NCBI RefSeq assembly: GCF_016863315.1
Contig: NZ_BOOQ01000002.1
Location: 186,001-250,000 of the forward strand
DNA length: 64,000 nt
Origin: Planotetraspora silvatica
GTDB lineage: Bacteria > Actinomycetota > Actinomycetes > Streptosporangiales > Streptosporangiaceae
Direction of reading: 5' to 3'
The translations under genes were made by a program, and so were the position numbers. This document shows, piece by piece, positions 1 through 64,000 of this stretch. The stretch's first letter is position 1. Every line of letters starts with the position of its first letter. Under the pieces are notes generated by a model. That model saw nothing but the letters and a program-made list of their open reading frames with translations, was not told the origin of the DNA and searched no databases.

Positions 1-241
1 CCAGGCCACGCTCGCGCTCCCTCTCTACGTCGGCGCCGAGGCGGGCCTCGGCTTCCTCGGCGTCGGGATGCCGGAGACCACTCCCGACTGGGGCCGCATG
101 TTCCTGGTGGGCTCCACCGTCTACCACTCCGACGTGACCTACCTCCTGTTCCCGGGCGTGTCGATGTTGATCTTCGTGATCGCCTTCAACCTGCTCGGAG
201 ACTCGATCCGCGACGCTTTCGACCCAAAGACGAAGCGCTGA
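1..241 (+). CDS. ABC transporter permease, C-terminal fragment (DppC/OppC type)
   Basis: This is the last 79 residues of an inner-membrane permease whose start lies outside the window; the frame begins at base 2. It contains the loop GAEAGLGFLGVGMP followed by a hydrophobic segment ending in NLLGDSIRDAFDP, which is the usual C-terminus of the DppC/OppC permease of peptide and nickel importers (family knowledge). The stop codon is 18 bases before the binding-protein gene, so it is probably the first gene seen of the same operon. With the DppB-like permease at 2138 it would form the heterodimeric membrane channel. Substrate cannot be inferred from this fragment. Confidence 0.9.
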   Translation, partial: QATLALPLYVGAEAGLGFLGVGMPETTPDWGRMFLVGSTVYHSDVTYLLFPGVSMLIFVIAFNLLGDSIRDAFDPKTKR

Positions 242-259
242 CCCCCTAGGAAGGACCAC

Positions 260-2047
260 ATGAGATCGCATCGCAGGCGAATCGCCACAGCGACGGCCGT
301 GCTCGCTGTCGGCGCGCTGGCGCTGGCCGGCTGCGCCAAGGGCGGAGGAGGTGGCGCCCCCTCCGCGGCCGCGTCGAAGCCTCCGCTGGAGAACAAGGCG
401 GTCAGTGCGATCACGGTCGGCACCGCCGCGGACTCCACCGGGCCCGCGCCCGAGGTCGCCGGCGCCAAGCCGGGCGGCACGGCCAACATGATCGACCGTG
501 ACGACTTCAGTCACCTCGACCCGGGCCGCGTCTACCTGAACTACAACGCGTCGGTGTCGCTGCTGTTCACCCGGCAGCTCACCAACTACAAGGAAGACGC
601 GTCAGGCAGCATCAAGCTGGTCGGTGACCTCGCCACGGACACGGGCACCACCACCGACGGCGGCAAGACCTGGAAGTTCACGCTCAAGGACGGCGTGAAG
701 TGGCAGGACGGCTCGGCGATCACCTCGGGCGACATCAAGTACAGCTTCGAGCGCCTGTTCGCCGACTTCATCACCGAGGGCCCGGACTACGCCGAGAGCT
801 GGCTCGTCCCCGACCCCAAGAAGCCGTTCCGCGACCAGTACAAGGGCCCGTACGACGGCAAGGAACTCGACACCATCGAGACTCCTGACGACAAGACCGT
901 CGTCTTCCACCTGAACGCCGCCCACCCGGACTTCAACTTCACCGTGGCCATGACCGGCTACGGCGCGGTGCCGAAGGCCAAGGACACCAAGCAGAAGTAC
1001 GACAAGCAGCCGTTCTCCTCCGGCCCGTACCAGATCGTGAGTCACGTCACCGACAAGTCCCTGGACCTGGAGCGCAACCCGAACTGGGACAAGAACACCG
1101 ACCCGATCCGGCACGCCTACCCGGACAAGTTCCACATGGAGTTCGGTCTCCAGTCGCAGCAGTCGACCGAGCGGTTCCTGGCCGACGCCGGCCCCGACAA
1201 GCAGGCGTTCACCTTCCACAACCCGGTCGCACCCGAGCGGGTCCAGGAGGTGCTGAACAACCCCGAGGCGATGAAGCGGTCCCTGCAGGGCCTGACCCCC
1301 TTCACGACCTTCTACAACATCAACACCAAGCGGGTCACGGACGTCAACGTCCGCAAGGCCATCGAGCTGGCGTGGCCGGCCAAGCAGTTGCAGCAACTCC
1401 AGGGCGGCGAGACCAGCATCGGTAAGATCGCCACCACGGTGATGAGCCCGACTGTGCTCGGTTACGAGGCCTTCGACCTGTACGGCAAGCTGGCCAAGCC
1501 CGAGGGCGACCCCGAGGCGGCCAAGAAGCTGCTCGCGTCGACGAGCACACCGACTCCGACGATCGTCTACGCGTACAACCAGACGCCGGTCCAGGAGAAG
1601 GTCACCATCGCCATCAAGGACGCGCTGAGCAAGGCCGGCATCAACGTGGTCGCCAAGCCGCTCAACGCGGCGACGTACTACGACGCGATCGGCCCGGTGG
1701 ACAACGAGTACGACATCTACTGGGGCGGCTGGGCGGCCGACTGGCCGACCGGTTCGACCGCGATCCAGCCGTCATTCGACGGCCGCCTCATCGCGGACAA
1801 CGCACCGAACTACACGCACCTGAACGTTCCGGAGATCGACACCGCCATCGACCAGGCCAACACCGTCACCGACCCCGTCGAAGCGGGCAAGGCCTGGGCC
1901 GCGATCGACCGGAAGATCATGGAGCAGGCCGCGATCGTTCCCGAGTTCTACCAGACCTACTTCGGTCTCTACGGCTCGGGTCTCGGCGGCGTCAGGTTCG
2001 ACCCGATCCAGGGCGAGCAGTCCGCGCTCGACATCTGGGTCAAGTAG
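260..2047 (+). CDS. ABC transporter substrate-binding lipoprotein, family 5
   Basis: A 595-residue solute-binding protein of the DppA/OppA family, which captures peptides or related solutes outside the membrane for the importer encoded around it. The start is well supported by an AGGAAGGA ribosome site four bases upstream. The first 25 residues form a lipoprotein signal with an arginine-rich n-region, a hydrophobic stretch and the lipobox LALAGC, so Cys25 should be lipidated. A glycine/alanine/serine/proline-rich linker follows (about 26-75), then the folded domain. The sequence GGTANMIDRDDFSHLDPGR is the usual entry to the family 5 fold, and a WQDGSAITSGDIKYSFER segment is the family motif. 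It lies between the two permease genes rather than at the operon head, an uncommon but known order. Ligand unknown. Confidence 0.92.
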   Translation: MRSHRRRIATATAVLAVGALALAGCAKGGGGGAPSAAASKPPLENKAVSAITVGTAADSTGPAPEVAGAKPGGTANMIDRDDFSHLDPGRVYLNYNASVSLLFTRQLTNYKEDASGSIKLVGDLATDTGTTTDGGKTWKFTLKDGVKWQDGSAITSGDIKYSFERLFADFITEGPDYAESWLVPDPKKPFRDQYKGPYDGKELDTIETPDDKTVVFHLNAAHPDFNFTVAMTGYGAVPKAKDTKQKYDKQPFSSGPYQIVSHVTDKSLDLERNPNWDKNTDPIRHAYPDKFHMEFGLQSQQSTERFLADAGPDKQAFTFHNPVAPERVQEVLNNPEAMKRSLQGLTPFTTFYNINTKRVTDVNVRKAIELAWPAKQLQQLQGGETSIGKIATTVMSPTVLGYEAFDLYGKLAKPEGDPEAAKKLLASTSTPTPTIVYAYNQTPVQEKVTIAIKDALSKAGINVVAKPLNAATYYDAIGPVDNEYDIYWGGWAADWPTGSTAIQPSFDGRLIADNAPNYTHLNVPEIDTAIDQANTVTDPVEAGKAWAAIDRKIMEQAAIVPEFYQTYFGLYGSGLGGVRFDPIQGEQSALDIWVK

Positions 2048-2061
2048 CAGCGACCGTCCCT

Positions 2062-2095
2062 GCCGCCCCGCCCCGCCCCGCGCGGGCGGGGCGGC
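2062..2095 (+). terminator. GC hairpin between binding protein and permease genes
   Basis: A perfect 12-bp inverted repeat (GCCGCCCCGCCC and its complement, 10-nt loop) starts 15 bases after the binding-protein stop codon. There is no T-run, and the operon clearly continues. I read it as a 3'-stabilising or partial-termination hairpin that would raise binding-protein mRNA over permease mRNA, a common device in binding-protein operons (inference). Confidence 0.6.
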
Positions 2096-2137
2096 GGGGA
2101 CACCGGCCCGTTCACCGCCACGAGCAAGTGCGAGATC

Positions 2138-3118
2138 ATGACCAGCTTTCTGGTACGCCGGGTAGTCGGCGCCATCGTGATCCTGATCCTCATCAGCCTG
2201 ATCACGTTCTACCTCTTCTACGCCGTCCCCCGCGACCCCGCCCGGGCCTTCTGCGGCAAGATCTGCCCGCCGGAGACCCTGGAACTGGTCCGGCACAACC
2301 TGGGGATGGACAAGCCGCTGTTCGTGCAGTACTGGCTCTGGCTGTCCGCCATCTTCGTGGGCCGCGACTTCACCCAGTTCGGGCCCTGCCCGGCTCCCTG
2401 CCTGGGGTACTCCTTCGCCACCCAGCAGCCGGTCTTCAGCGCCATCGTGGACCGGTTCCCCGTGACCCTGTCCCTCACGCTCGGCGCCTCCGTCGTCATC
2501 CTGTCGTTCGGGATCCTGACCGGGATGCTGGCGGCGTGGAAGGTCGGGCAGCCGCTCGACAAGATCGCCAGCTCCTCATCCGTGATCGGCGCCTCGCTGC
2601 AGATCTACTTCGTCGGCCCGCTGGTGGTGTTCTTCCTGGTGGACACTCTCGGGCTGCTCCCGCGCCCCTCGTACGTCCCGTTCACCGAGGACCCGCTCAC
2701 CTGGTTCGTGCATCTGCTGATCCCGTGGGTGGTGTTGTCGATCATCTTCACCGCCAACTACACCCGCATGACCCGCTCGCAGATGCTCGAGCAGCTCGCC
2801 GAGGACTACGTCCGTACGGCGCGGGCCAAGGGGATGTCCGGACGGTCGGTCTTCTTCCGGTTCGCCTGGCGCGGCGCGATGATCCCCATCATCACGATCT
2901 TCGGCGTCGACCTCGCGACACTGCTGGGCGGCGCGATCATCACCGAACAGACCTTCACCCTGCACGGCATCGGCGAGCTGGCCGTACGGGCCGTGCAGAA
3001 CACCGACCTGCCGATGCTGCTCGGCGTGACCGTGGTCGGTGCGGCGGCCATCGTCATCCTGAATATCGTGGTCGACGTGCTGTACGCGTTCATCGACCCC
3101 CGCGTCCGGCTGAACTGA
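2138..3118 (+). CDS. ABC transporter permease (DppB type)
   Basis: A 326-residue integral membrane protein of the DppB/OppB family. The N-terminus FLVRRVVGAIVILILISLITFYLFY is the typical first membrane helix, and about six hydrophobic segments are visible. The EAA-like cytoplasmic loop near residues 225-245 (EDYVRTARAKGMSGRSVFFR) is the docking site for the ATPases in this family. The C-terminus YAFIDPRVRL is also characteristic. It pairs with the DppC-like permease upstream and is followed after 76 bases by the first ATPase gene. An extended loop near residues 80-95 carries several cysteines (GPCPAPCLGYS), which is not usual in well-studied DppB proteins; its role is unknown. Confidence 0.92.
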   Translation: MTSFLVRRVVGAIVILILISLITFYLFYAVPRDPARAFCGKICPPETLELVRHNLGMDKPLFVQYWLWLSAIFVGRDFTQFGPCPAPCLGYSFATQQPVFSAIVDRFPVTLSLTLGASVVILSFGILTGMLAAWKVGQPLDKIASSSSVIGASLQIYFVGPLVVFFLVDTLGLLPRPSYVPFTEDPLTWFVHLLIPWVVLSIIFTANYTRMTRSQMLEQLAEDYVRTARAKGMSGRSVFFRFAWRGAMIPIITIFGVDLATLLGGAIITEQTFTLHGIGELAVRAVQNTDLPMLLGVTVVGAAAIVILNIVVDVLYAFIDPRVRLN

Positions 3119-3194
3119 GACGAAGGCCTTCGCGCATGCACGCCGTATCCGTCCGCACCGAGCAGACCGGGCAGTACAGAAGCTGGAGCAGTAA

Positions 3195-4259
3195 GTGACC
3201 ACCGTGTCGTGGAGCAGCGAGCCGGGGACCTCGCGCGGCCCTGGGCCGTTCCTGTCCGTCCGTGATCTCAGCGTGCGGTTCAGCACCGAGGACGGCGTCG
3301 TCCACGCCGTGGACGGGCTCTCCTTCGACGTGGAGAAGGGCACGACCCTCGGCATCGTGGGCGAGTCCGGGTCGGGCAAGTCCGTCACCAACCTCACGAT
3401 CCTGGGGCTGCACGATCCCGCGCACACCGAGATCGACGGCGAGATCTGGCTGGAGGGCCAGGAACTCGTCGGGGCCGACGCCTCGGCCTTGGAGAAGCTG
3501 CGCGGCAACCGGGTCGCGATGATCTTCCAGGACCCGCTGACCTCGCTGTCCCCCTTCCACACGATCGGGCGGCAGATCGGGGAGGTGTACCGCAAGCACA
3601 AGGGCGCGAGCAAGAAGGAGGCCCGCGACCGCGCGATCGAGATGCTCGAACGTGTGGGCATCCCGCAGCCCGCCACCCGCGTCGATCACTACCCCCACGA
3701 GTTCTCCGGCGGCATGCGCCAGCGCGCGATGATCGCCATGGCTCTCGTCTGCGATCCCGATCTGCTGATCGCCGACGAGCCCACCACCGCGCTCGACGTC
3801 ACCGTCCAGGCGCAGATCCTCGACCTGCTCAAGGACCTGCAGGAGCAGTTCGGCACGACCATCATCCTGATCACCCATGACCTGGGAGTGGTCGCCAACA
3901 CCGCCGACAACGTCCTGGTGATGTACGCGGGACGGGCCGCGGAACGGGGCACGGTCCGCGAGGTCCTGAGCAAGCCGAGTCATCCGTACACCTGGGGGCT
4001 CCTGTCCTCCATGCCCCGGCTGACGTCGTCCGTCGACGTGCCGCTGACGCCCGTCCGCGGCGCCCCGCCGAGCCTGCTCAACCCTCCGGCCGGTTGCGCC
4101 TTCCATCCGCGATGCGACTTCCCGCAGCTCGTCGGATCGGATCTGTGCTTCACCCAACGACCGGACATCTCCCCCGAGAACGGGCACGGAGACGCCTGTT
4201 ATCTCACCCTCCAGCAGAAGAGGGACATCCGCACCGGCGACACCGAGGAACAGGCATGA
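3195..4259 (+). CDS. ABC transporter ATPase (DppD/OppD type)
   Basis: A 354-residue ATP-binding subunit that energises the peptide importer. Visible motifs in order: Walker A GESGSGKS (56-63), Q-loop [13 protein letters not shown] signature FSGGMRQR, Walker [13 protein letters not shown] and the switch histidine in ITHDLG. The C-terminal [14 protein letters not shown] is the OppD/DppD extension, which in homologues carries an iron-sulfur or metal-binding cysteine cluster. GTG start; the in-frame region before it is poor and the next methionine would remove conserved sequence. The last four bases overlap the start of the partner ATPase (ATGA), so translation is coupled. Confidence 0.94.
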
Positions 4260-5287
4260 GCGAGACGCTGCTGGAGATGCAGGGGCTGACCAAGCACTTC
4301 CCCGTCCGGGGCGGCATGATCTTCAAGCACCAGGTCGGAAGCGTCCACGCCGTGGACGGCGTGGACCTGACCGTGGGAGCCGGAGAAGTCGTCGGTCTCG
4401 TGGGCGAGTCGGGCTGCGGCAAGTCCACCACCGGCCGGCTGGCCTCGCGCCTGCTCGAGCCGACGGCCGGCAAGATCCTCTACCAGGGCCGCGACATCAG
4501 CCACAGCTCGCGACGCGAGCTCAAGCCGATCAGGCCCGAGATCCAGATGATCTTCCAGGACCCCTACAGCTCGCTCAATCCCCGGCAGACCGTCGGCACG
4601 ATCATCCGCGGCCCGATGGAGATCAACGACATCAATCCCGAGGGCGGTCGCAAGAAGCGGGCCCAGGAACTGCTGGAGATCGTCGGCCTGAATCCGGAGC
4701 ATTACAACCGGTTCCCGCATGAGTTCTCGGGCGGGCAGCGCCAGCGCATCGGCGTCGCCAGGGCTCTGGCACTCGACCCCAAGCTGATCATCGCGGACGA
4801 GCCGGTGTCGGCCCTCGACGTCTCCATCCAGGCCCAGGTCGTCAACCTGCTCCAGCAACTCCAGCGCGACCTCGGCATCGCGTTCCTGTTCATCGCGCAC
4901 GACCTCGCGATCGTCAGGCACTTCTCCCAGCGAGTGGCGGTGATGTACCTCGGCAAGATCGTCGAGGTCGGCGACCGTCAGTCGATCTACGAGCGGCCGA
5001 GGCATCCGTACACGCACGCCCTGCTCTCGGCCGTCCCCGAGCCTGACGTGACCAACGAGCCGCGCGAGCGCATCCGCCTGGCGGGCGACGTCCCCTCCCC
5101 CATCAACCCGCCGTCAGGCTGCCGCTTCCGCACCCGGTGCTGGAAGGCCCAGGACAAGTGCGCGACGGAGGTTCCGCCGCTGATCCAGCTGAACGGCAAC
5201 CGCGAGGGGCACCTCACCGCGTGCCACTTCCCCGAGGCGCCCACGGTCCACGGGGACGACGTGGTGCTCGACCCCGCCCTCGTCTGA
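4256..5287 (+). CDS. ABC transporter ATPase (DppF/OppF type)
   Basis: A 343-residue second ATPase of the peptide importer, forming a heterodimer with the preceding product. Walker A is GESGCGKS, the signature [15 protein letters not shown], Walker [12 protein letters not shown], and the C-terminus holds the family cysteine motif [16 protein letters not shown] placed the start at the ATG that overlaps the upstream TGA; the frame is open further upstream but that part is the antisense-like continuation of the previous gene. This is the last gene of the operon. The next gene (rpe) is convergent, and only a weak interrupted hairpin (5296-5344) separates them. Confidence 0.94.
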
Positions 5288-5360
5288 CCACCCCGGCCGC
5301 CTCCAGGCGCCGGCCCGGCAGACCGTCCGGAGCCGGGAGGCGGCGCGTTCCGATCCGGGC

Positions 5361-6020
5361 TCAGGCCTGCTGCGCCAGCGCGCGCAGGCTCCGTACGGCC
5401 TGGGCAGGATCGTCGGCGCCGTATACGGCGTTGCCGGCCACGAACACGTCGGCCCCGGCCTCGGCGCAGCGCTCGATGGTCGCGGCCGACACGCCGCCGT
5501 CCACCTGAAGCCACACCTCGCCGCCGTACTTGTCGATGAGCCCGCGGGCCTTATTGATCTTGGGAAGCATGATGTCCAGGAAGCCCTGCCCGCCGAATCC
5601 GGGCTCTACGGTCATGACCAGGAGCATGTCGATCTCGGGCAGCAGGTCCTCGTAGGGGTCGACGGGCGTGGCGGGGTTGATGGCGAGCCCCGAGCGGGCT
5701 CCGGCCGCGCGGATCGCGCGGAGCGTGCGCACGGCGGCCTTGGCCGCTTCGGCGTGGATGGTGACGCTCGCCGCGCCGGCCTCCGCGTAGCCGGGTGCCC
5801 ACCGGTCCGGATCGTCGATCATCAGATGGCAGTCGATCGGCGTGGAGGTCGCCTTCAACAGGGCCTCGACGACGGGCAGTCCCAACGTCAGGTTGGGCAC
5901 GAAGTGATAGTCCATGACGTCCACGTGCAGCCAGTCGGCGACGCCCTCGACCCGGGCGGCCTCGTCGGCCAGGCGGGCGAAATCGGCGGACAGGATGCTG
6001 GGCGAGATCTGTACGGCCAT
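5361..6020 (-). CDS. rpe: ribulose-phosphate 3-epimerase
   Basis: A 219-residue TIM-barrel enzyme that interconverts ribulose 5-phosphate and xylulose 5-phosphate in the pentose phosphate pathway. The start [17 protein letters not shown] matches the family N-terminus. The metal and acid-base residues are seen in [15 protein letters not shown], the flexible loop in [12 protein letters not shown], and the phosphate site in VDGGVSA. In many actinobacteria rpe directly follows rsmB in the priA-fmt-rsmB-rpe block; here two plus-strand genes (padR and a membrane protein) have been placed between rsmB and rpe. Full length, nothing unusual inside. Confidence 0.96.
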
Positions 6021-6087
6021 AGTGGCAGCAGTCTATTTCTCCCCGGCCACACCTGGACCCCATGCCCGGACGCACCCCGGCGTGCTC

Positions 6088-6116
6088 TTGCAGATGAGTC
6101 AATTCATCGGTATATA
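6088..6116 (+). promoter_or_regulatory. candidate promoter of padR, leaderless transcript
   Basis: TTGCAG (6088-6093) and TATATA (6111-6116) are separated by 17 bases, a good match to the vegetative sigma consensus. The predicted start point lies within about three bases of the padR ATG at 6125, and there is no clear ribosome site, so the mRNA would be leaderless or nearly so. The TATATAT run could also be part of a PadR operator, since PadR proteins often bind their own promoter (inference). Confidence 0.5.
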
Positions 6117-6124
6117 TCGTCCAC

Positions 6125-6505
6125 ATGAAGGATCGATCCATGCAGGAACCCACGTTCCTGATCCTGACGGCGCTGGCCGCGGGGCCCCAGCACGGCTACG
6201 GCATCATCACCGACGTCCTGGCGATCTCCGATGAACGGGTGCGGCTGCGCGCCGGCACGCTGTACGCGGCGCTCGACCGTCTCCAGGGGGAGGGAATGAT
6301 CGAGACCGACCGTGAGGAGGTCGTCGACGGCCGCGCCCGCCGCTACTACCGGCTGACCTCCACGGGAGCGAGCCGGCTCGCCGTCGAGACGGAGCGACTG
6401 CGCCGGAACGTGGAGACCGCGGCCTCACGGCTGCGTGGACGTCCCGGCCTCGCGCTCGGTTCGCTCGTCCTGCGTCCGGGAACCGCGGGTGGGGGCGTCA
6501 CGTGA
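6125..6505 (+). CDS. PadR-family transcriptional regulator
   Basis: A 126-residue winged-helix regulator. MQEPTFLILTALAAGPQHGYGI is the standard PadR entry, followed by a wing region with YAALDRLQGEGMIETDRE and RRYYRLTSTG. The short C-terminal helix (about 80-105) would dimerise. Start is either the ATG at 6125 or the one at 6140 (MQEPTF); the promoter position favours 6125. Its end overlaps the GTG of the downstream membrane protein by four bases, a gene pair common in actinobacteria in which PadR probably represses itself and its partner (inference). Effector unknown. Confidence 0.9.
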   Translation: MKDRSMQEPTFLILTALAAGPQHGYGIITDVLAISDERVRLRAGTLYAALDRLQGEGMIETDREEVVDGRARRYYRLTSTGASRLAVETERLRRNVETAASRLRGRPGLALGSLVLRPGTAGGGVT

Positions 6506-7413
6506 ACACACTCGAGCGGCGTTATCGCAGGTTACTGAGGTGGTATCCGAAGGACCACCGGTTCCTGCACGAAGAGGAGATGGTCGCCGTGCTCCTCGGG
6601 GGATCGGCCGCCGGGCAGAGCCGTCCGACCATGCGCGACACGTTCGACCTGGCGCGCGGCGGCCTGTCCATCCGGTTGCGTCATGCGATGGGACCGGAAT
6701 CGGGGCACCTCTGGCTCGGGGCGCTCAACCTGGCGGCGCTGATCGGCCCGATCGTCCTGCTGCTCATGGAACTCACGCGGGCGACCGGGACGGCCGACGC
6801 GGCGCTCCGGGGATTCGCATCCCTGCAGGACGTGCTGCGGTCGCTCATTCCGGCCCTGCCGTACGGGCTGATCACCCTGCTCGCCTGGCTCGGGCGGAGG
6901 AGGCCCGCGGCGGTGTGCGCCTGGGCCTGGGTGGTGCTGTACACCTGGCTCGGCCTGAGTCCCGGCCTCGGCGTGCTGCCCTTCAACGTGTTCGACGGCG
7001 TCCCGCCCATCGACCTGCTGACGCCTTCGCTCCTGGTGTTCCGCGCCTGCCTGGTCGCGGTGACGCTCACACTGGCGCCGGCGCCGGGCCCCGCCTCGGT
7101 GGGCACGCGCAGACTGCTCACCTGGACGGCGGTGGCACTGGCCGCGCTCGTCGCGAGCACGTACGTTCCCGGCGCGGGCCTCGCGCTTCCCCTCTCGCTG
7201 GTGGCGGTTCTGGCGACCGTGGCGCTGCGCTCCCCCTCCGGGCGGAGAGCGGCGATCGCGTTGTTCCCCCTTGTGGCCGTGGAAGGCGTCTGGGGTCAGG
7301 CCGCGGTGGCCCTGCCTGTCGCCGCCGCGTTCTCCGCGGCGGTGCTGGCCCTCATCGCGTGGCTCGCGCGAACCGGTCGCGCCCCGTCGGCGCCCGGTGG
7401 CACCCCCGGGTGA
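6502..7413 (+). CDS. membrane protein co-transcribed with padR
   Basis: A 303-residue protein with a soluble N-terminus (LERRYRRLLRWYPKDHRFLHEEEM, about residues 3-26) followed by seven or eight hydrophobic segments from residue 75 to the end. The N-terminal RRLLRWYP-like motif is frequent in small membrane proteins encoded directly downstream of padR genes in actinomycetes; their function has not been defined to my knowledge. GTG start overlapping the padR stop codon. Convergent with rsmB, with a short direct repeat (CCCCGGACG twice) between the two stop codons. Confidence 0.75.
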   Translation: MNTLERRYRRLLRWYPKDHRFLHEEEMVAVLLGGSAAGQSRPTMRDTFDLARGGLSIRLRHAMGPESGHLWLGALNLAALIGPIVLLLMELTRATGTADAALRGFASLQDVLRSLIPALPYGLITLLAWLGRRRPAAVCAWAWVVLYTWLGLSPGLGVLPFNVFDGVPPIDLLTPSLLVFRACLVAVTLTLAPAPGPASVGTRRLLTWTAVALAALVASTYVPGAGLALPLSLVAVLATVALRSPSGRRAAIALFPLVAVEGVWGQAAVALPVAAAFSAAVLALIAWLARTGRAPSAPGGTPG

Positions 7414-7434
7414 CCCCGGACGGCCCCGGACGCC

Positions 7435-8943
7435 TCACCTGCGGCGCATCAAGGCGACGAACATGGCGTCGGTCCCGTGCCGGTGCGGCCAGAACTGCGC
7501 GTACGGCCCGTCTCCCAGATCGGGGACCTCGGGCAGGAACTCCCTCGCGTCCAGCATCTCCACCCGGTCCCTGACGTCGTCCACGACCGCACGCGTCTCG
7601 GCGAGGTGCGGGGAGCACGTGACATAGGCGACCACGCCGCCGGGCCGTACCGCCTCGAGCGCGGAATCGAGCAGGCGGCGCTGCAGAGACGTCAGCTCGG
7701 GGATGCTCCGGGGGTCCCGCCGCCAGCGGGCCTCCGGCCGCCTGCGCAGGGCTCCGAGCCCGGTGCAGGGGGCGTCGAGCATGACCCTGTCGAAGGCTCC
7801 GGCGCGCCAGGGCGGCTCGGTTCCGTCGGCGACCACCACCTCGGCGTCCTTGGTGGTGCTCCACACCAGGCGGGCGCGGTGATACTGCGCGTCCGCGGCG
7901 AGCAGGTGCCCCCCGCCCTGTACGGCGATCGCGTCCAGCAGCCCGGCCTTGCCGCCCGGCCCCGCACACATGTCGAGCCAGCGGCCGTCGGCGTCGAGCG
8001 GCACCCGCGTGAGCGCGAGGGCCACGAGCTGGCTCGCCTCGTCCTGGACCGCCGCACGAGCCTCTCCCACGGCCCGCAGCGAACCGGGGTCCCCCTCGGG
8101 CAGGTAGACCCCGTACGGCGAGTACCTGGCGCGCTCCCCTCCCGCCTCGACGAGCTCCTCGACGGAACAGCGCCCGGGGCGGGCCACCAGGGCCACACGC
8201 GGCCGGTCGTTGTCGGCCGCCAGGAGGGCGGCCGTCTCGTCGACGTCGCCGCCCAGCGCGTCGCGAAGCGCGCTGACGATCCAGCGCGGATGGCTGTGGG
8301 AGACCGAGAGGTGACCGACCGGGTCCTCCTCACGCGGCGGGGCGACGATCGCGAGCCACTCCTCGAGCGTCCGCCCCGCGACCTTCCGCAGCACCGCGTT
8401 GGCGTATCGGGACGGGCCCGTGCCGACCCGGAGCCGCACGAGGTCGATCGTGGCGCTCACGGCGGCGTGCGGAGGGATGCGCGTCTTGAGGAGCTGGTGG
8501 ACGCCGAGCCGTATGGCGTCGAGCAGGGGCGGGTCGACCTGCTCGGGAGGACGGTCGCTGCACGCGGCGATGATCTCGTCGTAGGTGCCGAGGCCCCGCA
8601 ACGTGCCGTAGGCCAGCTCGGTGGCGAGCGCGGCGTCACGCCCGCTGAGCCGCCGCTGCCGGAGCAGCGAGGGCATGAGCAGGTTGGCGTACGCGTCGCG
8701 CTCGTCGACGGCCCTCATGAGGTCGTAGGCGGCGTTGCGGGCCTCGTCCCTCGTCGGGCGCTGAGGGCGGCGACGGCCTCCGGGGCCGCTTCCACCGCGC
8801 CCCTGGCCTCCGCCGCGCCCCTGCGAGCCTCCACGCCCCTGAGAGCCCCCACGTCCTTGGGAACCTCCCGCTGAGCCTCCTGACGCGCCGTGGACTCCCT
8901 GCGCGTCCCTGGCGGCCCCTCCGCCGCCTGTCTGGCTGCTCAT
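7435..8943 (-). CDS. rsmB: 16S rRNA m5C967 methyltransferase RsmB
   Basis: A 502-residue RNA cytosine-C5 methyltransferase. Residues about 65-190 are the NusB-like RNA-binding domain (RDEARNAAYDLMRAV). The catalytic domain has the S-adenosylmethionine site LDMCAGPGGKAG, the motif IV cysteine in LDAPCTGLG and the nucleophile in YVTCSPH, as expected for NOL1/NOP2/Sun enzymes. The first 60 residues are an unusual low-complexity extension built of GGSQGRG-type repeats that resembles RNA-binding RGG tails. It follows fmt after six bases and ends the priA-to-rsmB run. Confidence 0.95.
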   Translation of the reverse strand: MSSQTGGGGAARDAQGVHGASGGSAGGSQGRGGSQGRGGSQGRGGGQGRGGSGPGGRRRPQRPTRDEARNAAYDLMRAVDERDAYANLLMPSLLRQRRLSGRDAALATELAYGTLRGLGTYDEIIAACSDRPPEQVDPPLLDAIRLGVHQLLKTRIPPHAAVSATIDLVRLRVGTGPSRYANAVLRKVAGRTLEEWLAIVAPPREEDPVGHLSVSHSHPRWIVSALRDALGGDVDETAALLAADNDRPRVALVARPGRCSVEELVEAGGERARYSPYGVYLPEGDPGSLRAVGEARAAVQDEASQLVALALTRVPLDADGRWLDMCAGPGGKAGLLDAIAVQGGGHLLAADAQYHRARLVWSTTKDAEVVVADGTEPPWRAGAFDRVMLDAPCTGLGALRRRPEARWRRDPRSIPELTSLQRRLLDSALEAVRPGGVVAYVTCSPHLAETRAVVDDVRDRVEMLDAREFLPEVPDLGDGPYAQFWPHRHGTDAMFVALMRRR

Positions 8944-8949
8944 CGGCGC

Positions 8950-9879
8950 TCAGCCCAGCCGGTCCTGGCCGGTGACGCGCATGCCGCGCGCCCATTCGGC
9001 CGACGTCATGAGGCGCTTGCCCTGCGGCTGCACCTCGCCCAGCTCGATCGGGTGACTGCCCGTCCCGACGAGCACGGACTTCTTGGACGCGGCCATCTCC
9101 CCGGGCTCGAGCTTGTCGGCCTCGGGCGCGAGCCGTACGGGGCCGAGCTTTACGCGCTGGCCGCGGAACTCCGTCCACGCGCCGGGGGCCGGGGTGCAGG
9201 CGCGGACGAGCCGGTCCACCCGCATGGCCGGAGCCGCCCAGTCCACCCGCCCGTCGTCCACCCCGATCTTGGGGGCGACGCTCACGCCGTCGACGGGTTG
9301 GGGCCGTGCCTCGAGGACGCCGTCCTCGACGCCGTCGAGCGTCGCCGCGAGCAGCCCGGCACCCGATTCCGCGAGCCGCGCGAGCAGGTCTCCGCTGGTG
9401 TCGTCCGGCCGGATCTCCTCGGTCACCACGCCGAAGACGGGGCCGGCGTCGAGTTCCTTCACGATCCGGAACGTCGACGCGCCCGTGATCTCGTCACCGT
9501 GCAGGACGGCATGCTGGACCGGTGCCGCTCCCCGCCAGGCGGGCAGCAGCGAGAAGTGCAGATTGATCCACCCATGGGGCGGGATGTCCAGCGCGGACTG
9601 CGGAAGCAGAGCTCCATAGGCGACGACCGGACAACAATCCGGATTTATCGCCCGCAGGCGGTCGAGGAAGCCCGGGTCTCCGGCCTTCGCCGGCTTGAGC
9701 ACCTCGATGCCCGACTCCTCGGCGAGCTGGGCCACCGGGCTGGGGTGGACCTGCCGTCCCCGGCCCGACTGCGCGTCCGGGCGGGTCACGACGGCGACCA
9801 CCTCATGGCGGGGCGAGTCCAGCAGGGCGCGGAGGGACGGGAGCGCGGTGTCCGGAGTGCCGGCGAAGACCAGGCGCAC
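8950..9879 (-). CDS. fmt: methionyl-tRNA formyltransferase
   Basis: A 309-residue enzyme that formylates initiator Met-tRNA using 10-formyltetrahydrofolate. [16 protein letters not shown] is the family start, and the active site is visible as [16 protein letters not shown] with the catalytic aspartate region in [12 protein letters not shown]. The C-terminal domain from about residue 205 binds the tRNA. The GTG start shares one base with the def stop codon, so the two genes are translationally coupled. The frame stays open upstream into def but that is not coding. The def-fmt pair is the usual arrangement. Confidence 0.95.
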
Positions 9880-10427
9880 TACAGGGCCCTCCCGTGCGTC
9901 GCGTGCGGAGAGAGCTTCACGGCGGGCGCGGAAAGGCCGCTCCACTCGGCCTCCCGTACGGCCTTCATGGCCAGCTTGCGCTGCTTGGCGTCCATCCGGT
10001 CGATGAACAGCACGCCGTCCAGGTGGTCGGTCTCGTGCTGGAAGCACCGCGCCATGAGGTCGGTGCCCTCGAGCGTGATCGGCTCGCCGTGCATGTCGAA
10101 ACCCCTGGCCACGGCCCGGATGGCGCGCGGCGTCGGGAAGGCCAGGCCGGGGAACGACAGGCACCCCTCCTCGCCCTCCTCGTCGAGCTCCTCGGACAGG
10201 TCGAGGTCGGGGTTGATCAGATGTCCCAGCTGCTCGTCGACGTAGTAGGTGAAGACCCGCAGCCCGACGCCGATCTGCGGCGCGGCCAGACCGGCCCCGG
10301 GCGCGTCCATCATCGTGTCGGTGAGGTCCTTGACGAGCTTGCGCAGCTCCTTGTCGAAGTCGACCACCGGCTCCGCCGGAGTGCGCAGCACCGGGTCGCC
10401 GAACAGGCGGATCGGCTGGATGGCCAA
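9879..10427 (-). CDS. def: peptide deformylase
   Basis: A 182-residue metalloprotease-fold enzyme that removes the formyl group from nascent proteins. The three family motifs are intact: [10 protein letters not shown] (motif 1), EEGCLSFPG (motif 2, metal cysteine) and QHETDHLDG (motif 3, metal histidines and catalytic glutamate). The length is typical. It lies between an unknown gene and fmt and would be transcribed with both. Start at ATG with [15 protein letters not shown], the expected N-terminus. Confidence 0.96.
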
Positions 10428-10468
10428 CGGTGGGCTCCATTCACGTCGTTCTGTGGGATCAGCACAGT

Positions 10469-11683
10469 TTACGGGCGCGAGCGTGCCTTCATCGCCGTCT
10501 TCCTCGCCACCTTGGCGATCACGGGGTCGGGATGGTGGCCGCTGAGCATCTCCAGGACGGCGAGCGCGTCGGGATGGTCGCTCCTGCCCATCGCCGGCAT
10601 CAGCGTCAGCAGGTCCTCGCCCAGGATGTCGTACTGCGTCATCGAGTCGACCGGGGCCGTGATGTAGAGCAGGGCGGCGAGGGTGTCCACGGCCACCCAG
10701 GCGCCGTCCCCCTCCCCCAGCGCCGGCGCGTCGAGGTCCCGCACGCCGAGCCAGGCCGCGGCGTACCGCGACATCATGGGCTCGTCGAGCGCCTCACGGA
10801 CGGCGGGCTCCGCCTCCGGGCCCAGCTCCTCCAGGATCGTCCCCGCCGTGCCCCTCTGCGCGGCGTTCCCGGAGGCCGCGATCTTGATCAGATCGCGTGC
10901 GGCGTCCTCGGGCATCCGCTGCTCCAGCCAGAGCGTGGCGGCGCTCGCGGACGCCTTGCCCTGGAGCATCGAGTCGATCAGCTCGGCGGCGGTCAGCTCG
11001 GCGAACCCGGCGACCTCGTGCAGGGAAGGCGCGTCATGGCCCTCCCTGAGCAGGTCGCGGCGCACGGCCCACACGCCGGGCTGGGTGAGCCTGACGAGAT
11101 CGCCGGTCACCTCGATCAGCCCGCAGTACTCCAGCAGTTTCATGGCCTCGGCCAGCTCGCCGGGCAGCGTCATCCGCAGCCGCTTGAGCTCCGTCTGGCG
11201 CGCCTCACACCCGACCTCGTGCGCCTGGAGGATGCCGGTGGCGAGCGCCGCGACCGGCATCCCGTCCCGGACCGAGTAGATCGTCGCCAGGATCTCCGTG
11301 AGGTGCTCGTCCACGACGCTCGAGCCGGTGAGGCCCTCCTCCGTGCGGTCGAGCACGTCCATCACCACGCCGTCCCAGAACTCCATGGGGTCGGCGACGC
11401 CGGGGCCGGGACGGGCTCCCGCACGGGTGATCTCGATGAGGCGCCCGTTCACCGCGACGACCCACAGCAGGTGGAGCCGCTTGGCGGCCAGACCCAGCTC
11501 GGCGACGGCGGCACGCGCGTCGTCGGTGGTCAGCAGGCCCTGCTCGGTGACCTCCCGGACGCCGGTCCATCCGGCCAGGCGTGCGGCGTCCCGCACCAGG
11601 GGGATCGCCCGCACCGTGTGAGCCAGCTCCGCATCGGGGGCGAGCTCGACCGGTGGAAAGGTGAGCACGTCGCTGTCGGCCAT
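10469..11683 (-). CDS. conserved protein of unknown function, paralogue of the next gene upstream
   Basis: A 404-residue acidic protein with no membrane segment, signal or catalytic motif that I recognise. It is clearly homologous to the product of 11707-13383. Both contain a VREVPLLRDAHRVAAW-type block (VRAIPLVRDAARLAGW here), a leucine/alanine-rich helical middle with a LGPEAEPAVREAL segment reminiscent of HEAT repeats, a WLGVRDLDAPAL block, and a basic end in the pattern DHPD...VLE.L...A..ARK.A.KARSR. The two genes are 23 bases apart and sit between priA and def. The basic tail could bind nucleic acid, but that is a guess. Confidence 0.8.
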   Translation of the reverse strand: MADSDVLTFPPVELAPDAELAHTVRAIPLVRDAARLAGWTGVREVTEQGLLTTDDARAAVAELGLAAKRLHLLWVVAVNGRLIEITRAGARPGPGVADPMEFWDGVVMDVLDRTEEGLTGSSVVDEHLTEILATIYSVRDGMPVAALATGILQAHEVGCEARQTELKRLRMTLPGELAEAMKLLEYCGLIEVTGDLVRLTQPGVWAVRRDLLREGHDAPSLHEVAGFAELTAAELIDSMLQGKASASAATLWLEQRMPEDAARDLIKIAASGNAAQRGTAGTILEELGPEAEPAVREALDEPMMSRYAAAWLGVRDLDAPALGEGDGAWVAVDTLAALLYITAPVDSMTQYDILGEDLLTLMPAMGRSDHPDALAVLEMLSGHHPDPVIAKVARKTAMKARSRP

Positions 11684-11706
11684 TCCAGCAACTTACTCCA
11701 CACGCG

Positions 11707-13383
11707 TTACCGGATGCCCCGCGAACGTGCCTTGAACGCCGCCTTTCGGGCAGACTTCGCTGCCGCCTTGTCAGGAAGCGTGTTGCCGAGCAACTCGAGG
11801 ACCTCGACGACGTCGGGATGGTCCACGTGCCACATGTCGTCGATCAGATGAGCGGGAGGACCTGACAGAGCGATGTTCTCCGCGAAGCCCTCGGGATCGG
11901 CCTCGGCCGCGGGAAGAGCCAGCGCGAGCATGTCGACGCTGAGCCACAACACCTCGTCCTGGGTCAGCGCCGGGGCGTCGAGCCCGCGCGTGGACAACCA
12001 GTGGATCGCGTGGGGCCGCAACTCCACGTCCTCGAGGTGGGCCCGCACCACGCCTGCGGCCTCCTCCCCCAGCCTGTCGACGATCGTGACGGCGATGCCG
12101 CGCACCTCTGCGGGCGCGCCCGCGACCGCGCCGAGCAACTCGGCGGCCGCCTCCTCAGGCGTACGCCTGGACAGCCAGGCGACGATGTCTCGCTCCGCCA
12201 CCTCAGCGGGGAGCCCGTCGGTGATCAGACCGGCGATGAGGCCGCTCGCGTCCCCCTCCGCCAGGTCCGCCGCGATGGGCGCGGACACGCCCATCGCCTC
12301 GTATCGCGTGCGAAGACCCCACAGGCCATGGCCGGTCAGGGCGAGGCCGTCCTCGTCGTACTGGACCGTTCCCGCGTGTGCGAGGTCGTGGAACGCCTTC
12401 TCCAACTGGTCGATCGGGCGATCGGCCGCGACCTCCTGGAGGTAGTCGCGGATCGCCTCGAGCGGGACCGGCGCCTGCAGCCGGTAGAGCAGGTCGTGGA
12501 TGGAGTAGATCTCCTTGTCGACGATCTCCACGCCGGTGATGTCCGCCGGCGCCTCGACCACGAAGTCCACCGTGCCGGCCCACAGGGTGAGGAGCTCGTC
12601 GTCGGGCACGGCGGCGAGCGGCCCGAGCCCCTCCCGGGCGAGGACGGCGGTGCCCTCCAGCCGGGCCAGCCCCAGGTCGAGGGCCAGCCGCCAGGCGAGG
12701 GCCGGCCTGCCGACGCCCAGCTCCGCCGTGAGCCGCCGGGCGTCCTTGACCCGCAGTTCCTTGCGCACGGTCGTGGTGCGCGCCTCACCGGCCATCCAGG
12801 CCGCCACGCGGTGGGCGTCCCGGAGCAGCGGCACCTCCCGTACGGCTCTCGCGACCTCCTGGGGGGACGCCAGCCGTACCGGGGGCAGCGGCGCGTACCC
12901 CGGGCGGTCGAACCCTTCTCCGGCCGTCTCGTCGAGCCCGTCCCGCGCCGGGTCCGTCCCGCCGTCGGCCATGTCGAGGGAGTCAGCGCCTATCGCGCTG
13001 AAGATGCTCTTGGCCATGCCGAACTTGGTGGTGTCGGCGAGGGCGCGGGGCATCTCGGGCTCGATCGCGTCGATCGTGGTGCGCATCCGGGCGGCCGTCT
13101 TGATGCCGATCTCGCCGGTGTCGAGCAGGAAGTCGACCAGCGTCCGCGCCGCCGCCACGGTCTCCGGTGCGCTCTCCGGCGGGGCGATGACCTTACGGGG
13201 GTAGATCTCCAGCAGGAGCTCCTCGAACGTGCCCGCACGGAAATCGCCGAGCTCGTTGACCTCCAGGTAGTCGCTGGCGTAGTCGCACAGCAGCCGCACC
13301 TCGTCGACGTCGACCTCGACGCCCTTCTCGTGCCCCCACGTGCGAAGGCCCTCGACGGCCAGGTTCACCCATTCGATCGACAC
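11707..13383 (-). CDS. conserved protein of unknown function, longer paralogue
   Basis: A 558-residue protein sharing its last 390 residues or so with the neighbouring 404-residue product. It has an extra N-terminal domain (residues 1-135, MSIEWVNLAVEGLRTWGHEK, with a LCDYASDYLEV stretch) and a linker rich in aspartate and glycine. The N-terminal part resembles all-helical domains seen in actinobacterial proteins of unknown function, but I cannot name a family. The C-terminus AAAKSARKAAFKARSR is strongly basic. It is encoded 40 bases after priA on the same strand, so a role linked to replication restart or translation initiation is possible but only by position. Confidence 0.8.
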   Translation of the reverse strand: MSIEWVNLAVEGLRTWGHEKGVEVDVDEVRLLCDYASDYLEVNELGDFRAGTFEELLLEIYPRKVIAPPESAPETVAAARTLVDFLLDTGEIGIKTAARMRTTIDAIEPEMPRALADTTKFGMAKSIFSAIGADSLDMADGGTDPARDGLDETAGEGFDRPGYAPLPPVRLASPQEVARAVREVPLLRDAHRVAAWMAGEARTTTVRKELRVKDARRLTAELGVGRPALAWRLALDLGLARLEGTAVLAREGLGPLAAVPDDELLTLWAGTVDFVVEAPADITGVEIVDKEIYSIHDLLYRLQAPVPLEAIRDYLQEVAADRPIDQLEKAFHDLAHAGTVQYDEDGLALTGHGLWGLRTRYEAMGVSAPIAADLAEGDASGLIAGLITDGLPAEVAERDIVAWLSRRTPEEAAAELLGAVAGAPAEVRGIAVTIVDRLGEEAAGVVRAHLEDVELRPHAIHWLSTRGLDAPALTQDEVLWLSVDMLALALPAAEADPEGFAENIALSGPPAHLIDDMWHVDHPDVVEVLELLGNTLPDKAAAKSARKAAFKARSRGIR

Positions 13384-13423
13384 AGGGAGACGCTAACGGG
13401 TTACTGTCAGCATCGCGAATCGG

Positions 13424-15505
13424 TCAGATCAGGTCCAGCGGATCGATGTTCACACGGACCACGTCCGCCGCTTTGCGCGCGGACCGGACGCCGCTGGCCC
13501 CCTTGAGCGCTCTGGCCAGCTTCGACCCCCCGTCACGCGAAATCCTGATCATGGCCCGCTCCAGGCCGCCGTCGACCGGCACCGGCCCCAGGATCTGCGC
13601 CCCTCCGGGCAGCGGGGTGTCGGCCAGCATCTCCCTGACGGCCGCGCCGGGGCCGGTGAGCGTCGCCATCCGCACCGCGGGCGGGAATCCCAGCTCCGCC
13701 CGGTCGGCCAGCTCTCGCTCGGCGAAGGTGACCGGGTCCCACCGCAGGAGCGCCTGCACCGCGGCCACCCCGGAGTCGGCGAGCACGACCACGTCCGCTC
13801 CCGGCCGCGTCAGGGCCGCGGCGTTCATCCACCGCCGCAGCGCCTCCTCCCCCGCGCGCAGGTCGGGACGGCCCAGCAGGGCCCAGCCGTCCAGCAGCAC
13901 GGCCGCCGCGTACCCGTCCACGGGCATCGGCTCGGCCCCCGGAGTGGCGACGACGAGTGCGGGAGCCGAGCCGACCGTGGCGAGGACGCCGTCGCGGCCC
14001 GAGGTCCTGACGGTGACGGAGGGGAACGCCCGGCCCAGTTCCTCCGCGGTGCGCCGGGCGCCGACCACGACGGCGCGCACGTGGCCGCCGCCGCAGTTGG
14101 GGCAGCGCCAGTCGCCCGCCACCCGCCCGCACCACCGGCAGTACGGCATGGCATGGCCGCTGCGGAGCGCGAGCGGACCCGCGCACACCGGCCCGTCCTG
14201 CGCGGTGCCGGTGATCGCCCGGCAGCGGGCGGGGGCGCGGCACTGGCGGCAGGCGAGCGCGGGCAGGTATCCCCGCCGGGGCACCTGGACGAGCACCGGG
14301 CCGCTCTCCAGCCCCTGCTTGAGGGTCCGCCACGCGAGGTTCGGCAACCGGGCCGCGCGCGCGGCCTCGTCGCGGGACAGTTCGGCGTCGTCCCCCGTGG
14401 GCCGGATCCTGGGCGCCCGCGCCCTGACCTCCTCGCGTCGCGGCGTCAGCGGCGCCGCCCATCCCGTGGCGACGAGCTGGGTGGCCTCGGCCGTCCGCGC
14501 GTAGCCGCCGATCAGCATGCCGGCCTCCGCGCGGTGCGCGCGCAGCGCCAGCACCTCACGGGCGTGCGGGTACGGCGTCAGCCGTTCGGCGTGGACGTCG
14601 TCGCCGTCGTCCCAGATGACGACGAGCCCGAGATCGGCGACGGGGGCGAAGGCGGCGGCACGGGTGCCGACCACGGCCCGGGCCTGTCCGCGCAGCAGCT
14701 TCAGCCAGCGTCGGTAACGTTCGGCCGGGCCGAGGTCCGCGGTGATCGCGACGTGCGGGGTGCCGGCCAGCGCACGCTCGGCCACCGCGACGTCCTTGCC
14801 GTCCGGCACGACCACCACGACCCCACGCCCGCTCGCCAGCGTGACGCGCACGGCGGCGGCCACGGCCGCGGGCCAGGCCGGGCCTTCCGCGTCCGTCCCC
14901 GGGAGCGCCGACCAGACGGCGCGAGGCGCCCGTCCGGCCGCGAGAGCGGTCAGGAACGAGTGTCCCGCCGGGTAGGCCGCCCAGGCCCTCTCGCCGGCCT
15001 GCCGGTGGGCGTCGATCCCTTCGGAGCCCGCCCCCTCCGCCGGGGCGTCGGCGCGCGGCTCCGCTTCCACCCTGGCGTGCCGGGGCGGGACGGCCAGGCG
15101 CAGGACGTCGGACATGGTCCCGGCGTAGCGGTCGGCGACCGCTCTCGCGAGGCCTGCGATCTCGGCCGTGAGGACGGGCTCCGGCGAGGTCACCCGTTCC
15201 AGGAACGACAGTTTGCCCTTGTGGTCGCTGTGCTCAAGCCGTTCGAGGAGGAAGCCGTCGGTCAGCTGGCCGGAGAAGCGCACCCGCACCCGGCAGCCGG
15301 GCACGGCGTCCGCCGCCAGCTCCGCCGGCACGAGGTAGTCGAAGGGCCGGTCCAGATGGGGCAGCGGGGAGTCGATCACGATCCGCGCGACCGGCAGGTC
15401 CTCCGCGGCCTCCTTCGCGCCTTTCGCCCGGGTACGCCGGGAGGCCCTCCGGGGATCGGGAAGAAGCGCCTCCTGGGGGTAGGGTTCGCTGGTCGGCTCG
15501 GTCAC
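13424..15505 (-). CDS. priA: primosomal protein N' (PriA), helicase-inactive actinobacterial type
   Basis: A 693-residue PriA homologue. The N-terminal DNA-binding domain (about 35-135, ARIVIDSPLPHLDRPFDYLVP) and the cysteine-rich zinc region (ACRQC, YCRWC, RCPNC near 410-470) are present. The helicase motifs are degraded: the position of Walker A reads LPGTDAEGPAWPAA without a GKT, and the DEEH motif is replaced by IWDDGDD. Such decay is typical of mycobacterial and streptomycete PriA, annotated as probable primosomal protein N', so this is likely a scaffold for restart rather than an active helicase. It heads the run to def, fmt and rsmB. Confidence 0.9.
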   Translation of the reverse strand: MTEPTSEPYPQEALLPDPRRASRRTRAKGAKEAAEDLPVARIVIDSPLPHLDRPFDYLVPAELAADAVPGCRVRVRFSGQLTDGFLLERLEHSDHKGKLSFLERVTSPEPVLTAEIAGLARAVADRYAGTMSDVLRLAVPPRHARVEAEPRADAPAEGAGSEGIDAHRQAGERAWAAYPAGHSFLTALAAGRAPRAVWSALPGTDAEGPAWPAAVAAAVRVTLASGRGVVVVVPDGKDVAVAERALAGTPHVAITADLGPAERYRRWLKLLRGQARAVVGTRAAAFAPVADLGLVVIWDDGDDVHAERLTPYPHAREVLALRAHRAEAGMLIGGYARTAEATQLVATGWAAPLTPRREEVRARAPRIRPTGDDAELSRDEAARAARLPNLAWRTLKQGLESGPVLVQVPRRGYLPALACRQCRAPARCRAITGTAQDGPVCAGPLALRSGHAMPYCRWCGRVAGDWRCPNCGGGHVRAVVVGARRTAEELGRAFPSVTVRTSGRDGVLATVGSAPALVVATPGAEPMPVDGYAAAVLLDGWALLGRPDLRAGEEALRRWMNAAALTRPGADVVVLADSGVAAVQALLRWDPVTFAERELADRAELGFPPAVRMATLTGPGAAVREMLADTPLPGGAQILGPVPVDGGLERAMIRISRDGGSKLARALKGASGVRSARKAADVVRVNIDPLDLI

Positions 15506-15563
15506 GTCTACGTCCTACCAGACCCGGCCGGGGCAAGGCGCACGGCTACGGGCTGGCGGTGGC

Positions 15564-16235
15564 ATGAACAGCGAGAACAGACTTCCGGTCTGGCTGCGCG
15601 AGACCGAGGCGGAGGGCCGCTGGACGGCCGCGGGCGCGGTCATCGCGGTGATCGTCATCCACGTCCTGCTTCCGGGCACGGTCAACATCAGTCCGCACTG
15701 GCTCATGCCCGCGCTGGAGTCGGCTCTGCTCGTCGGCCTCATCATCGCCAACCCGGTGGCCTTCACGCGGGAGAGCCGCCTGCTTCGCGCGGCCGACATC
15801 ACGTTGATCGGCGTCATCAGCGCGTACAACGCCTGGATCATCGCGCGCGAGGTCACCAGGTTGATCGGCGGCCGGGAGCACGACGCCGTCAACCTGCTCA
15901 CGACGGGCGCCGGCGTCTGGGTCATCAACGTCCTGCTCTTCGCCCTGTGGTACTGGGAACTCGACCGGGGCGGGCCGGTCGCCCGGGCCAAGGCACGCTC
16001 CCCGTACCCCGATTTCCTCTTCCCCCAGATGAGCGAGCGCGACGTCGCGCCGCCGGACTGGCGGCCCACCTTCGCCGACTACCTCTATCTGGCGTTCACG
16101 AACGCCACCGCGTTCAGTCCGACGGACGTGATGCCGCTGTCCCGCTGGGCCAAGATGGTGATGCTGGTCCAGTCGGCGACGTCGCTGATCGTGGTGGCAC
16201 TGGTGATCGCCAGGGCCATCAACGTCCTCGCGTAG
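15564..16235 (+). CDS. membrane protein, DUF1345-like
   Basis: A 223-residue protein with four or five hydrophobic segments (about 23-42, 47-66, 75-97, 110-128, 195-220). The C-terminal part, DYLYLAFTNATAFSPTDVMPLSRWAKMVM split by a loop and followed by a final helix, resembles the end of DUF1345 proteins, which have a two-helix ion-channel-like core. I call the family only tentatively. It stands alone on the plus strand between priA and metK, and its 3' side holds a degenerate repeat and a strong hairpin shared with convergent metK. Confidence 0.65.
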   Translation: MNSENRLPVWLRETEAEGRWTAAGAVIAVIVIHVLLPGTVNISPHWLMPALESALLVGLIIANPVAFTRESRLLRAADITLIGVISAYNAWIIAREVTRLIGGREHDAVNLLTTGAGVWVINVLLFALWYWELDRGGPVARAKARSPYPDFLFPQMSERDVAPPDWRPTFADYLYLAFTNATAFSPTDVMPLSRWAKMVMLVQSATSLIVVALVIARAINVLA

Positions 16236-16240
16236 GACCG

Positions 16241-16319
16241 GCGAGGCGGAACAGGCCTTCACGCGAAACGGGCCTTTCGCACACGGAACGGCCCTTCACC
16301 GCGAACGGCCGTGGACGCG
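16241..16319. repeat. degenerate ~18-20-bp repeats downstream of the membrane protein gene
   Basis: Four to five imperfect copies of a segment like CGCGAAACGGGCCTTC start near 16241, 16261, 16281, 16299 and 16315, just after a stop codon. The last copy runs into the terminator hairpin. Copies differ by several substitutions and small indels. No coding potential is apparent. Confidence 0.5.
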
Positions 16320-16350
16320 AAACGGCGCCCGCGCGAAGCGGGCGCCGTTT
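16320..16350. terminator. bidirectional terminator hairpin between convergent genes
   Basis: AAACGGCGCCCGC and its exact complement form a 13-bp stem with the loop GCGAA. The A/T ends of the arms give a short T-run in both directions, so it can stop transcription from the membrane protein gene and from metK. Confidence 0.75.
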
Positions 16351-16407
16351 ACGCGCTGTCGGTGCACCGGTGCGGCCGCCGTCAGACGGCGGGCCGCGTT
16401 CCGGCTG

Positions 16408-17595
16408 TCAGAGGCCGGCGGCCTTGCGGAGGGCCTCCGCGCGGTCGGTCGACTCCCAGGAGACGCCCTCCCGGCCGAAGTGGCCGTAGGCGGCGGTCTC
16501 GGCGTAGATCGGGCGGAGCAGGTCGAGCGCGCGGATGATCGCGGCCGGACGCAGGTCGAACACCTGGAGGACGGCCTCCTGGATCGTCTCGACCGAGACC
16601 TTCTCGGTGCCGAACGTCTCGATGAACAGGCCCACCGGCTTGGCCTTGCCGATGGCGTACGCCACCTGGACCTCGCAGCGGTCGGCGAGCTCGGCCGCGA
16701 CGACGTTCTTGGCGACCCACCGCATGGCGTAGGCGGCCGAGCGGTCCACCTTCGACGGGTCCTTGCCGGAGAAGGCGCCGCCACCGTGACGGGCCATGCC
16801 GCCGTAGGTGTCGATGATGATCTTGCGGCCGGTGAGGCCGGCGTCGCCCATCGGGCCGCCGATCTCGAAACGGCCGGTCGGGTTGACCAGGAGGCGGTAG
16901 CCCTCGGTCTCGATGTCCAGCTCGGCGAGGACCGGCTCCACGACGTGCTCGCGGATGTCCGGGGTCAGCATCTCCCGGAGGTCGATCTCCGGCGCGTGCT
17001 GAGTGGAGACGACCACGGTGTCCAGGCGGACGGGACGGTCACCGTCGTACTCGATCGTGACCTGGGTCTTGCCGTCCGGCCGCAGGTAGGGCACGGTGCC
17101 GTTCTTGCGGACCTCGGACAGGCGCCGGGCCATCTTGTGGGCGAGCGTGATCGGCAGCGGCATGAGCTCGGGCGTCTCGCGGCACGCGTAGCCGAACATC
17201 AGGCCCTGGTCGCCCGCACCCTGGCGGTCGAAGTCGTCGAGACCCTCGCCCTCACGGTGCTCGTAGGCGTCGTCGACGCCCTGGGCGATGTCGGGCGACT
17301 GCGCGCCGATGGACACCGAGACGCCGCAGGAGGCGCCGTCGAAGCCCTTGTGGGACGCGTCGTAACCGATCTCGAGGATCTTCTCGCGGATCAGGGCGGG
17401 GATGTCGATGTAGGTCTCCGTCGTCACCTCGCCGGCGACGTGGACCTGGCCGGTGGTGATCAGCGTCTCGACGGCGACCCGGCTCTTGGGGTCGTCCTTG
17501 AGCATGGCGTCGAGAATCGCGTCACTGATCTGGTCGGCGATCTTGTCCGGGTGGCCCTCGGTAACCGACTCGGAGGTGAACAGGCGACGGGACAA
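16408..17595 (-). CDS. metK: S-adenosylmethionine synthetase
   Basis: A 395-residue cytoplasmic enzyme making S-adenosylmethionine from methionine and [33 protein letters not shown] and [16 protein letters not shown] are the diagnostic motifs holding the catalytic histidine, the P-loop-like segment and the metal ligands. The start is TTG, 10 bases after a GAGGAG ribosome site; the encoded [18 protein letters not shown] is the typical actinobacterial start. I looked for a SAM riboswitch in the 170-base leader and saw none. The gene faces the membrane-protein gene and ends at a hairpin. Confidence 0.96.
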
Positions 17596-17767
17596 CTCTG
17601 TGGCTCCTCATGCAGCGGCTGCTGACGTTCGGAATCGGCCGGCGGTAGAAGCCCTACCGCGGCCGCTCCAATGCAGAGGCGAGTCTAGCCTTACGGGGCA
17701 CGGCGCCGCGAAACCGTCCAGATTCCGGGCGCCGCGGCGCACCCCGCGTCGCGGGCCGGCCACGATC

Positions 17768-18142
17768 TCAGAGCTCGGGCAACGGGTCCCGTGGCAGGTC
17801 ACCGGGGGTGAAGGCCTCGGTGTCCGCCGCCGCTACGACTGCGGCGTACTCGTCGTCGACCTCGAACATCATCCCCCCGAACTCGATCGTCGGCCCTCCT
17901 CGGGAGACGACCGGCCCCAGCCTGGTGCGGCGCGGGTAGGTCGCCCACACCCCCGACGGCTCGTCGCGGCCGAACATCGTCGTGGACAACAGCGTCACCG
18001 ACAGGTCCGTCACGACGACGAGGAACGAGGCCGTGAGCGGCGGTCCGAGCGACAGGACCGGGAACACGTAGCGGATGTCGTCGCCGGAGCGCAGGTAGGT
18101 GCGACAGCGCTCCCTGATCGAGGCGGACACCGGCATGGCCAT
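17768..18142 (-). CDS. small conserved protein of unknown function
   Basis: A 124-residue soluble protein beginning MAMPVSASIRERCRTYLRSG, with a central hydrophobic stretch (LGPPLTASFLVVVTDLSVTLLS) that is more likely a buried strand than a membrane helix, and an acidic C-terminus. I do not recognise the family. Start could also be the ATG two codons later. It is placed between metK and coaBC on the same strand, with gaps of 110 and 170 bases. Confidence 0.6.
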   Translation of the reverse strand: MAMPVSASIRERCRTYLRSGDDIRYVFPVLSLGPPLTASFLVVVTDLSVTLLSTTMFGRDEPSGVWATYPRRTRLGPVVSRGGPTIEFGGMMFEVDDEYAAVVAAADTEAFTPGDLPRDPLPEL

Positions 18143-18253
18143 CGCTCCCTCGCGCCACCACCATGTAACGGCTGGTCGCGGCAGGCCGGGACGACTCCCG
18201 TGACGGCGAACGGAACCACCCCGTGAAACGGGCCGGATCCTGCCGGGGGCCTG

Positions 18254-19447
18254 TCAGGAGAGGCGCGCCACCACCAGATCCCAGACTACGTCCGCGAGAT
18301 CCTCTTTGGGACCCCTGGGAATCTCCACGGACCCGCCGTCCGCGGACAGGACGACGGCGGCGTTGTCGGGCGTGCCGAACGCGAGGTTCTCCCCCACCTG
18401 GTTGACCACGAGCAGATCGCAGCCCTTGCGCTCCAGCTTGGCCCGCCCGTTCGCGAGGACGTCGTCGGTCTCGGCGGCGAAGCCCACGAGCACCCGGGGG
18501 AAGGCCGCGGTCCTGCGGATCTCACCGAGTTCCGCCAGCACGTCCGGGTTCTTCGTCAGGTGGATGGGCTCGGGCTCACCCGAGGATTTCTTGATCTTCG
18601 ATTCGCTCTGCCGTACGGGCCGGAAGTCGGCCACCGCGGCGGCCATCACGACGGCGTCGGCGTGGCCCGCGGCCGACAGGACGGCCTCGCGGAGCCGCCG
18701 GGCGGAGTCGACCCGCACCACCTTGGCTCCCGCCGGGTCCGGCAGCCCGACGTTGGCCGACACGAGAGTGACCTCGGCTCCGCGCGCGACGGCCGTGCGG
18801 GCGAGCGCGTATCCCTGAAGCCCGGACGAGCGGTTGCCGATGAAGCGGACGGGGTCGACGGCCTCGCGGGTGCCTCCGGCGGAGACGACGACATGGCGGC
18901 CGGCCAGGTCGAGGCCGCGGCCGGACACCACTCGCCGGCAGACCTCGAAGATCTCCACGGGATCGGGCAGCCGCCCGGGGCCGGTGTCGGCTCCGGTGAG
19001 CCTGCCGACGGCGGGCTCGATCACGAGCGCGCCGCGTTCACGCAGGGTGGCGACGTTCGCCCGGGTCGCGGGGTGGTCCCACATCTCGGTGTGCATGGCG
19101 GGAGCGAAGACCACCGGGCAGCGGGCGGTCAGAAGCGTGTTGGTCAGCAGATCGTTCGCCAGGCCGTTGGCAGCCCGGGCGAGGACGTCCGCCGTGGCGG
19201 GGGCGACCACCACGAGATCGGCGCTCTGCCCGATGCGGACGTGCGGCACCTCGTGGACCGACTCCCACACCTCGGTCGTCACCGGGTTGCCGGACAACGC
19301 GGCCCAGGTGGGCTCACCGACGAACCTCAGGGCGTCACGGGTGGGCACGACGCGCACGTCGTGGCCGGACTCCGTGAACAGGCGCAGCAGCTCGCAGGAT
19401 TTGTAGACCGCGATGCCGGCGCTGACGCCCAGAACGATCGAGCTCAT
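18254..19447 (-). CDS. coaBC: bifunctional phosphopantothenoylcysteine decarboxylase / phosphopantothenate-cysteine ligase
   Basis: A 397-residue fusion for two steps of coenzyme A synthesis. The N-terminal flavin-dependent CoaC half (about 1-185) shows LGVSAGIAVYKSCELLR and the substrate clamp PAMHTEMW (the usual PAMNxxMW with histidine, a common actinobacterial variant). The C-terminal CoaB half has VVSAGGTREAVDPVRFIGN and the KIKKSSG loop that binds CTP and the intermediate. It is followed on the same strand by unknown 17768 and preceded by rpoZ, matching the conserved gmk-rpoZ-coaBC-metK order. Confidence 0.95.
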   Translation of the reverse strand: MSSIVLGVSAGIAVYKSCELLRLFTESGHDVRVVPTRDALRFVGEPTWAALSGNPVTTEVWESVHEVPHVRIGQSADLVVVAPATADVLARAANGLANDLLTNTLLTARCPVVFAPAMHTEMWDHPATRANVATLRERGALVIEPAVGRLTGADTGPGRLPDPVEIFEVCRRVVSGRGLDLAGRHVVVSAGGTREAVDPVRFIGNRSSGLQGYALARTAVARGAEVTLVSANVGLPDPAGAKVVRVDSARRLREAVLSAAGHADAVVMAAAVADFRPVRQSESKIKKSSGEPEPIHLTKNPDVLAELGEIRRTAAFPRVLVGFAAETDDVLANGRAKLERKGCDLLVVNQVGENLAFGTPDNAAVVLSADGGSVEIPRGPKEDLADVVWDLVVARLS

Positions 19448-19519
19448 GCGGATGTCACAGGGCTGTGCCTGCTCAGGGGCGCCCGGGACCGCGTGAGCGG
19501 GACGAGCGCCGCGAGCAAC

Positions 19520-19783
19520 TCAGCCCTCGATGGGCTCGGAGGTGAGCAGACCATCGCTGACCTCGCGGAGCGCGATGGACAGCGGCTTCTCCTGCGCGTG
19601 GGTCTCCACGAGGGGCCCGACGTACTCGAGCAGGCCCTCGCCGAGCTGCGAGTAGTACGCGTTGATCTGGCGCGCCCGCTTCGCGCCCATGATCACCAGG
19701 CTGTACTTGCTGTCGACGATGTCGAGCAGCGAGTCGATCGACGGGTTGGTGATGCCTTCGGCATATGCGGCGCTGCTTGCCAC
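19520..19783 (-). CDS. rpoZ: RNA polymerase omega subunit
   Basis: An 87-residue subunit that stabilises the beta' subunit during RNA polymerase assembly. [31 protein letters not shown] is the conserved core seen here in parts (residues 11-41), followed by the actinobacterial [19 protein letters not shown]. Position between gmk and coaBC is canonical. Confidence 0.96.
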
Positions 19784-19794
19784 GTTTGATTCCT

Positions 19795-20442
19795 CTAGCT
19801 AGATGAACTTCTCATCAAGGCTATCAGCCGGTGGCACACATCCTTGACGGATGTGTTGACGAGTGTGAGGTCGAACTCCTTCTCGGCCGCCATCTCGACC
19901 AGGCCGGCGTCCAGCCTGCGGGCCACCACGTCGGGCGGCTCGGTGCCGCGTCCGCGCAGGCGGCGCTCCAGCTCTTCCCACGTCGGCGGAGCCAGGAAGA
20001 CGAGCTGCGCCTCCGGCATGCTGCACCGGACCTGACGCGCGCCCTGGAGGTCGATCTCGAGCAACGTCGGCACGCCTGCCGCGAGTCTCTCCATGACGGG
20101 AGAGCGCGGCGTCCCGTACCTGTTGCCGGCGAACTCGGCCCATTCCAGGAGCTCTCCGGACTCGATGAGCCGGTCGAACTCGTCGTCGTCGGCGAAGTAG
20201 TACTCGACTCCGTGCTTCTCGCCGGGACGGGGCTTACGGGTTGTCACCGAGACCGACAGCCACACCTCAGGGTGTGACCGCCGGAGCTCGGCGACGACCG
20301 TTGACTTCCCGACACCCGACGGACCGGACAGGACCGTCAGGCGCCGGTTCTGGAGCATGGAGCCACCGCCACTTGTCTCGGATCCGCTGGAAGCGGCTGC
20401 CTCGTGGGCCCGATTCTCAGCGGACCAAGACGTGCCGGTCAC
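19795..20442 (-). CDS. gmk: guanylate kinase
   Basis: Converts GMP to GDP with ATP. The kinase domain starts at [16 protein letters not shown] (P-loop) and continues through [11 protein letters not shown], the GMP-binding [11 protein letters not shown] and the lid [16 protein letters not shown]. The start is uncertain. I chose the GTG at 20442, which has a GGGGG ribosome site seven bases upstream and gives 215 residues with a 28-residue polar leader. An ATG at 20358 would give a product beginning just before the domain, with a poor ribosome site; a still longer open frame reaches 20568. Confidence 0.9.
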
Positions 20443-20479
20443 TCCGTACCCCCGTGATACGCGTTCGTCGAAACCGAGA

Positions 20480-20803
20480 TCAGCTCTCGGCACCGCCGAA
20501 CTCGCGCTCCAGGGAAGCGCGCTGGTTGGCACCGAGACCCCGCACACGGCGGGATTCGGCGATACCAAGGCGCTCCATGAGCTGCTTGGCGCGGACCTTG
20601 CCGACGCCAGGGAGCGACTCCAGCAGAGCCGAGACCTTCATCTTGCCGATGACGTCGTCGGTCTGCCCATCCTTCAGCACCTCAGCCAGAGAAACCCCGC
20701 CGTGCTTGAGCCGGTTCTTGACCTCGGCACGCTCCTTGCGTGCCTTGGCAGCCTTCTCAAGAGCTGCGGCGCGCTGCTCGGGGGTCAGGGGAGGAAGAGC
20801 CAC
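20480..20803 (-). CDS. mihF: actinobacterial integration host factor (mIHF)
   Basis: A 107-residue nucleoid-associated protein unrelated to E. coli [22 protein letters not shown] is the family start; the second half holds a helix-two-turn-helix with [20 protein letters not shown], which contacts DNA, and ends LEREFGG. GTG start with GAGGTGA six bases upstream. It is essential in mycobacteria and affects development and antibiotic production in Streptomyces (family knowledge). The gene follows the pyr operon and precedes gmk, the usual neighbours. Confidence 0.95.
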
Positions 20804-21140
20804 GCCGGGTCACCTCGAATTTCTGTCGATGTACTCGGACGGGAGGGGAAACTAGCTGGTCTATGCCCCATCCGGCAACGTCAAGGGCTGTTTCCGTGCC
20901 CACAAAATTGATTCTACTACTTTTGGTAATGTAAATATCACGCTTTGTCTATGAAAACCGCCTCATCAGCCCTGTAACCGAGTGACCCTCGGGAGACGCG
21001 ATCGGCCCGCGAAACGGCCCGCTCGAAGGCCTCGCGAGACCGCCGCGAAGCCCGCCCGGCCGTACGCCCGGGGAGGCCGGAAAGGGGCGTCCGCGACGCG
21101 TCGGCGGTGCCAGAAATCACACAAATCGGGCGCGGTTGGG
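20804..21140. other. gene-free region upstream of mihF with an AT-rich patch
   Basis: No gene is supported here. Bases about 20895-20965 are strikingly AT-rich for this genome (AAAATTGATTCTACTACTTT and neighbouring sequence), some 90-160 bases before the mihF start. This is where promoter and upstream activating sequences of mihF should lie. A TTGACG hexamer on the minus strand near 20880 could be a -35 box, but I see no convincing -10 at the right distance. The remaining part towards pyrF is GC-rich and contains the pyrF terminator. Confidence 0.5.
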
Positions 21141-21165
21141 GGCCCCGGAACACGCGTCCGGGGCC
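21141..21165 (-). terminator. hairpin downstream of pyrF
   Basis: GGCCCCGGA and its perfect complement form a 9-bp stem around a 7-base loop, 47 bases past the pyrF stop codon. There is no T-run, as often in actinobacteria. It would end the pyr operon before mihF. Confidence 0.55.
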
Positions 21166-21179
21166 GGGCCGCGAGGTCG

Positions 21180-21240
21180 CAGTGACTCACGCGCCGCAAC
21201 GCCGCGGGGTCTCAGTGACTCACGCGCCGCAACGCCGCGG
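21180..21240. repeat. 33-bp tandem duplication of the pyrF 3' end
   Basis: A 28-base segment (21180-21207 and 21213-21240, period 33) occurs twice without mismatch. The right copy is the coding end of pyrF including the last residues LRRVSH and most of the stop codon context; the left copy lies downstream of the gene. On the coding strand the stop TGA of the gene reads TGC in the copy. Confidence 0.85.
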
Positions 21241-21910
21241 CGATGCCCGCGGCGGCCGCTCCGGGGTCCGCCGAGCCGGTGATCGGGCGGCCGATGACGA
21301 GAAGATCGGCCCCCTGGCTCAGGGCGTCCTCCGGAGTCGCTACTCTTGCCTGATCCTGAGTGTCGGCACCGGCAGGCCGCACACCCGGGGTGATGAGCAT
21401 GATGTCCGGCCCCACCTCCGCACGCACGGCGGCGACCTCGCGCGGCGAGCAGACGAGGGCCTGGGCGCCCGCGCCGACCGCGATCGCGGCCAGCCGGCGC
21501 GCGGCGTCGACCGGAGCTCCCTCGATGCCGATTCGGGCGAGATCGGCCTCGGAGAGCGACGTGAGAAGTGTCACGGCCGCGATCTGGGTGTTCGGCGCCG
21601 CCTCGACGGCGGCCTGGATCATCGCGGAGCCGCCGGACGCGTGGACGGTCAGGATGGCCGGCTTCAGCCGTCCGACCGCGCGAGCGGCCGCCGCCACCGT
21701 GTTCGGGATGTCGTGCAGCTTGAGATCGAGGAAGACCTGGACGCCGCTCGCCCCGCGCACCGAGGCGATCACGTCGGGACCGTAGCGAAGGTAGAGCTCG
21801 AGCCCCACCTTCACGGTCGACACGTGGGGCGTCACCAGGCCCGCCCAGCGGGCGGCGGTCTCCAGGTCGGGCGCGTCCAGCGCGACGGCTATGGGAGCGG
21901 GCGTCGTCAC
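21212..21910 (-). CDS. pyrF: orotidine 5'-phosphate decarboxylase
   Basis: A 232-residue TIM-barrel enzyme catalysing the last step of UMP synthesis. The catalytic motif DLKLHDIPNTV carries the Lys-Asp dyad; TVHASGG and LVIGRPITGSADP form the phosphate-binding end. The GTG start overlaps the pyrD stop by four bases (GTGA). It is the last gene of the pyr operon. Its final 27 bases are duplicated immediately downstream. Confidence 0.95.
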   Translation of the reverse strand: MTTPAPIAVALDAPDLETAARWAGLVTPHVSTVKVGLELYLRYGPDVIASVRGASGVQVFLDLKLHDIPNTVAAAARAVGRLKPAILTVHASGGSAMIQAAVEAAPNTQIAAVTLLTSLSEADLARIGIEGAPVDAARRLAAIAVGAGAQALVCSPREVAAVRAEVGPDIMLITPGVRPAGADTQDQARVATPEDALSQGADLLVIGRPITGSADPGAAAAGIAAALRRVSH

Positions 21911-22900
21911 AGGGAACTCTCTTCCAGATCGGTTCTGCCCCGGGGTCCTGACCCCGGGGGGTGGTGGGCAAGGCCGACGGCGTCCGCCAGGCGGTCGAAA
22001 CCGCGCTCCGTGAGAAGCTCCTCAAGCTCTCTCTGGATGCGGGGGCAGGCGTACGGGTCGTGGAACAGGGCAGAGCCCACAGCGACCGCGCAAGCCCCCG
22101 CCAGGACGAACTCCAGCGCGTCCCTGCCGGTCGTCACGCCGCCCATGCCGATGATGGGCACCCCGGGCAGCGCCGCGTGGACCTGCCAGACGCACCGCAC
22201 CGCCAGGGGCCGGATGGCGGGGCCGGACAGGCCTCCTGTGCCCGCCGCCAGGGACGGGCGCATGGTGTCCACGTCGACGCTCATGCCGACCGGCGTGTTG
22301 ATCATGGCGAGGGCGTCCGCGCCGCCGTCGACGCACGAGCGCGCGACGGCCACGATGTCGGCCACGTCGGAGGCGAGCTTGGCGATCACCGGGATGTCGT
22401 ACCGCGTCGCCGCCCGGACGGAGGCCACCACCTCCGCCGCCGACGACCCGTCGCGGGCGAACACCCTGCCGCGGTCCTCGACGTTCGGGCACGACAGGTT
22501 GACCTCGACGGCCGTCACGCCCGGCGCGTCGGCGAGGCGGCGCGCCAGCGCGGTGTACTCGGCCACGGTGCCGCCGCCGATGGACACGACGGTGCGCGCG
22601 CCCCGCTCGGCGAGCCACGGCAGCTCCTGCGTCAGGAAGGCCTCGACGCCGGGCCCCTGGAGGCCCACGGCGTTCAGCAGCCCCGACGGCGTCTCCGCCA
22701 TCCGCGGCGTCGGGCGGCCGGCCCGCGGCGCCATCGTGATCGATCGGGTGACGAACGCGCCGAGCCGCGTGACGTCGAAGAACTGCGCCAGTTCCCGGCC
22801 CGTGCCTCCGCATCCGGAGGCGGTGAGGACCGGGTTGGGCAGCTCGACGTGGGCGATGTAGCTTCTGAGGTCGGCCCCTATCGCCGCTCACCCCAGCCAT
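21907..22900 (-). CDS. pyrD: dihydroorotate dehydrogenase, class 1B catalytic subunit, with apparent 5' frameshift
   Basis: Oxidises dihydroorotate to orotate, passing electrons through PyrK to NAD. The body is intact: NLSCPNV with the class 1 catalytic cysteine, KLASDV, INTPVGMSVD and GMGGVTTGRDALEFVLAGA. The N-terminal part (YIAHVELPNPVLTASGCGG) is also coding, but its frame has no ATG, GTG or TTG: upstream of it is TGA-GCG-GCG-ATA. A good ATG at 22900 opens a frame one base off. Removing one G from the GGGG tract at 22875-22878 joins them to give MAGVSGDRADLRSYIAHVEL and a 330-residue protein of normal length. Either a real frameshift, a sequence error, or use of the rare ATA start. Translation from the internal ATG at 22734 would lose the flavin-binding N-terminus. 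Confidence 0.8.
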
Positions 22901-22902
22901 GC

Positions 22903-23760
22903 TCAGGCATGCCGTCCCCCCGGCGCGCCCAGAGCGTCGAACGGGATGGTCCCGACGTCCTCGAACCGGACGCGTTCCCCCCGGAACACCGGCCCGTCGG
23001 TGCACGCCCTGACCATGCGGGTCACCCCGTCGTCGCCGATCACGGGCAGCACGCAGGTCATGCACACGCCGATGCCGCAGGCCATGGACTCCTCGACCGC
23101 GACCTGGACCGGGATGTCGAACTCGACCCCGACCGCCGTCACCCCCTGCAACATCGCCATCGGACCGCACGCGTAGACCACGTCGGCCCTGGCGTCGGCG
23201 ATCACCCCCGCGAGCACGTCGGTGACCTTGCCGCGCATGCCGAGCGAACCGTCCTCAGTGGTCAGCGTGGTGGTCTCCCCCATCCGGCGCGCTCTGAGCG
23301 CGCCGAAGACCCGGTCGGCGCTCGGCGCGCCCAGCACGAAGTCGATCCGGCAGCCGCGCTGCTGCAACGCGTCGCCCAGCGCGAAGAGCGAGGCCGAGCC
23401 GTACTCGCCGCCCACCAGGACGCAGGTGCAGGGGTCGCGCGGAAGCGGGAACGGCCGTCCGAGCGGTCCGACCAGATCGAGGGTGTCCCGTGCGCGCAGG
23501 TCGGCCAGCCAGGCCGTACCGGGGCCGCGCACGGTGAAGACCAGCTCCACCGTGCCACCGTAGTCCGGCTTGACGTCGTGGATGGCGAAGGCCCGCCGAG
23601 TCAGCATCGACGTACTCGGGCCTCCCACCGCGACGCCGACGAAGTGGCCGGGACGGGTCCGGTCGGCGACGCCCGGCGCGACAACGGTGAGCGCATGGTA
23701 GGCGTCCACCCGGCGCGTCGTCAGCACCGTGCCCGTCACCTGCACCGGACTAGCCGCCAC
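22903..23760 (-). CDS. pyrK: dihydroorotate dehydrogenase electron transfer subunit
   Basis: A 285-residue FAD and 2Fe-2S protein that connects PyrD to NAD. It has a ferredoxin-reductase-like FAD domain (RRAFAIHDV), an NAD-binding segment (VLVGGEYGSASL), and the C-terminal cluster motif ESMACGIGVCMTCVLPV with a further cysteine in VRACTDG. Its presence makes the PyrD class 1B. It follows carB on the same strand after 14 bases and precedes pyrD by two. Confidence 0.94.
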   Translation of the reverse strand: MAASPVQVTGTVLTTRRVDAYHALTVVAPGVADRTRPGHFVGVAVGGPSTSMLTRRAFAIHDVKPDYGGTVELVFTVRGPGTAWLADLRARDTLDLVGPLGRPFPLPRDPCTCVLVGGEYGSASLFALGDALQQRGCRIDFVLGAPSADRVFGALRARRMGETTTLTTEDGSLGMRGKVTDVLAGVIADARADVVYACGPMAMLQGVTAVGVEFDIPVQVAVEESMACGIGVCMTCVLPVIGDDGVTRMVRACTDGPVFRGERVRFEDVGTIPFDALGAPGGRHA

Positions 23761-23774
23761 CCGCTGCCCCTCCC

Positions 23775-27045
<3,271 letters not shown>

Positions 27046-27053
<8 letters not shown>

Positions 27054-28251
27054 CCTGGGCTCCCATCTCATCCGCTGTGTTCCCGGTCGCGCCCGATCGC
27101 TCGCTCGCAGGATCGAGGACCCCCTGAGCGCCGCTCGCTCGCTCCCTCCTGCGCTCCATCAGCTCGCAGAACTCGTCGAACAGATACGCCGCGTCATGCG
27201 GGCCCGCCGCGGCCTCGGGGTGGTACTGGACGCTGAACGCCGGCCGGTCGAGCAGCCGCAGCCCCTCGACGCACTCGTCGTTGAGGTTGACGTGGCTCAC
27301 CTCGGCCCTGCCGTACGGCGTGGCGAAGGGCCCGTCAAGCGGCGCCCGGACGGCGAAGCCGTGGTTGTGCGCGGAGATCTCCACCTTGCCGGTGCGTCGG
27401 TCCTGCACCGGCTGGTTCACTCCCCGATGGCCGTAGCGCAGCTTGTAGGTGCCGAGGTCGAGCGCGCGGCCGAGGATCTGGTTGCCGAAGCAGATGCCGA
27501 AGAACGGCACCCCCTCGCCCAGCACGCCGCGCAGCGCCTCGACGGCGTAGTCCGCCGTCGCGGGGTCGCCGGGCCCGTTGGAGAAGAAGACCCCGTCGGG
27601 CTCGAGGGCGAGGATGTCGGCCGCCGTCGCGCTCGCGGGCAGCACGTGCACCTCACAACCACGCTCGGCCATCCGCTGCGGCGTCATCGCCTTGATGCCG
27701 AGGTCGACCGCGGCCACCTTGAAGCGGCGGGTCCCCCGCGCCTCGACGACGTACGGCTCGGCGGTGCTGACCTCCTTCGCCAGGTCGGCCCCTTCCATGC
27801 CCGGCGAGAGCCGTACGCGCTCGACCAGTTCGGCGACCGGTGCGAGGGACGGCCCGGAGAAGACGCCCGCGCGCATGGCTCCGCGCTCGCGCAGGTGGCG
27901 GGTGAGGGCACGGGTGCCCCGCATGGCGATGCCGACGACGCCCTGGTCGCGCAGGTAGTCGTCGAGCGTCCGGGTGGACCGCCAGTTCGACGGGATCCTG
28001 GACGGCTCGCGCACGACGTACCCGGCCACCCAGACCTTCCCGGACTCGGGGTCGTCCTCGTTCACGCCGGTGTTGCCGATGTGGGGTGCCGTCATGGCGA
28101 CGATCTGCCGGTGGTACGACGGGTCGGTCAGGGTCTCCTGGTAGCCGGTCATGCCGGTGTTGAAGACCATCTCCCCGAACGTCTCCCCCACGGCTCCGTA
28201 GGGCGTTCCGGCGAAGACGCGCCCGTCCTCGAGCACGAGCAGGGCGGTCAT
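27046..28251 (-). CDS. carA: carbamoyl-phosphate synthase small subunit
   Basis: A 401-residue glutamine amidotransferase subunit. The N-terminal domain starts [17 protein letters not shown]. The class I amidotransferase triad is visible as the cysteine in [12 protein letters not shown] and the His/Glu pair in [11 protein letters not shown]. The start overlaps the pyrC stop (ATGA), and its end overlaps carB. The last 25 residues ([16 protein letters not shown]) form a nonconserved tail. Confidence 0.95.
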
Positions 28252-29549
28252 ACGAGCTTCCCTTCGAGAACGGTAGGACGGCCGCGCAGGAACGTGGCCA
28301 CGACCCGGCCCGGCAGCGTCATGCCCTCATACGGCGTGTTGCGGCTGCGGGAGGCCATCGCGGACGGGTCGACGAGGGCCCGCGGCGAGGGGTCGTAGAG
28401 GGTGATGTTGGCGGGGGCCCCGACCTCGATCGGGTGGCCGTGACCGGCCAGACGGCCGATTCGCGCCGGACGCGCCGACATGCGGTCGGCGACGCCCGCC
28501 CAGTCGAGCAGGCCGGTCTCGACCATGGCCTCCTGGACGACCGACAGAGCGGTCTCGAGGCCGATCATCCCCATGGCGGCCACGCTCCACTCGGTCTCCT
28601 TGTCCTCGACCGGGTGCGGGGCGTGGTCGGTGGCGACGCAGTCGATCGTGCCGTCGGCCAGCGCCTCGCGCAGCGCCCGCACGTCCTCCTCCGTCCGCAG
28701 CGGCGGGTTCACCTTGTAGATCGGGTTGTACGGCCCGACCGGCGAGGACTCCGCGCGGGAGTCGGTGAGCAGGAGGTGGTGCGGGGTGACCTCGGCGGTG
28801 ACGTCCCAGCCCTTCGACTTTGCCCAGCGGATGATCTCCACGGACCCGGAGGTCGAGACGTGGCACACGTGCAGCCGGGAGCCGACGTGGGCGGCCAGGA
28901 GGCAGTCGCGCGCGATGATCGCCTCCTCGGCGACCGCCGGCCAGCCGCTCAGGCCGAGCCTGCCGGAGACCTCGCCCTCGTTGAGCTGGGCGCCCTCCGT
29001 CAGCCGGGGCTCCTGGGCGTGCTGGGCCACGACCCCGTCGAACGCCTTGACGTATTCGAGCGCGCGGCGCATCAGCACGGCGTCGGAGACGCACTTGCCG
29101 TCGTCGGAGAAGACGCGGACGCGGGCGGCCGAGTCGGCCATCGCCCCCAGCTCGGCGAGCTGCCTGCCCTCCAGGCCAGAGGTCACCGCGCCGACCGGCT
29201 GGACGTCGCAGTGCCCGTGTTCCTGGCCGAGCCGCCACACCTGCTCGACCACGCCGGCCGTGTCGGCGACCGGCGAGGTGTTGGCCATGGCGTGGACGGC
29301 GGTGTAGCCGCCCCTGGCCGCGGCCTGGGTGCCGGTCTCCACGGTCTCGGCGTCCTCCCGGCCCGGCTCGCGCAGGTGGGTGTGCAGGTCGACCAGTCCC
29401 GGCAGCGCGATCAGGCCGGCGGCGTCGACGGTCAGTGTCGCGGCCGCTCCGGCGAGGTCGCCGATCTCCGCGATCACGCCGTCCTTCATGAGGATGTCTG
29501 CGGGGCCGCCGCCGAGGATCGCGGCGCCCTTGATGAGGATGGTGTTCAC
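28248..29549 (-). CDS. pyrC: dihydroorotase
   Basis: A 433-residue zinc amidohydrolase closing carbamoyl aspartate to dihydroorotate. [13 protein letters not shown] carries the first metal histidines and [11 protein letters not shown] the last catalytic aspartate. This is the type I (longer) dihydroorotase usual in Gram-positive pyr operons. It overlaps carA by four bases and follows pyrB after 37 bases. Confidence 0.95.
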
Positions 29550-29586
29550 AGGTCTCCCTCGATGTCGCCCGGCGTGTTCATGGTGC

Positions 29587-31109
<1,523 letters not shown>

Positions 31110-31300
31110 TCTTAAAAGGGTGTTTGGCGGGTTCAGGCTACCAGGGCGGCTTCAGACCCCCTCTCGCCAGGGACGATGTACGGAACGCCTGGCTCGGTCG
31201 CCTACGGTGGAGTGGTCCGAAACTCCCAGGCTGCGGCACGTGTCGGGGATTTCGGCCAGAGCACTGTTTGGCGCTCTTTTTTCCAATCAGCTTGACCTTT

Positions 31301-31327
31301 GACAGTGACGGCTTTACCGTCACTGTC
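31301..31327. promoter_or_regulatory. BldD-type operator between pyrR and bldD
   Basis: A perfect 11-bp inverted repeat, GACAGTGACGG and its complement with a CTTTA spacer. It contains AGTGA...TCACT, the published BldD consensus form (AGTGA-n-TCAC). It lies about 150 bases before bldD, and a TTGACA hexamer (31299-31304) overlaps its left arm, so BldD bound to it could shut off its own promoter, as known in Streptomyces. It is also about 230 bases upstream of pyrR. Confidence 0.75.
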
Positions 31328-31475
31328 CGTAACCACAACTCGCGACCTTCCTGGGTAAAACCCGACGCAATGGTCACCGATGGTGCCTGACTCAGTGCAA
31401 CCCCGGTGTTCGGAACGCTCGGGCCGAGGAAGCAGAATCAAGTGAGAACAGACATAGAAAGCCGGGGGCCATCCA

Positions 31476-31970
31476 ATGCCGTCTGACTACGCCAAGTCCC
31501 TGGGCGCACGACTCCGCGCCATCCGCACCCAACAGGGCCTGTCCCTGCACGGGGTCGAGGAGAAGTCGCGCGGCCGGTGGAAGGCCGTCGTCGTGGGTTC
31601 CTACGAGCGTGGCGACCGTGCGGTGACGGTGCAGAAGCTTGCCGAGCTTGCCGACTTCTACGGGGTCCCGGTTTCCGAGTTGCTCCCCGGAGGGGCCGCG
31701 CCCAGCCCGCTCGCGCCCGCGCCGAAGCTTGTCATCGACCTGGAGCGGCTCTCGCAGCTGCCCAAGGAGAAGGCCGGGCCGCTGGCCCGATACGCCGCGA
31801 CCATCCAGAGCCAGCGTGGTGACTACAACGGCAAGGTGCTGTCGATCCGCCAGGAGGACCTGCGCTCGCTCGCCGTCATCTACGACAAGTCGCCGGTCGA
31901 GCTGACCGAGGAGTTCATCAGCTGGGGTGTGCTCGACGCGGAGGCCCGGCGCGCTGTCGAGTCCTTCTGA
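31476..31970 (+). CDS. bldD: developmental master regulator BldD
   Basis: A 164-residue regulator that represses sporulation genes during vegetative growth when bound to cyclic di-GMP. Residues 1-70 are a helix-turn-helix domain (LRAIRTQQGLSLHGVEEKS), nearly identical to the Streptomyces protein. The C-terminal domain carries the cyclic di-GMP motif RGD at 114-116 and RQED at 125-128, at the same numbering as the characterised signature RGD-x8-RQDD. Its upstream palindrome suggests autoregulation. Its presence marks the host as a developing actinomycete. The pyrR-bldD neighbourhood is conserved in streptomycetes. Confidence 0.96.
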   Translation: MPSDYAKSLGARLRAIRTQQGLSLHGVEEKSRGRWKAVVVGSYERGDRAVTVQKLAELADFYGVPVSELLPGGAAPSPLAPAPKLVIDLERLSQLPKEKAGPLARYAATIQSQRGDYNGKVLSIRQEDLRSLAVIYDKSPVELTEEFISWGVLDAEARRAVESF

Positions 31971-32171
31971 CCCGGCCACGTCGCCCCCCGTCCGGGGAGG
32001 CGGCCCGTCCGGGTTCGTCACGCGAGGTCGATCGTCCGGGCCGTCTCGGTCCCGGACGCGACGGGCTCTCCTGCGCTTGGCGTAGTCGCGGGTGACACCG
32101 TCCGTCACACAGGATCACCCCTGCACCTCCTGTTGCGGAGACTCTCCTGGTGGACGAGGATGTGAAGGGAT

Positions 32172-33416
32172 ATGACCTTTCATGTCGGCTCGGAGGTCGG
32201 GAAACTCCGCCAGGTCCTGGTGCACATCCCCGAGCTCGCGCTGAAGCGGCTCACCCCCTCCAACAAGGACGATCTGCTCTTCGACGACGTGCTCTGGGTC
32301 CAGCGCGCGCTGGAGGAGCACCACGAGTGGCGTGAGGCCCTCGCGGCCCGCGGCGTCCGGGTCCATCTGCTCGGCGACCTCATCGAGGAGACCGTCGCCG
32401 TTCCCGAGGCCAGGAAGCACGTCCTCGACGGCACCGTCGACGAGCGCTGGTTCGGCCCCCTCGCCGCCGACGCGATCAGGAACACCCTCGACGGCCTCGA
32501 CGCGGCCACGCTCGCGCCGTTCCTGACCGGCGGGATCACCAAGCGCGAGATCATGGAGCTCGGCTGCGCCCCGAAGTCGATCGCGTTCCACACTCTGAAG
32601 GCCGACGACTTCGTCCTGCCTCCGCTGCCCAACCACATGTTCACCCGCGACACCTCGTGCTGGGTGTACGACGGGGTGTCCATCAACGCCATGCGGAAGA
32701 AGGCACGCAGGCGGGAGACGGTGAACTACGAGGCCGTCTACCGGTGGCATCCGGCGTTCGCCGCCGGCTACGACCGGCCGGAGGAGGGCGGCTTCCATGT
32801 CTGGTACCACGGCACCCGGGCCGCCCCCGCGACCATCGAGGGCGGCGACGTCCTGGTGCTCGGGAGCGGCGTCGTGCTGGTCGGGATGAGCGAGCGCACG
32901 CAGCCTCAGGCGGTCGAGATGCTGGCCACGAACCTGTTCGCCGCCGGCTCCGCGACGAGGATCGTGGCGCTGGACATGCCGAAGGCCAGGGCCTTCATGC
33001 ATCTCGACACGGTGATGACCAACGTGGACGTGGGCGTGTTCACCAAGTACGCCGGACTCGGCATGCTCCCGTCGTACACGATCGAGCCGGGCGACAACGA
33101 GAAGGAGCTCAAGGTCACCGATCATGCTCCTGCGGAGATGCACCAGGCCATCGCGCGGGCGCTGGACCTGGACGATATCAAGATCCTCACCCCGTCGCAG
33201 GATGTGCGCTCCGCCGAGCGGGAGCAGTGGGACGACGGCTGCAACGTGCTGGCGCTGGAGCCCGGCGTCGTCATGGCCTACGAGCGCAACACCACGACCA
33301 ACAACTACCTGCGCAGGCACGGGATCGAGGTCATCACGATCCGGGGCAGCGAACTCGGCCGCGGACGGGGCGGCCCGCGCTGCATGAGCTGCCCGCTGGA
33401 ACGCGACGCCGTCTGA
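32172..33416 (+). CDS. arcA: arginine deiminase
   Basis: A 414-residue hydrolase converting arginine to citrulline and ammonia. The catalytic residues are seen in FTRDTSCWVYDG, FMHLDTVMTNVD (histidine), and the C-terminal cysteine in GGPRCMSCPLERDAV. A GAAGGG ribosome site lies just before the ATG. No arcB or arcC is adjacent, so it may act alone in nitrogen supply or acid response. The stop codon begins a short three-copy repeat. Confidence 0.95.
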   Translation: MTFHVGSEVGKLRQVLVHIPELALKRLTPSNKDDLLFDDVLWVQRALEEHHEWREALAARGVRVHLLGDLIEETVAVPEARKHVLDGTVDERWFGPLAADAIRNTLDGLDAATLAPFLTGGITKREIMELGCAPKSIAFHTLKADDFVLPPLPNHMFTRDTSCWVYDGVSINAMRKKARRRETVNYEAVYRWHPAFAAGYDRPEEGGFHVWYHGTRAAPATIEGGDVLVLGSGVVLVGMSERTQPQAVEMLATNLFAAGSATRIVALDMPKARAFMHLDTVMTNVDVGVFTKYAGLGMLPSYTIEPGDNEKELKVTDHAPAEMHQAIARALDLDDIKILTPSQDVRSAEREQWDDGCNVLALEPGVVMAYERNTTTNNYLRRHGIEVITIRGSELGRGRGGPRCMSCPLERDAV

Positions 33417-33518
33417 GCGGCCGCGCCCCAGCCTCGGCCCTGCCGCGTTTGAGCGGCCGCGCCTGAGCCCCGGGTCCTGCCACGACTCCGTGTGAGCGGC
33501 CGCGCCTCGGGCCTGCCG
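33405..33518. repeat. stop-codon-anchored repeats after arcA
   Basis: TGAGCGGCCGCGCC occurs at 33414, 33450 and 33493. The first TGA is the arcA stop codon. The third copy also repeats the coding bases before it (GACTCCGTG against GACGCCGTC in the gene). Each copy is followed by a variant of CTGCCGCGACTCC. Unit lengths are 36 and 43 bases. The block fills the gap to the convergent HEPN gene. Confidence 0.75.
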
Positions 33519-33524
33519 CGACTC

Positions 33525-33959
33525 CTAGCCGGCCATCGGCAGGGCCGACTGGCCGGGGACCCCCAGGATCGCCTCGACCTCGCCGACGAATCTGTCGGCC
33601 TCGGCGATGAGCTCCTCCGCATCCCTGGGCGTCACGACCCGGACCAAGCCGGCCTCGGCCGCCGCCCGCTTGGTGGCGCTGACCGCGAAGAACGCGGCCC
33701 AGTCCGCGAGCTTGGGCTCCGCCTCCGGCAGCAGTTCCCAGGCGCTGCGCAGCCGCCGCTTGCGCCCGTCCATCGGCCGGGGCCGTGCCGCGAGGATGGC
33801 CGCGGCTGCCCGCAGTGCCGCGAGGTGAGCCGAGACGTACCTGTCGGCGGGCGTGCGCCCCATGGTGGCGTCCGCCAGGCACGTCCTGGCGTCACCGAGG
33901 TGCGCCAGGACGGTCTGCGAGACCCTGGGCCCGCTCCGCTCTTCGATCTGTCCAGTCAT
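33525..33959 (-). CDS. SAV_6107-type HEPN domain protein
   Basis: A 144-residue all-helical protein. ADRYVSAHLAALRAAAAILA (about 39-58) is the family hallmark and includes an R-x4-H pattern (RYVSAH), the motif that forms the active site in HEPN ribonucleases. Whether this family is catalytic is unknown. The ATG at 33959 has a GGAGG site five bases away. The frame is open far upstream, to 34541, so a longer product from the SOS-like promoter cannot be excluded. Convergent with arcA. Confidence 0.8.
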   Translation of the reverse strand: MTGQIEERSGPRVSQTVLAHLGDARTCLADATMGRTPADRYVSAHLAALRAAAAILAARPRPMDGRKRRLRSAWELLPEAEPKLADWAAFFAVSATKRAAAEAGLVRVVTPRDAEELIAEADRFVGEVEAILGVPGQSALPMAG

Positions 33960-34227
33960 GCCCGCCTCCTCGAGTCGTGGCAGCCGGCGGTGATCGCCGG
34001 TGAGATCACAGTTACAGGTCCCACCGACAATTCCGCCGAGGTCAGCAATCTCCGACGACGACATGGAATTCCCGAACACCGCCGGCACTCCCGAGGCCGG
34101 CCGGACGAGGAGCTTCCCCTCTCCCCGTCCGGCCCACGCCGCGGGCCGTGCCGCGTTCGTCTCCGCCGACGACGAAGGCACGGGTCCAACGGGGTGGGCG
34201 CGAGCCGCGAGTCTCACGCCCACTACA
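33960..34227 (-). other. long leader of the HEPN gene
   Basis: No separate gene is supported. If transcription starts at the promoter described at 34231-34259, the HEPN mRNA has a leader of about 265 bases. This leader is open in the HEPN frame (ATG at 34234 and 34065 are in frame), but its composition does not resemble a known domain. Confidence 0.4.
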
Positions 34228-34283
34228 TCGAACATAGATTCGACACCAGCGCGTGTCAAGGATGAGAGCGAACACGTATTCGA
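34228..34283 (-). promoter_or_regulatory. candidate SOS-controlled promoter with two LexA-like boxes
   Basis: TCGAACATAGATTCGA (34228-34243) and GCGAACACGTATTCGA (34268-34283) each differ by one or two bases from the actinobacterial LexA box TCGAAC-n4-GTTCGA. On the minus strand TTGACA (34259-34254) and TATGTT (34236-34231) are 17 bases apart, and the first box covers the -10 hexamer. This is the layout of a LexA-repressed promoter, directed at the HEPN gene. Confidence 0.6.
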
Positions 34284-34333
34284 TTCCCGCCCGCCGGGCG
34301 CCCCACCTCCGGCCACCTCTCCGGCAACGGCGA

Positions 34334-34364
34334 AGGCCCCGCGCGAGATGTTCGCGCGAGGCCT
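34334..34364 (-). terminator. terminator of the L,D-transpeptidase gene
   Basis: AGGCCCCGCGCGA pairs with TCGCGCGAGGCCT around a five-base loop, 13 positions with one mismatch, 44 bases beyond the gene's stop codon. Confidence 0.65.
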
Positions 34365-34407
34365 CGAGCCTGCCGTGCCGTACTCCCGGCGTGGGGCCGG
34401 GACCCTC

Positions 34408-35259
34408 TCAGCGGACGAACTTGCCGCGGACGTGGACGGGCACGCCCGTGCCGAGCAGACCGGGCAGGATCTGCGCGACCGGCATGGGGAGCCGGACGCA
34501 ACCGTGGGACGCGGGGTACAGCGGAACCGACGTCGCGCCATGCAGCGCGATGCCGCCGTTGAAGAAGATCGGGTTGTACAGCGATCCCAGATAGGACGTG
34601 TGCCAGCCCTTCACGCGCCACGTCGTCTTGTAGTTGCCCGTAGGCGTCCTGGCGTTCCCGGAGAACTTCTGCCGCTTGCCGTTCCACACCACCCACTCGG
34701 TGTACGGGATCCCACTGCCGGATGAGATGTGCGAGATCAGCTTCCGCTTGCCCCCGCGGTACAACACCATGATCTGCTTGGTGAGGTTGATCTCGACCCT
34801 GGTCGGCTTGCCCTTGGGGACCAGGACCGTGGGCGCCTTCGGCTTCTCCAGCGCGTTCCACGTCTTCGACGCCACCGTGCTGGTCGGCTTGATGCCCTGG
34901 ACCTTCTGGAAGGCCCAGACGGCGGCCCTCGTGCCCGAGCCGTAGACGCCGTCGACCTTCCCCGGCACGTAACCGAGCTGCTTGAGCCTCGTCTGCAGCG
35001 TCTTGACCGCGGCGCCCTTCGCACCGTACTTGAGCGTCTTCGACGGCGCCGTGAAGGCCGCCGCCGACGTGACCATGCTCTCCTGGAGAGCCGTTCCCAG
35101 CTGCGAGGCGGTCGTCGCCCCCACGGTCGCCACCTGTACGGCGGTGATCCGCGTCGTGCCCGTCCGCGCCTGTGCGGCCTCGGACAGACCACTCGCCATC
35201 AGCGTCACGGCCCCCACCGTGACCAGCGCGGCGGCGGCCAACTTCCGTCGTCCCCCCAT
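34408..35259 (-). CDS. L,D-transpeptidase with peptidoglycan-binding domain
   Basis: A 283-residue secreted cell-wall enzyme that makes 3-3 peptide cross-links or attaches proteins. A signal peptide (MGGRRKLAAAALVTVGAVTL) starts the protein; I chose this ATG over a TTG 12 codons earlier because a GAGAGG site precedes it and the signal is better. A PG_binding_1 domain is at about 75-135 (KTLQTRLKQLGYVPGKVDG), then the YkuD domain with the catalytic SHGCVRL motif and upstream HGATSVPLYP. The gene stands alone between the HEPN promoter and the YbaK gene. Confidence 0.92.
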   Translation of the reverse strand: MGGRRKLAAAALVTVGAVTLMASGLSEAAQARTGTTRITAVQVATVGATTASQLGTALQESMVTSAAAFTAPSKTLKYGAKGAAVKTLQTRLKQLGYVPGKVDGVYGSGTRAAVWAFQKVQGIKPTSTVASKTWNALEKPKAPTVLVPKGKPTRVEINLTKQIMVLYRGGKRKLISHISSGSGIPYTEWVVWNGKRQKFSGNARTPTGNYKTTWRVKGWHTSYLGSLYNPIFFNGGIALHGATSVPLYPASHGCVRLPMPVAQILPGLLGTGVPVHVRGKFVR

Positions 35260-35388
35260 CGCGTCCAACCTCTCGTTTAGGCCAAATTGGATCAAGGGAT
35301 CCTGTGGGTATGGTGGGCCCGTCCCATCGAGGGATCAAGTGGCGATAACGGATCGCTCATGCCCACTCACCGTGTTTAGAGTGTCCGC

Positions 35389-35865
35389 GTGCCAGAAAAG
35401 TTGCATCCCAACGCCGTCCGGGTGGCCGAAGCCCTCCGCTCACACGGCATCGAGAGCGAAATCGTGGTCCTCACGGACAGCGCGCCGACGGCCGCGACGG
35501 CCGCGGCCCAACTCGGCTGCGAGATCGGGGCGATCGCGAACAGCCTGATCTTCAACGCGGACGACGCCCCCCTGCTCGTGCTCACCAGCGGGGCCCACCG
35601 CGTGAACACCGACCTGGTCGCCGGCCTCGTGGGGGCGCGGAAGGTGCGGCGGGCCACCCCGGAGTTCGTCCGGGAGCACACCGGCCAGCCGATCGGCGGC
35701 GTCGCCCCCGTCGGGCACCCGGCGCAGGTCCGCACCCTGGTCGACACCTGGCTCGACGAGCACGAGACCGTCTGGGCCGCGGCGGGTCACCCGCACACGG
35801 TCTTCGCCACGACGTACGGCGAGCTCCTGAAGATCACCGGAGGCACGGCCGCAGAGGTCGGATGA
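35389..35865 (+). CDS. YbaK/prolyl-tRNA deacylase-type protein
   Basis: A 158-residue free-standing editing domain that hydrolyses misacylated tRNA, typically Cys- or Ala-tRNA(Pro). The conserved IANSLIF, LLVLTSGAHRVN and GQPIGGVAPVGHP segments are present, the last being the substrate loop. GTG start. The family's substrate choice cannot be read from these motifs. Confidence 0.88.
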   Translation: MPEKLHPNAVRVAEALRSHGIESEIVVLTDSAPTAATAAAQLGCEIGAIANSLIFNADDAPLLVLTSGAHRVNTDLVAGLVGARKVRRATPEFVREHTGQPIGGVAPVGHPAQVRTLVDTWLDEHETVWAAAGHPHTVFATTYGELLKITGGTAAEVG

Positions 35866-35967
35866 GGCCCTGGTGGATGGCGTGGACGGTCCGTGAGGCC
35901 CGGGAAAGATCCGCCGGCGGCTTCTCATCGGCGGGCGGGGCACGCGGTCTTTGCTAGGGTCCGGAAA

Positions 35968-36519
35968 GTGATCCAACTGCGACGCGTCGGGCCCGACCGG
36001 TTCATCGCGGCACTCGACACGGTGCTGACGATCTACGCCGCGGCCATGCGCCCGCCGCCGGATCAGCTCCCCGGCCGCCTCGCCATCATGCGCAACCACG
36101 CGACCTATCCCGACTTCGTGTGCATGCTCGCGGAGGCTCCGGAGATCGTCGCCTTCGCCTACGGCTTTCACGGCACTCCCGGGCAGTGGTGGCACGACGT
36201 GGTCCGCCGCGCCCTGCGGGACCGGGCGGGCGCCCCGATCGCGGAGAACTGGTTCGGGGACGCCCTGGAGATCGCGGAGGTCCACGTCCACCCCGACCAC
36301 CAGGGCAAGGGCATCGGCCGCCGGATGATCCACGGGCTCTGTGAGGGCCGGCGCGAGCGCACGGCCGTACTGTCCACCCACGACGCGCCGACGGCCGCCC
36401 GCCACCTCTACCGTGACATCGGCTTCGTCGACCTCATGACGGAGTTCGTCTTCCCCGGCGGCTACGAGGACTACGCCATCGCCGGCACGAGCCTGCCTCT
36501 GTCTCCGCTGGCGGGGTGA
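35968..36519 (+). CDS. GNAT-family N-acetyltransferase
   Basis: A 183-residue acetyl-CoA-dependent transferase. The acetyl-CoA loop is IAEVHVHPDHQGKGIGRRM, with the Q/R-x-x-G-x-G/A motif QGKGIG, followed by the usual C-terminal part AARHLYRDIGF. GTG start after a GGAAA stretch. The acceptor substrate is unknown. It ends nine bases before the convergent metF gene. Confidence 0.88.
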   Translation: MIQLRRVGPDRFIAALDTVLTIYAAAMRPPPDQLPGRLAIMRNHATYPDFVCMLAEAPEIVAFAYGFHGTPGQWWHDVVRRALRDRAGAPIAENWFGDALEIAEVHVHPDHQGKGIGRRMIHGLCEGRRERTAVLSTHDAPTAARHLYRDIGFVDLMTEFVFPGGYEDYAIAGTSLPLSPLAG

Positions 36520-36528
36520 ACCCGCAGG

Positions 36529-37458
36529 TCAGCGGCGTACGGTCGCGGTGGCGGGGGCCAGCGCCTCGAACACCTCGCGGGTGGCGCTCGACCGGTTGAA
36601 GGTGATGAAGTGGATGCCGGGCGCGCCCTCGTCGAGGAGGGTCCGGCACAGCTCGGCGGCATGCTCGATGCCCAGCCGGCGCACCGCCGCGGGATCGTCG
36701 GCGACCGCCTCGAACCGCGCGGCCACCTCCGGCGGGAACGGGGCGCCCGACAACTGCTCCGAGCGCGCGATGGTGCTCATCTGGGTGACGGGCATGATGC
36801 CCGGGATGATCGGGGTGTCGCAGCCCCTGGCCGCGACCCGGTCGCGCAGGCGCAGGTAGTCGTCGGCCTTGAAGAACATCTGCGTGATCGCGTAGTCCGC
36901 TCCGGCGCGGCACTTCTGGACGAAGAACTCGGTGTCGGACTCGATCGTCGCCGACCGCGGATGCTTGTAGGGGAAGGCCGCGACCCCGACGCAGAACTCG
37001 CCCGCCTGACGGATCAGCCGGACCAGGTCCTCGGCGTACAGCACGCCCTCCGGATGCTTGACCCACTCGCTCAGGGGGTCGGCCCCGCGCGGGTCCCCCC
37101 GCACGGCGAGGATGTTGCGGACGCCGGCGTCGGCGAACCTGCCGATCAGGTGCCGCAGCTCGCGGATCGAGTGATCGACCGCAGTGAAGTGGGCGACCGG
37201 TGTGAGCGTCGTCTCGTGCGCCAGGCGTTCGACGATGTCCACCGTGCGATCACGGGTGGAACCCCCGGCGCCGTAGGTCACCGAGACGAACGTGGGACGC
37301 AACGCCTCCAGCTCACGGATCGCCCGCCACAGCTGGCGCTCACCCTCATCGGTCTTCGGCGGGAAGAACTCGAACGAGAACGATCGCTCACCCGCGGCCA
37401 GCAGCTCGCGGACCGTCGGAACTCGTTCAGGAAGCCGTGACGGAAGACCGAGAGCCAT
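36529..37458 (-). CDS. metF: 5,10-methylenetetrahydrofolate reductase
   Basis: A 309-residue flavoenzyme making 5-methyltetrahydrofolate for methionine synthesis. The start is [46 protein letters not shown] and HLTAVDHS-type (HFTAVDHS) motifs mark the active site. The frame is open 15 codons further upstream but without a ribosome site. It is divergent from the polyprenyl synthase, matching the conserved metF/idsA pair of actinobacteria. Confidence 0.94.
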
Positions 37459-37604
37459 GGCCCCAACGTTACATGTCGCGTCAACCGGGCCAGAGCCTCT
37501 CACCCCGCCCGGCGGGCACAGACGGTGCGAGACTAATCACAAAACAGTAGCAACAGGGGTATCTCCAGATAGGACGTTCGATCAACCGCGGTTACCCTCA
37601 AAGC

Positions 37605-38672
37605 ATGACCGCTTCCGCCGCTCCGTTCGACCTCATTCGCCCGGAGGTGGACCGATCTCTGCGCATGTTCGTCGACCGGCAGCGTCCTCTGTTCACCGAC
37701 CCTCAGCTGGCCGTCCTGCTGAGCACGGCGGAGGACTTCCTCGCGGGCGGGAAGCGGTTGCGGCCGGCCTTCTGCTACTGGGGCTGGCGTGCCGCGGGAG
37801 GCGGGGACGACCCCGCGCTCCACGCCGCCGCCGCCTCGCTCGAACTCCTGCAGGCGAGCGCGCTCATCCACGACGACGTGATGGACTCCAGCGACGTCCG
37901 CCGCGGCATGCCGGCCGTTCACCGCAAGTTCGAGCAGATGCACAGGCAGGCCGGCTGGCACGGGTCCGCGAAGCAGTTCGGGGAGGGCGCCGCCGTCCTG
38001 CTCGGCAACCTGCTCCTCATCTGGGCCGGCGAGATGTGGCGCAACAGCGGTCTGGGGCCGGAGGCGCTCGCCGCGGCGCAGCCGGTCCATGAGCACATGC
38101 TGACCGAGCTCATGTCGGGGCAGTACCTCGACCTGCTGGAGCAGGCCCAGGGAGAGAGCACCCTCGACGGGGCGCTCCGCGTCGCCCTCTACAAGAGCGG
38201 CAAATACTCCGTCGAGCAGCCGCTCCGGCTGGGCCTCGTGCTCGCGGCCCGGGCCCAGCACCCGTGGATCGACAAACTCTGCGTCCAGTACGGCCAGCAG
38301 GTCGGCATCGCGTTCCAGCTCCGCGACGACATCCTCGGCGTCTTCGGCGATCCCGCGGAGACCGGGAAGCCGGCGGGAGACGACCTGCGCGAGGGCAAGC
38401 GGACCATCCTCATCGCGCGGACCCTCTCGGTGGCGTCGCCCGCCCAGGCGGAGGTCGTGCGCACCCTGCTCGGGGATCCCCTGCTCGACGCGGACGGGGT
38501 CGAGCGGCTCCGCTCCGTGATCCTGGACACCGGCGCGCTGTCGGCGTGCGAGGAGATGATCAAACGGTTCCTCGACGACGCCCTGCACGCTCTGGAGCAT
38601 GCCCCCATCGACGAGAGCGCACGTACGGCCCTCGCCGCGCTCGCCGTGGCGGCCACGTCCCGGCGGACCTGA
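37605..38672 (+). CDS. polyprenyl diphosphate synthase (trans-type)
   Basis: A 355-residue all-helical prenyltransferase condensing isopentenyl diphosphate onto an allylic primer. The first aspartate-rich motif is in LIHDDVMDSSDVRRG and the second in FQLRDDILGVFGD; GGKRLRPAF is the diphosphate-binding entry. Residues before the first motif (LLQASALIHDD) suggest a geranyl- or geranylgeranyl-diphosphate length, but chain length cannot be fixed. It is homologous to the idsA gene beside metF in mycobacteria. Confidence 0.92.
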   Translation: MTASAAPFDLIRPEVDRSLRMFVDRQRPLFTDPQLAVLLSTAEDFLAGGKRLRPAFCYWGWRAAGGGDDPALHAAAASLELLQASALIHDDVMDSSDVRRGMPAVHRKFEQMHRQAGWHGSAKQFGEGAAVLLGNLLLIWAGEMWRNSGLGPEALAAAQPVHEHMLTELMSGQYLDLLEQAQGESTLDGALRVALYKSGKYSVEQPLRLGLVLAARAQHPWIDKLCVQYGQQVGIAFQLRDDILGVFGDPAETGKPAGDDLREGKRTILIARTLSVASPAQAEVVRTLLGDPLLDADGVERLRSVILDTGALSACEEMIKRFLDDALHALEHAPIDESARTALAALAVAATSRRT

Positions 38673-38708
38673 GCACGGCCGAAGCGGGTCTTACGGAGGT
38701 CCGCGTGG

Positions 38709-39362
38709 TCAGAGCGGAACCGAGGCGAGCCGCGCCCGCAGCCCGGCCGCGGCCTCCCGGGGGTCGTCGGCCTCGGTGATCGCCCTCACGACGACGGCAC
38801 GGCGCACGCCGTACGACATGACCTCGTCGAGCGTGTCAAGCCCGATCCCCCCGATGCCGAACCACGGCCGGCCGGCACCGAGATCGGCGGCATGCTTGAG
38901 CAGGGCGGGGCCGGGCGCGTGGCGGCCAGGCTTGGTCGGGGTCGGCCAGATGGGGCCGCAGCAGAAGTAGTCGACGCCGGGCTGCACCGCCGCGGCCGAG
39001 GCCTCGTCCGCCGAGTGCGTGGACCGGCCGATCAGGATGCCGGGGCCGAGGATCTCCCGCGCGAGCGCGACGGGCAGGTCGTCCTGGCCCAGGTGAAGGA
39101 TGTCCGGGCGGGCCGCGTGGGCGATGTCCGCCCGGTCGTTCACCGCCAGGAGCGCCCCATGCCTGTCGCAGGCAGCACGGAAGACCTCGAGCAGTTCGAG
39201 CTCTTCACGCGCCTCCAGGCCCTTGTCCCGCAACTGGACGATGTCCACTCCGCCCGCCAGGGCCGCGTCGAGGAAGTCCTCGAGATCGCCGCGGTCCCTC
39301 CTGGCGTCGGTGCAGAGATAGAGCCTGGCATGCGCGAGTCGCTCGCGCCGGGTGTCGGTCAC
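38709..39362 (-). CDS. thiE: thiamine-phosphate synthase
   Basis: A 217-residue TIM-barrel enzyme joining hydroxymethylpyrimidine diphosphate and thiazole phosphate. The motifs [27 protein letters not shown] and [10 protein letters not shown] are diagnostic. I chose the GTG at 39362 ([20 protein letters not shown]) since the open frame before it is poor. It is transcribed away from thiO-thiS-thiG and has no riboswitch of its own that I can see. Confidence 0.93.
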
Positions 39363-39390
39363 CCGACCACAATGCCACGGGCCGCCGGGA

Positions 39391-39765
39391 TCAGAATCCC
39401 AGTGCCTGAGCCCTCCGCTTGACCTCGGTGTGCCGTCCCGCGAGGACCGCGTCGATCGGCGAACCGGGAAGCGAGGGGTCCGGTGTGAACAGCCACCGGA
39501 TCGCCTCGACATCGCCGTAGCCCGCGTCGGACAGCACGGTCAGCGTGCCGGGAAGCCCCTTGAGGACATCCCCGTCCGCGATGAACACGGCCGGGATGTG
39601 CGGCTCACCGCCGCCCCTGCGGGCGCCGACGAGCTTCTTGTCCTTCAGCAGCTGCTTGGCTCGTCCGATGGACAGCCTCAGCCTCTCCGCGACCTCGGAA
39701 AGGGGGAGCCACTCCCCCACCAGCCGGTCGGTCTCCACGTCGATCTGCGCAACAGTAAGCGTCAC
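39391..39765 (-). CDS. Rv2175c-type DNA-binding protein
   Basis: A 124-residue winged-helix protein homologous to M. tuberculosis Rv2175c, a substrate of the kinase PknL. The helix-turn-helix is [28 protein letters not shown] (about 18-45, with further residues), and [25 protein letters not shown] is the conserved C-terminal part. A PASTA kinase gene lies four kilobases away. The N-terminal threonines ([13 protein letters not shown]) correspond to the region phosphorylated in the mycobacterial protein. Confidence 0.88.
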
Positions 39766-39808
39766 GAAACCACCATTACCACAGCCGACCTTCCAGGAAA
39801 CACCTCGA

Positions 39809-40987
39809 TTACGCCATAATACAGTCGCGGAGAGTCACTGCCGGATTGATCAACCGGGTGACGTCGAGCCGCTGGCCACCCTCGACGACGCGGCGCCCCT
39901 GCACGAGGTCCCGCGGCCGGTCGACGGTGAGGATGGCCGCCAGCCGATCATCGGCGGCGAGCCAGCATACCGCCCACTTCTCGTCCACGAGGGGATCCCC
40001 CCGCAGCAGCAGGCGCTCCGCCGTCCCCCGGTGCCCGGCGAACTGCACCATGTGGCCGAACTGCTCCGACCAGAAATACGGAACGGGGTCGTAGACCGCG
40101 ACCTCGCCGAGCAGCGTCGCCGCCGCGGTGTCGGGGGCGCCGAGAGCCGTGTCCCAGTGCTCGACCCGCATCCGGCGTCCGAACCTGCGCGACCACCAGT
40201 TGGCGCAGTCGCCGACGGCGACCACGTTGGCGAGCGAGGTCCGCAGGTGCTCGTCGACGACCACGCCGTCCTCGACGGCCACGGCGGAGCCCTTCAGCCA
40301 GTCGACGGCGGGGCGCACGCCGACACAGGTGAGGATGACGTCCGCCTCGATCCTGGCGCCCGACATCAGGGTCACCCCGTCCGGGTCCACGCTGCCGACC
40401 ATCGCACCCAGCCGCAACTCGACGCCCGCCTTGCCGTACCAGGGGATCGTGTGGCCGCCGGCGGCGACGCCCAGCGCGGCGGACAGCGGCGCCTCACCCG
40501 CCTCGATCACGGTGACCGCGCAGCCGGCCTTGGCGGCGGCGGTCGCGACCTCGGCGCCGATCCAGCCCGCGCCGATCACCACGATCCTGGCGCCGGGGAC
40601 GAGCTGTGCCCGCAGGGCCAGTGCGTCGTCGATGGTGCGCAGGACGTGCTGACGGCCCTCGCCCCGCAGCCGTACGGGCGAGGCGCCTGTGGCGATGACG
40701 AGGCCGTCGTAGTCGAGCTCGCCCTCCGTGGTCTCCACCACGCCGTCGCGCAGGCCCTTCGCGGCGATGCCCAGGCACAGCCGGACGTCGAGGGCCTCGA
40801 GGTCGGAGTCGACGACCGTGGAGTCGGCCTGGCCGAGCAGCACCGCCTTGGACAGCGGCGGCCTGTCGTAGGGGCGATGCGGTTCCTCGCCGACCAGCGT
40901 GATCCGCCCAGCGAACCCGTGGGCACGCAGCGCCTCGACACTTCGCACGCCGGCGAGACCGGCTCCCACAACCACGACGTGATCCAC
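39809..40987 (-). CDS. FAD-dependent oxidoreductase, ferredoxin-reductase type
   Basis: A 392-residue flavoprotein with two Rossmann motifs: VVVVGAGLAGVRSVEALR at the start (FAD) and VVIGAGWIGAEVATAA near 150 (NAD(P)H). DVILTCVGVRP and NVVAVGDCANW are also typical of rubredoxin/ferredoxin reductases of oxygenase systems. No ferredoxin or P450 gene is adjacent, so its partner is unknown. I chose the GTG at 40987; the frame is open for another 450 codons upstream across the riboswitch and thiO antisense strand, which is not coding. Confidence 0.88.
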   Translation of the reverse strand: MDHVVVVGAGLAGVRSVEALRAHGFAGRITLVGEEPHRPYDRPPLSKAVLLGQADSTVVDSDLEALDVRLCLGIAAKGLRDGVVETTEGELDYDGLVIATGASPVRLRGEGRQHVLRTIDDALALRAQLVPGARIVVIGAGWIGAEVATAAAKAGCAVTVIEAGEAPLSAALGVAAGGHTIPWYGKAGVELRLGAMVGSVDPDGVTLMSGARIEADVILTCVGVRPAVDWLKGSAVAVEDGVVVDEHLRTSLANVVAVGDCANWWSRRFGRRMRVEHWDTALGAPDTAAATLLGEVAVYDPVPYFWSEQFGHMVQFAGHRGTAERLLLRGDPLVDEKWAVCWLAADDRLAAILTVDRPRDLVQGRRVVEGGQRLDVTRLINPAVTLRDCIMA

Positions 40988-41123
40988 GACCTGACCATAG
41001 ATTGCCGACACGGCCACCCGCCAATGGAGAGTGGATAACGAATTGACTAAGTACTGCGCACAATGCGTAATGACCGCCTTGTGCGTATCCCTCCCGATCA
41101 GGGCTAGGCTAGGGGCGTAAGAC

Positions 41124-41214
41124 GCGCGGGAGCCCGGCAGGCCGGGCTGAGAGGAGAGCGTGAGGCTCTCGACCGCAATCGACCTGATCCGGGTAATGCC
41201 GGCGAAGGGAGCGC
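41124..41214 (+). ncRNA. TPP riboswitch (THI element)
   Basis: The thiamine pyrophosphate aptamer is complete: CGGGAGCC and GCUGAGAGGA form the pyrimidine-sensing arm, and ACCUGAUCCGGGUAAUGCC with GCGAAGGGA the diphosphate-sensing arm. GCGC at 41124-41127 pairs with GCGC at 41211-41214 to close P1. The thiO start GTG is two bases beyond P1, and the AAGGGAG ribosome site lies inside the aptamer, so ligand binding should hide it directly. Confidence 0.93.
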
Positions 41215-41215
41215 A

Positions 41216-43433
<2,218 letters not shown>

Positions 43434-43503
43434 ACCCGGCCGGGGCGCCTCCGGCCCTCACCAGGGGTCAAGGCCGCCGTAAATGACGGTTATCGCAGCA
43501 AGT

Positions 43504-43542
43504 GACCTTTCCGTTGGCGTCGAATTGACGCCGGAAAAGGTC
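43504..43542 (+). terminator. possible hairpin after the thi operon
   Basis: GGCGTC and GACGCC form the inner stem around GAATT, and GACCTTTCC and GGAAAAGGTC the outer one with a small internal loop. It is 70 bases after thiG and 56 before the kinase gene, so it may end the thi operon or lie in the kinase leader. Confidence 0.4.
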
Positions 43543-43597
43543 TCAGTTTGGGATTCCCGAGCCCGGCGAGTGGCAAATCACCCTTAAACTCGGGCGC

Positions 43598-45541
43598 GTG
43601 GACACGACGCTAACCGACCCGATCGTTGGGCATGTGCTCGACGGGCGCTACCGCGTCGAGTCCCGGATCGCCCGGGGCGGAATGGCCTCCGTCTATCTGG
43701 CTCTGGACGTCCGGCTCGATCGTACGGTCGCCGTCAAGGTGATGCACCACACGCTTGCCGAGGACCCCCAGTTCGTGCGGCGGTTCATCGGCGAGGCCAG
43801 GTCCGTGGCCAGCCTCAGCCACCCCAACGTCGTGCAGGTCTTCGACCAGGGCACCGACGGCAAGCACGTCTATCTCTCGATGGAGTACGTGCCCGGCCGG
43901 ACGCTGCGCGACGTCCTGCGCAAGCGAGGCCGCCTGCCCGCGCGCGAGGCGCTGGAGATCGTCATCCCGGTGCTGGCCGCGCTCGGCGCCGCCCACCAGG
44001 CCGGCCTCGTCCACCGGGACGTCAAGCCGGAGAACGTCCTGCTCACCGACGACGGCCGCGTGAAGGTCGTCGACTTCGGCCTCGCTCGCGCCGTCGAGGC
44101 GACGAACCAGACCAAGACCGGCATCATGATCGGCACGATCGGCTACATGTCGCCCGAGCAGGTCACGGCCGGCGTGGCGGACTCCCGCAGCGACGTCTAC
44201 GCCGTCGGCATCATGTTGTTCGAGTTGCTGACCGGGCGGCAGCCGTACGAGGGCGACACACCCATGTCGGTCGCCTACCGGCACGTCCACGACAGCGTCC
44301 CCGTCCCGTCCGCGGTCGTCGGCGACATCGCGCCGCAACTCGACGCCCTGGTCGCGGCGGCCACCGATCGCGACCCCGCCAGGCGCCCCTCCGACGCCAC
44401 GGCGATGCTGGTCGCCGCCGTCGAGGTGCACCGCGTTCTGCCCAAGACGCCCAAGGCGGGTCAGCACGCCGCCCCCGTGCCCGTCTCCGGGGCGACCATG
44501 CCGGCCCAGCCGTACAGCACGGGGCAGTACCTCGCCCCCGGGCACCACACGCCGGCACCGGCCAACCACACGATGATCCAGCCGCGGACCGATCTGCTGA
44601 CCGCGCCGCCGGACGGTCCCCGCCGCGGCGTGCTGAAGAGGCGGTCGACCTGGTTCATCGCCGGCCTCGCCCTGCTGATGGTCGCCGGCGTGGCGCTCAC
44701 CGGCTGGTGGTTCTCGCAGGGGCGCTACACGAAGGTGCCCGACCTGCTCAACCAGAACATCACGGTCGCCAAGCATGCGGCCGAGCAGCAGGGTTTCATC
44801 GTCACGGTCGGGAAGGCGCGCTTCGACGACCGCGTGGAAAAGGACATGGTGCTCGAGTCCGACCCCGTGGCCGGGACCGAGGTGGACAAGGGCGCACGGA
44901 TCACGCTCATCCCGTCGGCCGGCCCGGAGACCGTGCCGGTGCCGAAGGTCCAGGGTCTCAGCGAGGCGGACGCCCGCGAGGCGATCGGGAAGGCGGGCCT
45001 GAACGTCGGGCGCGTGAGCAAGACCGCGAGCGACACCGTGGCCCGCGGCCTCATCGTCAAGACGAGCCCCGACGTGGGCAAGCGCGTCAGGAAGAACTCG
45101 ACCGTCAACCTCGTGGTCAGCGCGGGCCTGCTCATGCCGGACGTCACGCAGATGTTGCGCGACCAGGCCGAGCAGTTCCTCCGTGAGAAGGGCTTCAACG
45201 TCCAGATCGACGAGACGGCGGACGACACCCCGCCGGGGACGGTCATCGCCCAGGATCCGGCGGGCGGCTCGGAGACCGTGGCCGGAGCGAACGTCCGCCT
45301 GACGGTCTCCCGAGGCCCCGATCAGGGCTTCCACTGGCCGTGGGAGAACAACGGCGACCAGCAGGCCAACCTGATCGACGTGCCTGATGTGCGGTTCAAG
45401 GCCGTGCAGGACGCCCAGAACGAGCTGAAGGCGGCGGGCTTCAAGGTCAAGACCCGCAACCTCGTCGGCACCCAGCGGGTGGTGGGCGAGCAACCGCTCG
45501 GCCAGCAACCGGCGGGCAGCACGATCATGATCTGGCACTGA
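43598..45541 (+). CDS. PASTA-domain serine/threonine protein kinase (PknB/PknL type)
   Basis: A 647-residue membrane receptor kinase. The cytoplasmic kinase domain (about 15-275) is intact: ARGGMASVYLALD (glycine loop), VAVKVM, HRDVKPENVLL (catalytic loop), DFGLARAV and GTIGYMSPEQ. A proline-rich linker follows, then one membrane helix (about 351-372). Four extracellular PASTA repeats start near 380, 447, 512 and 595 and would bind peptidoglycan fragments. By position next to an Rv2175c homologue and the metF/idsA pair it corresponds to pknL, though the M. tuberculosis protein lacks PASTA repeats. GTG start. Confidence 0.93.
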   Translation: MDTTLTDPIVGHVLDGRYRVESRIARGGMASVYLALDVRLDRTVAVKVMHHTLAEDPQFVRRFIGEARSVASLSHPNVVQVFDQGTDGKHVYLSMEYVPGRTLRDVLRKRGRLPAREALEIVIPVLAALGAAHQAGLVHRDVKPENVLLTDDGRVKVVDFGLARAVEATNQTKTGIMIGTIGYMSPEQVTAGVADSRSDVYAVGIMLFELLTGRQPYEGDTPMSVAYRHVHDSVPVPSAVVGDIAPQLDALVAAATDRDPARRPSDATAMLVAAVEVHRVLPKTPKAGQHAAPVPVSGATMPAQPYSTGQYLAPGHHTPAPANHTMIQPRTDLLTAPPDGPRRGVLKRRSTWFIAGLALLMVAGVALTGWWFSQGRYTKVPDLLNQNITVAKHAAEQQGFIVTVGKARFDDRVEKDMVLESDPVAGTEVDKGARITLIPSAGPETVPVPKVQGLSEADAREAIGKAGLNVGRVSKTASDTVARGLIVKTSPDVGKRVRKNSTVNLVVSAGLLMPDVTQMLRDQAEQFLREKGFNVQIDETADDTPPGTVIAQDPAGGSETVAGANVRLTVSRGPDQGFHWPWENNGDQQANLIDVPDVRFKAVQDAQNELKAAGFKVKTRNLVGTQRVVGEQPLGQQPAGSTIMIWH

Positions 45542-45551
45542 CACCCCTGTC

Positions 45552-45596
45552 CCGCGGTCCTGCCCGGCCTCTCTGAGGCGCCGGGACGGACCGCGG
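45552..45596. terminator. bidirectional terminator between kinase and allantoicase genes
   Basis: CCGCGGTCC and GGACCGCGG form the outer stem and CCCGGCCTC with GAGGC-GCCGGG the inner stem of one long hairpin located between two stop codons of convergent genes. No T-run. Confidence 0.65.
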
Positions 45597-45601
45597 CCAG
45601 G

Positions 45602-46576
45602 TCAGGGCGCGAGCGAGCCGAGCAGGCGGAGCCGTCCGAGGCCGCCGTCGGGGTAGACGTCGAGCCGGGCGTGGGTGATCCTGCGGTCGCTGTCGAGACG
45701 GAAGCGATGCCGGGTGTCCGGCTGGAGCGGTGTCCGGGGAAGCAGCGGGAACCACGCCTTCTCCTCCTCCAGCGCCGCCTCCCCCGCGTCGATCCCGCTG
45801 AGCGAGGCCCAGCCGGGGGCGTTGAAGACGAGGTTCGCCGTGTCGAGTTCGGCCACGGCCACGGTGCCTGCGCCCGCGAGGGCCACGACCAGCCAGTCGT
45901 TGCCGCCGTCCCTGCGCCGGGCGGTCTCCCATCCCTCGGACTGGTTCCTGGACAGTCCCGGCGCGATGACGTTGTTGGGCGAGGAGTAGAACTCGTCGGA
46001 GCAGGCGATCACGAGACCCCCGTTCTCCAGTGCCGCGAGGTCGACGGTGAGCCCTCTCAGGAAGGTGGGGTCGGGCATGACCTCCCCGTGCACGCGCAGC
46101 CGGGCCACGCCCCCGTCGGGGAAGATGTTCAGCCGCACGTGGGTGAAACGGCGCGGGTCCGCGACCTCGAACAGGTGGGCGGTGTCGCCCTTGAGCGCGC
46201 TCGCCGGCACGATCTCCACCCAGTCGGCCCGCTCGGCGAGCTCCCCCGGTGCGGGCAGGCCGTCCACGGCGCACGCCTCGACCGACGCGTGAGGCGGGAA
46301 GTTGCCCTTGAACCAGGCGGTGTCGATCACGATCCCCCTGATCACACCGGGGAGGCCGAGCCGTACGATCGCCCAGTCGTGACCCGGCTCCCGGCGCCTC
46401 CTGGTCTCCCAGCCGTCGTAAAGCTGGCCCTTCGCTCCGAACGTGTGCGGCTGGAACGACGGCGGTCCCGGCCTGATGAGAGCCTCGCGCTCCGCGAACG
46501 ACTCGTCGTTGGCGGCGACGACGGCCCCGCCGTACGTCCGAAGCGCAAGATCGGGCAAGCGGGTGAAGTCCGTCAT
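45602..46576 (-). CDS. alc: allantoicase
   Basis: A 324-residue hydrolase releasing urea and ureidoglycolate from allantoate. It consists of two homologous allantoicase repeats; YDGWETRRRREPGHDWAIVRL in the first matches GWETARRRDGGNDWLVVAL in the second. Motifs IDTAWFKGNFPPHASVE and RLNIFPDGGVARLRVHGE are diagnostic. It is the last gene of the purine degradation operon, one base after allB. Confidence 0.94.
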   Translation of the reverse strand: MTDFTRLPDLALRTYGGAVVAANDESFAEREALIRPGPPSFQPHTFGAKGQLYDGWETRRRREPGHDWAIVRLGLPGVIRGIVIDTAWFKGNFPPHASVEACAVDGLPAPGELAERADWVEIVPASALKGDTAHLFEVADPRRFTHVRLNIFPDGGVARLRVHGEVMPDPTFLRGLTVDLAALENGGLVIACSDEFYSSPNNVIAPGLSRNQSEGWETARRRDGGNDWLVVALAGAGTVAVAELDTANLVFNAPGWASLSGIDAGEAALEEEKAWFPLLPRTPLQPDTRHRFRLDSDRRITHARLDVYPDGGLGRLRLLGSLAP

Positions 46577-46577
46577 C

Positions 46578-47924
46578 TCATCTCCCTGGGGTCAGGAACC
46601 GTCCGTTCGGCGTGACGTAGTCGACCGCCACACCGCGTGACCACGTGGTCCGCACGACGCCCTTCAGCGTCCTGCCGTGGTAGGGCGAGACCGGGTTGCG
46701 ATGGTGCAGCGCCGCCACGTCGACCGTGAACTCGGCCGCCGGGTCGAAAGCCACCAGGTCGGCGTCCGCGCCGGCCCGCAGGCCCCCCTTGTACGGCAGG
46801 CCGGCCAGTGCCGCGGGCCCCCGGGCCATCCACCTGACGACGTCGGCCAGGCCGTACCCCCGGGAGAGGGCGGCGGTCCAGACGACGGGCAGTCCGAGCT
46901 GGAGCGAGGAGATGCCACCCCACGCCGCGGCGAAGTCGGGCACCTTGAGATCGGGCGTCGACGGCGAGTGGTCGGAGACGATCCCCATCAGCACGCCGTC
47001 CGCGAGGGCCTGCCAGAGAGCGTCCCGGTTGGCGGCCTCCCTGACGGGCGGGCAACACTTGTACGCCGGTCCGGTGACCTCCTCGGCGGTCAGGCAGAGA
47101 TAGTGGGGACACGTCTCGGCGCTGATCCGCACGCCGTCCCGCTGAGCCTGGCGCAGTGGTTCGACGCAGGCGGCGGCCGAGACGTGCACGATGTGGGCGC
47201 GTGCTCCCGTCTCCGCGGCCAGCTCGATGACCTGCTCGACGGCTCTCCGCTCGGCGTCCGGGGTACGAGACCTCAAGAAGTCCGGATATGTCGGGCCGGT
47301 CGGTTCGGTCAGCGCGGCGGGATCCTCCGCGTGCGCGATGAGCAGCCCGTCGAACGACGCCAGCTCCGCGAGCGCGGCCCTGAGGCCGTCGCGATCGAGC
47401 GCGGGGAACTCGTCGACGCCTGAGGGAGACAGGAAGCACTTGACGCCGAAGACGCCGGCCTCGTGCAACGGCCGCAGGTCCGCCACGTTGCCGGGCACGG
47501 CCCCGCCCCAGAAGCCGACGTCGACGTGACACTGCCCCCGGGCCGCCTTCCGCTTGATCTCCAGCGAGGCGACGTCGACCGTGGGCGGCAGCGAGTTGAG
47601 CGGCATGTCGACGATCGTCGTCACGCCTCCGGCGGCGGCCGCCCTGGTGGCCGAGGCGAACCCCTCCCAGTGGGTCCGCCCGGGCTCGTTGACGTGGACG
47701 TGCGTGTCCACCAGACCGGGCAGCAACGCGAGGTCGCCGAGGTCGGCGGTCTCCCGCGCGGGAGGCGGCTCGTCATAGGGCAGCAGGGCCGCGATCCTGC
47801 CCGCTCGTACGGCCACCACCAGCGGGCGCTCTCCGTCGGGGGTGACGGCCCGGCGCGACCGGACGACCAGGTCGTACGGCTCGTCCATGGCCGTGGCGTC
47901 CGGGACGCTCTCGGCGGCGCTCAC
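46578..47924 (-). CDS. allB: allantoinase
   Basis: A 448-residue amidohydrolase opening allantoin to allantoate. DTHVHVNEPG holds the first metal histidines, VFGVKCFLSPSG the carbamylated lysine, and GIVSDHSPSTPDLK the catalytic aspartate. I chose the GTG that overlaps the upstream stop codon by four bases; an ATG 12 codons inside (MDEPYDLVV) is possible. The open frame upstream belongs to no gene. Confidence 0.93.
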   Translation of the reverse strand: MSAAESVPDATAMDEPYDLVVRSRRAVTPDGERPLVVAVRAGRIAALLPYDEPPPARETADLGDLALLPGLVDTHVHVNEPGRTHWEGFASATRAAAAGGVTTIVDMPLNSLPPTVDVASLEIKRKAARGQCHVDVGFWGGAVPGNVADLRPLHEAGVFGVKCFLSPSGVDEFPALDRDGLRAALAELASFDGLLIAHAEDPAALTEPTGPTYPDFLRSRTPDAERRAVEQVIELAAETGARAHIVHVSAAACVEPLRQAQRDGVRISAETCPHYLCLTAEEVTGPAYKCCPPVREAANRDALWQALADGVLMGIVSDHSPSTPDLKVPDFAAAWGGISSLQLGLPVVWTAALSRGYGLADVVRWMARGPAALAGLPYKGGLRAGADADLVAFDPAAEFTVDVAALHHRNPVSPYHGRTLKGVVRTTWSRGVAVDYVTPNGRFLTPGR

Positions 47925-49285
47925 TCGGCGGCCGCCAGCAGCCGGCGGTGGGCCCGTGCCCCCGCCTCTGCGGCCTCGGCGTCGGAGACCGTCCGCAGCT
48001 CGCCGTCCTCGACCACCGTCCGGCCGCCCACCAGGAGCCTGGCCAGGTGCGGGGTCTGACCGTACGCGAACGCCACGACGGGATCGTCGATCGCCGCGTG
48101 GTAGCCGCCGAGCCGCCACAGGGCGATGTCGGCCAGTTTGCCGGCCTCCAGGGAGCCGATCTCCTTCTCACGTCCGAGGCACCGAGCCCCGCCGATGGTG
48201 GCCAACTCGAGTGCCTGGCGGGCGGTCAGGGCGCGCGGGCCGTACCGGGCGCGCTGCATGAGCATCGCCATCCGCACCTCGCCTGCGAGCGGGGTCATCT
48301 CGCTGGAGGCCGCGCCGTCGACGCCGAGTCCGACGGGGGCGCCCGCGCGGAGCAGGTCGGAGATGCGGGCGATGCCCGCGCCGAGGCGTCCGTTGGACGA
48401 GGGACAGTGGGCGGTGCCCGTGCCGGTCTGGGCGAAACGGCGGATGTCGGCGTCGGTCAGATGGACGCAGTGGGCGAGCCACACGTCCGGGCCGAGCCAG
48501 TTGAGCTGCTCGAGGTACTCGACGGGGAGCATGCCGAACTGCGCCCTGCAGTGCTCGTCCTCGTCCGCGGTCTCCGCGATGTGGGTGTGCAGGCGGACGC
48601 CGTACGAGCGGGCGAGCTCCGCGGACCTGAGCATCAGCTCGCCGGTCACCGAGAACGGCGAGCAGGGCGCGACGGCGACGCGGAGCATCGAACCGAACGA
48701 CGGATCATGATATTTGCGGATGGCATCCTCGGTGGCCTGGAGAACCTCGTCGGCCTCCTCGACGAGGTCGTCCGGCGGCAGCCCGCCCTGGGACTGGCCG
48801 CGGTCCATCGAGCCGCGGCACGGATGGAACCGCACCCCCACCCGCCGGGCCGCCTCGATCTCGGCGTCGAACAGGTCGCCGCGCCCCTTGGGGAAGACGT
48901 AGTGGTGGTCGGTCGACGTCGTGCAGCCCGACCTGGCCAGCCAGGCCAGCCCGGCCGTCGCCGCTCCCGAAACCACTTCGGCGTCCATCCGTCCCCACAA
49001 CCGGTAGCTGGCGACCAGCCACTCGAACAGCGTCCCGTCGGGCGTGACGCCCTGCGAGGCCCACTGGTAGAGGTGGTGATGGGTGTTGACGAACCCCGGG
49101 GTCGCCAGGCAGCCGGATCCGTCGACGCGCTGCGCGCCCTCGGGTACGGCTCGCGCCGCGCCCGGGCCGACGGCCGTGATCCGGTCGTCCTCGATCACGA
49201 TGTGGCCGGAGGGGATCTCCTCCCCGACGACCGGGACGATGTGGGCGTTCTCGATGACGACTCGCCGTATTGCATGATCACGCAA
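47921..49285 (-). CDS. 8-oxoguanine / guanine-type deaminase (amidohydrolase)
   Basis: A 454-residue zinc-dependent deaminase of the AtzB/TrzN-like group, whose actinobacterial members in purine operons are annotated as 8-oxoguanine deaminase. Metal and catalytic motifs: NTHHHLYQ, LHTHIAE, HCVHLTD and LGVDGAASSE. The start is a TTG, weakly supported: the first codons (encoding MRDHAIRR) fall inside the last copy of the 53-bp repeat family and no clear ribosome site is seen. The body from VVIENAHIVPV onward is certain. Substrate (8-oxoguanine, guanine or another aminopurine) is not proven. Confidence 0.85.
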   Translation of the reverse strand: MRDHAIRRVVIENAHIVPVVGEEIPSGHIVIEDDRITAVGPGAARAVPEGAQRVDGSGCLATPGFVNTHHHLYQWASQGVTPDGTLFEWLVASYRLWGRMDAEVVSGAATAGLAWLARSGCTTSTDHHYVFPKGRGDLFDAEIEAARRVGVRFHPCRGSMDRGQSQGGLPPDDLVEEADEVLQATEDAIRKYHDPSFGSMLRVAVAPCSPFSVTGELMLRSAELARSYGVRLHTHIAETADEDEHCRAQFGMLPVEYLEQLNWLGPDVWLAHCVHLTDADIRRFAQTGTGTAHCPSSNGRLGAGIARISDLLRAGAPVGLGVDGAASSEMTPLAGEVRMAMLMQRARYGPRALTARQALELATIGGARCLGREKEIGSLEAGKLADIALWRLGGYHAAIDDPVVAFAYGQTPHLARLLVGGRTVVEDGELRTVSDAEAAEAGARAHRRLLAAAE

Positions 49286-49441
49286 AGGAAACTCGCAGGT
49301 CAGAGTGGTCGGCGGCGAAGGTGCGCATGATCACGCCCGGAGAACGGGCAGGCCGGAGGGGTGTTCTCCGAACATGTGCATGATCACGCACGGGAGGCTC
49401 GCGGGCAGGGCGGCATGATCACGAAGGTGTGCATGATCACG
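49271..49441 (-). repeat. 53-bp-family repeat array A, between the 2Fe-2S subunit and deaminase genes
   Basis: Five GCATGATCACG cores on the plus strand (TGATCA at 49275, 49328, 49381, 49416, 49434) with spacings 53, 53, 35 and 18, where 35 plus 18 equals 53. Read on the minus strand, the first core contains the stop codon of the 2Fe-2S gene and the last contains the start region of the deaminase. Two complete units share the pattern TTCG at unit positions 17-20 and GACCTG or GGCCTG at 35-40 with array B. Confidence 0.9.
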
Positions 49442-49910
49442 GCTGGTGTTTGCGGACGGCGGCCAGGCGGACGGCGTCGAGGATCTTCTCGTACCCGGTG
49501 CATCGGCAGAGGTTGCCGGCCAGGGCCTCGCGGATCTCGGCGTCCGCGGGAACCCCGGGCGTGCTCTCGATCAGCGAATGCGCCTGGACGATCAGCCCGG
49601 GAGTGCAGAACCCGCACTGTACGGCTCCCGCCTCCACGAAGGACCGCTGGACCTCGTCCAGCTCCCCGCCCGAGGCCAGGCCCTCCACCGTGATCACTTC
49701 CCGGCCCTCCGCCTGGCCGGCCGCGACCAGGCAGGCGCAGACCGGGGTTCCGTCCAGGTAGACCGTGCACGAGCCGCACTCGCCCTGCTCGCAGGCGTTC
49801 TTCGCCCCCGGCAGGCCGAGCCGTTCCCTGAGGACGTAGAGGAGGCTCTCGCCCTCCCAGACGTCGTCCGCGGCCATCGACTCGCCGTTGACACTGATGT
49901 TCACCCTCAT
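49437..49910 (-). CDS. molybdenum hydroxylase 2Fe-2S subunit (xanthine dehydrogenase type)
   Basis: A 157-residue iron-sulfur subunit with two clusters: CEQGECGSCTVYLDG with the following VCAC for the plant-type cluster, and QCGFCTPG with NLCRCTGY for the second. It passes electrons from a molybdenum subunit to the FAD subunit, presumably in xanthine or hypoxanthine oxidation. The catalytic molybdenum subunit gene is not in the window, although it usually follows directly. The start overlaps the FAD subunit stop (ATGA). The stop codon TGA is part of the first 53-bp-family core. Confidence 0.93.
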   Translation of the reverse strand: MRVNISVNGESMAADDVWEGESLLYVLRERLGLPGAKNACEQGECGSCTVYLDGTPVCACLVAAGQAEGREVITVEGLASGGELDEVQRSFVEAGAVQCGFCTPGLIVQAHSLIESTPGVPADAEIREALAGNLCRCTGYEKILDAVRLAAVRKHQP

Positions 49911-50770
49911 GCCGGCCCCCTCCCCGTGTAGTCGTTCCATGCCCACCCGAGCGTGCGGCGAGCCATCACGGCCAGCGAATGCAGCCGGTAGTCCGCCCGC
50001 CCGCGCACGTCGTCGATGGGCGCGGCCGCTCCGGCGACGAGCTCGCCGAACCTCCGGGCGGCACCGGGATCCAGCGGCGAACGGCCCTCCCAGTCGAGCG
50101 CGGCGGCGACGAACTCCTCCGCCTCCGGCGCGCGCCGGGGCGTGGGGGCCGCGGAGCCGATGCCCGTCCCCACGCGCCGCTCCCCGGGATGCAGGGCGAC
50201 GGCGAACGAGCAGACCGCGATCACCATGGCGTTCCTTGTGCCGATCTTGGAGAAGTACTGCGGGCCGGCCGCCGCGGGGATGCGCACCGCGCGGATCAGC
50301 TCGTCCGGCCGCAGCGCGTTGCGTTTCACGCCGGTGTAGAACTCGGTGATCGGGATCATCCGCGTCCCGCGCACCGACTCCGCCTCCACGATGGCGCCGG
50401 AGGCCAGGAGCGGCGGATGCGCGTCCCCCGCCGGCGAGGCGGCGCCGAGGTTGCCGGCGACGGTGCCCCTGTTGCGGATCTGCGGCGACCCGACGGTCCG
50501 CGACGCCTGCGCGAGACCGGGCAGGAGCGGCCCCAGTTCGGCGATCAGCCGGGTGTAGGTCACCCCGGCTCCCACGCGGATCTCCGTCCCCTCCGTCGAC
50601 CACCGGGTCAGCTCGGCCACGGGATTCAGGTCGAGCAGGGCGGCCGGCCGCCCCTTGTCGAGGTTGATCTCCACCATGACGTCGGTGCCGCCCTGGATCG
50701 GCGTCGCCTCCGGCCGTTCGGCCTTGTACGCCAGAGCTTGTTCCCAGGTGACAGGGCGCAGGAAGTCCAT
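49907..50770 (-). CDS. molybdenum hydroxylase FAD subunit (xanthine dehydrogenase type)
   Basis: A 287-residue CoxM/XdhB-like flavoprotein. PIQGGTDVMVEI is the FAD diphosphate loop and GSPQIRNRGTVAGNLGAASPAGD the second conserved FAD motif (within it, NRGTVAGNLG). The C-terminal domain extends from about 180. It lies between uricase and the 2Fe-2S subunit, consistent with xanthine to urate conversion feeding uricase. Confidence 0.93.
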   Translation of the reverse strand: MDFLRPVTWEQALAYKAERPEATPIQGGTDVMVEINLDKGRPAALLDLNPVAELTRWSTEGTEIRVGAGVTYTRLIAELGPLLPGLAQASRTVGSPQIRNRGTVAGNLGAASPAGDAHPPLLASGAIVEAESVRGTRMIPITEFYTGVKRNALRPDELIRAVRIPAAAGPQYFSKIGTRNAMVIAVCSFAVALHPGERRVGTGIGSAAPTPRRAPEAEEFVAAALDWEGRSPLDPGAARRFGELVAGAAAPIDDVRGRADYRLHSLAVMARRTLGWAWNDYTGRGPA

Positions 50771-50774
50771 GGCG

Positions 50775-51638
50775 CTAGTCCCAGGCCGGTCCGGCGCCGG
50801 GAGCGTCCTCGCGCAGGACGGCGCCCTCGATGAGCCCGTACGGCCGATCGGCCGCGAAGTACACCTCTCCGTCGTTCTCCAGGTCGAACGGCGACAGGTC
50901 CACGAGGAAGTGGTGCTTGTTGGGCAGTGAGAGCCGTACCTCGCAGATCTCGGGGCAGTCCTTCAGCACGCGGGACCCCATGGCGTAGAGGGTCTGCTGC
51001 AGGGAGAGGCTGTAGGTGCCCGCGAAGGCCGCGAGGAGCGCCTGCCTGGCGTTCTCGTACGACTTGTCGTAGGCGCCGCCGTCCGGAGCGGCGTGCCGCC
51101 AGGTGGCGTCCACGGCCGTGGCGAGGATGCGGTCGCGGGTCTCCGGCAACGTCGTGTACTCGTCCTTGATGTAACCCCAGAACTCCGAATTCGTGGTGTT
51201 GAGGACGACCAGGCCGGTCAGCCCCGAGACGACCCAGGCCTGCGAGCCGTCGTAGTGGGCCACGCAGGTGCGGGTCTCCCCGCCCGATCGCACGAAGGAG
51301 TGCCCGGAGGCGCCGTTGCGCTCCCAGGAGTACTCCTCGATCGCGACCCGCGCGTGGTGGACGGTCGGCTGGGAGTCCACGAAGTGGCGGGCCAGGAGCA
51401 GGGCGAAGTCCTCGATCGCGCCCACGCCGTGCTTCTTGGCGAACGCGTGGACCGTGTTCTTCTGCGTGTCGGTGGCCAGCACGGCCGAGTTGTCCCCGCT
51501 GAGATGCACCTCGGCCATGTCGCCGGACAGCGAGGTGCTGACGTTGAGGTCCTTGATGTGGTGGGCGTCGCCGTGCCTGGTGACCCGCACCACCCTCGTC
51601 TCGGCCTTGCCGTACCTGTTGGGACCCAAGATGATCAA
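50775..51638 (-). CDS. urate oxidase (uricase)
   Basis: A 287-residue cofactor-free enzyme oxidising urate to 5-hydroxyisourate. The tunnel fold motifs are seen: NRYGKAETRVVRV at the start, TDTQKNTVHAFAK (catalytic Lys/Thr region), TTNSEFWGYIKDEYTTL, and LPNKHHFLVDL near the end. The TTG start is set by a GGGGGAG ribosome site five bases upstream and lies two bases after uraH. Full length. Confidence 0.95.
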   Translation of the reverse strand: MIILGPNRYGKAETRVVRVTRHGDAHHIKDLNVSTSLSGDMAEVHLSGDNSAVLATDTQKNTVHAFAKKHGVGAIEDFALLLARHFVDSQPTVHHARVAIEEYSWERNGASGHSFVRSGGETRTCVAHYDGSQAWVVSGLTGLVVLNTTNSEFWGYIKDEYTTLPETRDRILATAVDATWRHAAPDGGAYDKSYENARQALLAAFAGTYSLSLQQTLYAMGSRVLKDCPEICEVRLSLPNKHHFLVDLSPFDLENDGEVYFAADRPYGLIEGAVLREDAPGAGPAWD

Positions 51639-51639
51639 G

Positions 51640-51987
51640 CTAGCTCCCCCGATAGGTCGAGTAGGCGAACGGGCTGAGCAGCAGCGGCACGTGATGGTGC
51701 TCGCCGGCGTCGCGGATGGTGAACACGATGCTGACCTCGGGGAAGAAGGCGTCCTGCCCCAGGTAGGCGGCCGTGTCGAACACGAGCCGGTAGGTCCCGG
51801 GGCGCGGGTCGCCGTCCGCGATCCACTCGCGGCCCAGGGGCGACCAGTCGCGGATGCGGCCGTCGCCGTCCGTCCGTCCCTCCGCCACCGGGACGAACCC
51901 GTGCGCCGCGCGGCGCGAGAGCCGTACGAACAGGTCGGGGGCGGGCCGTCCGGTGACGGTGTCGAGCACATGGGTGGACAGGCTCAT
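51640..51987 (-). CDS. uraH: 5-hydroxyisourate hydrolase
   Basis: A 115-residue transthyretin-like enzyme hydrolysing 5-hydroxyisourate. STHVLDTVTGRPA at the start and the C-terminal YSTYRGS, the signature that separates the enzyme from transthyretin, are both present. The start overlaps the uraD stop by four bases. Confidence 0.95.
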   Translation of the reverse strand: MSLSTHVLDTVTGRPAPDLFVRLSRRAAHGFVPVAEGRTDGDGRIRDWSPLGREWIADGDPRPGTYRLVFDTAAYLGQDAFFPEVSIVFTIRDAGEHHHVPLLLSPFAYSTYRGS

Positions 51988-52457
51988 CGGCCCTCCCACA
52001 GCTTCGCCAGCCTCAACTTCACGATCGCGGTCAGCTCCTCGCGGACGATCTTCCGTTCGGACTCCTCGTCGCCCGCGAGCCGTTCGCGCAGGAACACGAG
52101 CATCTCCTCGGCGCTGCGGCCGGTCGCGCAGACCAGGTAGACGTGCCCGAACCGCTCCTCGTAGGCGGCGTTGCCGTCCCGGATCGCGTCGAGCACCGCC
52201 TGGCCGGCCGTCGCGGTCCCCGACTGCTCGCTCCGCGACCACGCGGCCTCTTTGCCGTCTCCGGCCCGCCGCTCGCCGATCCGGGGATGCGCCGACAGCG
52301 CCTCCGCCACGTCGGCCCAGCTCAGGCCTGCGATCGCGGCCTCCCCCGCGTCGATCAGCCCGGCGAGGTCCCGATACGGCCCCCGCCGCGCGACCGCCGA
52401 CACCCAGGCCGTGGACGCGCAGCAGGAACGCAGGTCCTCCTGGCTGAGTTCACGCAT
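51984..52457 (-). CDS. uraD: OHCU decarboxylase
   Basis: A 157-residue enzyme converting 2-oxo-4-hydroxy-4-carboxy-5-ureidoimidazoline to (S)-allantoin. The active-site histidine is in AHPRIGERR; a conserved FGHVYLVCATGRSAEEML follows. I chose the ATG at 52457 (MRELSQEDLRSCC); there is no strong ribosome site and the mRNA may start close by. It is the first gene of the purine degradation operon and divergent from the endonuclease gene. Confidence 0.93.
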   Translation of the reverse strand: MRELSQEDLRSCCASTAWVSAVARRGPYRDLAGLIDAGEAAIAGLSWADVAEALSAHPRIGERRAGDGKEAAWSRSEQSGTATAGQAVLDAIRDGNAAYEERFGHVYLVCATGRSAEEMLVFLRERLAGDEESERKIVREELTAIVKLRLAKLWEGR

Positions 52458-52535
52458 GCAGGCAAGTAGACAACCCGGGGGCCACCAGGTCCAGCAGCGG
52501 GAACTCCCAACTGCCCGGCTCTGCCGCGGCGCCGG

Positions 52536-52553
52536 TTTGTACGTTGGCACAAA
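52536..52553. promoter_or_regulatory. candidate operator between uraD and the endonuclease gene
   Basis: TTTGTACGTTGGCACAAA is an 18-base imperfect palindrome (six of seven arm positions) in the 137-base divergent gap. It could be the binding site of the unseen purine-operon regulator. No protein can be named. Confidence 0.4.
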
Positions 52554-52594
52554 GGGAGCGGCCACAAAGGAGCCGACATTACCCTGGAGGCATC

Positions 52595-53434
52595 ATGACT
52601 CCAACGAATCTCATCGGCGGGCACGTGTTCGTCACGGGGGGCCTGGCGACCGGAGGGCTGAAATACGCCGCCGAGATCGGCGCCGAGATGGTCCAGGTCT
52701 TCGTGACCAACCCGCGCGGCTGGGCGCTCAGCGAGGGCAACCCGGCCGAGGACGCCAAGCTGCGCGAATCGGGCGTTTCATCGTTCGTCCACGCCACATA
52801 CCTGGTGAACTTCGGCTCACCGACCCCCGCGACGCTGGAGAACTCGGTCGCGGTGATCCGCCACACGCTGCGCCGCGCGGCGCAGGTCGGCGCGGCAGGC
52901 GTGGTCATGCACACCGGGTCGCCCGTCGGCCAGCCACGTGAGGCCGCGATGCGCCAGGTCCGCGAGCACCTGCTGCCGCTGCTGGACGAGATCGACGACG
53001 ACGGACCCGAGTTGCTGCTCGAAACGATGGCCTCGAAAGCCCAGATGCTCTGCGCCACCGTTCAGGACCTCGGCCCCTACCTGGAGGCGCTCGACGGCCA
53101 TCCCAAGGTGGGCGTCTGCCTGGACACCTGCCACGTGTTCTCCGCGGGCCACGATCTGGCGGCCCCCGACGGCGTACGGCTCACGCTCGACGCGCTGCAC
53201 GAGGCCGCGCCGGGCAGGCTCAGGCTGATCCACGCCAACGACTCCAAGGACGCCTGCGGCTCCAACAGGGACAGGCACGAGAACATCGGGGCCGGGCACA
53301 TCGGCGCCCAGGCGTTCGCCGATCTCATGCGCCATCCGGTCGCCGCCGGGATCCCGATCTGCATCGAGACCCCGGGCAAGGGCGACAAGCACCGGGAGGA
53401 CATCGAACTCCTCAAGAAGCTCCGGAGCGCCTGA
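52595..53434 (+). CDS. deoxyribonuclease IV (AP endonuclease family 2)
   Basis: A 279-residue TIM-barrel enzyme of the Nfo family that cuts DNA at abasic sites. Zinc-binding segments are visible: FVHATYLVNFGSP, MHTGSPVG, LLLETMASK, CLDTCHVFSAGHDL, IHANDSKDACGSNRDRHENIG and CIETPGKG. Start at ATG with CTGGAGG four bases upstream. Its last codons and stop are repeated downstream. Confidence 0.92.
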   Translation: MTPTNLIGGHVFVTGGLATGGLKYAAEIGAEMVQVFVTNPRGWALSEGNPAEDAKLRESGVSSFVHATYLVNFGSPTPATLENSVAVIRHTLRRAAQVGAAGVVMHTGSPVGQPREAAMRQVREHLLPLLDEIDDDGPELLLETMASKAQMLCATVQDLGPYLEALDGHPKVGVCLDTCHVFSAGHDLAAPDGVRLTLDALHEAAPGRLRLIHANDSKDACGSNRDRHENIGAGHIGAQAFADLMRHPVAAGIPICIETPGKGDKHREDIELLKKLRSA

Positions 53435-53595
53435 CCCGGCCCGTCAGCTCCCGGAGCGCCAGGACCGGCCCGCGGAGCACCGGCCTGTGGGTTCCCGGAG
53501 CGCCTGGACCGGCCCGCGGAGCACTGGCCTGCGGCTTAGAGGCCTGATCTGGCCTGCGGGTCCCGGAGCGCCTGATGTGGCCCGCGCTGGGGGAC
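53423..53595. repeat. stop-codon-anchored repeats after the endonuclease gene
   Basis: CCGGAGCGCCTGA, which is the coding end and stop of the gene, recurs as CCGGAGCGCC followed by AGGACC, TGGACC and TGATGT. GGAG begins at 53424, 53453, 53497 and 53565, so spacings are 29, 44 and 68. Each copy is followed by a variant of GGCCCG. Confidence 0.8.
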
Positions 53596-53830
53596 GGCGC
53601 CCCCAGACGCCGTCCCGCCGCCCTTCTCCTCGCGATGTCCCCCCGGACCACCGCCTGCGTGATGACGGCGCCCCCCGACGGCCGCCTTCACTGGATGGCG
53701 TCCCCCCGGACCGCCACCCTCCGGTGACGGCGCCCCTGAACCGTCACCTCTGATCACGGCGCCCCCGAACGCCGTACCCCGCGGCGATCCGGCGCCCCCG
53801 TATGGCCGGACCGCTCCTGCGGACGCCCCC
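53596..53830. repeat. degenerate GGCGCCCCC repeats in a convergent gap
   Basis: Seven imperfect units of about 27-34 bases share GATGACGGCGCCCCCGA-like sequence (starts near 53596, 53634, 53661, 53694, 53723, 53752, 53786). Several can fold by themselves, for example GGTGACGG with CCGTCACC around a ten-base loop and GGGACGGCG with CGCCGTCCC. No coding sequence is apparent. Confidence 0.65.
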
Positions 53831-53883
53831 CGTCACGCGGAGCCGGGCCCTCCCCCCCGGTAGGGCCCGCCCGGTAGCCCCAA

Positions 53884-53901
53884 GGTGACAACCTGCTCAC
53901 T
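53884..53901. promoter_or_regulatory. BldD-like site
   Basis: On the minus strand the sequence is AGTGAGCAGGTTGTCACC, matching AGTGA-n8-TCACC of the BldD consensus exactly. It lies in a convergent intergenic region about 250 bases beyond the LytTR stop codon, so no target promoter is obvious. The flanking 53831-53985 shows no gene. Confidence 0.4.
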
Positions 53902-54087
53902 TCGATGACTACCCCGCGTGTCTTGCGACGGGCCAAAGACTACGAGCCGTAATCACACAGCCGGATGGGCCTTCGGACGAGCGGTCTCTAGTTCGCGCCA
54001 TGCGGTGAACGGAATCGCGATGAGCGGGGTTCCTGAGGCGATGAACGGTCGCTCCTGATGCGCAACGGCCTCCCGACGCCTCCTGTG

Positions 54088-54195
54088 CCGCCGTCGTACG
54101 GCTCAGCGGACGCCGGCGGCGGGCGCCCGGCCCCGTTCCTGAAGGCGTCGTACCGCTCAGCGGACGTCGGCGGTGGGCACCGGCCCGCTCCTGAA
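54088..54195. repeat. ~54-bp duplication of the LytTR regulator gene 3' end
   Basis: 54142-54195, which is the coding end with stop codon of the regulator, is repeated at 54088-54141 with about 80% identity by eye. Stop triplets are 54 bases apart, the TTCAGGA blocks 52. Further TCAGGA pieces (near 54025-54060) look like decayed extra copies. Confidence 0.7.
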
Positions 54196-54912
54196 CTGAC
54201 GGACCAACTGCTCGCGCACCTGCCGGGTGTGCCGCCTGCTGACCGGGAGCACCTTGGTGCCGACCTGGAGGACCACGCGACCGGCGTCGAAACGCAACTC
54301 GCTGACGTGCCGGGCGTTGACCAGTGTGCTGCGGTGGGCCCGGATGAAGCCGGAACCGCCCCAGCGACGCTCGAGCGCCGCCAGCGACATGCGGACCAGG
54401 TAGGTCGAGTCCGCCGTGTGCAGCCGCACATAGTCACCGTGCGCCTCGGCATGGGACACGTCCTGCTGCGCCAGGAACTTCGTCCGGCCGCCCAGCTCGA
54501 CGGGGATGACGTCGACGGCCTCCTCTCCCGTGGCGGGCGCCACAGCGGCCCACAGCCGCCGTACGGCCTCCGCCAGCCGCTCGGGGCGTACCGGCTTCAG
54601 CAGGTAGTCGACGGCCTCGAGCTCGAACGCCTGGACCGCGCAGTCATGCGCGCTGACGAAGATGAGACGGGGCGGAGAGGGGAAGCCGCCGATCAGCCGG
54701 GCGAGGTCCAGGCCGTCGAGGCCCGGCATCCGCACGTCGAGGAACACTCCGTCGAGGCGTTCCCCTGCGGCGATCATCTGGACCATGTCCTGGAGCGCGG
54801 CGCCACCGTCGGACGCCGTGGTGACGTGCTCGACCCGGGCATCCTGTCTCAGGAGATAGGCGAGCTCGGACAGGGCGGGGACCTCGTCGTCGACAGCGAG
54901 AACGCGCAGCAT
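54157..54912 (-). CDS. LytTR-type response regulator
   Basis: A 251-residue regulator with an N-terminal receiver domain (LRVLAVDDEVPALSEL; phosphoacceptor in GVFLDVRMPGLDGL; lysine in YLLKPVRPERL) and a C-terminal LytTR DNA-binding domain (about 145-245; FIRAHRSTLVNARHV and VLPVSRRHTRQVREQL). I chose the ATG at 54912; a GTG two codons before is possible. Partner of the LytS-like kinase 66 bases upstream. Targets unknown. The 3' end is duplicated downstream. Confidence 0.92.
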   Translation of the reverse strand: MLRVLAVDDEVPALSELAYLLRQDARVEHVTTASDGGAALQDMVQMIAAGERLDGVFLDVRMPGLDGLDLARLIGGFPSPPRLIFVSAHDCAVQAFELEAVDYLLKPVRPERLAEAVRRLWAAVAPATGEEAVDVIPVELGGRTKFLAQQDVSHAEAHGDYVRLHTADSTYLVRMSLAALERRWGGSGFIRAHRSTLVNARHVSELRFDAGRVVLQVGTKVLPVSRRHTRQVREQLVRQFRSGPVPTADVR

Positions 54913-54978
54913 GGCCACACCGTGCCCCGTGGCCCGCCTCCCGCGCAAGCCATCTGTCGACAATCCGTGATATCGCGA

Positions 54979-56106
54979 CTACAGCACGTCGTGGGCGGAG
55001 TGGCATTTGGGGACTCTTAGCCGGATTCGCGTCCCCTCACCGGGCGCCGAGTCCACCACGAGGCCATAGTCATGGCCGTAGATGTGCCGCATCCGCAGGT
55101 CGACGTTGCTCAGCCCGATCCCCGCCGTGGCGTCCTCGCCGAGGATCGCCCTGACGTGCTCGGGGTCCATCCCGATCCCGTCGTCCTCGACCAGGATGTG
55201 CGCCTCAGGGCCGGCGTCCTTGATCACCACGCGGACCTCTCCGGGCATGCCGTGCTTGATGGCGTTCTCCACCAGGGGCTGCAGGCACAGGAAGGGCACA
55301 GGGACCCCCAACACCTCCGGCGCGACCTGGACGGTGAAACGCAGGCGGTCGCCGAACCTCGCGCGCTCCAGCAGGAGGTAGCGGTCCACGCAGCTCAGCT
55401 CGTCGGCCAGCGTGGTGAAGTCGCGGACCCTGCGCAGGGCGTAGCGGGTGAAGTCGGCGAAGTCGAGCAGCAGCTCACGGGCCCGTTCCGGATCGGTGCG
55501 GACGAAGGAGGCGATCGTCGTCAGCGAGTTGTAGACGAAGTGGGGCGAGATCTGCGCCCGCAACGCCCGCATCTCGGCCTCCAGCATGCGCCTGCGCGAG
55601 GTGTCCAGCTCGGCCAGCTCCAACTGCCCGGAGACCCAGCGGCCCACCTCCGTCGCCGTACGCACCAGGACGGCGCTGACCTCGGCGTCGTAGACCGCCA
55701 GCGTGCCGATCATCCGTCCCTCGACCGTCAGCGGCACGAGCACGGCGCTCGGTTCCCCCGCGACCACGTGCGGGCGGCCGCCCATCATGACGACCCGGAC
55801 CTCCGTGAGCACCTGGTCGTCGTCGGGGACGCCGTCCCCGTCGCGGGCGAGCACCCGTTCCGCCGACGTGATGGCCAGCGCCGAGGTCCCCAGCAACGTG
55901 CGCAGATGCCGTACGGACTTGCGGGCGGAGGTGCCGTTCAGGCCCGCGCGGAGTGAGGGCGCCGCCAGACCGGCGATGTGGAGGGCCAGATAGGTCGGCT
56001 CCCCCACGAGCCCGCCGCGGCAGGGCCTCCCGCGGGCGAGGGCGAACCCGAGCGCTCCGGTGACGGCGCAGAGCCCCAGCCAGGCGAGAACAGACACGCG
56101 GGTCAC
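54979..56106 (-). CDS. LytS-type sensor histidine kinase
   Basis: A 375-residue kinase with one N-terminal membrane helix (about 5-24), a GAF-like sensor domain (about 60-165) and the HisK_5/LytS catalytic part. The phosphoacceptor is in RAQISPHFVYNSLTTIASF, and the ATP site has QPLVENAIKHG, DDGIGM and TAGIGLSNV. It pairs with the LytTR regulator immediately downstream. The single membrane pass and GAF domain suggest sensing of a cytoplasmic ligand. Confidence 0.92.
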   Translation of the reverse strand: MTRVSVLAWLGLCAVTGALGFALARGRPCRGGLVGEPTYLALHIAGLAAPSLRAGLNGTSARKSVRHLRTLLGTSALAITSAERVLARDGDGVPDDDQVLTEVRVVMMGGRPHVVAGEPSAVLVPLTVEGRMIGTLAVYDAEVSAVLVRTATEVGRWVSGQLELAELDTSRRRMLEAEMRALRAQISPHFVYNSLTTIASFVRTDPERARELLLDFADFTRYALRRVRDFTTLADELSCVDRYLLLERARFGDRLRFTVQVAPEVLGVPVPFLCLQPLVENAIKHGMPGEVRVVIKDAGPEAHILVEDDGIGMDPEHVRAILGEDATAGIGLSNVDLRMRHIYGHDYGLVVDSAPGEGTRIRLRVPKCHSAHDVL

Positions 56107-56124
56107 CGTAACGGCTCGCGCGCC

Positions 56125-56736
56125 TCAGAGAGGGCCGTCGCCCGGCTCCTCCTGATATGAGTAGCGCTGCTCCGTCCAGGGGTCGCCGACGTTGTGATAG
56201 CCGCGTTCCTCCCAGAAACCGCGCCTGTCATCCGTCAGGTACTCGATCCCGCGCGCCCATTTCACGCTTTTCCACGCATAGAGGTGGGGCACGATCGCCC
56301 GAAGGGGATAGCCCCGCTCCGGCGACAACTGCTTGTCCTCGAGTTCGGTGGCGAACAGCGTCGACTCCCGCGCGAAGTCGTCCATGCGGACGTTGGCGCT
56401 GTAGCCGTACTCGGCCCAGATCATCACGTGACGCACGCCCGCCGCGGGAGGGACCCGCTCGAGGAGTTCGGGGGCGGAGACGCCGGCCCACTCGTAACCC
56501 ATGATCGAGAACTTGGTCACGCAATGGAAGTCGGCGATCACCGACGTCTTGGGCAGCCCGGCGAACTGGTCCCAGGTGAACTCGTGGACCTGACCGCTCG
56601 CCGTCGCCCCGAACACCTGGAAACGCCAGGTCTGCGGCCGGAACGTCGGCACTCGGCCGTAGTGGATGACGGGACGTCCTCGTGCGATGTGCTGCCCCGG
56701 GGGCAGACGGTTCTCCTCCTCAGACATCTCCGGCAC
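56125..56736 (-). CDS. sulfite oxidase-fold molybdopterin oxidoreductase
   Basis: A 203-residue protein of the oxidoreductase molybdopterin-binding family. The molybdenum cysteine is in IADFHCVTKFS, followed by WAGVSAPELLERV and PLRAIVPHLYAWKSVKWARGIEYL, the typical C-terminal part of the domain. It has no signal peptide or dimerisation domain, so it is a minimal cytoplasmic form. Substrate unknown. It is 18 bases upstream of the kinase gene. Confidence 0.88.
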   Translation of the reverse strand: MPEMSEEENRLPPGQHIARGRPVIHYGRVPTFRPQTWRFQVFGATASGQVHEFTWDQFAGLPKTSVIADFHCVTKFSIMGYEWAGVSAPELLERVPPAAGVRHVMIWAEYGYSANVRMDDFARESTLFATELEDKQLSPERGYPLRAIVPHLYAWKSVKWARGIEYLTDDRRGFWEERGYHNVGDPWTEQRYSYQEEPGDGPL

Positions 56737-56813
56737 GCCCCAATACTGTCACTCGGGGGTAGATCACTCGCCATGGCCCCATGGCCTGGGGGCGCGGACT
56801 TCCGCCTATGGGA

Positions 56814-56819
56814 TATATT
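56814..56819 (+). promoter_or_regulatory. -10 box of the aroG leader transcript
   Basis: TATATT lies seven bases before the leader-peptide ATG, so transcription should start at or next to that ATG and the leader peptide would be translated from a leaderless mRNA. I see no convincing -35 hexamer. Confidence 0.45.
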
Positions 56820-56826
56820 GCGGGAC

Positions 56827-56895
56827 ATGCGTAGCTTCTCGTTTTGGTATGGCGACGGACCCGTGAGGACCGTTCGCCTCCACGTGCTGCGCTGA
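56827..56895 (+). CDS. aromatic leader peptide
   Basis: A 22-residue open frame, MRSFSFWYGDGPVRTVRLHV plus LR, with Phe, Ser, Phe, Trp and Tyr codons in a row (56836-56850). This is the hallmark of an attenuator controlled by all three aromatic amino acids. It lies 143 bases before DAHP synthase, the first step of their synthesis. Confidence 0.88.
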   Translation: MRSFSFWYGDGPVRTVRLHVLR

Positions 56896-56951
56896 CAGCC
56901 AAGGCGAACGAAGGCCCCGGGTCCGAAAGGATCCGGGGCCTTCTGCGTTTT
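56856..56951 (+). promoter_or_regulatory. transcription attenuator of aroG
   Basis: Terminator: a 14-bp stem (56911-56924 with 56929-56942, one G-U pair) with a GAAA loop, followed by CTGCGTTTT. Antiterminator: CGGACCC (56856-56862, in the leader ORF just after the Tyr codon) is complementary to GGGTCCG (56919-56925) inside the terminator stem. A helper stem CGTTCGCCT/AGGCGAACG (56871-56879, 56902-56910) lies between. A ribosome stalled at Phe-Trp-Tyr leaves CGGACCC free and gives read-through; one that reaches the stop codon covers it and gives termination. Confidence 0.85.
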
Positions 56952-57038
56952 ACCGGGTTCCACCGTCTCTCAGCGAGATCAACCGAGCTTTCCGCTTTCC
57001 AGCGATTTTCCGCCGTACGAAGTCAGAAGGAGCGTCAC

Positions 57039-58073
57039 ATGGTCATCGTCATGGCCCCCGGAGCCACCCAGGACGACATCGAGTCGGTCGTCCTGCTCGT
57101 CGCCTCCGCCGGAGGCGAGGCCTTCGTCAGCCGGGGAGTGAGCCGCACGATCATCGGGCTGATCGGCGACGTGGAGCAGTTCGCGGCACTGAACCTCCGG
57201 GGACTGCCGGGCGTGGCGGACGTGGTGCGCGTCTCCACGCCGTACAAGCTGGTCAGCAGGGACAACCATCCCGAACGGTCCACTGTCACCGTCCGCGGGG
57301 TCCCGATCGGCCCGGACACCGTCACGCTCATCGCCGGCCCGTGCGCGGTCGAGACTCCCATGCAGACCCTCGAGGCCGCCGAGATGGCCAAGACCGCGGG
57401 CGCGACCCTGCTGCGCGGCGGCGCGTTCAAGCCGCGGACCTCTCCGTACGCCTTCCAGGGACTCGGGGAGAAGGGCCTGCGCATCCTGGCGGACGTCCGG
57501 GAGCAGACGGGCCTGCCGATCGTCACCGAGGTGGTCGACGCCCACGACGTGGCCCTGGTCGCCTCCTACGCGGACATGCTGCAGGTGGGAACCCGCAACG
57601 CCCAGAACTTCGCGCTGCTCCAGGCCGTCGGCGCCGCGGGCAAGCCGGTCATGCTCAAGCGGGGCATGACCGCCACGATCGAGGAATGGCTGATGGCGGC
57701 CGAGTACATCGCGCAGCGGGGGAACCTCGACATCGTGCTGTGCGAGCGGGGCATCAGGACGTACGAGACGGCGACCCGCAACACGCTCGACATCTCGGCG
57801 GTGCCCGTGGTGCAGCGGATGTCCCACCTGCCGGTCATCGTGGACCCGTCCCACTCCGGCGGCCGCAGGGACCTCGTGCTGCCACTGACACGGTCGGCCA
57901 TCGCGGTCGGGGCCGACGGCGTGATCATCGATGTGCACCCGCACCCCGAAGAGGCTCTGTGCGACGGCCCGCAGGCTCTGGTCGACGGTGACCTGGACGA
58001 GCTGGCCATGATCATGCAGGAGTTCCCCAAGCTCATGTCCCGCACCCTGGCCACCACCCCCCCTGGGGCGTGA
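57039..58073 (+). CDS. 3-deoxy-7-phosphoheptulonate (DAHP) synthase, type I beta
   Basis: A 344-residue enzyme for the first step of the shikimate pathway. A ferredoxin-like regulatory domain (about 1-75) precedes the TIM barrel, whose motifs are GPCAVETP, GGAFKPRTSPYAFQG, QVGTRNAQNF, LKRGMTATIEEWL and VDPSHSGGRRDLV. This is the Thermotoga-like type, with feedback through the N-terminal domain. Start at the ATG after AGAAGG; the frame is open upstream through the leader in another reading. The TGA stop codon is part of the first 53-bp-family repeat core. Confidence 0.94.
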   Translation: MVIVMAPGATQDDIESVVLLVASAGGEAFVSRGVSRTIIGLIGDVEQFAALNLRGLPGVADVVRVSTPYKLVSRDNHPERSTVTVRGVPIGPDTVTLIAGPCAVETPMQTLEAAEMAKTAGATLLRGGAFKPRTSPYAFQGLGEKGLRILADVREQTGLPIVTEVVDAHDVALVASYADMLQVGTRNAQNFALLQAVGAAGKPVMLKRGMTATIEEWLMAAEYIAQRGNLDIVLCERGIRTYETATRNTLDISAVPVVQRMSHLPVIVDPSHSGGRRDLVLPLTRSAIAVGADGVIIDVHPHPEEALCDGPQALVDGDLDELAMIMQEFPKLMSRTLATTPPGA

Positions 58074-58298
58074 TCATGCACAGGTTCGGCGAACCCCCAG
58101 CCGACCTGCGCACACTCTCGCCGTGATCATGCACAGGTTCGGCGGGAGCGTGGCTGACCTGCGGCCACTCCGGCCGTGATCATGCACGGATTCGGTGAGA
58201 CCCTGGCCGACCAGCACATATACGCCGCGTGATCATGCGCAGATTCGCGGTTGACCCATTCGACCTACGCCGATGCCTTTCGTGATCATGCACGGCCG
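58069..58298 (+). repeat. 53-bp repeat array B, left arm (5 units)
   Basis: CGTGATCATGCAC-type cores begin at 58069, 58122, 58175, 58228 and 58281, an exact 53-base period. The first core contains the aroG stop codon. Four units share TTCG at positions 17-20 and GACC at 35-38; the last 12 bases of each unit are variable. The fifth unit is only conserved in its first part. Period is not a multiple of three and the array is not coding. Confidence 0.93.
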
Positions 58299-58303
58299 GG
58301 TTC

Positions 58304-58335
58304 GTACGGCATGCGCGTCACAGCGCATGCCGTAC
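58304..58335. repeat. palindrome in the centre of array B
   Basis: GTACGGCATGCGC and its perfect complement flank GTCACA. The 13-bp stem lies between the two opposed repeat arms. It could terminate transcription from both sides or be a protein site. Confidence 0.75.
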
Positions 58336-58407
58336 AGACCCCGCGACACCACCGGGACGGCGAGCACGAGTCTCGCGGGGCACCCGGACCGGGAGGACCC
58401 CGGGGCG

Positions 58408-58642
58408 AGTACGCGCGCATGATCACGCACGGAGTTCCTGCAGGTCAGGTACGCCATCGGGGAACCTGCGCATGATCACGCGGCGTATATGTGCTGGTCA
58501 ACCAGGCTTCCGCCGAATCCGTGCATGATCACGGCGAGAAGACGTGCTGGTCGGGCGGCCTTTCTTCGAACCTGTGCATGATCACGAAAATGATTCGGGC
58601 AGGTCAGATGGGCCGACCACGAACTTGTGCATGATCACGCCC
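58408..58642 (-). repeat. 53-bp repeat array B, right arm (5 units, inverted)
   Basis: Same cores on the minus strand; TGATCA at 58420, 58473, 58526, 58579 and 58632, again exactly 53 apart. Reading from thiI, the first core starts about ten bases after the stop codon. One unit (core at 58526) is nearly identical, inverted, to the third unit of the left arm (core at 58175), including the run GACCAGCACATATACGCCG. Confidence 0.93.
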
Positions 58643-58649
58643 GAAGGGG

Positions 58650-59852
58650 TCAGGTGTCGGCGTCCAGGCGGTAGGGGCGGATGGAGTCGGCCAGCTGGGA
58701 TGCCAGGTCTTCCGCGTCCAGGCGCTTCTCGATCAGCTTCAGGTCCTCGATCTTCGCCCGGGTCTCGGCCGAACGCGGAGCCAGCAGCGTGCAGCAGTCC
58801 TCGTCGGGGAGCTCGGAGATCTCCAGGGTGCCGATCCGGCGGGCCTCCGCGATGATCTCGGTCTTGTCCAGCCCGATCAGCGGCCGGAGGATCGGCAGGT
58901 CGACGGCGTTGTCCTGCGCGGTGATGTTCGTCAGCGTCTGGGAGGAGACCTGGCCGAGTGAGTCACCCGTGACGAGAGCCTCGGCGTGGATGCGGTGGGC
59001 CACCTCCTCGGCCGTCTTCAGCATGAGCCGCCGCTGCGCGATCATGGCGAGCCGGTCCTGGCCCGACGCCCTGATCGACTGCTGGGCCTTGCCGAACGGC
59101 ACGACCCACAGGCGGGACTTGCCCTGGAACTTGTCGAGGTTGCGGACCAGCGCGTACGCCTTGTAGATCGACTCAGACGTCGTGAACGGAATGCCGGAGA
59201 AGTGCAGGAAGTCCACCCGGAGCCCGCGGCGCATCATGCGGTACGCGGCGACCGGGGAGTCGATGCCGCCCGACATGAGCACCAGGCCGCGACCGCTGGA
59301 GCCGACCGGAAGGCCGCCCTGGCCGGGGATGCCGCCGGTGAACAGGAACACCTCGTCCCTGTCGACCTCGATGTGCACGGTCAGCTCGGGGTGCTTCAGG
59401 CTCACCGGCAGGCCGTAGGTGTCGTTGATCGCGCCGCCGACGAGCCGGTCCAGCTCGTTGGAGCGCAGCGGGAACCGCTTGTCCCGCCGCCGCGACCTGA
59501 CGGCGAAAGGCGCCTTGCGGGCCACCTCGTCGGTGTCCCGGACGAGCTCGATGGCCGCCTTCGTGACGACCTCGGGGTCCTTGGGGACACGCCACGCGAG
59601 GTGGATGAGGACCAGGCCGGGCACCTCCGACACCCGCTGCGCCACCGCCGCCGCGACCTCGTAGGCGGTCCCCTCAGGCAGGAACAGCGCGATGACGCCG
59701 TGCCGCTGACGGATGTCCACCGAGTAGTCCTTGAGGGCGGCCTTGATGTTCGCCCGCAGCCGCATCTCGAACAGCTCGCGGTTCCTGCCCTTGAGGACGA
59801 CCTCGCCTAACTTGAGCAGGACGCAGGGCTCTCCGAGTGTGGTCATCGACAT
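58650..59852 (-). CDS. thiI: tRNA 4-thiouridine synthase / thiazole sulfurtransferase ThiI
   Basis: A 400-residue enzyme that adenylates uridine 8 of tRNA and inserts sulfur; it can also supply sulfur for thiamine. A THUMP domain (about 60-165) is followed by the PP-loop motif LMSGGIDSPVAAYRMM and by EDCCTLLAP near the end. There is no C-terminal rhodanese domain. I chose the ATG at 59852 since a CCGGAGG ribosome site lies between it and an upstream ATG at 59876. thiS and thiG are elsewhere in the window, so both uses are possible. Confidence 0.93.
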   Translation of the reverse strand: MSMTTLGEPCVLLKLGEVVLKGRNRELFEMRLRANIKAALKDYSVDIRQRHGVIALFLPEGTAYEVAAAVAQRVSEVPGLVLIHLAWRVPKDPEVVTKAAIELVRDTDEVARKAPFAVRSRRRDKRFPLRSNELDRLVGGAINDTYGLPVSLKHPELTVHIEVDRDEVFLFTGGIPGQGGLPVGSSGRGLVLMSGGIDSPVAAYRMMRRGLRVDFLHFSGIPFTTSESIYKAYALVRNLDKFQGKSRLWVVPFGKAQQSIRASGQDRLAMIAQRRLMLKTAEEVAHRIHAEALVTGDSLGQVSSQTLTNITAQDNAVDLPILRPLIGLDKTEIIAEARRIGTLEISELPDEDCCTLLAPRSAETRAKIEDLKLIEKRLDAEDLASQLADSIRPYRLDADT

Positions 59853-59964
59853 AGGTGGGAACCTCCGGACGGACATTTCATGCCACGGGCGACAACGCGC
59901 CGGCCCAGCGAGAACTTCCCCACTGTAGTGCCGTGCGGCGGGGTCTCGTCCGCCCCCGCAGGTG

Positions 59965-60606
59965 TCAGTCCCGTTCCGTCAGGCCCTTCTCGATGGCGTA
60001 GCGGACCAGCTCGACCCGGTTGTGGAGCTGGAGCTTGCTGAGCGTGTTCTGCACGTGGTTCTGGACTGTACGGTGGGACAACACGAGCCTGGCCGCGATC
60101 TGCCGGTAGGACAGCCCCTTGGCCACCAGGCGCAGAACCTCGGTCTCCCGTTCGGTCAGCACGGGCCCCGCCGGTGCCGCGGGTTGCGCGGCGAGCCGCC
60201 GGTACTCCCCCAGCACCAGCCCTGCCAGCCCTGGCGTGAAGACGGCGTCGCCCTCCGCGGTCCGCCGGACCGCGTCCAGGAAGTCCTCCTTGCTCGCTGA
60301 TTTCACGATATATCCGGACGCGCCTGCCTTGACGGCTTCGAGGACGTCCTCCGGCTCGGCACTCGCTGACAGCACCAGAACACGCGGCGGATCAGCCGAT
60401 GCGCCGAGCCCTCTGGCGACCTCCACTCCGGGCAGATCCGGCAATTGGAGGTCCAGCACCACCACATCGGGCCGTACGGCCGCCGCTATGCGGAGCGCCT
60501 GCCTGCCCTCCCCCGTGGTGGCCACCACCTCGCAGCCGGCCTCGTCCAGATCGCGCGCGACGGCGTCCCGCCACATCGGGTGATCGTCCACCACCATGAC
60601 CCGCAT
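59965..60606 (-). CDS. NarL/LuxR-type response regulator
   Basis: A 213-residue regulator. The receiver domain starts MRVMVVDDHPMWRDAVARDL and has the phosphoacceptor in VVLDLQLPDLPG; the LuxR helix-turn-helix is LTERETEVLRLVAKGLSYRQ and the recognition helix SHRTVQNHV. The start may instead be the ATG at 60642 that overlaps the kinase stop codon; I prefer 60606 from homology, with GGGAAGGG upstream. Partner of the kinase directly upstream. Confidence 0.92.
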   Translation of the reverse strand: MRVMVVDDHPMWRDAVARDLDEAGCEVVATTGEGRQALRIAAAVRPDVVVLDLQLPDLPGVEVARGLGASADPPRVLVLSASAEPEDVLEAVKAGASGYIVKSASKEDFLDAVRRTAEGDAVFTPGLAGLVLGEYRRLAAQPAAPAGPVLTERETEVLRLVAKGLSYRQIAARLVLSHRTVQNHVQNTLSKLQLHNRVELVRYAIEKGLTERD

Positions 60607-60638
60607 GACCGGCCGCCCTTCCCCTGGATCCCGGACAT

Positions 60639-61907
60639 TCATACACGCCTCCGGCGACCGGCACCCGCAGGCGTCGCGGGGACCGACAACTCGACCTCGG
60701 TACCCGTCCGAGAGGACGTGATCACCACCGTCCCGCCGAGGTCCGCGATGCGGCCGCGGATGGACCGGGCGACCCCCATCCGGCCGTCGGCGGCCGCCTG
60801 CTCCAGACGGCCGTCCGGGATGCCGGGGCCCTCGTCCCGTACGGACACCGTCACCGCCTCCCCGTCCTGCTCCGCGAACACCCACGCGCGTGTGCCCTCC
60901 GCACAGTGGCGCGACACGTTGTCGAGCGCCGCGCCGACGGCCGCGCCCACCTCTCGCGCCGTCCCCGCCGGCAGGAACAGCGGGGTCGCGGGCGCCGACA
61001 CCGTCACCCGCGCGTCGCCGTACGGCCGGAGGAGGTCTCGAATATCCACCCGATCAGCCGGCCCGCCCTCCCCTGAGCCATCGGGACCGCCCCTGAAGAG
61101 CCCCCGTCGAGCAGGCGCCGGCCGGTCCTGAACGGCGAAACCGCCAGAGGCCACAGAACCGCCGGAGACCACAGGACCGCTGGAGACCACAGAACCGCCG
61201 GAGGCCGCGGGGGCCTGGACGAGAGCCCGCAGGGCGGACTCCTGCTCTCCGGCCAGCCTGCCGAGCTCCGCCGCCTCGCCGCCGATCTCGGCGCCCTTCC
61301 TCTGCACGAGCGCCAGCACCTGGAGCACGGAGTCGTGAATGCCACGGGCCAGCCGTTCGCGTTCCCGGCCGGCCGCCTCGAGCTGAGCGGCCCGCCGCAT
61401 GAGCTCCCCGGCCTCCCTCGCGAGCTGGGCGACGTGGCCGACGACGACTCCGGCGAGGAAGAGCAGCACCGCGCCGTTCACCGGCAGAGAGGCGAGGTCC
61501 ACGCCGTGCGCGCCGCGCAACCACAGGTCGGCGGCGGACATGATCGCGGCGGCGACGGCAGCCGCCCGCCGCCCGCGGGAGACGCCCCAGGCCAGGACGG
61601 GACCGGCGACCCACGTCGCGGTGATCGGCATCGCCCCGGCGATGACGGCGGGCTCGTCCTGCACGAACGGTGTCGTGAGCAGGCACGCGACGGTCACGGC
61701 CAGATCGGCGAGTAGCAGCGGCCACGCCCGGGCGGAGGGATAGGCCGCGGCCGTGACGGCGGTCCAGGCGGCCATCACCGCGATGACGAACCATCCGGCC
61801 ACGGGATGCTCGTAACCGCCGGCCCGCAGCAGCAGGACGGCCGCGTACACGACCGAGGCGATCCTGAAGACCGCGATCGCCCGCCAGAACGGCCCCTCGA
61901 TCCCCAT
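60639..61907 (-). CDS. MacS-family sensor histidine kinase
   Basis: A 422-residue kinase with five or six membrane helices in the first 150 residues and a NarL-family HisKA_3 core: the phosphoacceptor is in LARGIHDSVLQVLALVQRKG, and the ATPase part has ALDNVSRH, DEGPGI and GMGVARSI-type (RMGVARSIRGR) motifs. A variable linker (about 225-280) contains four copies of a six-residue SGGSVV-like repeat. ATG at 61907 after a GGGGGAGGGG site. It is co-transcribed with the regulator. Confidence 0.9.
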   Translation of the reverse strand: MGIEGPFWRAIAVFRIASVVYAAVLLLRAGGYEHPVAGWFVIAVMAAWTAVTAAAYPSARAWPLLLADLAVTVACLLTTPFVQDEPAVIAGAMPITATWVAGPVLAWGVSRGRRAAAVAAAIMSAADLWLRGAHGVDLASLPVNGAVLLFLAGVVVGHVAQLAREAGELMRRAAQLEAAGRERERLARGIHDSVLQVLALVQRKGAEIGGEAAELGRLAGEQESALRALVQAPAASGGSVVSSGPVVSGGSVASGGFAVQDRPAPARRGLFRGGPDGSGEGGPADRVDIRDLLRPYGDARVTVSAPATPLFLPAGTAREVGAAVGAALDNVSRHCAEGTRAWVFAEQDGEAVTVSVRDEGPGIPDGRLEQAAADGRMGVARSIRGRIADLGGTVVITSSRTGTEVELSVPATPAGAGRRRRV

Positions 61908-62290
61908 GCCCCTCCCCCACCGCCGGCGAATCACGATATGCCCCGAGCGCGCGCGGCCGTCGGCCCCACGATGGCGTCAGCCGTACCAGAAGGCAAAGGG
62001 CCGGCGCGGGGCGATTCGGCCCACATGTCCCATGTCCAGTGGCGCACAGGTCGACGGCCATTCCGTACGGCACGGCGGCCGGCGCCGATTCCGTTTCTCC
62101 CGCCTGAGCGATTTTCCTCCCGCCGAGCCACGTGGCGGACATACCTCGCAAGTGCGGCAGAAGACGTATTCATTTCGCCTACACGACGAATGGCGGTCGA
62201 TGAGGCCGGAAGAGAGAAGGACAATGCCCCCAATGTCGGAACGGGGATTTCCGGCCTCACCCTGGCGCCGCCCGGCCGTACACGAGGAAA
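61908..62290. other. gene-free region between the kinase and pfkA
   Basis: About 380 bases with no supported gene. The kinase promoter should be here. An open frame of 109 codons on the minus strand (61931-62260) has neither a ribosome site nor a recognisable domain. I found no clear promoter or repeat. Confidence 0.4.
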
Positions 62291-62325
62291 CGGGCCCGTC
62301 TGGACATGACGTCCGGGCGGGCCCG
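62291..62325 (-). terminator. pfkA terminator hairpin
   Basis: CGGGCCCGTCTGGAC pairs with GTCCGGGCGGGCCCG over 15 positions (two G-U) around ATGAC, 20 bases after the pfkA stop codon. Confidence 0.7.
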
Positions 62326-62344
62326 TCAGGAAGGAACGGGTCGA

Positions 62345-63370
62345 TCAGCCGAAGAAGACCTCGGCCTCCTCGTAGCGGGAGGCGGGCACGGTCTTCAGCT
62401 CGGAGGTCGCCTCATCGAGGCTCACCCGGACGATGTCGGTGGCCTTGAGGCCGATCATCTTGCCGAAGTCGCCTTCGTGGACGGCGTCGATCGCGCCGAG
62501 GCCGAAGCGGGTGGCCAGCACGCGGTCGTACGCCGTCGGGGTGCCGCCGCGCTGGATGTGACCGAGGACGGTCGTGCGGGCCTCCTTGCCCGTGCGCTTC
62601 TCGATCTCCTGGGCGAGCAGCTCGCCGATCCCGCCGAGCCGTACGTGGCCGAAGGCGTCGAGTTCGCCGGCCTGCAGGGCCATCTGGCCCTCGATCGGGT
62701 GGGCGCCCTCGGCGACGACGATGATCGGCGCGTAGCGGGTCTTGAAGCGCGACTCGACGTAGGAGCAGACCTTGTCGATGTCGAACGGCTTCTCCGGGAT
62801 CAGGATGACGTTGGCCCCGGCGGCCATGCCGGCGTGCAGCGCGATCCAGCCCGCGTGGCGGCCCATGACCTCGCAGATGAGCGCGCGGTGGTGGGACTCC
62901 GCCGTGGTGTGAAGCCGGTCGATGGCCTCCATCGCGATGTTCACCGCGGTGTCGAAGCCGAACGTGTAGTCGGTCGCGTTGAGGTCGTTGTCGATCGTCT
63001 TGGGCACGCCGACGACCTTCACGCCTCGGTCGTAGAGCTGCTTGGCCACGCCGAGGGTGTCCTCGCCGCCGATGGCGATCAACGCGTCGACGCCGTGCGT
63101 GACCAGGTTCTCCTTGATCCGCTCGACGCCACCCTCGATCTTGATGGGGTTGGTCCGGGAGGAGCCGAGAATGGTGCCGCCGCGCGGGAGGATGCCCCGG
63201 ACGGCCTGGATGTCCAACGGCATGGTCTCGCCCTCGAGCGGGCCACGCCAGCCGTCGCGGAAGCCGACGAACTCGTGCCCGTAAACGCCCACGCCCTTGC
63301 GGACGACGGCGCGGATCACGGCGTTGAGCCCGGGGCAGTCGCCGCCTCCGGTGAGCACTCCGATACGCAT
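62345..63370 (-). CDS. pfkA: 6-phosphofructokinase, group III
   Basis: A 341-residue glycolytic enzyme phosphorylating fructose 6-phosphate. RIGVLTGGGDCPGLNAVI is the nucleotide loop. The phosphate-donor positions read IGGEDTLGV and VPKTIDND, that is aspartate and lysine where ATP enzymes of the E. coli type have glycines (GGDGS, PGTIDND). This combination is usual for pyrophosphate-dependent enzymes, but actinomycete group III members with it include ATP-dependent ones, so the donor is open. ATG at 63370; a longer frame upstream is not supported. Confidence 0.93.
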   Translation of the reverse strand: MRIGVLTGGGDCPGLNAVIRAVVRKGVGVYGHEFVGFRDGWRGPLEGETMPLDIQAVRGILPRGGTILGSSRTNPIKIEGGVERIKENLVTHGVDALIAIGGEDTLGVAKQLYDRGVKVVGVPKTIDNDLNATDYTFGFDTAVNIAMEAIDRLHTTAESHHRALICEVMGRHAGWIALHAGMAAGANVILIPEKPFDIDKVCSYVESRFKTRYAPIIVVAEGAHPIEGQMALQAGELDAFGHVRLGGIGELLAQEIEKRTGKEARTTVLGHIQRGGTPTAYDRVLATRFGLGAIDAVHEGDFGKMIGLKATDIVRVSLDEATSELKTVPASRYEEAEVFFG

Positions 63371-63603
63371 GGCGGGATCCTCCACATGAGTTACGCGCAT
63401 ATGAGATAGGCGGCCAGACTGGTGCAAACGCCACCGCGTCGCCGGAACGCATTCTGCCCCAGCCGCCAACAATGGTCTAGACCATCAGTGAGGCTACGCG
63501 ACGGAACCGGCCCCAACAACACAGGGCACGCCCAGGTGAACCACCATTCGAAACCGGCAGGTGGGCCACCGGGGGATTCCCAGTCTCCCACTCCCGCACG
63601 CAC

Positions 63604-63655
63604 TTCACGTACGACTCGCGTTCCAATATAATTGACTGAGTCAACAAGTTAGTTG
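63604..63655 (+). promoter_or_regulatory. promoter and candidate operator of the MarR-type gene
   Basis: TTCACG (63604-63609) and a perfect TATAAT (63627-63632) are 17 bases apart. The palindrome TTGACTGAGTCAA (63632-63644) begins at the last base of the -10, and CAACAAGTTAGTTG (63642-63655) follows. Both fit a MarR-family operator and autoregulation (inference). Confidence 0.6.
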
Positions 63656-63664
63656 AGGTGGGCA

Positions 63665-64000
63665 ATGGATATGGTGGCCGAGGTCAGAGCGTTCAATCGT
63701 TTCTATACAGAGGTGATCGGCGTCCTCCAGGCGGGACTCCTGGACACCCCCTACTCCCTGACGGAGGCCCGGGTGCTCTTCGAACTGGGAACCCGGGACG
63801 CCGCCGAGGCCTCCGCCCTCCGCGACCTGCTCGATCTCGATCCCGGCTACCTCAGCCGGATCCTCACGCGGTTCGAGGCCGATGGGCTGATCTTCCGTGA
63901 GCGGTCCCCCGAGGACGGCCGCCGCCAGGTCGTGCGGCTCACGGACGCCGGCGCGCAGGCGTACGGCATCCTCGACGACCGCTCGGCCGCCGAGGTGCGG
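63665..64000 (+). CDS. MarR-family regulator, N-terminal part (cut by window end)
   Basis: The first 112 residues of a winged-helix regulator: a dimerisation helix (VAEVRAFNRFYTEVIGVLQ), the DNA-binding part with LSRILTRFEADGLIFRERSPEDGRRQVVRLTDAG. In actinomycetes, a MarR domain of this kind (with LLDLDPGYLSRIL) is often fused to a C-terminal GNAT acetyltransferase; the missing 3' end prevents confirmation. Confidence 0.85.
   Translation, partial: MDMVAEVRAFNRFYTEVIGVLQAGLLDTPYSLTEARVLFELGTRDAAEASALRDLLDLDPGYLSRILTRFEADGLIFRERSPEDGRRQVVRLTDAGAQAYGILDDRSAAEVR

Follow-up and report, generated by a model that had tools for sequence, protein, structure and literature searches.

Inward-facing arrays of a dispersed 53-bp repeat in Planotetraspora enclose the gene for a candidate partner nuclease

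The MIRU repeats of mycobacteria are intergenic tandem repeats of actinobacteria, which can overlap stop codons, and the DNA uptake sequence is a mostly solitary short motif, found also within coding DNA. A partner enzyme is known for only a few of the dispersed repeats found in bacteria; for the family described here a specific candidate is proposed, belonging to a class unlike RAYT. In REP/RAYT systems (PMC8266576, PMC8049555, PMC3116915), the partner gene is mostly single copy, vertically inherited and accompanied by repeats in its flanks; the repeats are species-specific, and genomes without the gene have fewer of them. TIRtrons are RAYT-like genes with long terminal inverted repeats on both sides (PMC3733652). 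The first-pass annotation of the DNA analyzed here knew of no described family with the properties of the present repeat, a judgement supported by searches: the arrays had no match in Rfam, and in the open-access literature, to which the search was confined, subscription papers being outside its scope, no title among those listed was on this repeat or on a pairing of repeat and nuclease. The string GTGATCATGCA itself occurs in 12 open-access papers, including one on Streptomyces ArgR; among the matches listed, no title deals with the present repeat.

The window is a stretch of 64,000 nucleotides from Planotetraspora silvatica, and coordinates below refer to it unless a contig is named. Within it, the gap between an aroG-type DAHP synthase gene (57039..58073, + strand; PF00793, DAHP_synth_1) and thiI (58650..59876, - strand; PF02568, ThiI), both identified by Pfam, carries two inward-facing arms, whose upstream neighbors are aroG and thiI, respectively. 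The plus arm (58069..58293) contains five cores, at 58069, 58122, 58175, 58228 and 58281, and four complete 53-bp units; the minus arm (58415..58639, - strand) contains five cores ending at 58639, 58586, 58533, 58480 and 58427. The ten cores, five per strand, and the 53-bp step, which holds without exception within each arm, are thus as originally annotated. The same is true of their placement: the first plus core contains the TGA with which aroG ends (58071-58073), and the thiI stop, at 58650, is found ten bases past the outermost minus core. Seven of the ten cores match the 13-mer exactly, and GTGATCATGCNC, with at most one mismatch, finds 18 matches in the window against 1.43 expected, a number reached by none of 100 shuffles. 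As to the blocks reported to be shared by the eight complete units, GACC at positions 35-38 is found in all eight, but TTCG at positions 17-20 in seven only, the other reading TTCC. The center of the site is occupied by a hairpin-forming inverted repeat (GTACGGCATGCGC..GCGCATGCCGTAC, 58295..58344), located 3' of the last plus core; a similar hairpin is found in the aroG-thiI gap of four out of five species. Cross-arm units at equal outer register are at least 60% alike in 13.8% of cases (n=138), compared to 2% of random pairs. At this locus the third units from the outside of each arm (58175-58227 and 58481-58533) have nearly the same sequence, oppositely oriented, as though one arm had been copied into the other. 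Within the aroG coding sequence, at 58007-58025, another stretch resembles the core and has TTC after it (CATGATCATGCAGGAGTTC), but is off the array register.

The exact 13-mer occurs 654 times in the 8.66-Mb genome of the window (G000), 340 times forward and 314 times in reverse, while the reversed-pattern control was never found. The 628-kb contig of the window contains 32 arrays, 29 of which, at 20 sites, have three or more units; the three two-unit arrays are probably due to chance. None of the 84 exact cores on this contig is solitary, for which reason a DNA uptake sequence was rejected. Five tRNA-like genes are present on the same contig, and none adjoins an array. Unit anatomy was derived from a set of 241 units, chosen to share less than 70% of their sequence beyond the core. 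Hardly any variation is seen at positions 2-11 (GTGATCATGC) and at T18 C19, and conservation is strong at Y34, R36, C38 and G40, while the remaining positions are variable; the conservation of the core is partly a selection effect, because units were found by core match, from which positions 14-53 are exempt. Neighboring units are more similar to each other (0.444) than units of different arrays (0.364), which argues for local duplication as a source of additional units.

The proposal that RNA pairing accounts for the unit less well than linear recognition is supported by the same 241 units, where the strongest covariation (0.065) does not exceed the largest one found in 30 column shuffles (0.066), and the proposed stem pairs have |z| of 1 or less. 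RNAalifold, applied to the eight units of the window, predicts three pairs, none of them compensatory. An RNA hairpin or riboswitch-like unit was discarded on the lack of covariation and of any Rfam match. No coding signal was found in the 53-bp unit, in-frame stops being present in 30 of 241 units where 34.6 are expected from column shuffles. On these figures both a MIRU-like coding repeat, whose unit would be a mini-ORF devoid of stops, and a chain of overlapping mini-ORFs (GTG start over TGA stop, 53 = 54 - 1), whose frame is open no more than expected, were rejected. The present family differs from MIRU in this respect, as well as in having inward-facing arms and a partner gene.

Sites are largely kept between species. 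In G003 and G004, two of the four Planotetraspora congeners (G001-G004), every paired site has an array (13 of 13 and 10 of 10, respectively), in counts leaving out two two-unit sites without arrays there. Unit numbers differ between paired sites, one of which has the opposite arm: in this gap, at G000:C2:346807 and its G003 counterpart, the arm is plus in one of the two species and minus in the other, and arms may therefore be lost independently. When G000 is compared with G003, with 80-96% identity in the flanks used, core positions 2-11 differ in 3 of 360 comparisons (0.8%) and variable positions in 349 of 898 (39%): the profile positions of the unit are under purifying selection. Between G000 and G004, 15.4% of variable positions differ, about four times the value of other intergenic DNA (4.1%), an excess which suggests unit turnover or conversion. 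Selection on spacing, also proposed originally, is borne out by the comparison with G004, where small indels are depleted in arrays (5 per 257 substitutions, against 68 per 741 in other gaps; Fisher p = 1e-4), but not by that with G003, where no clear depletion is seen (66 per 597, or 0.111, against 175 per 1260, or 0.139) in alignments made unreliable by shifting units.

Species also have their own dialects. Positions 13-16 read GAAG in 92-96% of 26 G001 units, whereas position 13 is C in 93-99% of the units of G000, G003 and G004; C20 is found in 93% of 15 units of G105, a genome of the same family, whereas the other genomes have G there in 93-100% of units. Since orthologous arrays, such as those between aroG and thiI, changed together, this concerted shift points to a trans-acting reader of the arrays. 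A CRISPR array was rejected, because spacers at orthologous sites diverge gradually between species, as in vertical inheritance, and two inward arms are present.

Among 341 genomes of the family, the five Planotetraspora (171-755) and G105 (562) are rich in pairs of cores spaced by 52-54 bp, whereas numbers are low in some members of genera g69 and g80. In genus g69 (L198-L210, L238-L240) the first unit of many arrays has a core of its own, TGATCTTG[C/T]AGTTTGTCG, from which most of the units after it differ. A direct-repeat pattern of the core, applied to 394 genomes sampled across the class, was matched by nine: two by a single match, two from the family itself (G000, G111) and five from three other families, with 13-150 matches each and their own tail and spacing. 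The shared core is GTGATC[A/T]TGC, which the searches require, so that other cores would have escaped them, and is combined with lineage-specific tails and periods (37, 34, 32 and 22 bp). G422 has 417 cores over 3.1 Mb; in 100 kb that were read, the commonest spacing is 37 bp and arms face inward in six out of six two-arm gaps. The suggestion that 53 bp, as about five turns of B-DNA, would place all cores on one side of the helix is therefore not general, as the same core is found at the other periods. The idea of a DNA-binding protein behind it is supported in part, by the selection on spacing and by linear rather than RNA recognition; the enclosed nuclease gene described below, which was beyond the reach of the first-pass annotation, alters this reading. 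A viral or plasmid origin was rejected, four IMG/VR matches being lower-GC repeats (0.48-0.50) of another kind.

Placement and polarity were evaluated on 184 distinct arrays, by using a home-made codon-usage gene caller. All but one (183 of 184) are not spanned by a called gene. A same-sense gene lies upstream of 125, with the array starting at a median of 16 bp after its stop codon and within 100 bp in 121 cases; in 26 of these 125, the TGA of the core is itself the stop codon. Stop codons, as at aroG, are not the only place for arms, since 58 of the 184 have an opposite-sense gene upstream, at varied distance. In two-arm gaps the order is plus-then-minus in 62 out of 62, whatever the orientation of the genes, and arm pairs are convergent in 71 cases and divergent in none, with an inner gap of 11 bp in 20 of the 71.

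A gene encoding an AbiEi-like domain fused to a predicted nuclease domain is enclosed by such arms. Homologues were found in 17 of 23 genomes searched, and core arrays stand to the left and right of the best one in 11 (G000, G001, G003, G004, G111, G115, G120, G422, G712, G761, G849). In G662 it has five cores and in G028 an inverted core pair, in both on one side only; in G702 a variant core (CTGATCATGCA) is found on both sides; in G105 and G690 the flanks contain other inverted repeats, and in G676 no core or inverted repeat was found in them. The nuclease is the sole gene called between the arms at all 11 doubly enclosed loci. The lead was post hoc, the gene having been noticed twice among 41 array-adjacent genes in other families, and enclosure at 11 of 13 core-associated loci compares with 0 of 840 genes enclosed by arms on two contigs (0/531 and 0/309; Fisher p = 2e-23). 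Among the ten closest homologues from the 341 genomes of the family (E < 1e-100), nine are flanked by cores left and right, and that of G028 on a single side; the following 20 that were examined include none flanked on both, and a lone stray core accompanies one of them. Some homologue, mostly distant, is detected at E up to 1e-20 in 213 of the 341. Only distant homologues were found in plasmid and phage records (nine plasmid records and one phage record), and none of the 42 pattern matches in viral contigs is a nuclease relative by tblastn.

The G000 gene (C26:7774-8739, minus strand) is an open frame of 322 codons; it is single copy, as are its counterparts in Planotetraspora and in genus g69, while G422, G662, G712, G761 and G849 have 4-6 homologous matches each, the best one by core arrays. 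The encoded protein matches Pfam MTES_1575 (4.9e-11) and AbiEi_1 (2.4e-5), both above cut-offs, and its N-terminal half matches the AbiEi profiles of PADLOC (3e-15). Seven proteins were scanned with the nuclease profile MTES_1575, and two, from G000 and G120, score above the curated cut-off; those of G422, G712, G761, G849 and G662 are below it and are tied in by homology search. Residues D224, E235, D237, H242, D251, R254, R255 and W263 are invariant in 13 proteins, which we take to be the pattern expected of a PD-(D/E)XK-type nuclease. A search for solved-structure relatives by sequence gave two weak matches (E 0.09), not credible. The likeness to AbiE, a type IV toxin-antitoxin, lies in the N-terminal half: the present protein has a fused nuclease domain, and no AbiEii gene is found among the Pfam-identified neighbors (dehydratase, P450, RelA, DUF349, ClpX), so that an AbiE toxin-antitoxin was rejected.

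Across genomes the gene occupies three or more genomic sites. dTDP-glucose dehydratase and P450-like genes bracket it in all seven family genomes in which both neighbors were compared, and the G028 locus shares the dehydratase; the neighbors are RelA and DUF349 in family f96 (G662, G712), and a ClpX-type gene is common to G422 and G849. In G002 the gene is missing from the shared site, where about 95 bp with a degenerate unit relic are left, and this species has 171 core pairs, compared to 608-755 in its four congeners: in this one species, absence of the gene coincides with array contraction. The shared site consists of 60 and 28 bases without cores in G113 and G116, respectively, and G243 has a truncated homologue between cores, along with arrays. 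The two do not always go together. Arrays without a close homologue are present in G105 (562 pairs; its one, distant homologue is not between these cores), G117, G121 and G002, and in G028, G074 and G075 the gene is accompanied by no more than 1-2 core pairs spaced by 52-54 bp.

Relatives of the nuclease may be enclosed by other repeats. At 23 of 52 homologue loci, two of which overlap, the inverted-repeat alignment of left and right flanks surpasses all 572 controls made by pairing flanks of different loci; among homologues L348-L367 this was found in 0 of 20. Inverted repeats of 36-92 nt enclose several relatives without core arrays, as in TIRtrons; the enzyme is unrelated to that of TIRtrons, and TGATC is present on both sides at 6 of 12 such loci, the chance of TGATC or GATCA in a random 70-nt window being 0.13. 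Hairpin-like inverted repeats of 59-73 nt, of other sequences, are found on both sides of L326 and L335 (G849), L327 (G761) and L323 (G105). In a tree of 50 proteins, array-flanked members do not form one clade, and at least five changes separate them from the others; inverted flanking repeats may therefore be an old property of part of the nuclease family, with arrays as one outcome. The repeat flanking the G105 gene had one weak match when dispersed copies were sought in 140 kb, so that dispersal is not shown for this relative.

The likeness to REP/RAYT systems lies in high-copy, dispersed, extragenic repeats, which differ between species, and in a single-copy gene flanked by them, as seen in Planotetraspora and g69. 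The differences concern the enzyme, which is AbiEi-like plus PD-(D/E)XK-type rather than Y1/HUH, the unit, which has no GTAG- or CGTC-tagged palindrome, and the arrangement in tandem arrays of fixed period with two inward-facing arms. The Y1 (HUH) transposase PF01797 is absent from 17 of 23 genomes, including G000, G002, G003, G004, G105, G115, G120, G422, G662, G712, G761 and G849, and a RAYT/Y1 transposase was accordingly rejected as the partner; matches in G001, G110, G111, G112, G117 and G243 indicate presence at the genome level only. Because the defining enzyme and stem-loop are lacking, the family is not filed as a REPtron, though it would work alike.

Repeats with such polarity, constraint and dialects, which enclose one gene, are probably the dispersed recognition sites of a single AbiEi-like/PD-(D/E)XK-type nuclease fusion, working in a REP/RAYT-like manner with an unrelated enzyme. 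Most likely, the protein would read core plus tail, and nicking or cutting would promote the copying and upkeep of units. The nuclease domain would recognize the conserved GTGATC[A/T]TGC core and the N-terminal domain the lineage-specific tail; repair following the cut or nick would copy and maintain units, the joining being left to the host, and ordinary tandem duplication and deletion may also change their number. Enclosure of the gene, however, could in part be due to autoregulation. As a secondary effect, protein-bound arrays at gene ends might substitute for hairpin terminators. A wider proposal, plausible but tending to the doubtful side, is that AbiEi-nuclease fusions may form a second, RAYT-independent class of repeat-disseminating enzymes across Actinomycetota, each bracketed by an inverted repeat peculiar to it, in which the core is often of the TGATC type and the tail evolves fast, and that some lineages may have expanded these to hundreds of tandem arrays, now protein-dependent transcription boundaries of the host.

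Transcription is also central to the rival reading in which host selection maintains the arrays in the first place as polar, factor-dependent terminators or as insulators, with the AbiEi-nuclease as the bound factor or as a mere neighbor. Hairpins at or below -22 kcal/mol are scarce at array-bearing ends, being present in 6% of 69 array bodies, and in 22% of 27 and 17% of 42 stretches following arrays, whereas among control ends they occur in 53% of the convergent (n = 190) and 39% of the co-directional ones (n = 192). An intrinsic terminator was rejected, as array bodies fold about like shuffles preserving base composition only (mean best hairpin -14.2 against -13.6, n = 69). Arrays thus often stand where hairpin terminators are missing, which makes a role in termination plausible, and the scarcity is compatible with arrays acting as terminators or having displaced them. 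Single arms are sense in 27 of 40 co-directional gaps (p = 0.04), and the strong constraint on cores also fits a host function. Against it, the gene upstream is of opposite sense for 58 of 184 arms, two-arm gaps face inward regardless of gene orientation, and only 9 of 89 convergent gaps on the 628-kb contig carry a site; moreover, termination alone leaves both the dialect shifts and the enclosure of one gene unexplained. We consider this reading unlikely as the primary explanation.

Inward arms around a gene, with gene-less dispersed copies elsewhere, resemble transposon ends, and the arrays might be relics of a conventional transposon, whose ends had several transposase-binding sites, with non-autonomous dispersed copies and the nuclease as passenger. 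The 71 convergent arm pairs against no divergent one, and the presence or absence of the element among genomes at a shared site, fit this scheme; yet a Y1 transposase, the one family searched, is absent from most genomes including G000, the nuclease alone is called between the arms at 11 loci, the sites are old and syntenic, as the paired ones in G003 and G004 indicate, and an informal comparison at one filled/lost site revealed no clear target duplication, so that this origin appears improbable. Still less probable is an RNA-level 3'-UTR element, i.e. a processing or stability signal transcribed with the gene: the same-sense gene shortly upstream of 125 of 184 arrays would suit it, but the units lack covariation and paired stems, array bodies fold about like shuffles, and arms also lie antisense to the adjacent gene. 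Recognition by the nuclease fusion remains the preferred reading; the repeat family itself is real, constrained and widespread, and the enzyme is a strong candidate for its partner.

Enclosed gene and arrays point to a little-known system spreading or maintaining repeats in bacterial chromosomes, and the pairing would suggest a function for uncharacterized AbiEi/DUF559-like proteins. As the candidate is specific and occurs in several actinobacterial families, with natural losses (G002; a relic in G243), the spread and persistence of extragenic repeats, and the gain of the host, become directly testable.

The window contains a second array of the family (49270-49441, - strand), a single arm having four cores in 53-bp register and one off register at 49411. 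Its first core holds the stop codon of a 2Fe-2S protein gene (49437-49910), and its last one extends as far as the start called for an amidohydrolase gene (47921-49285). The sole Rfam match in the window at gathering score is a TPP riboswitch at 41116-41227 on the + strand (RF00059, 58.4 bits).
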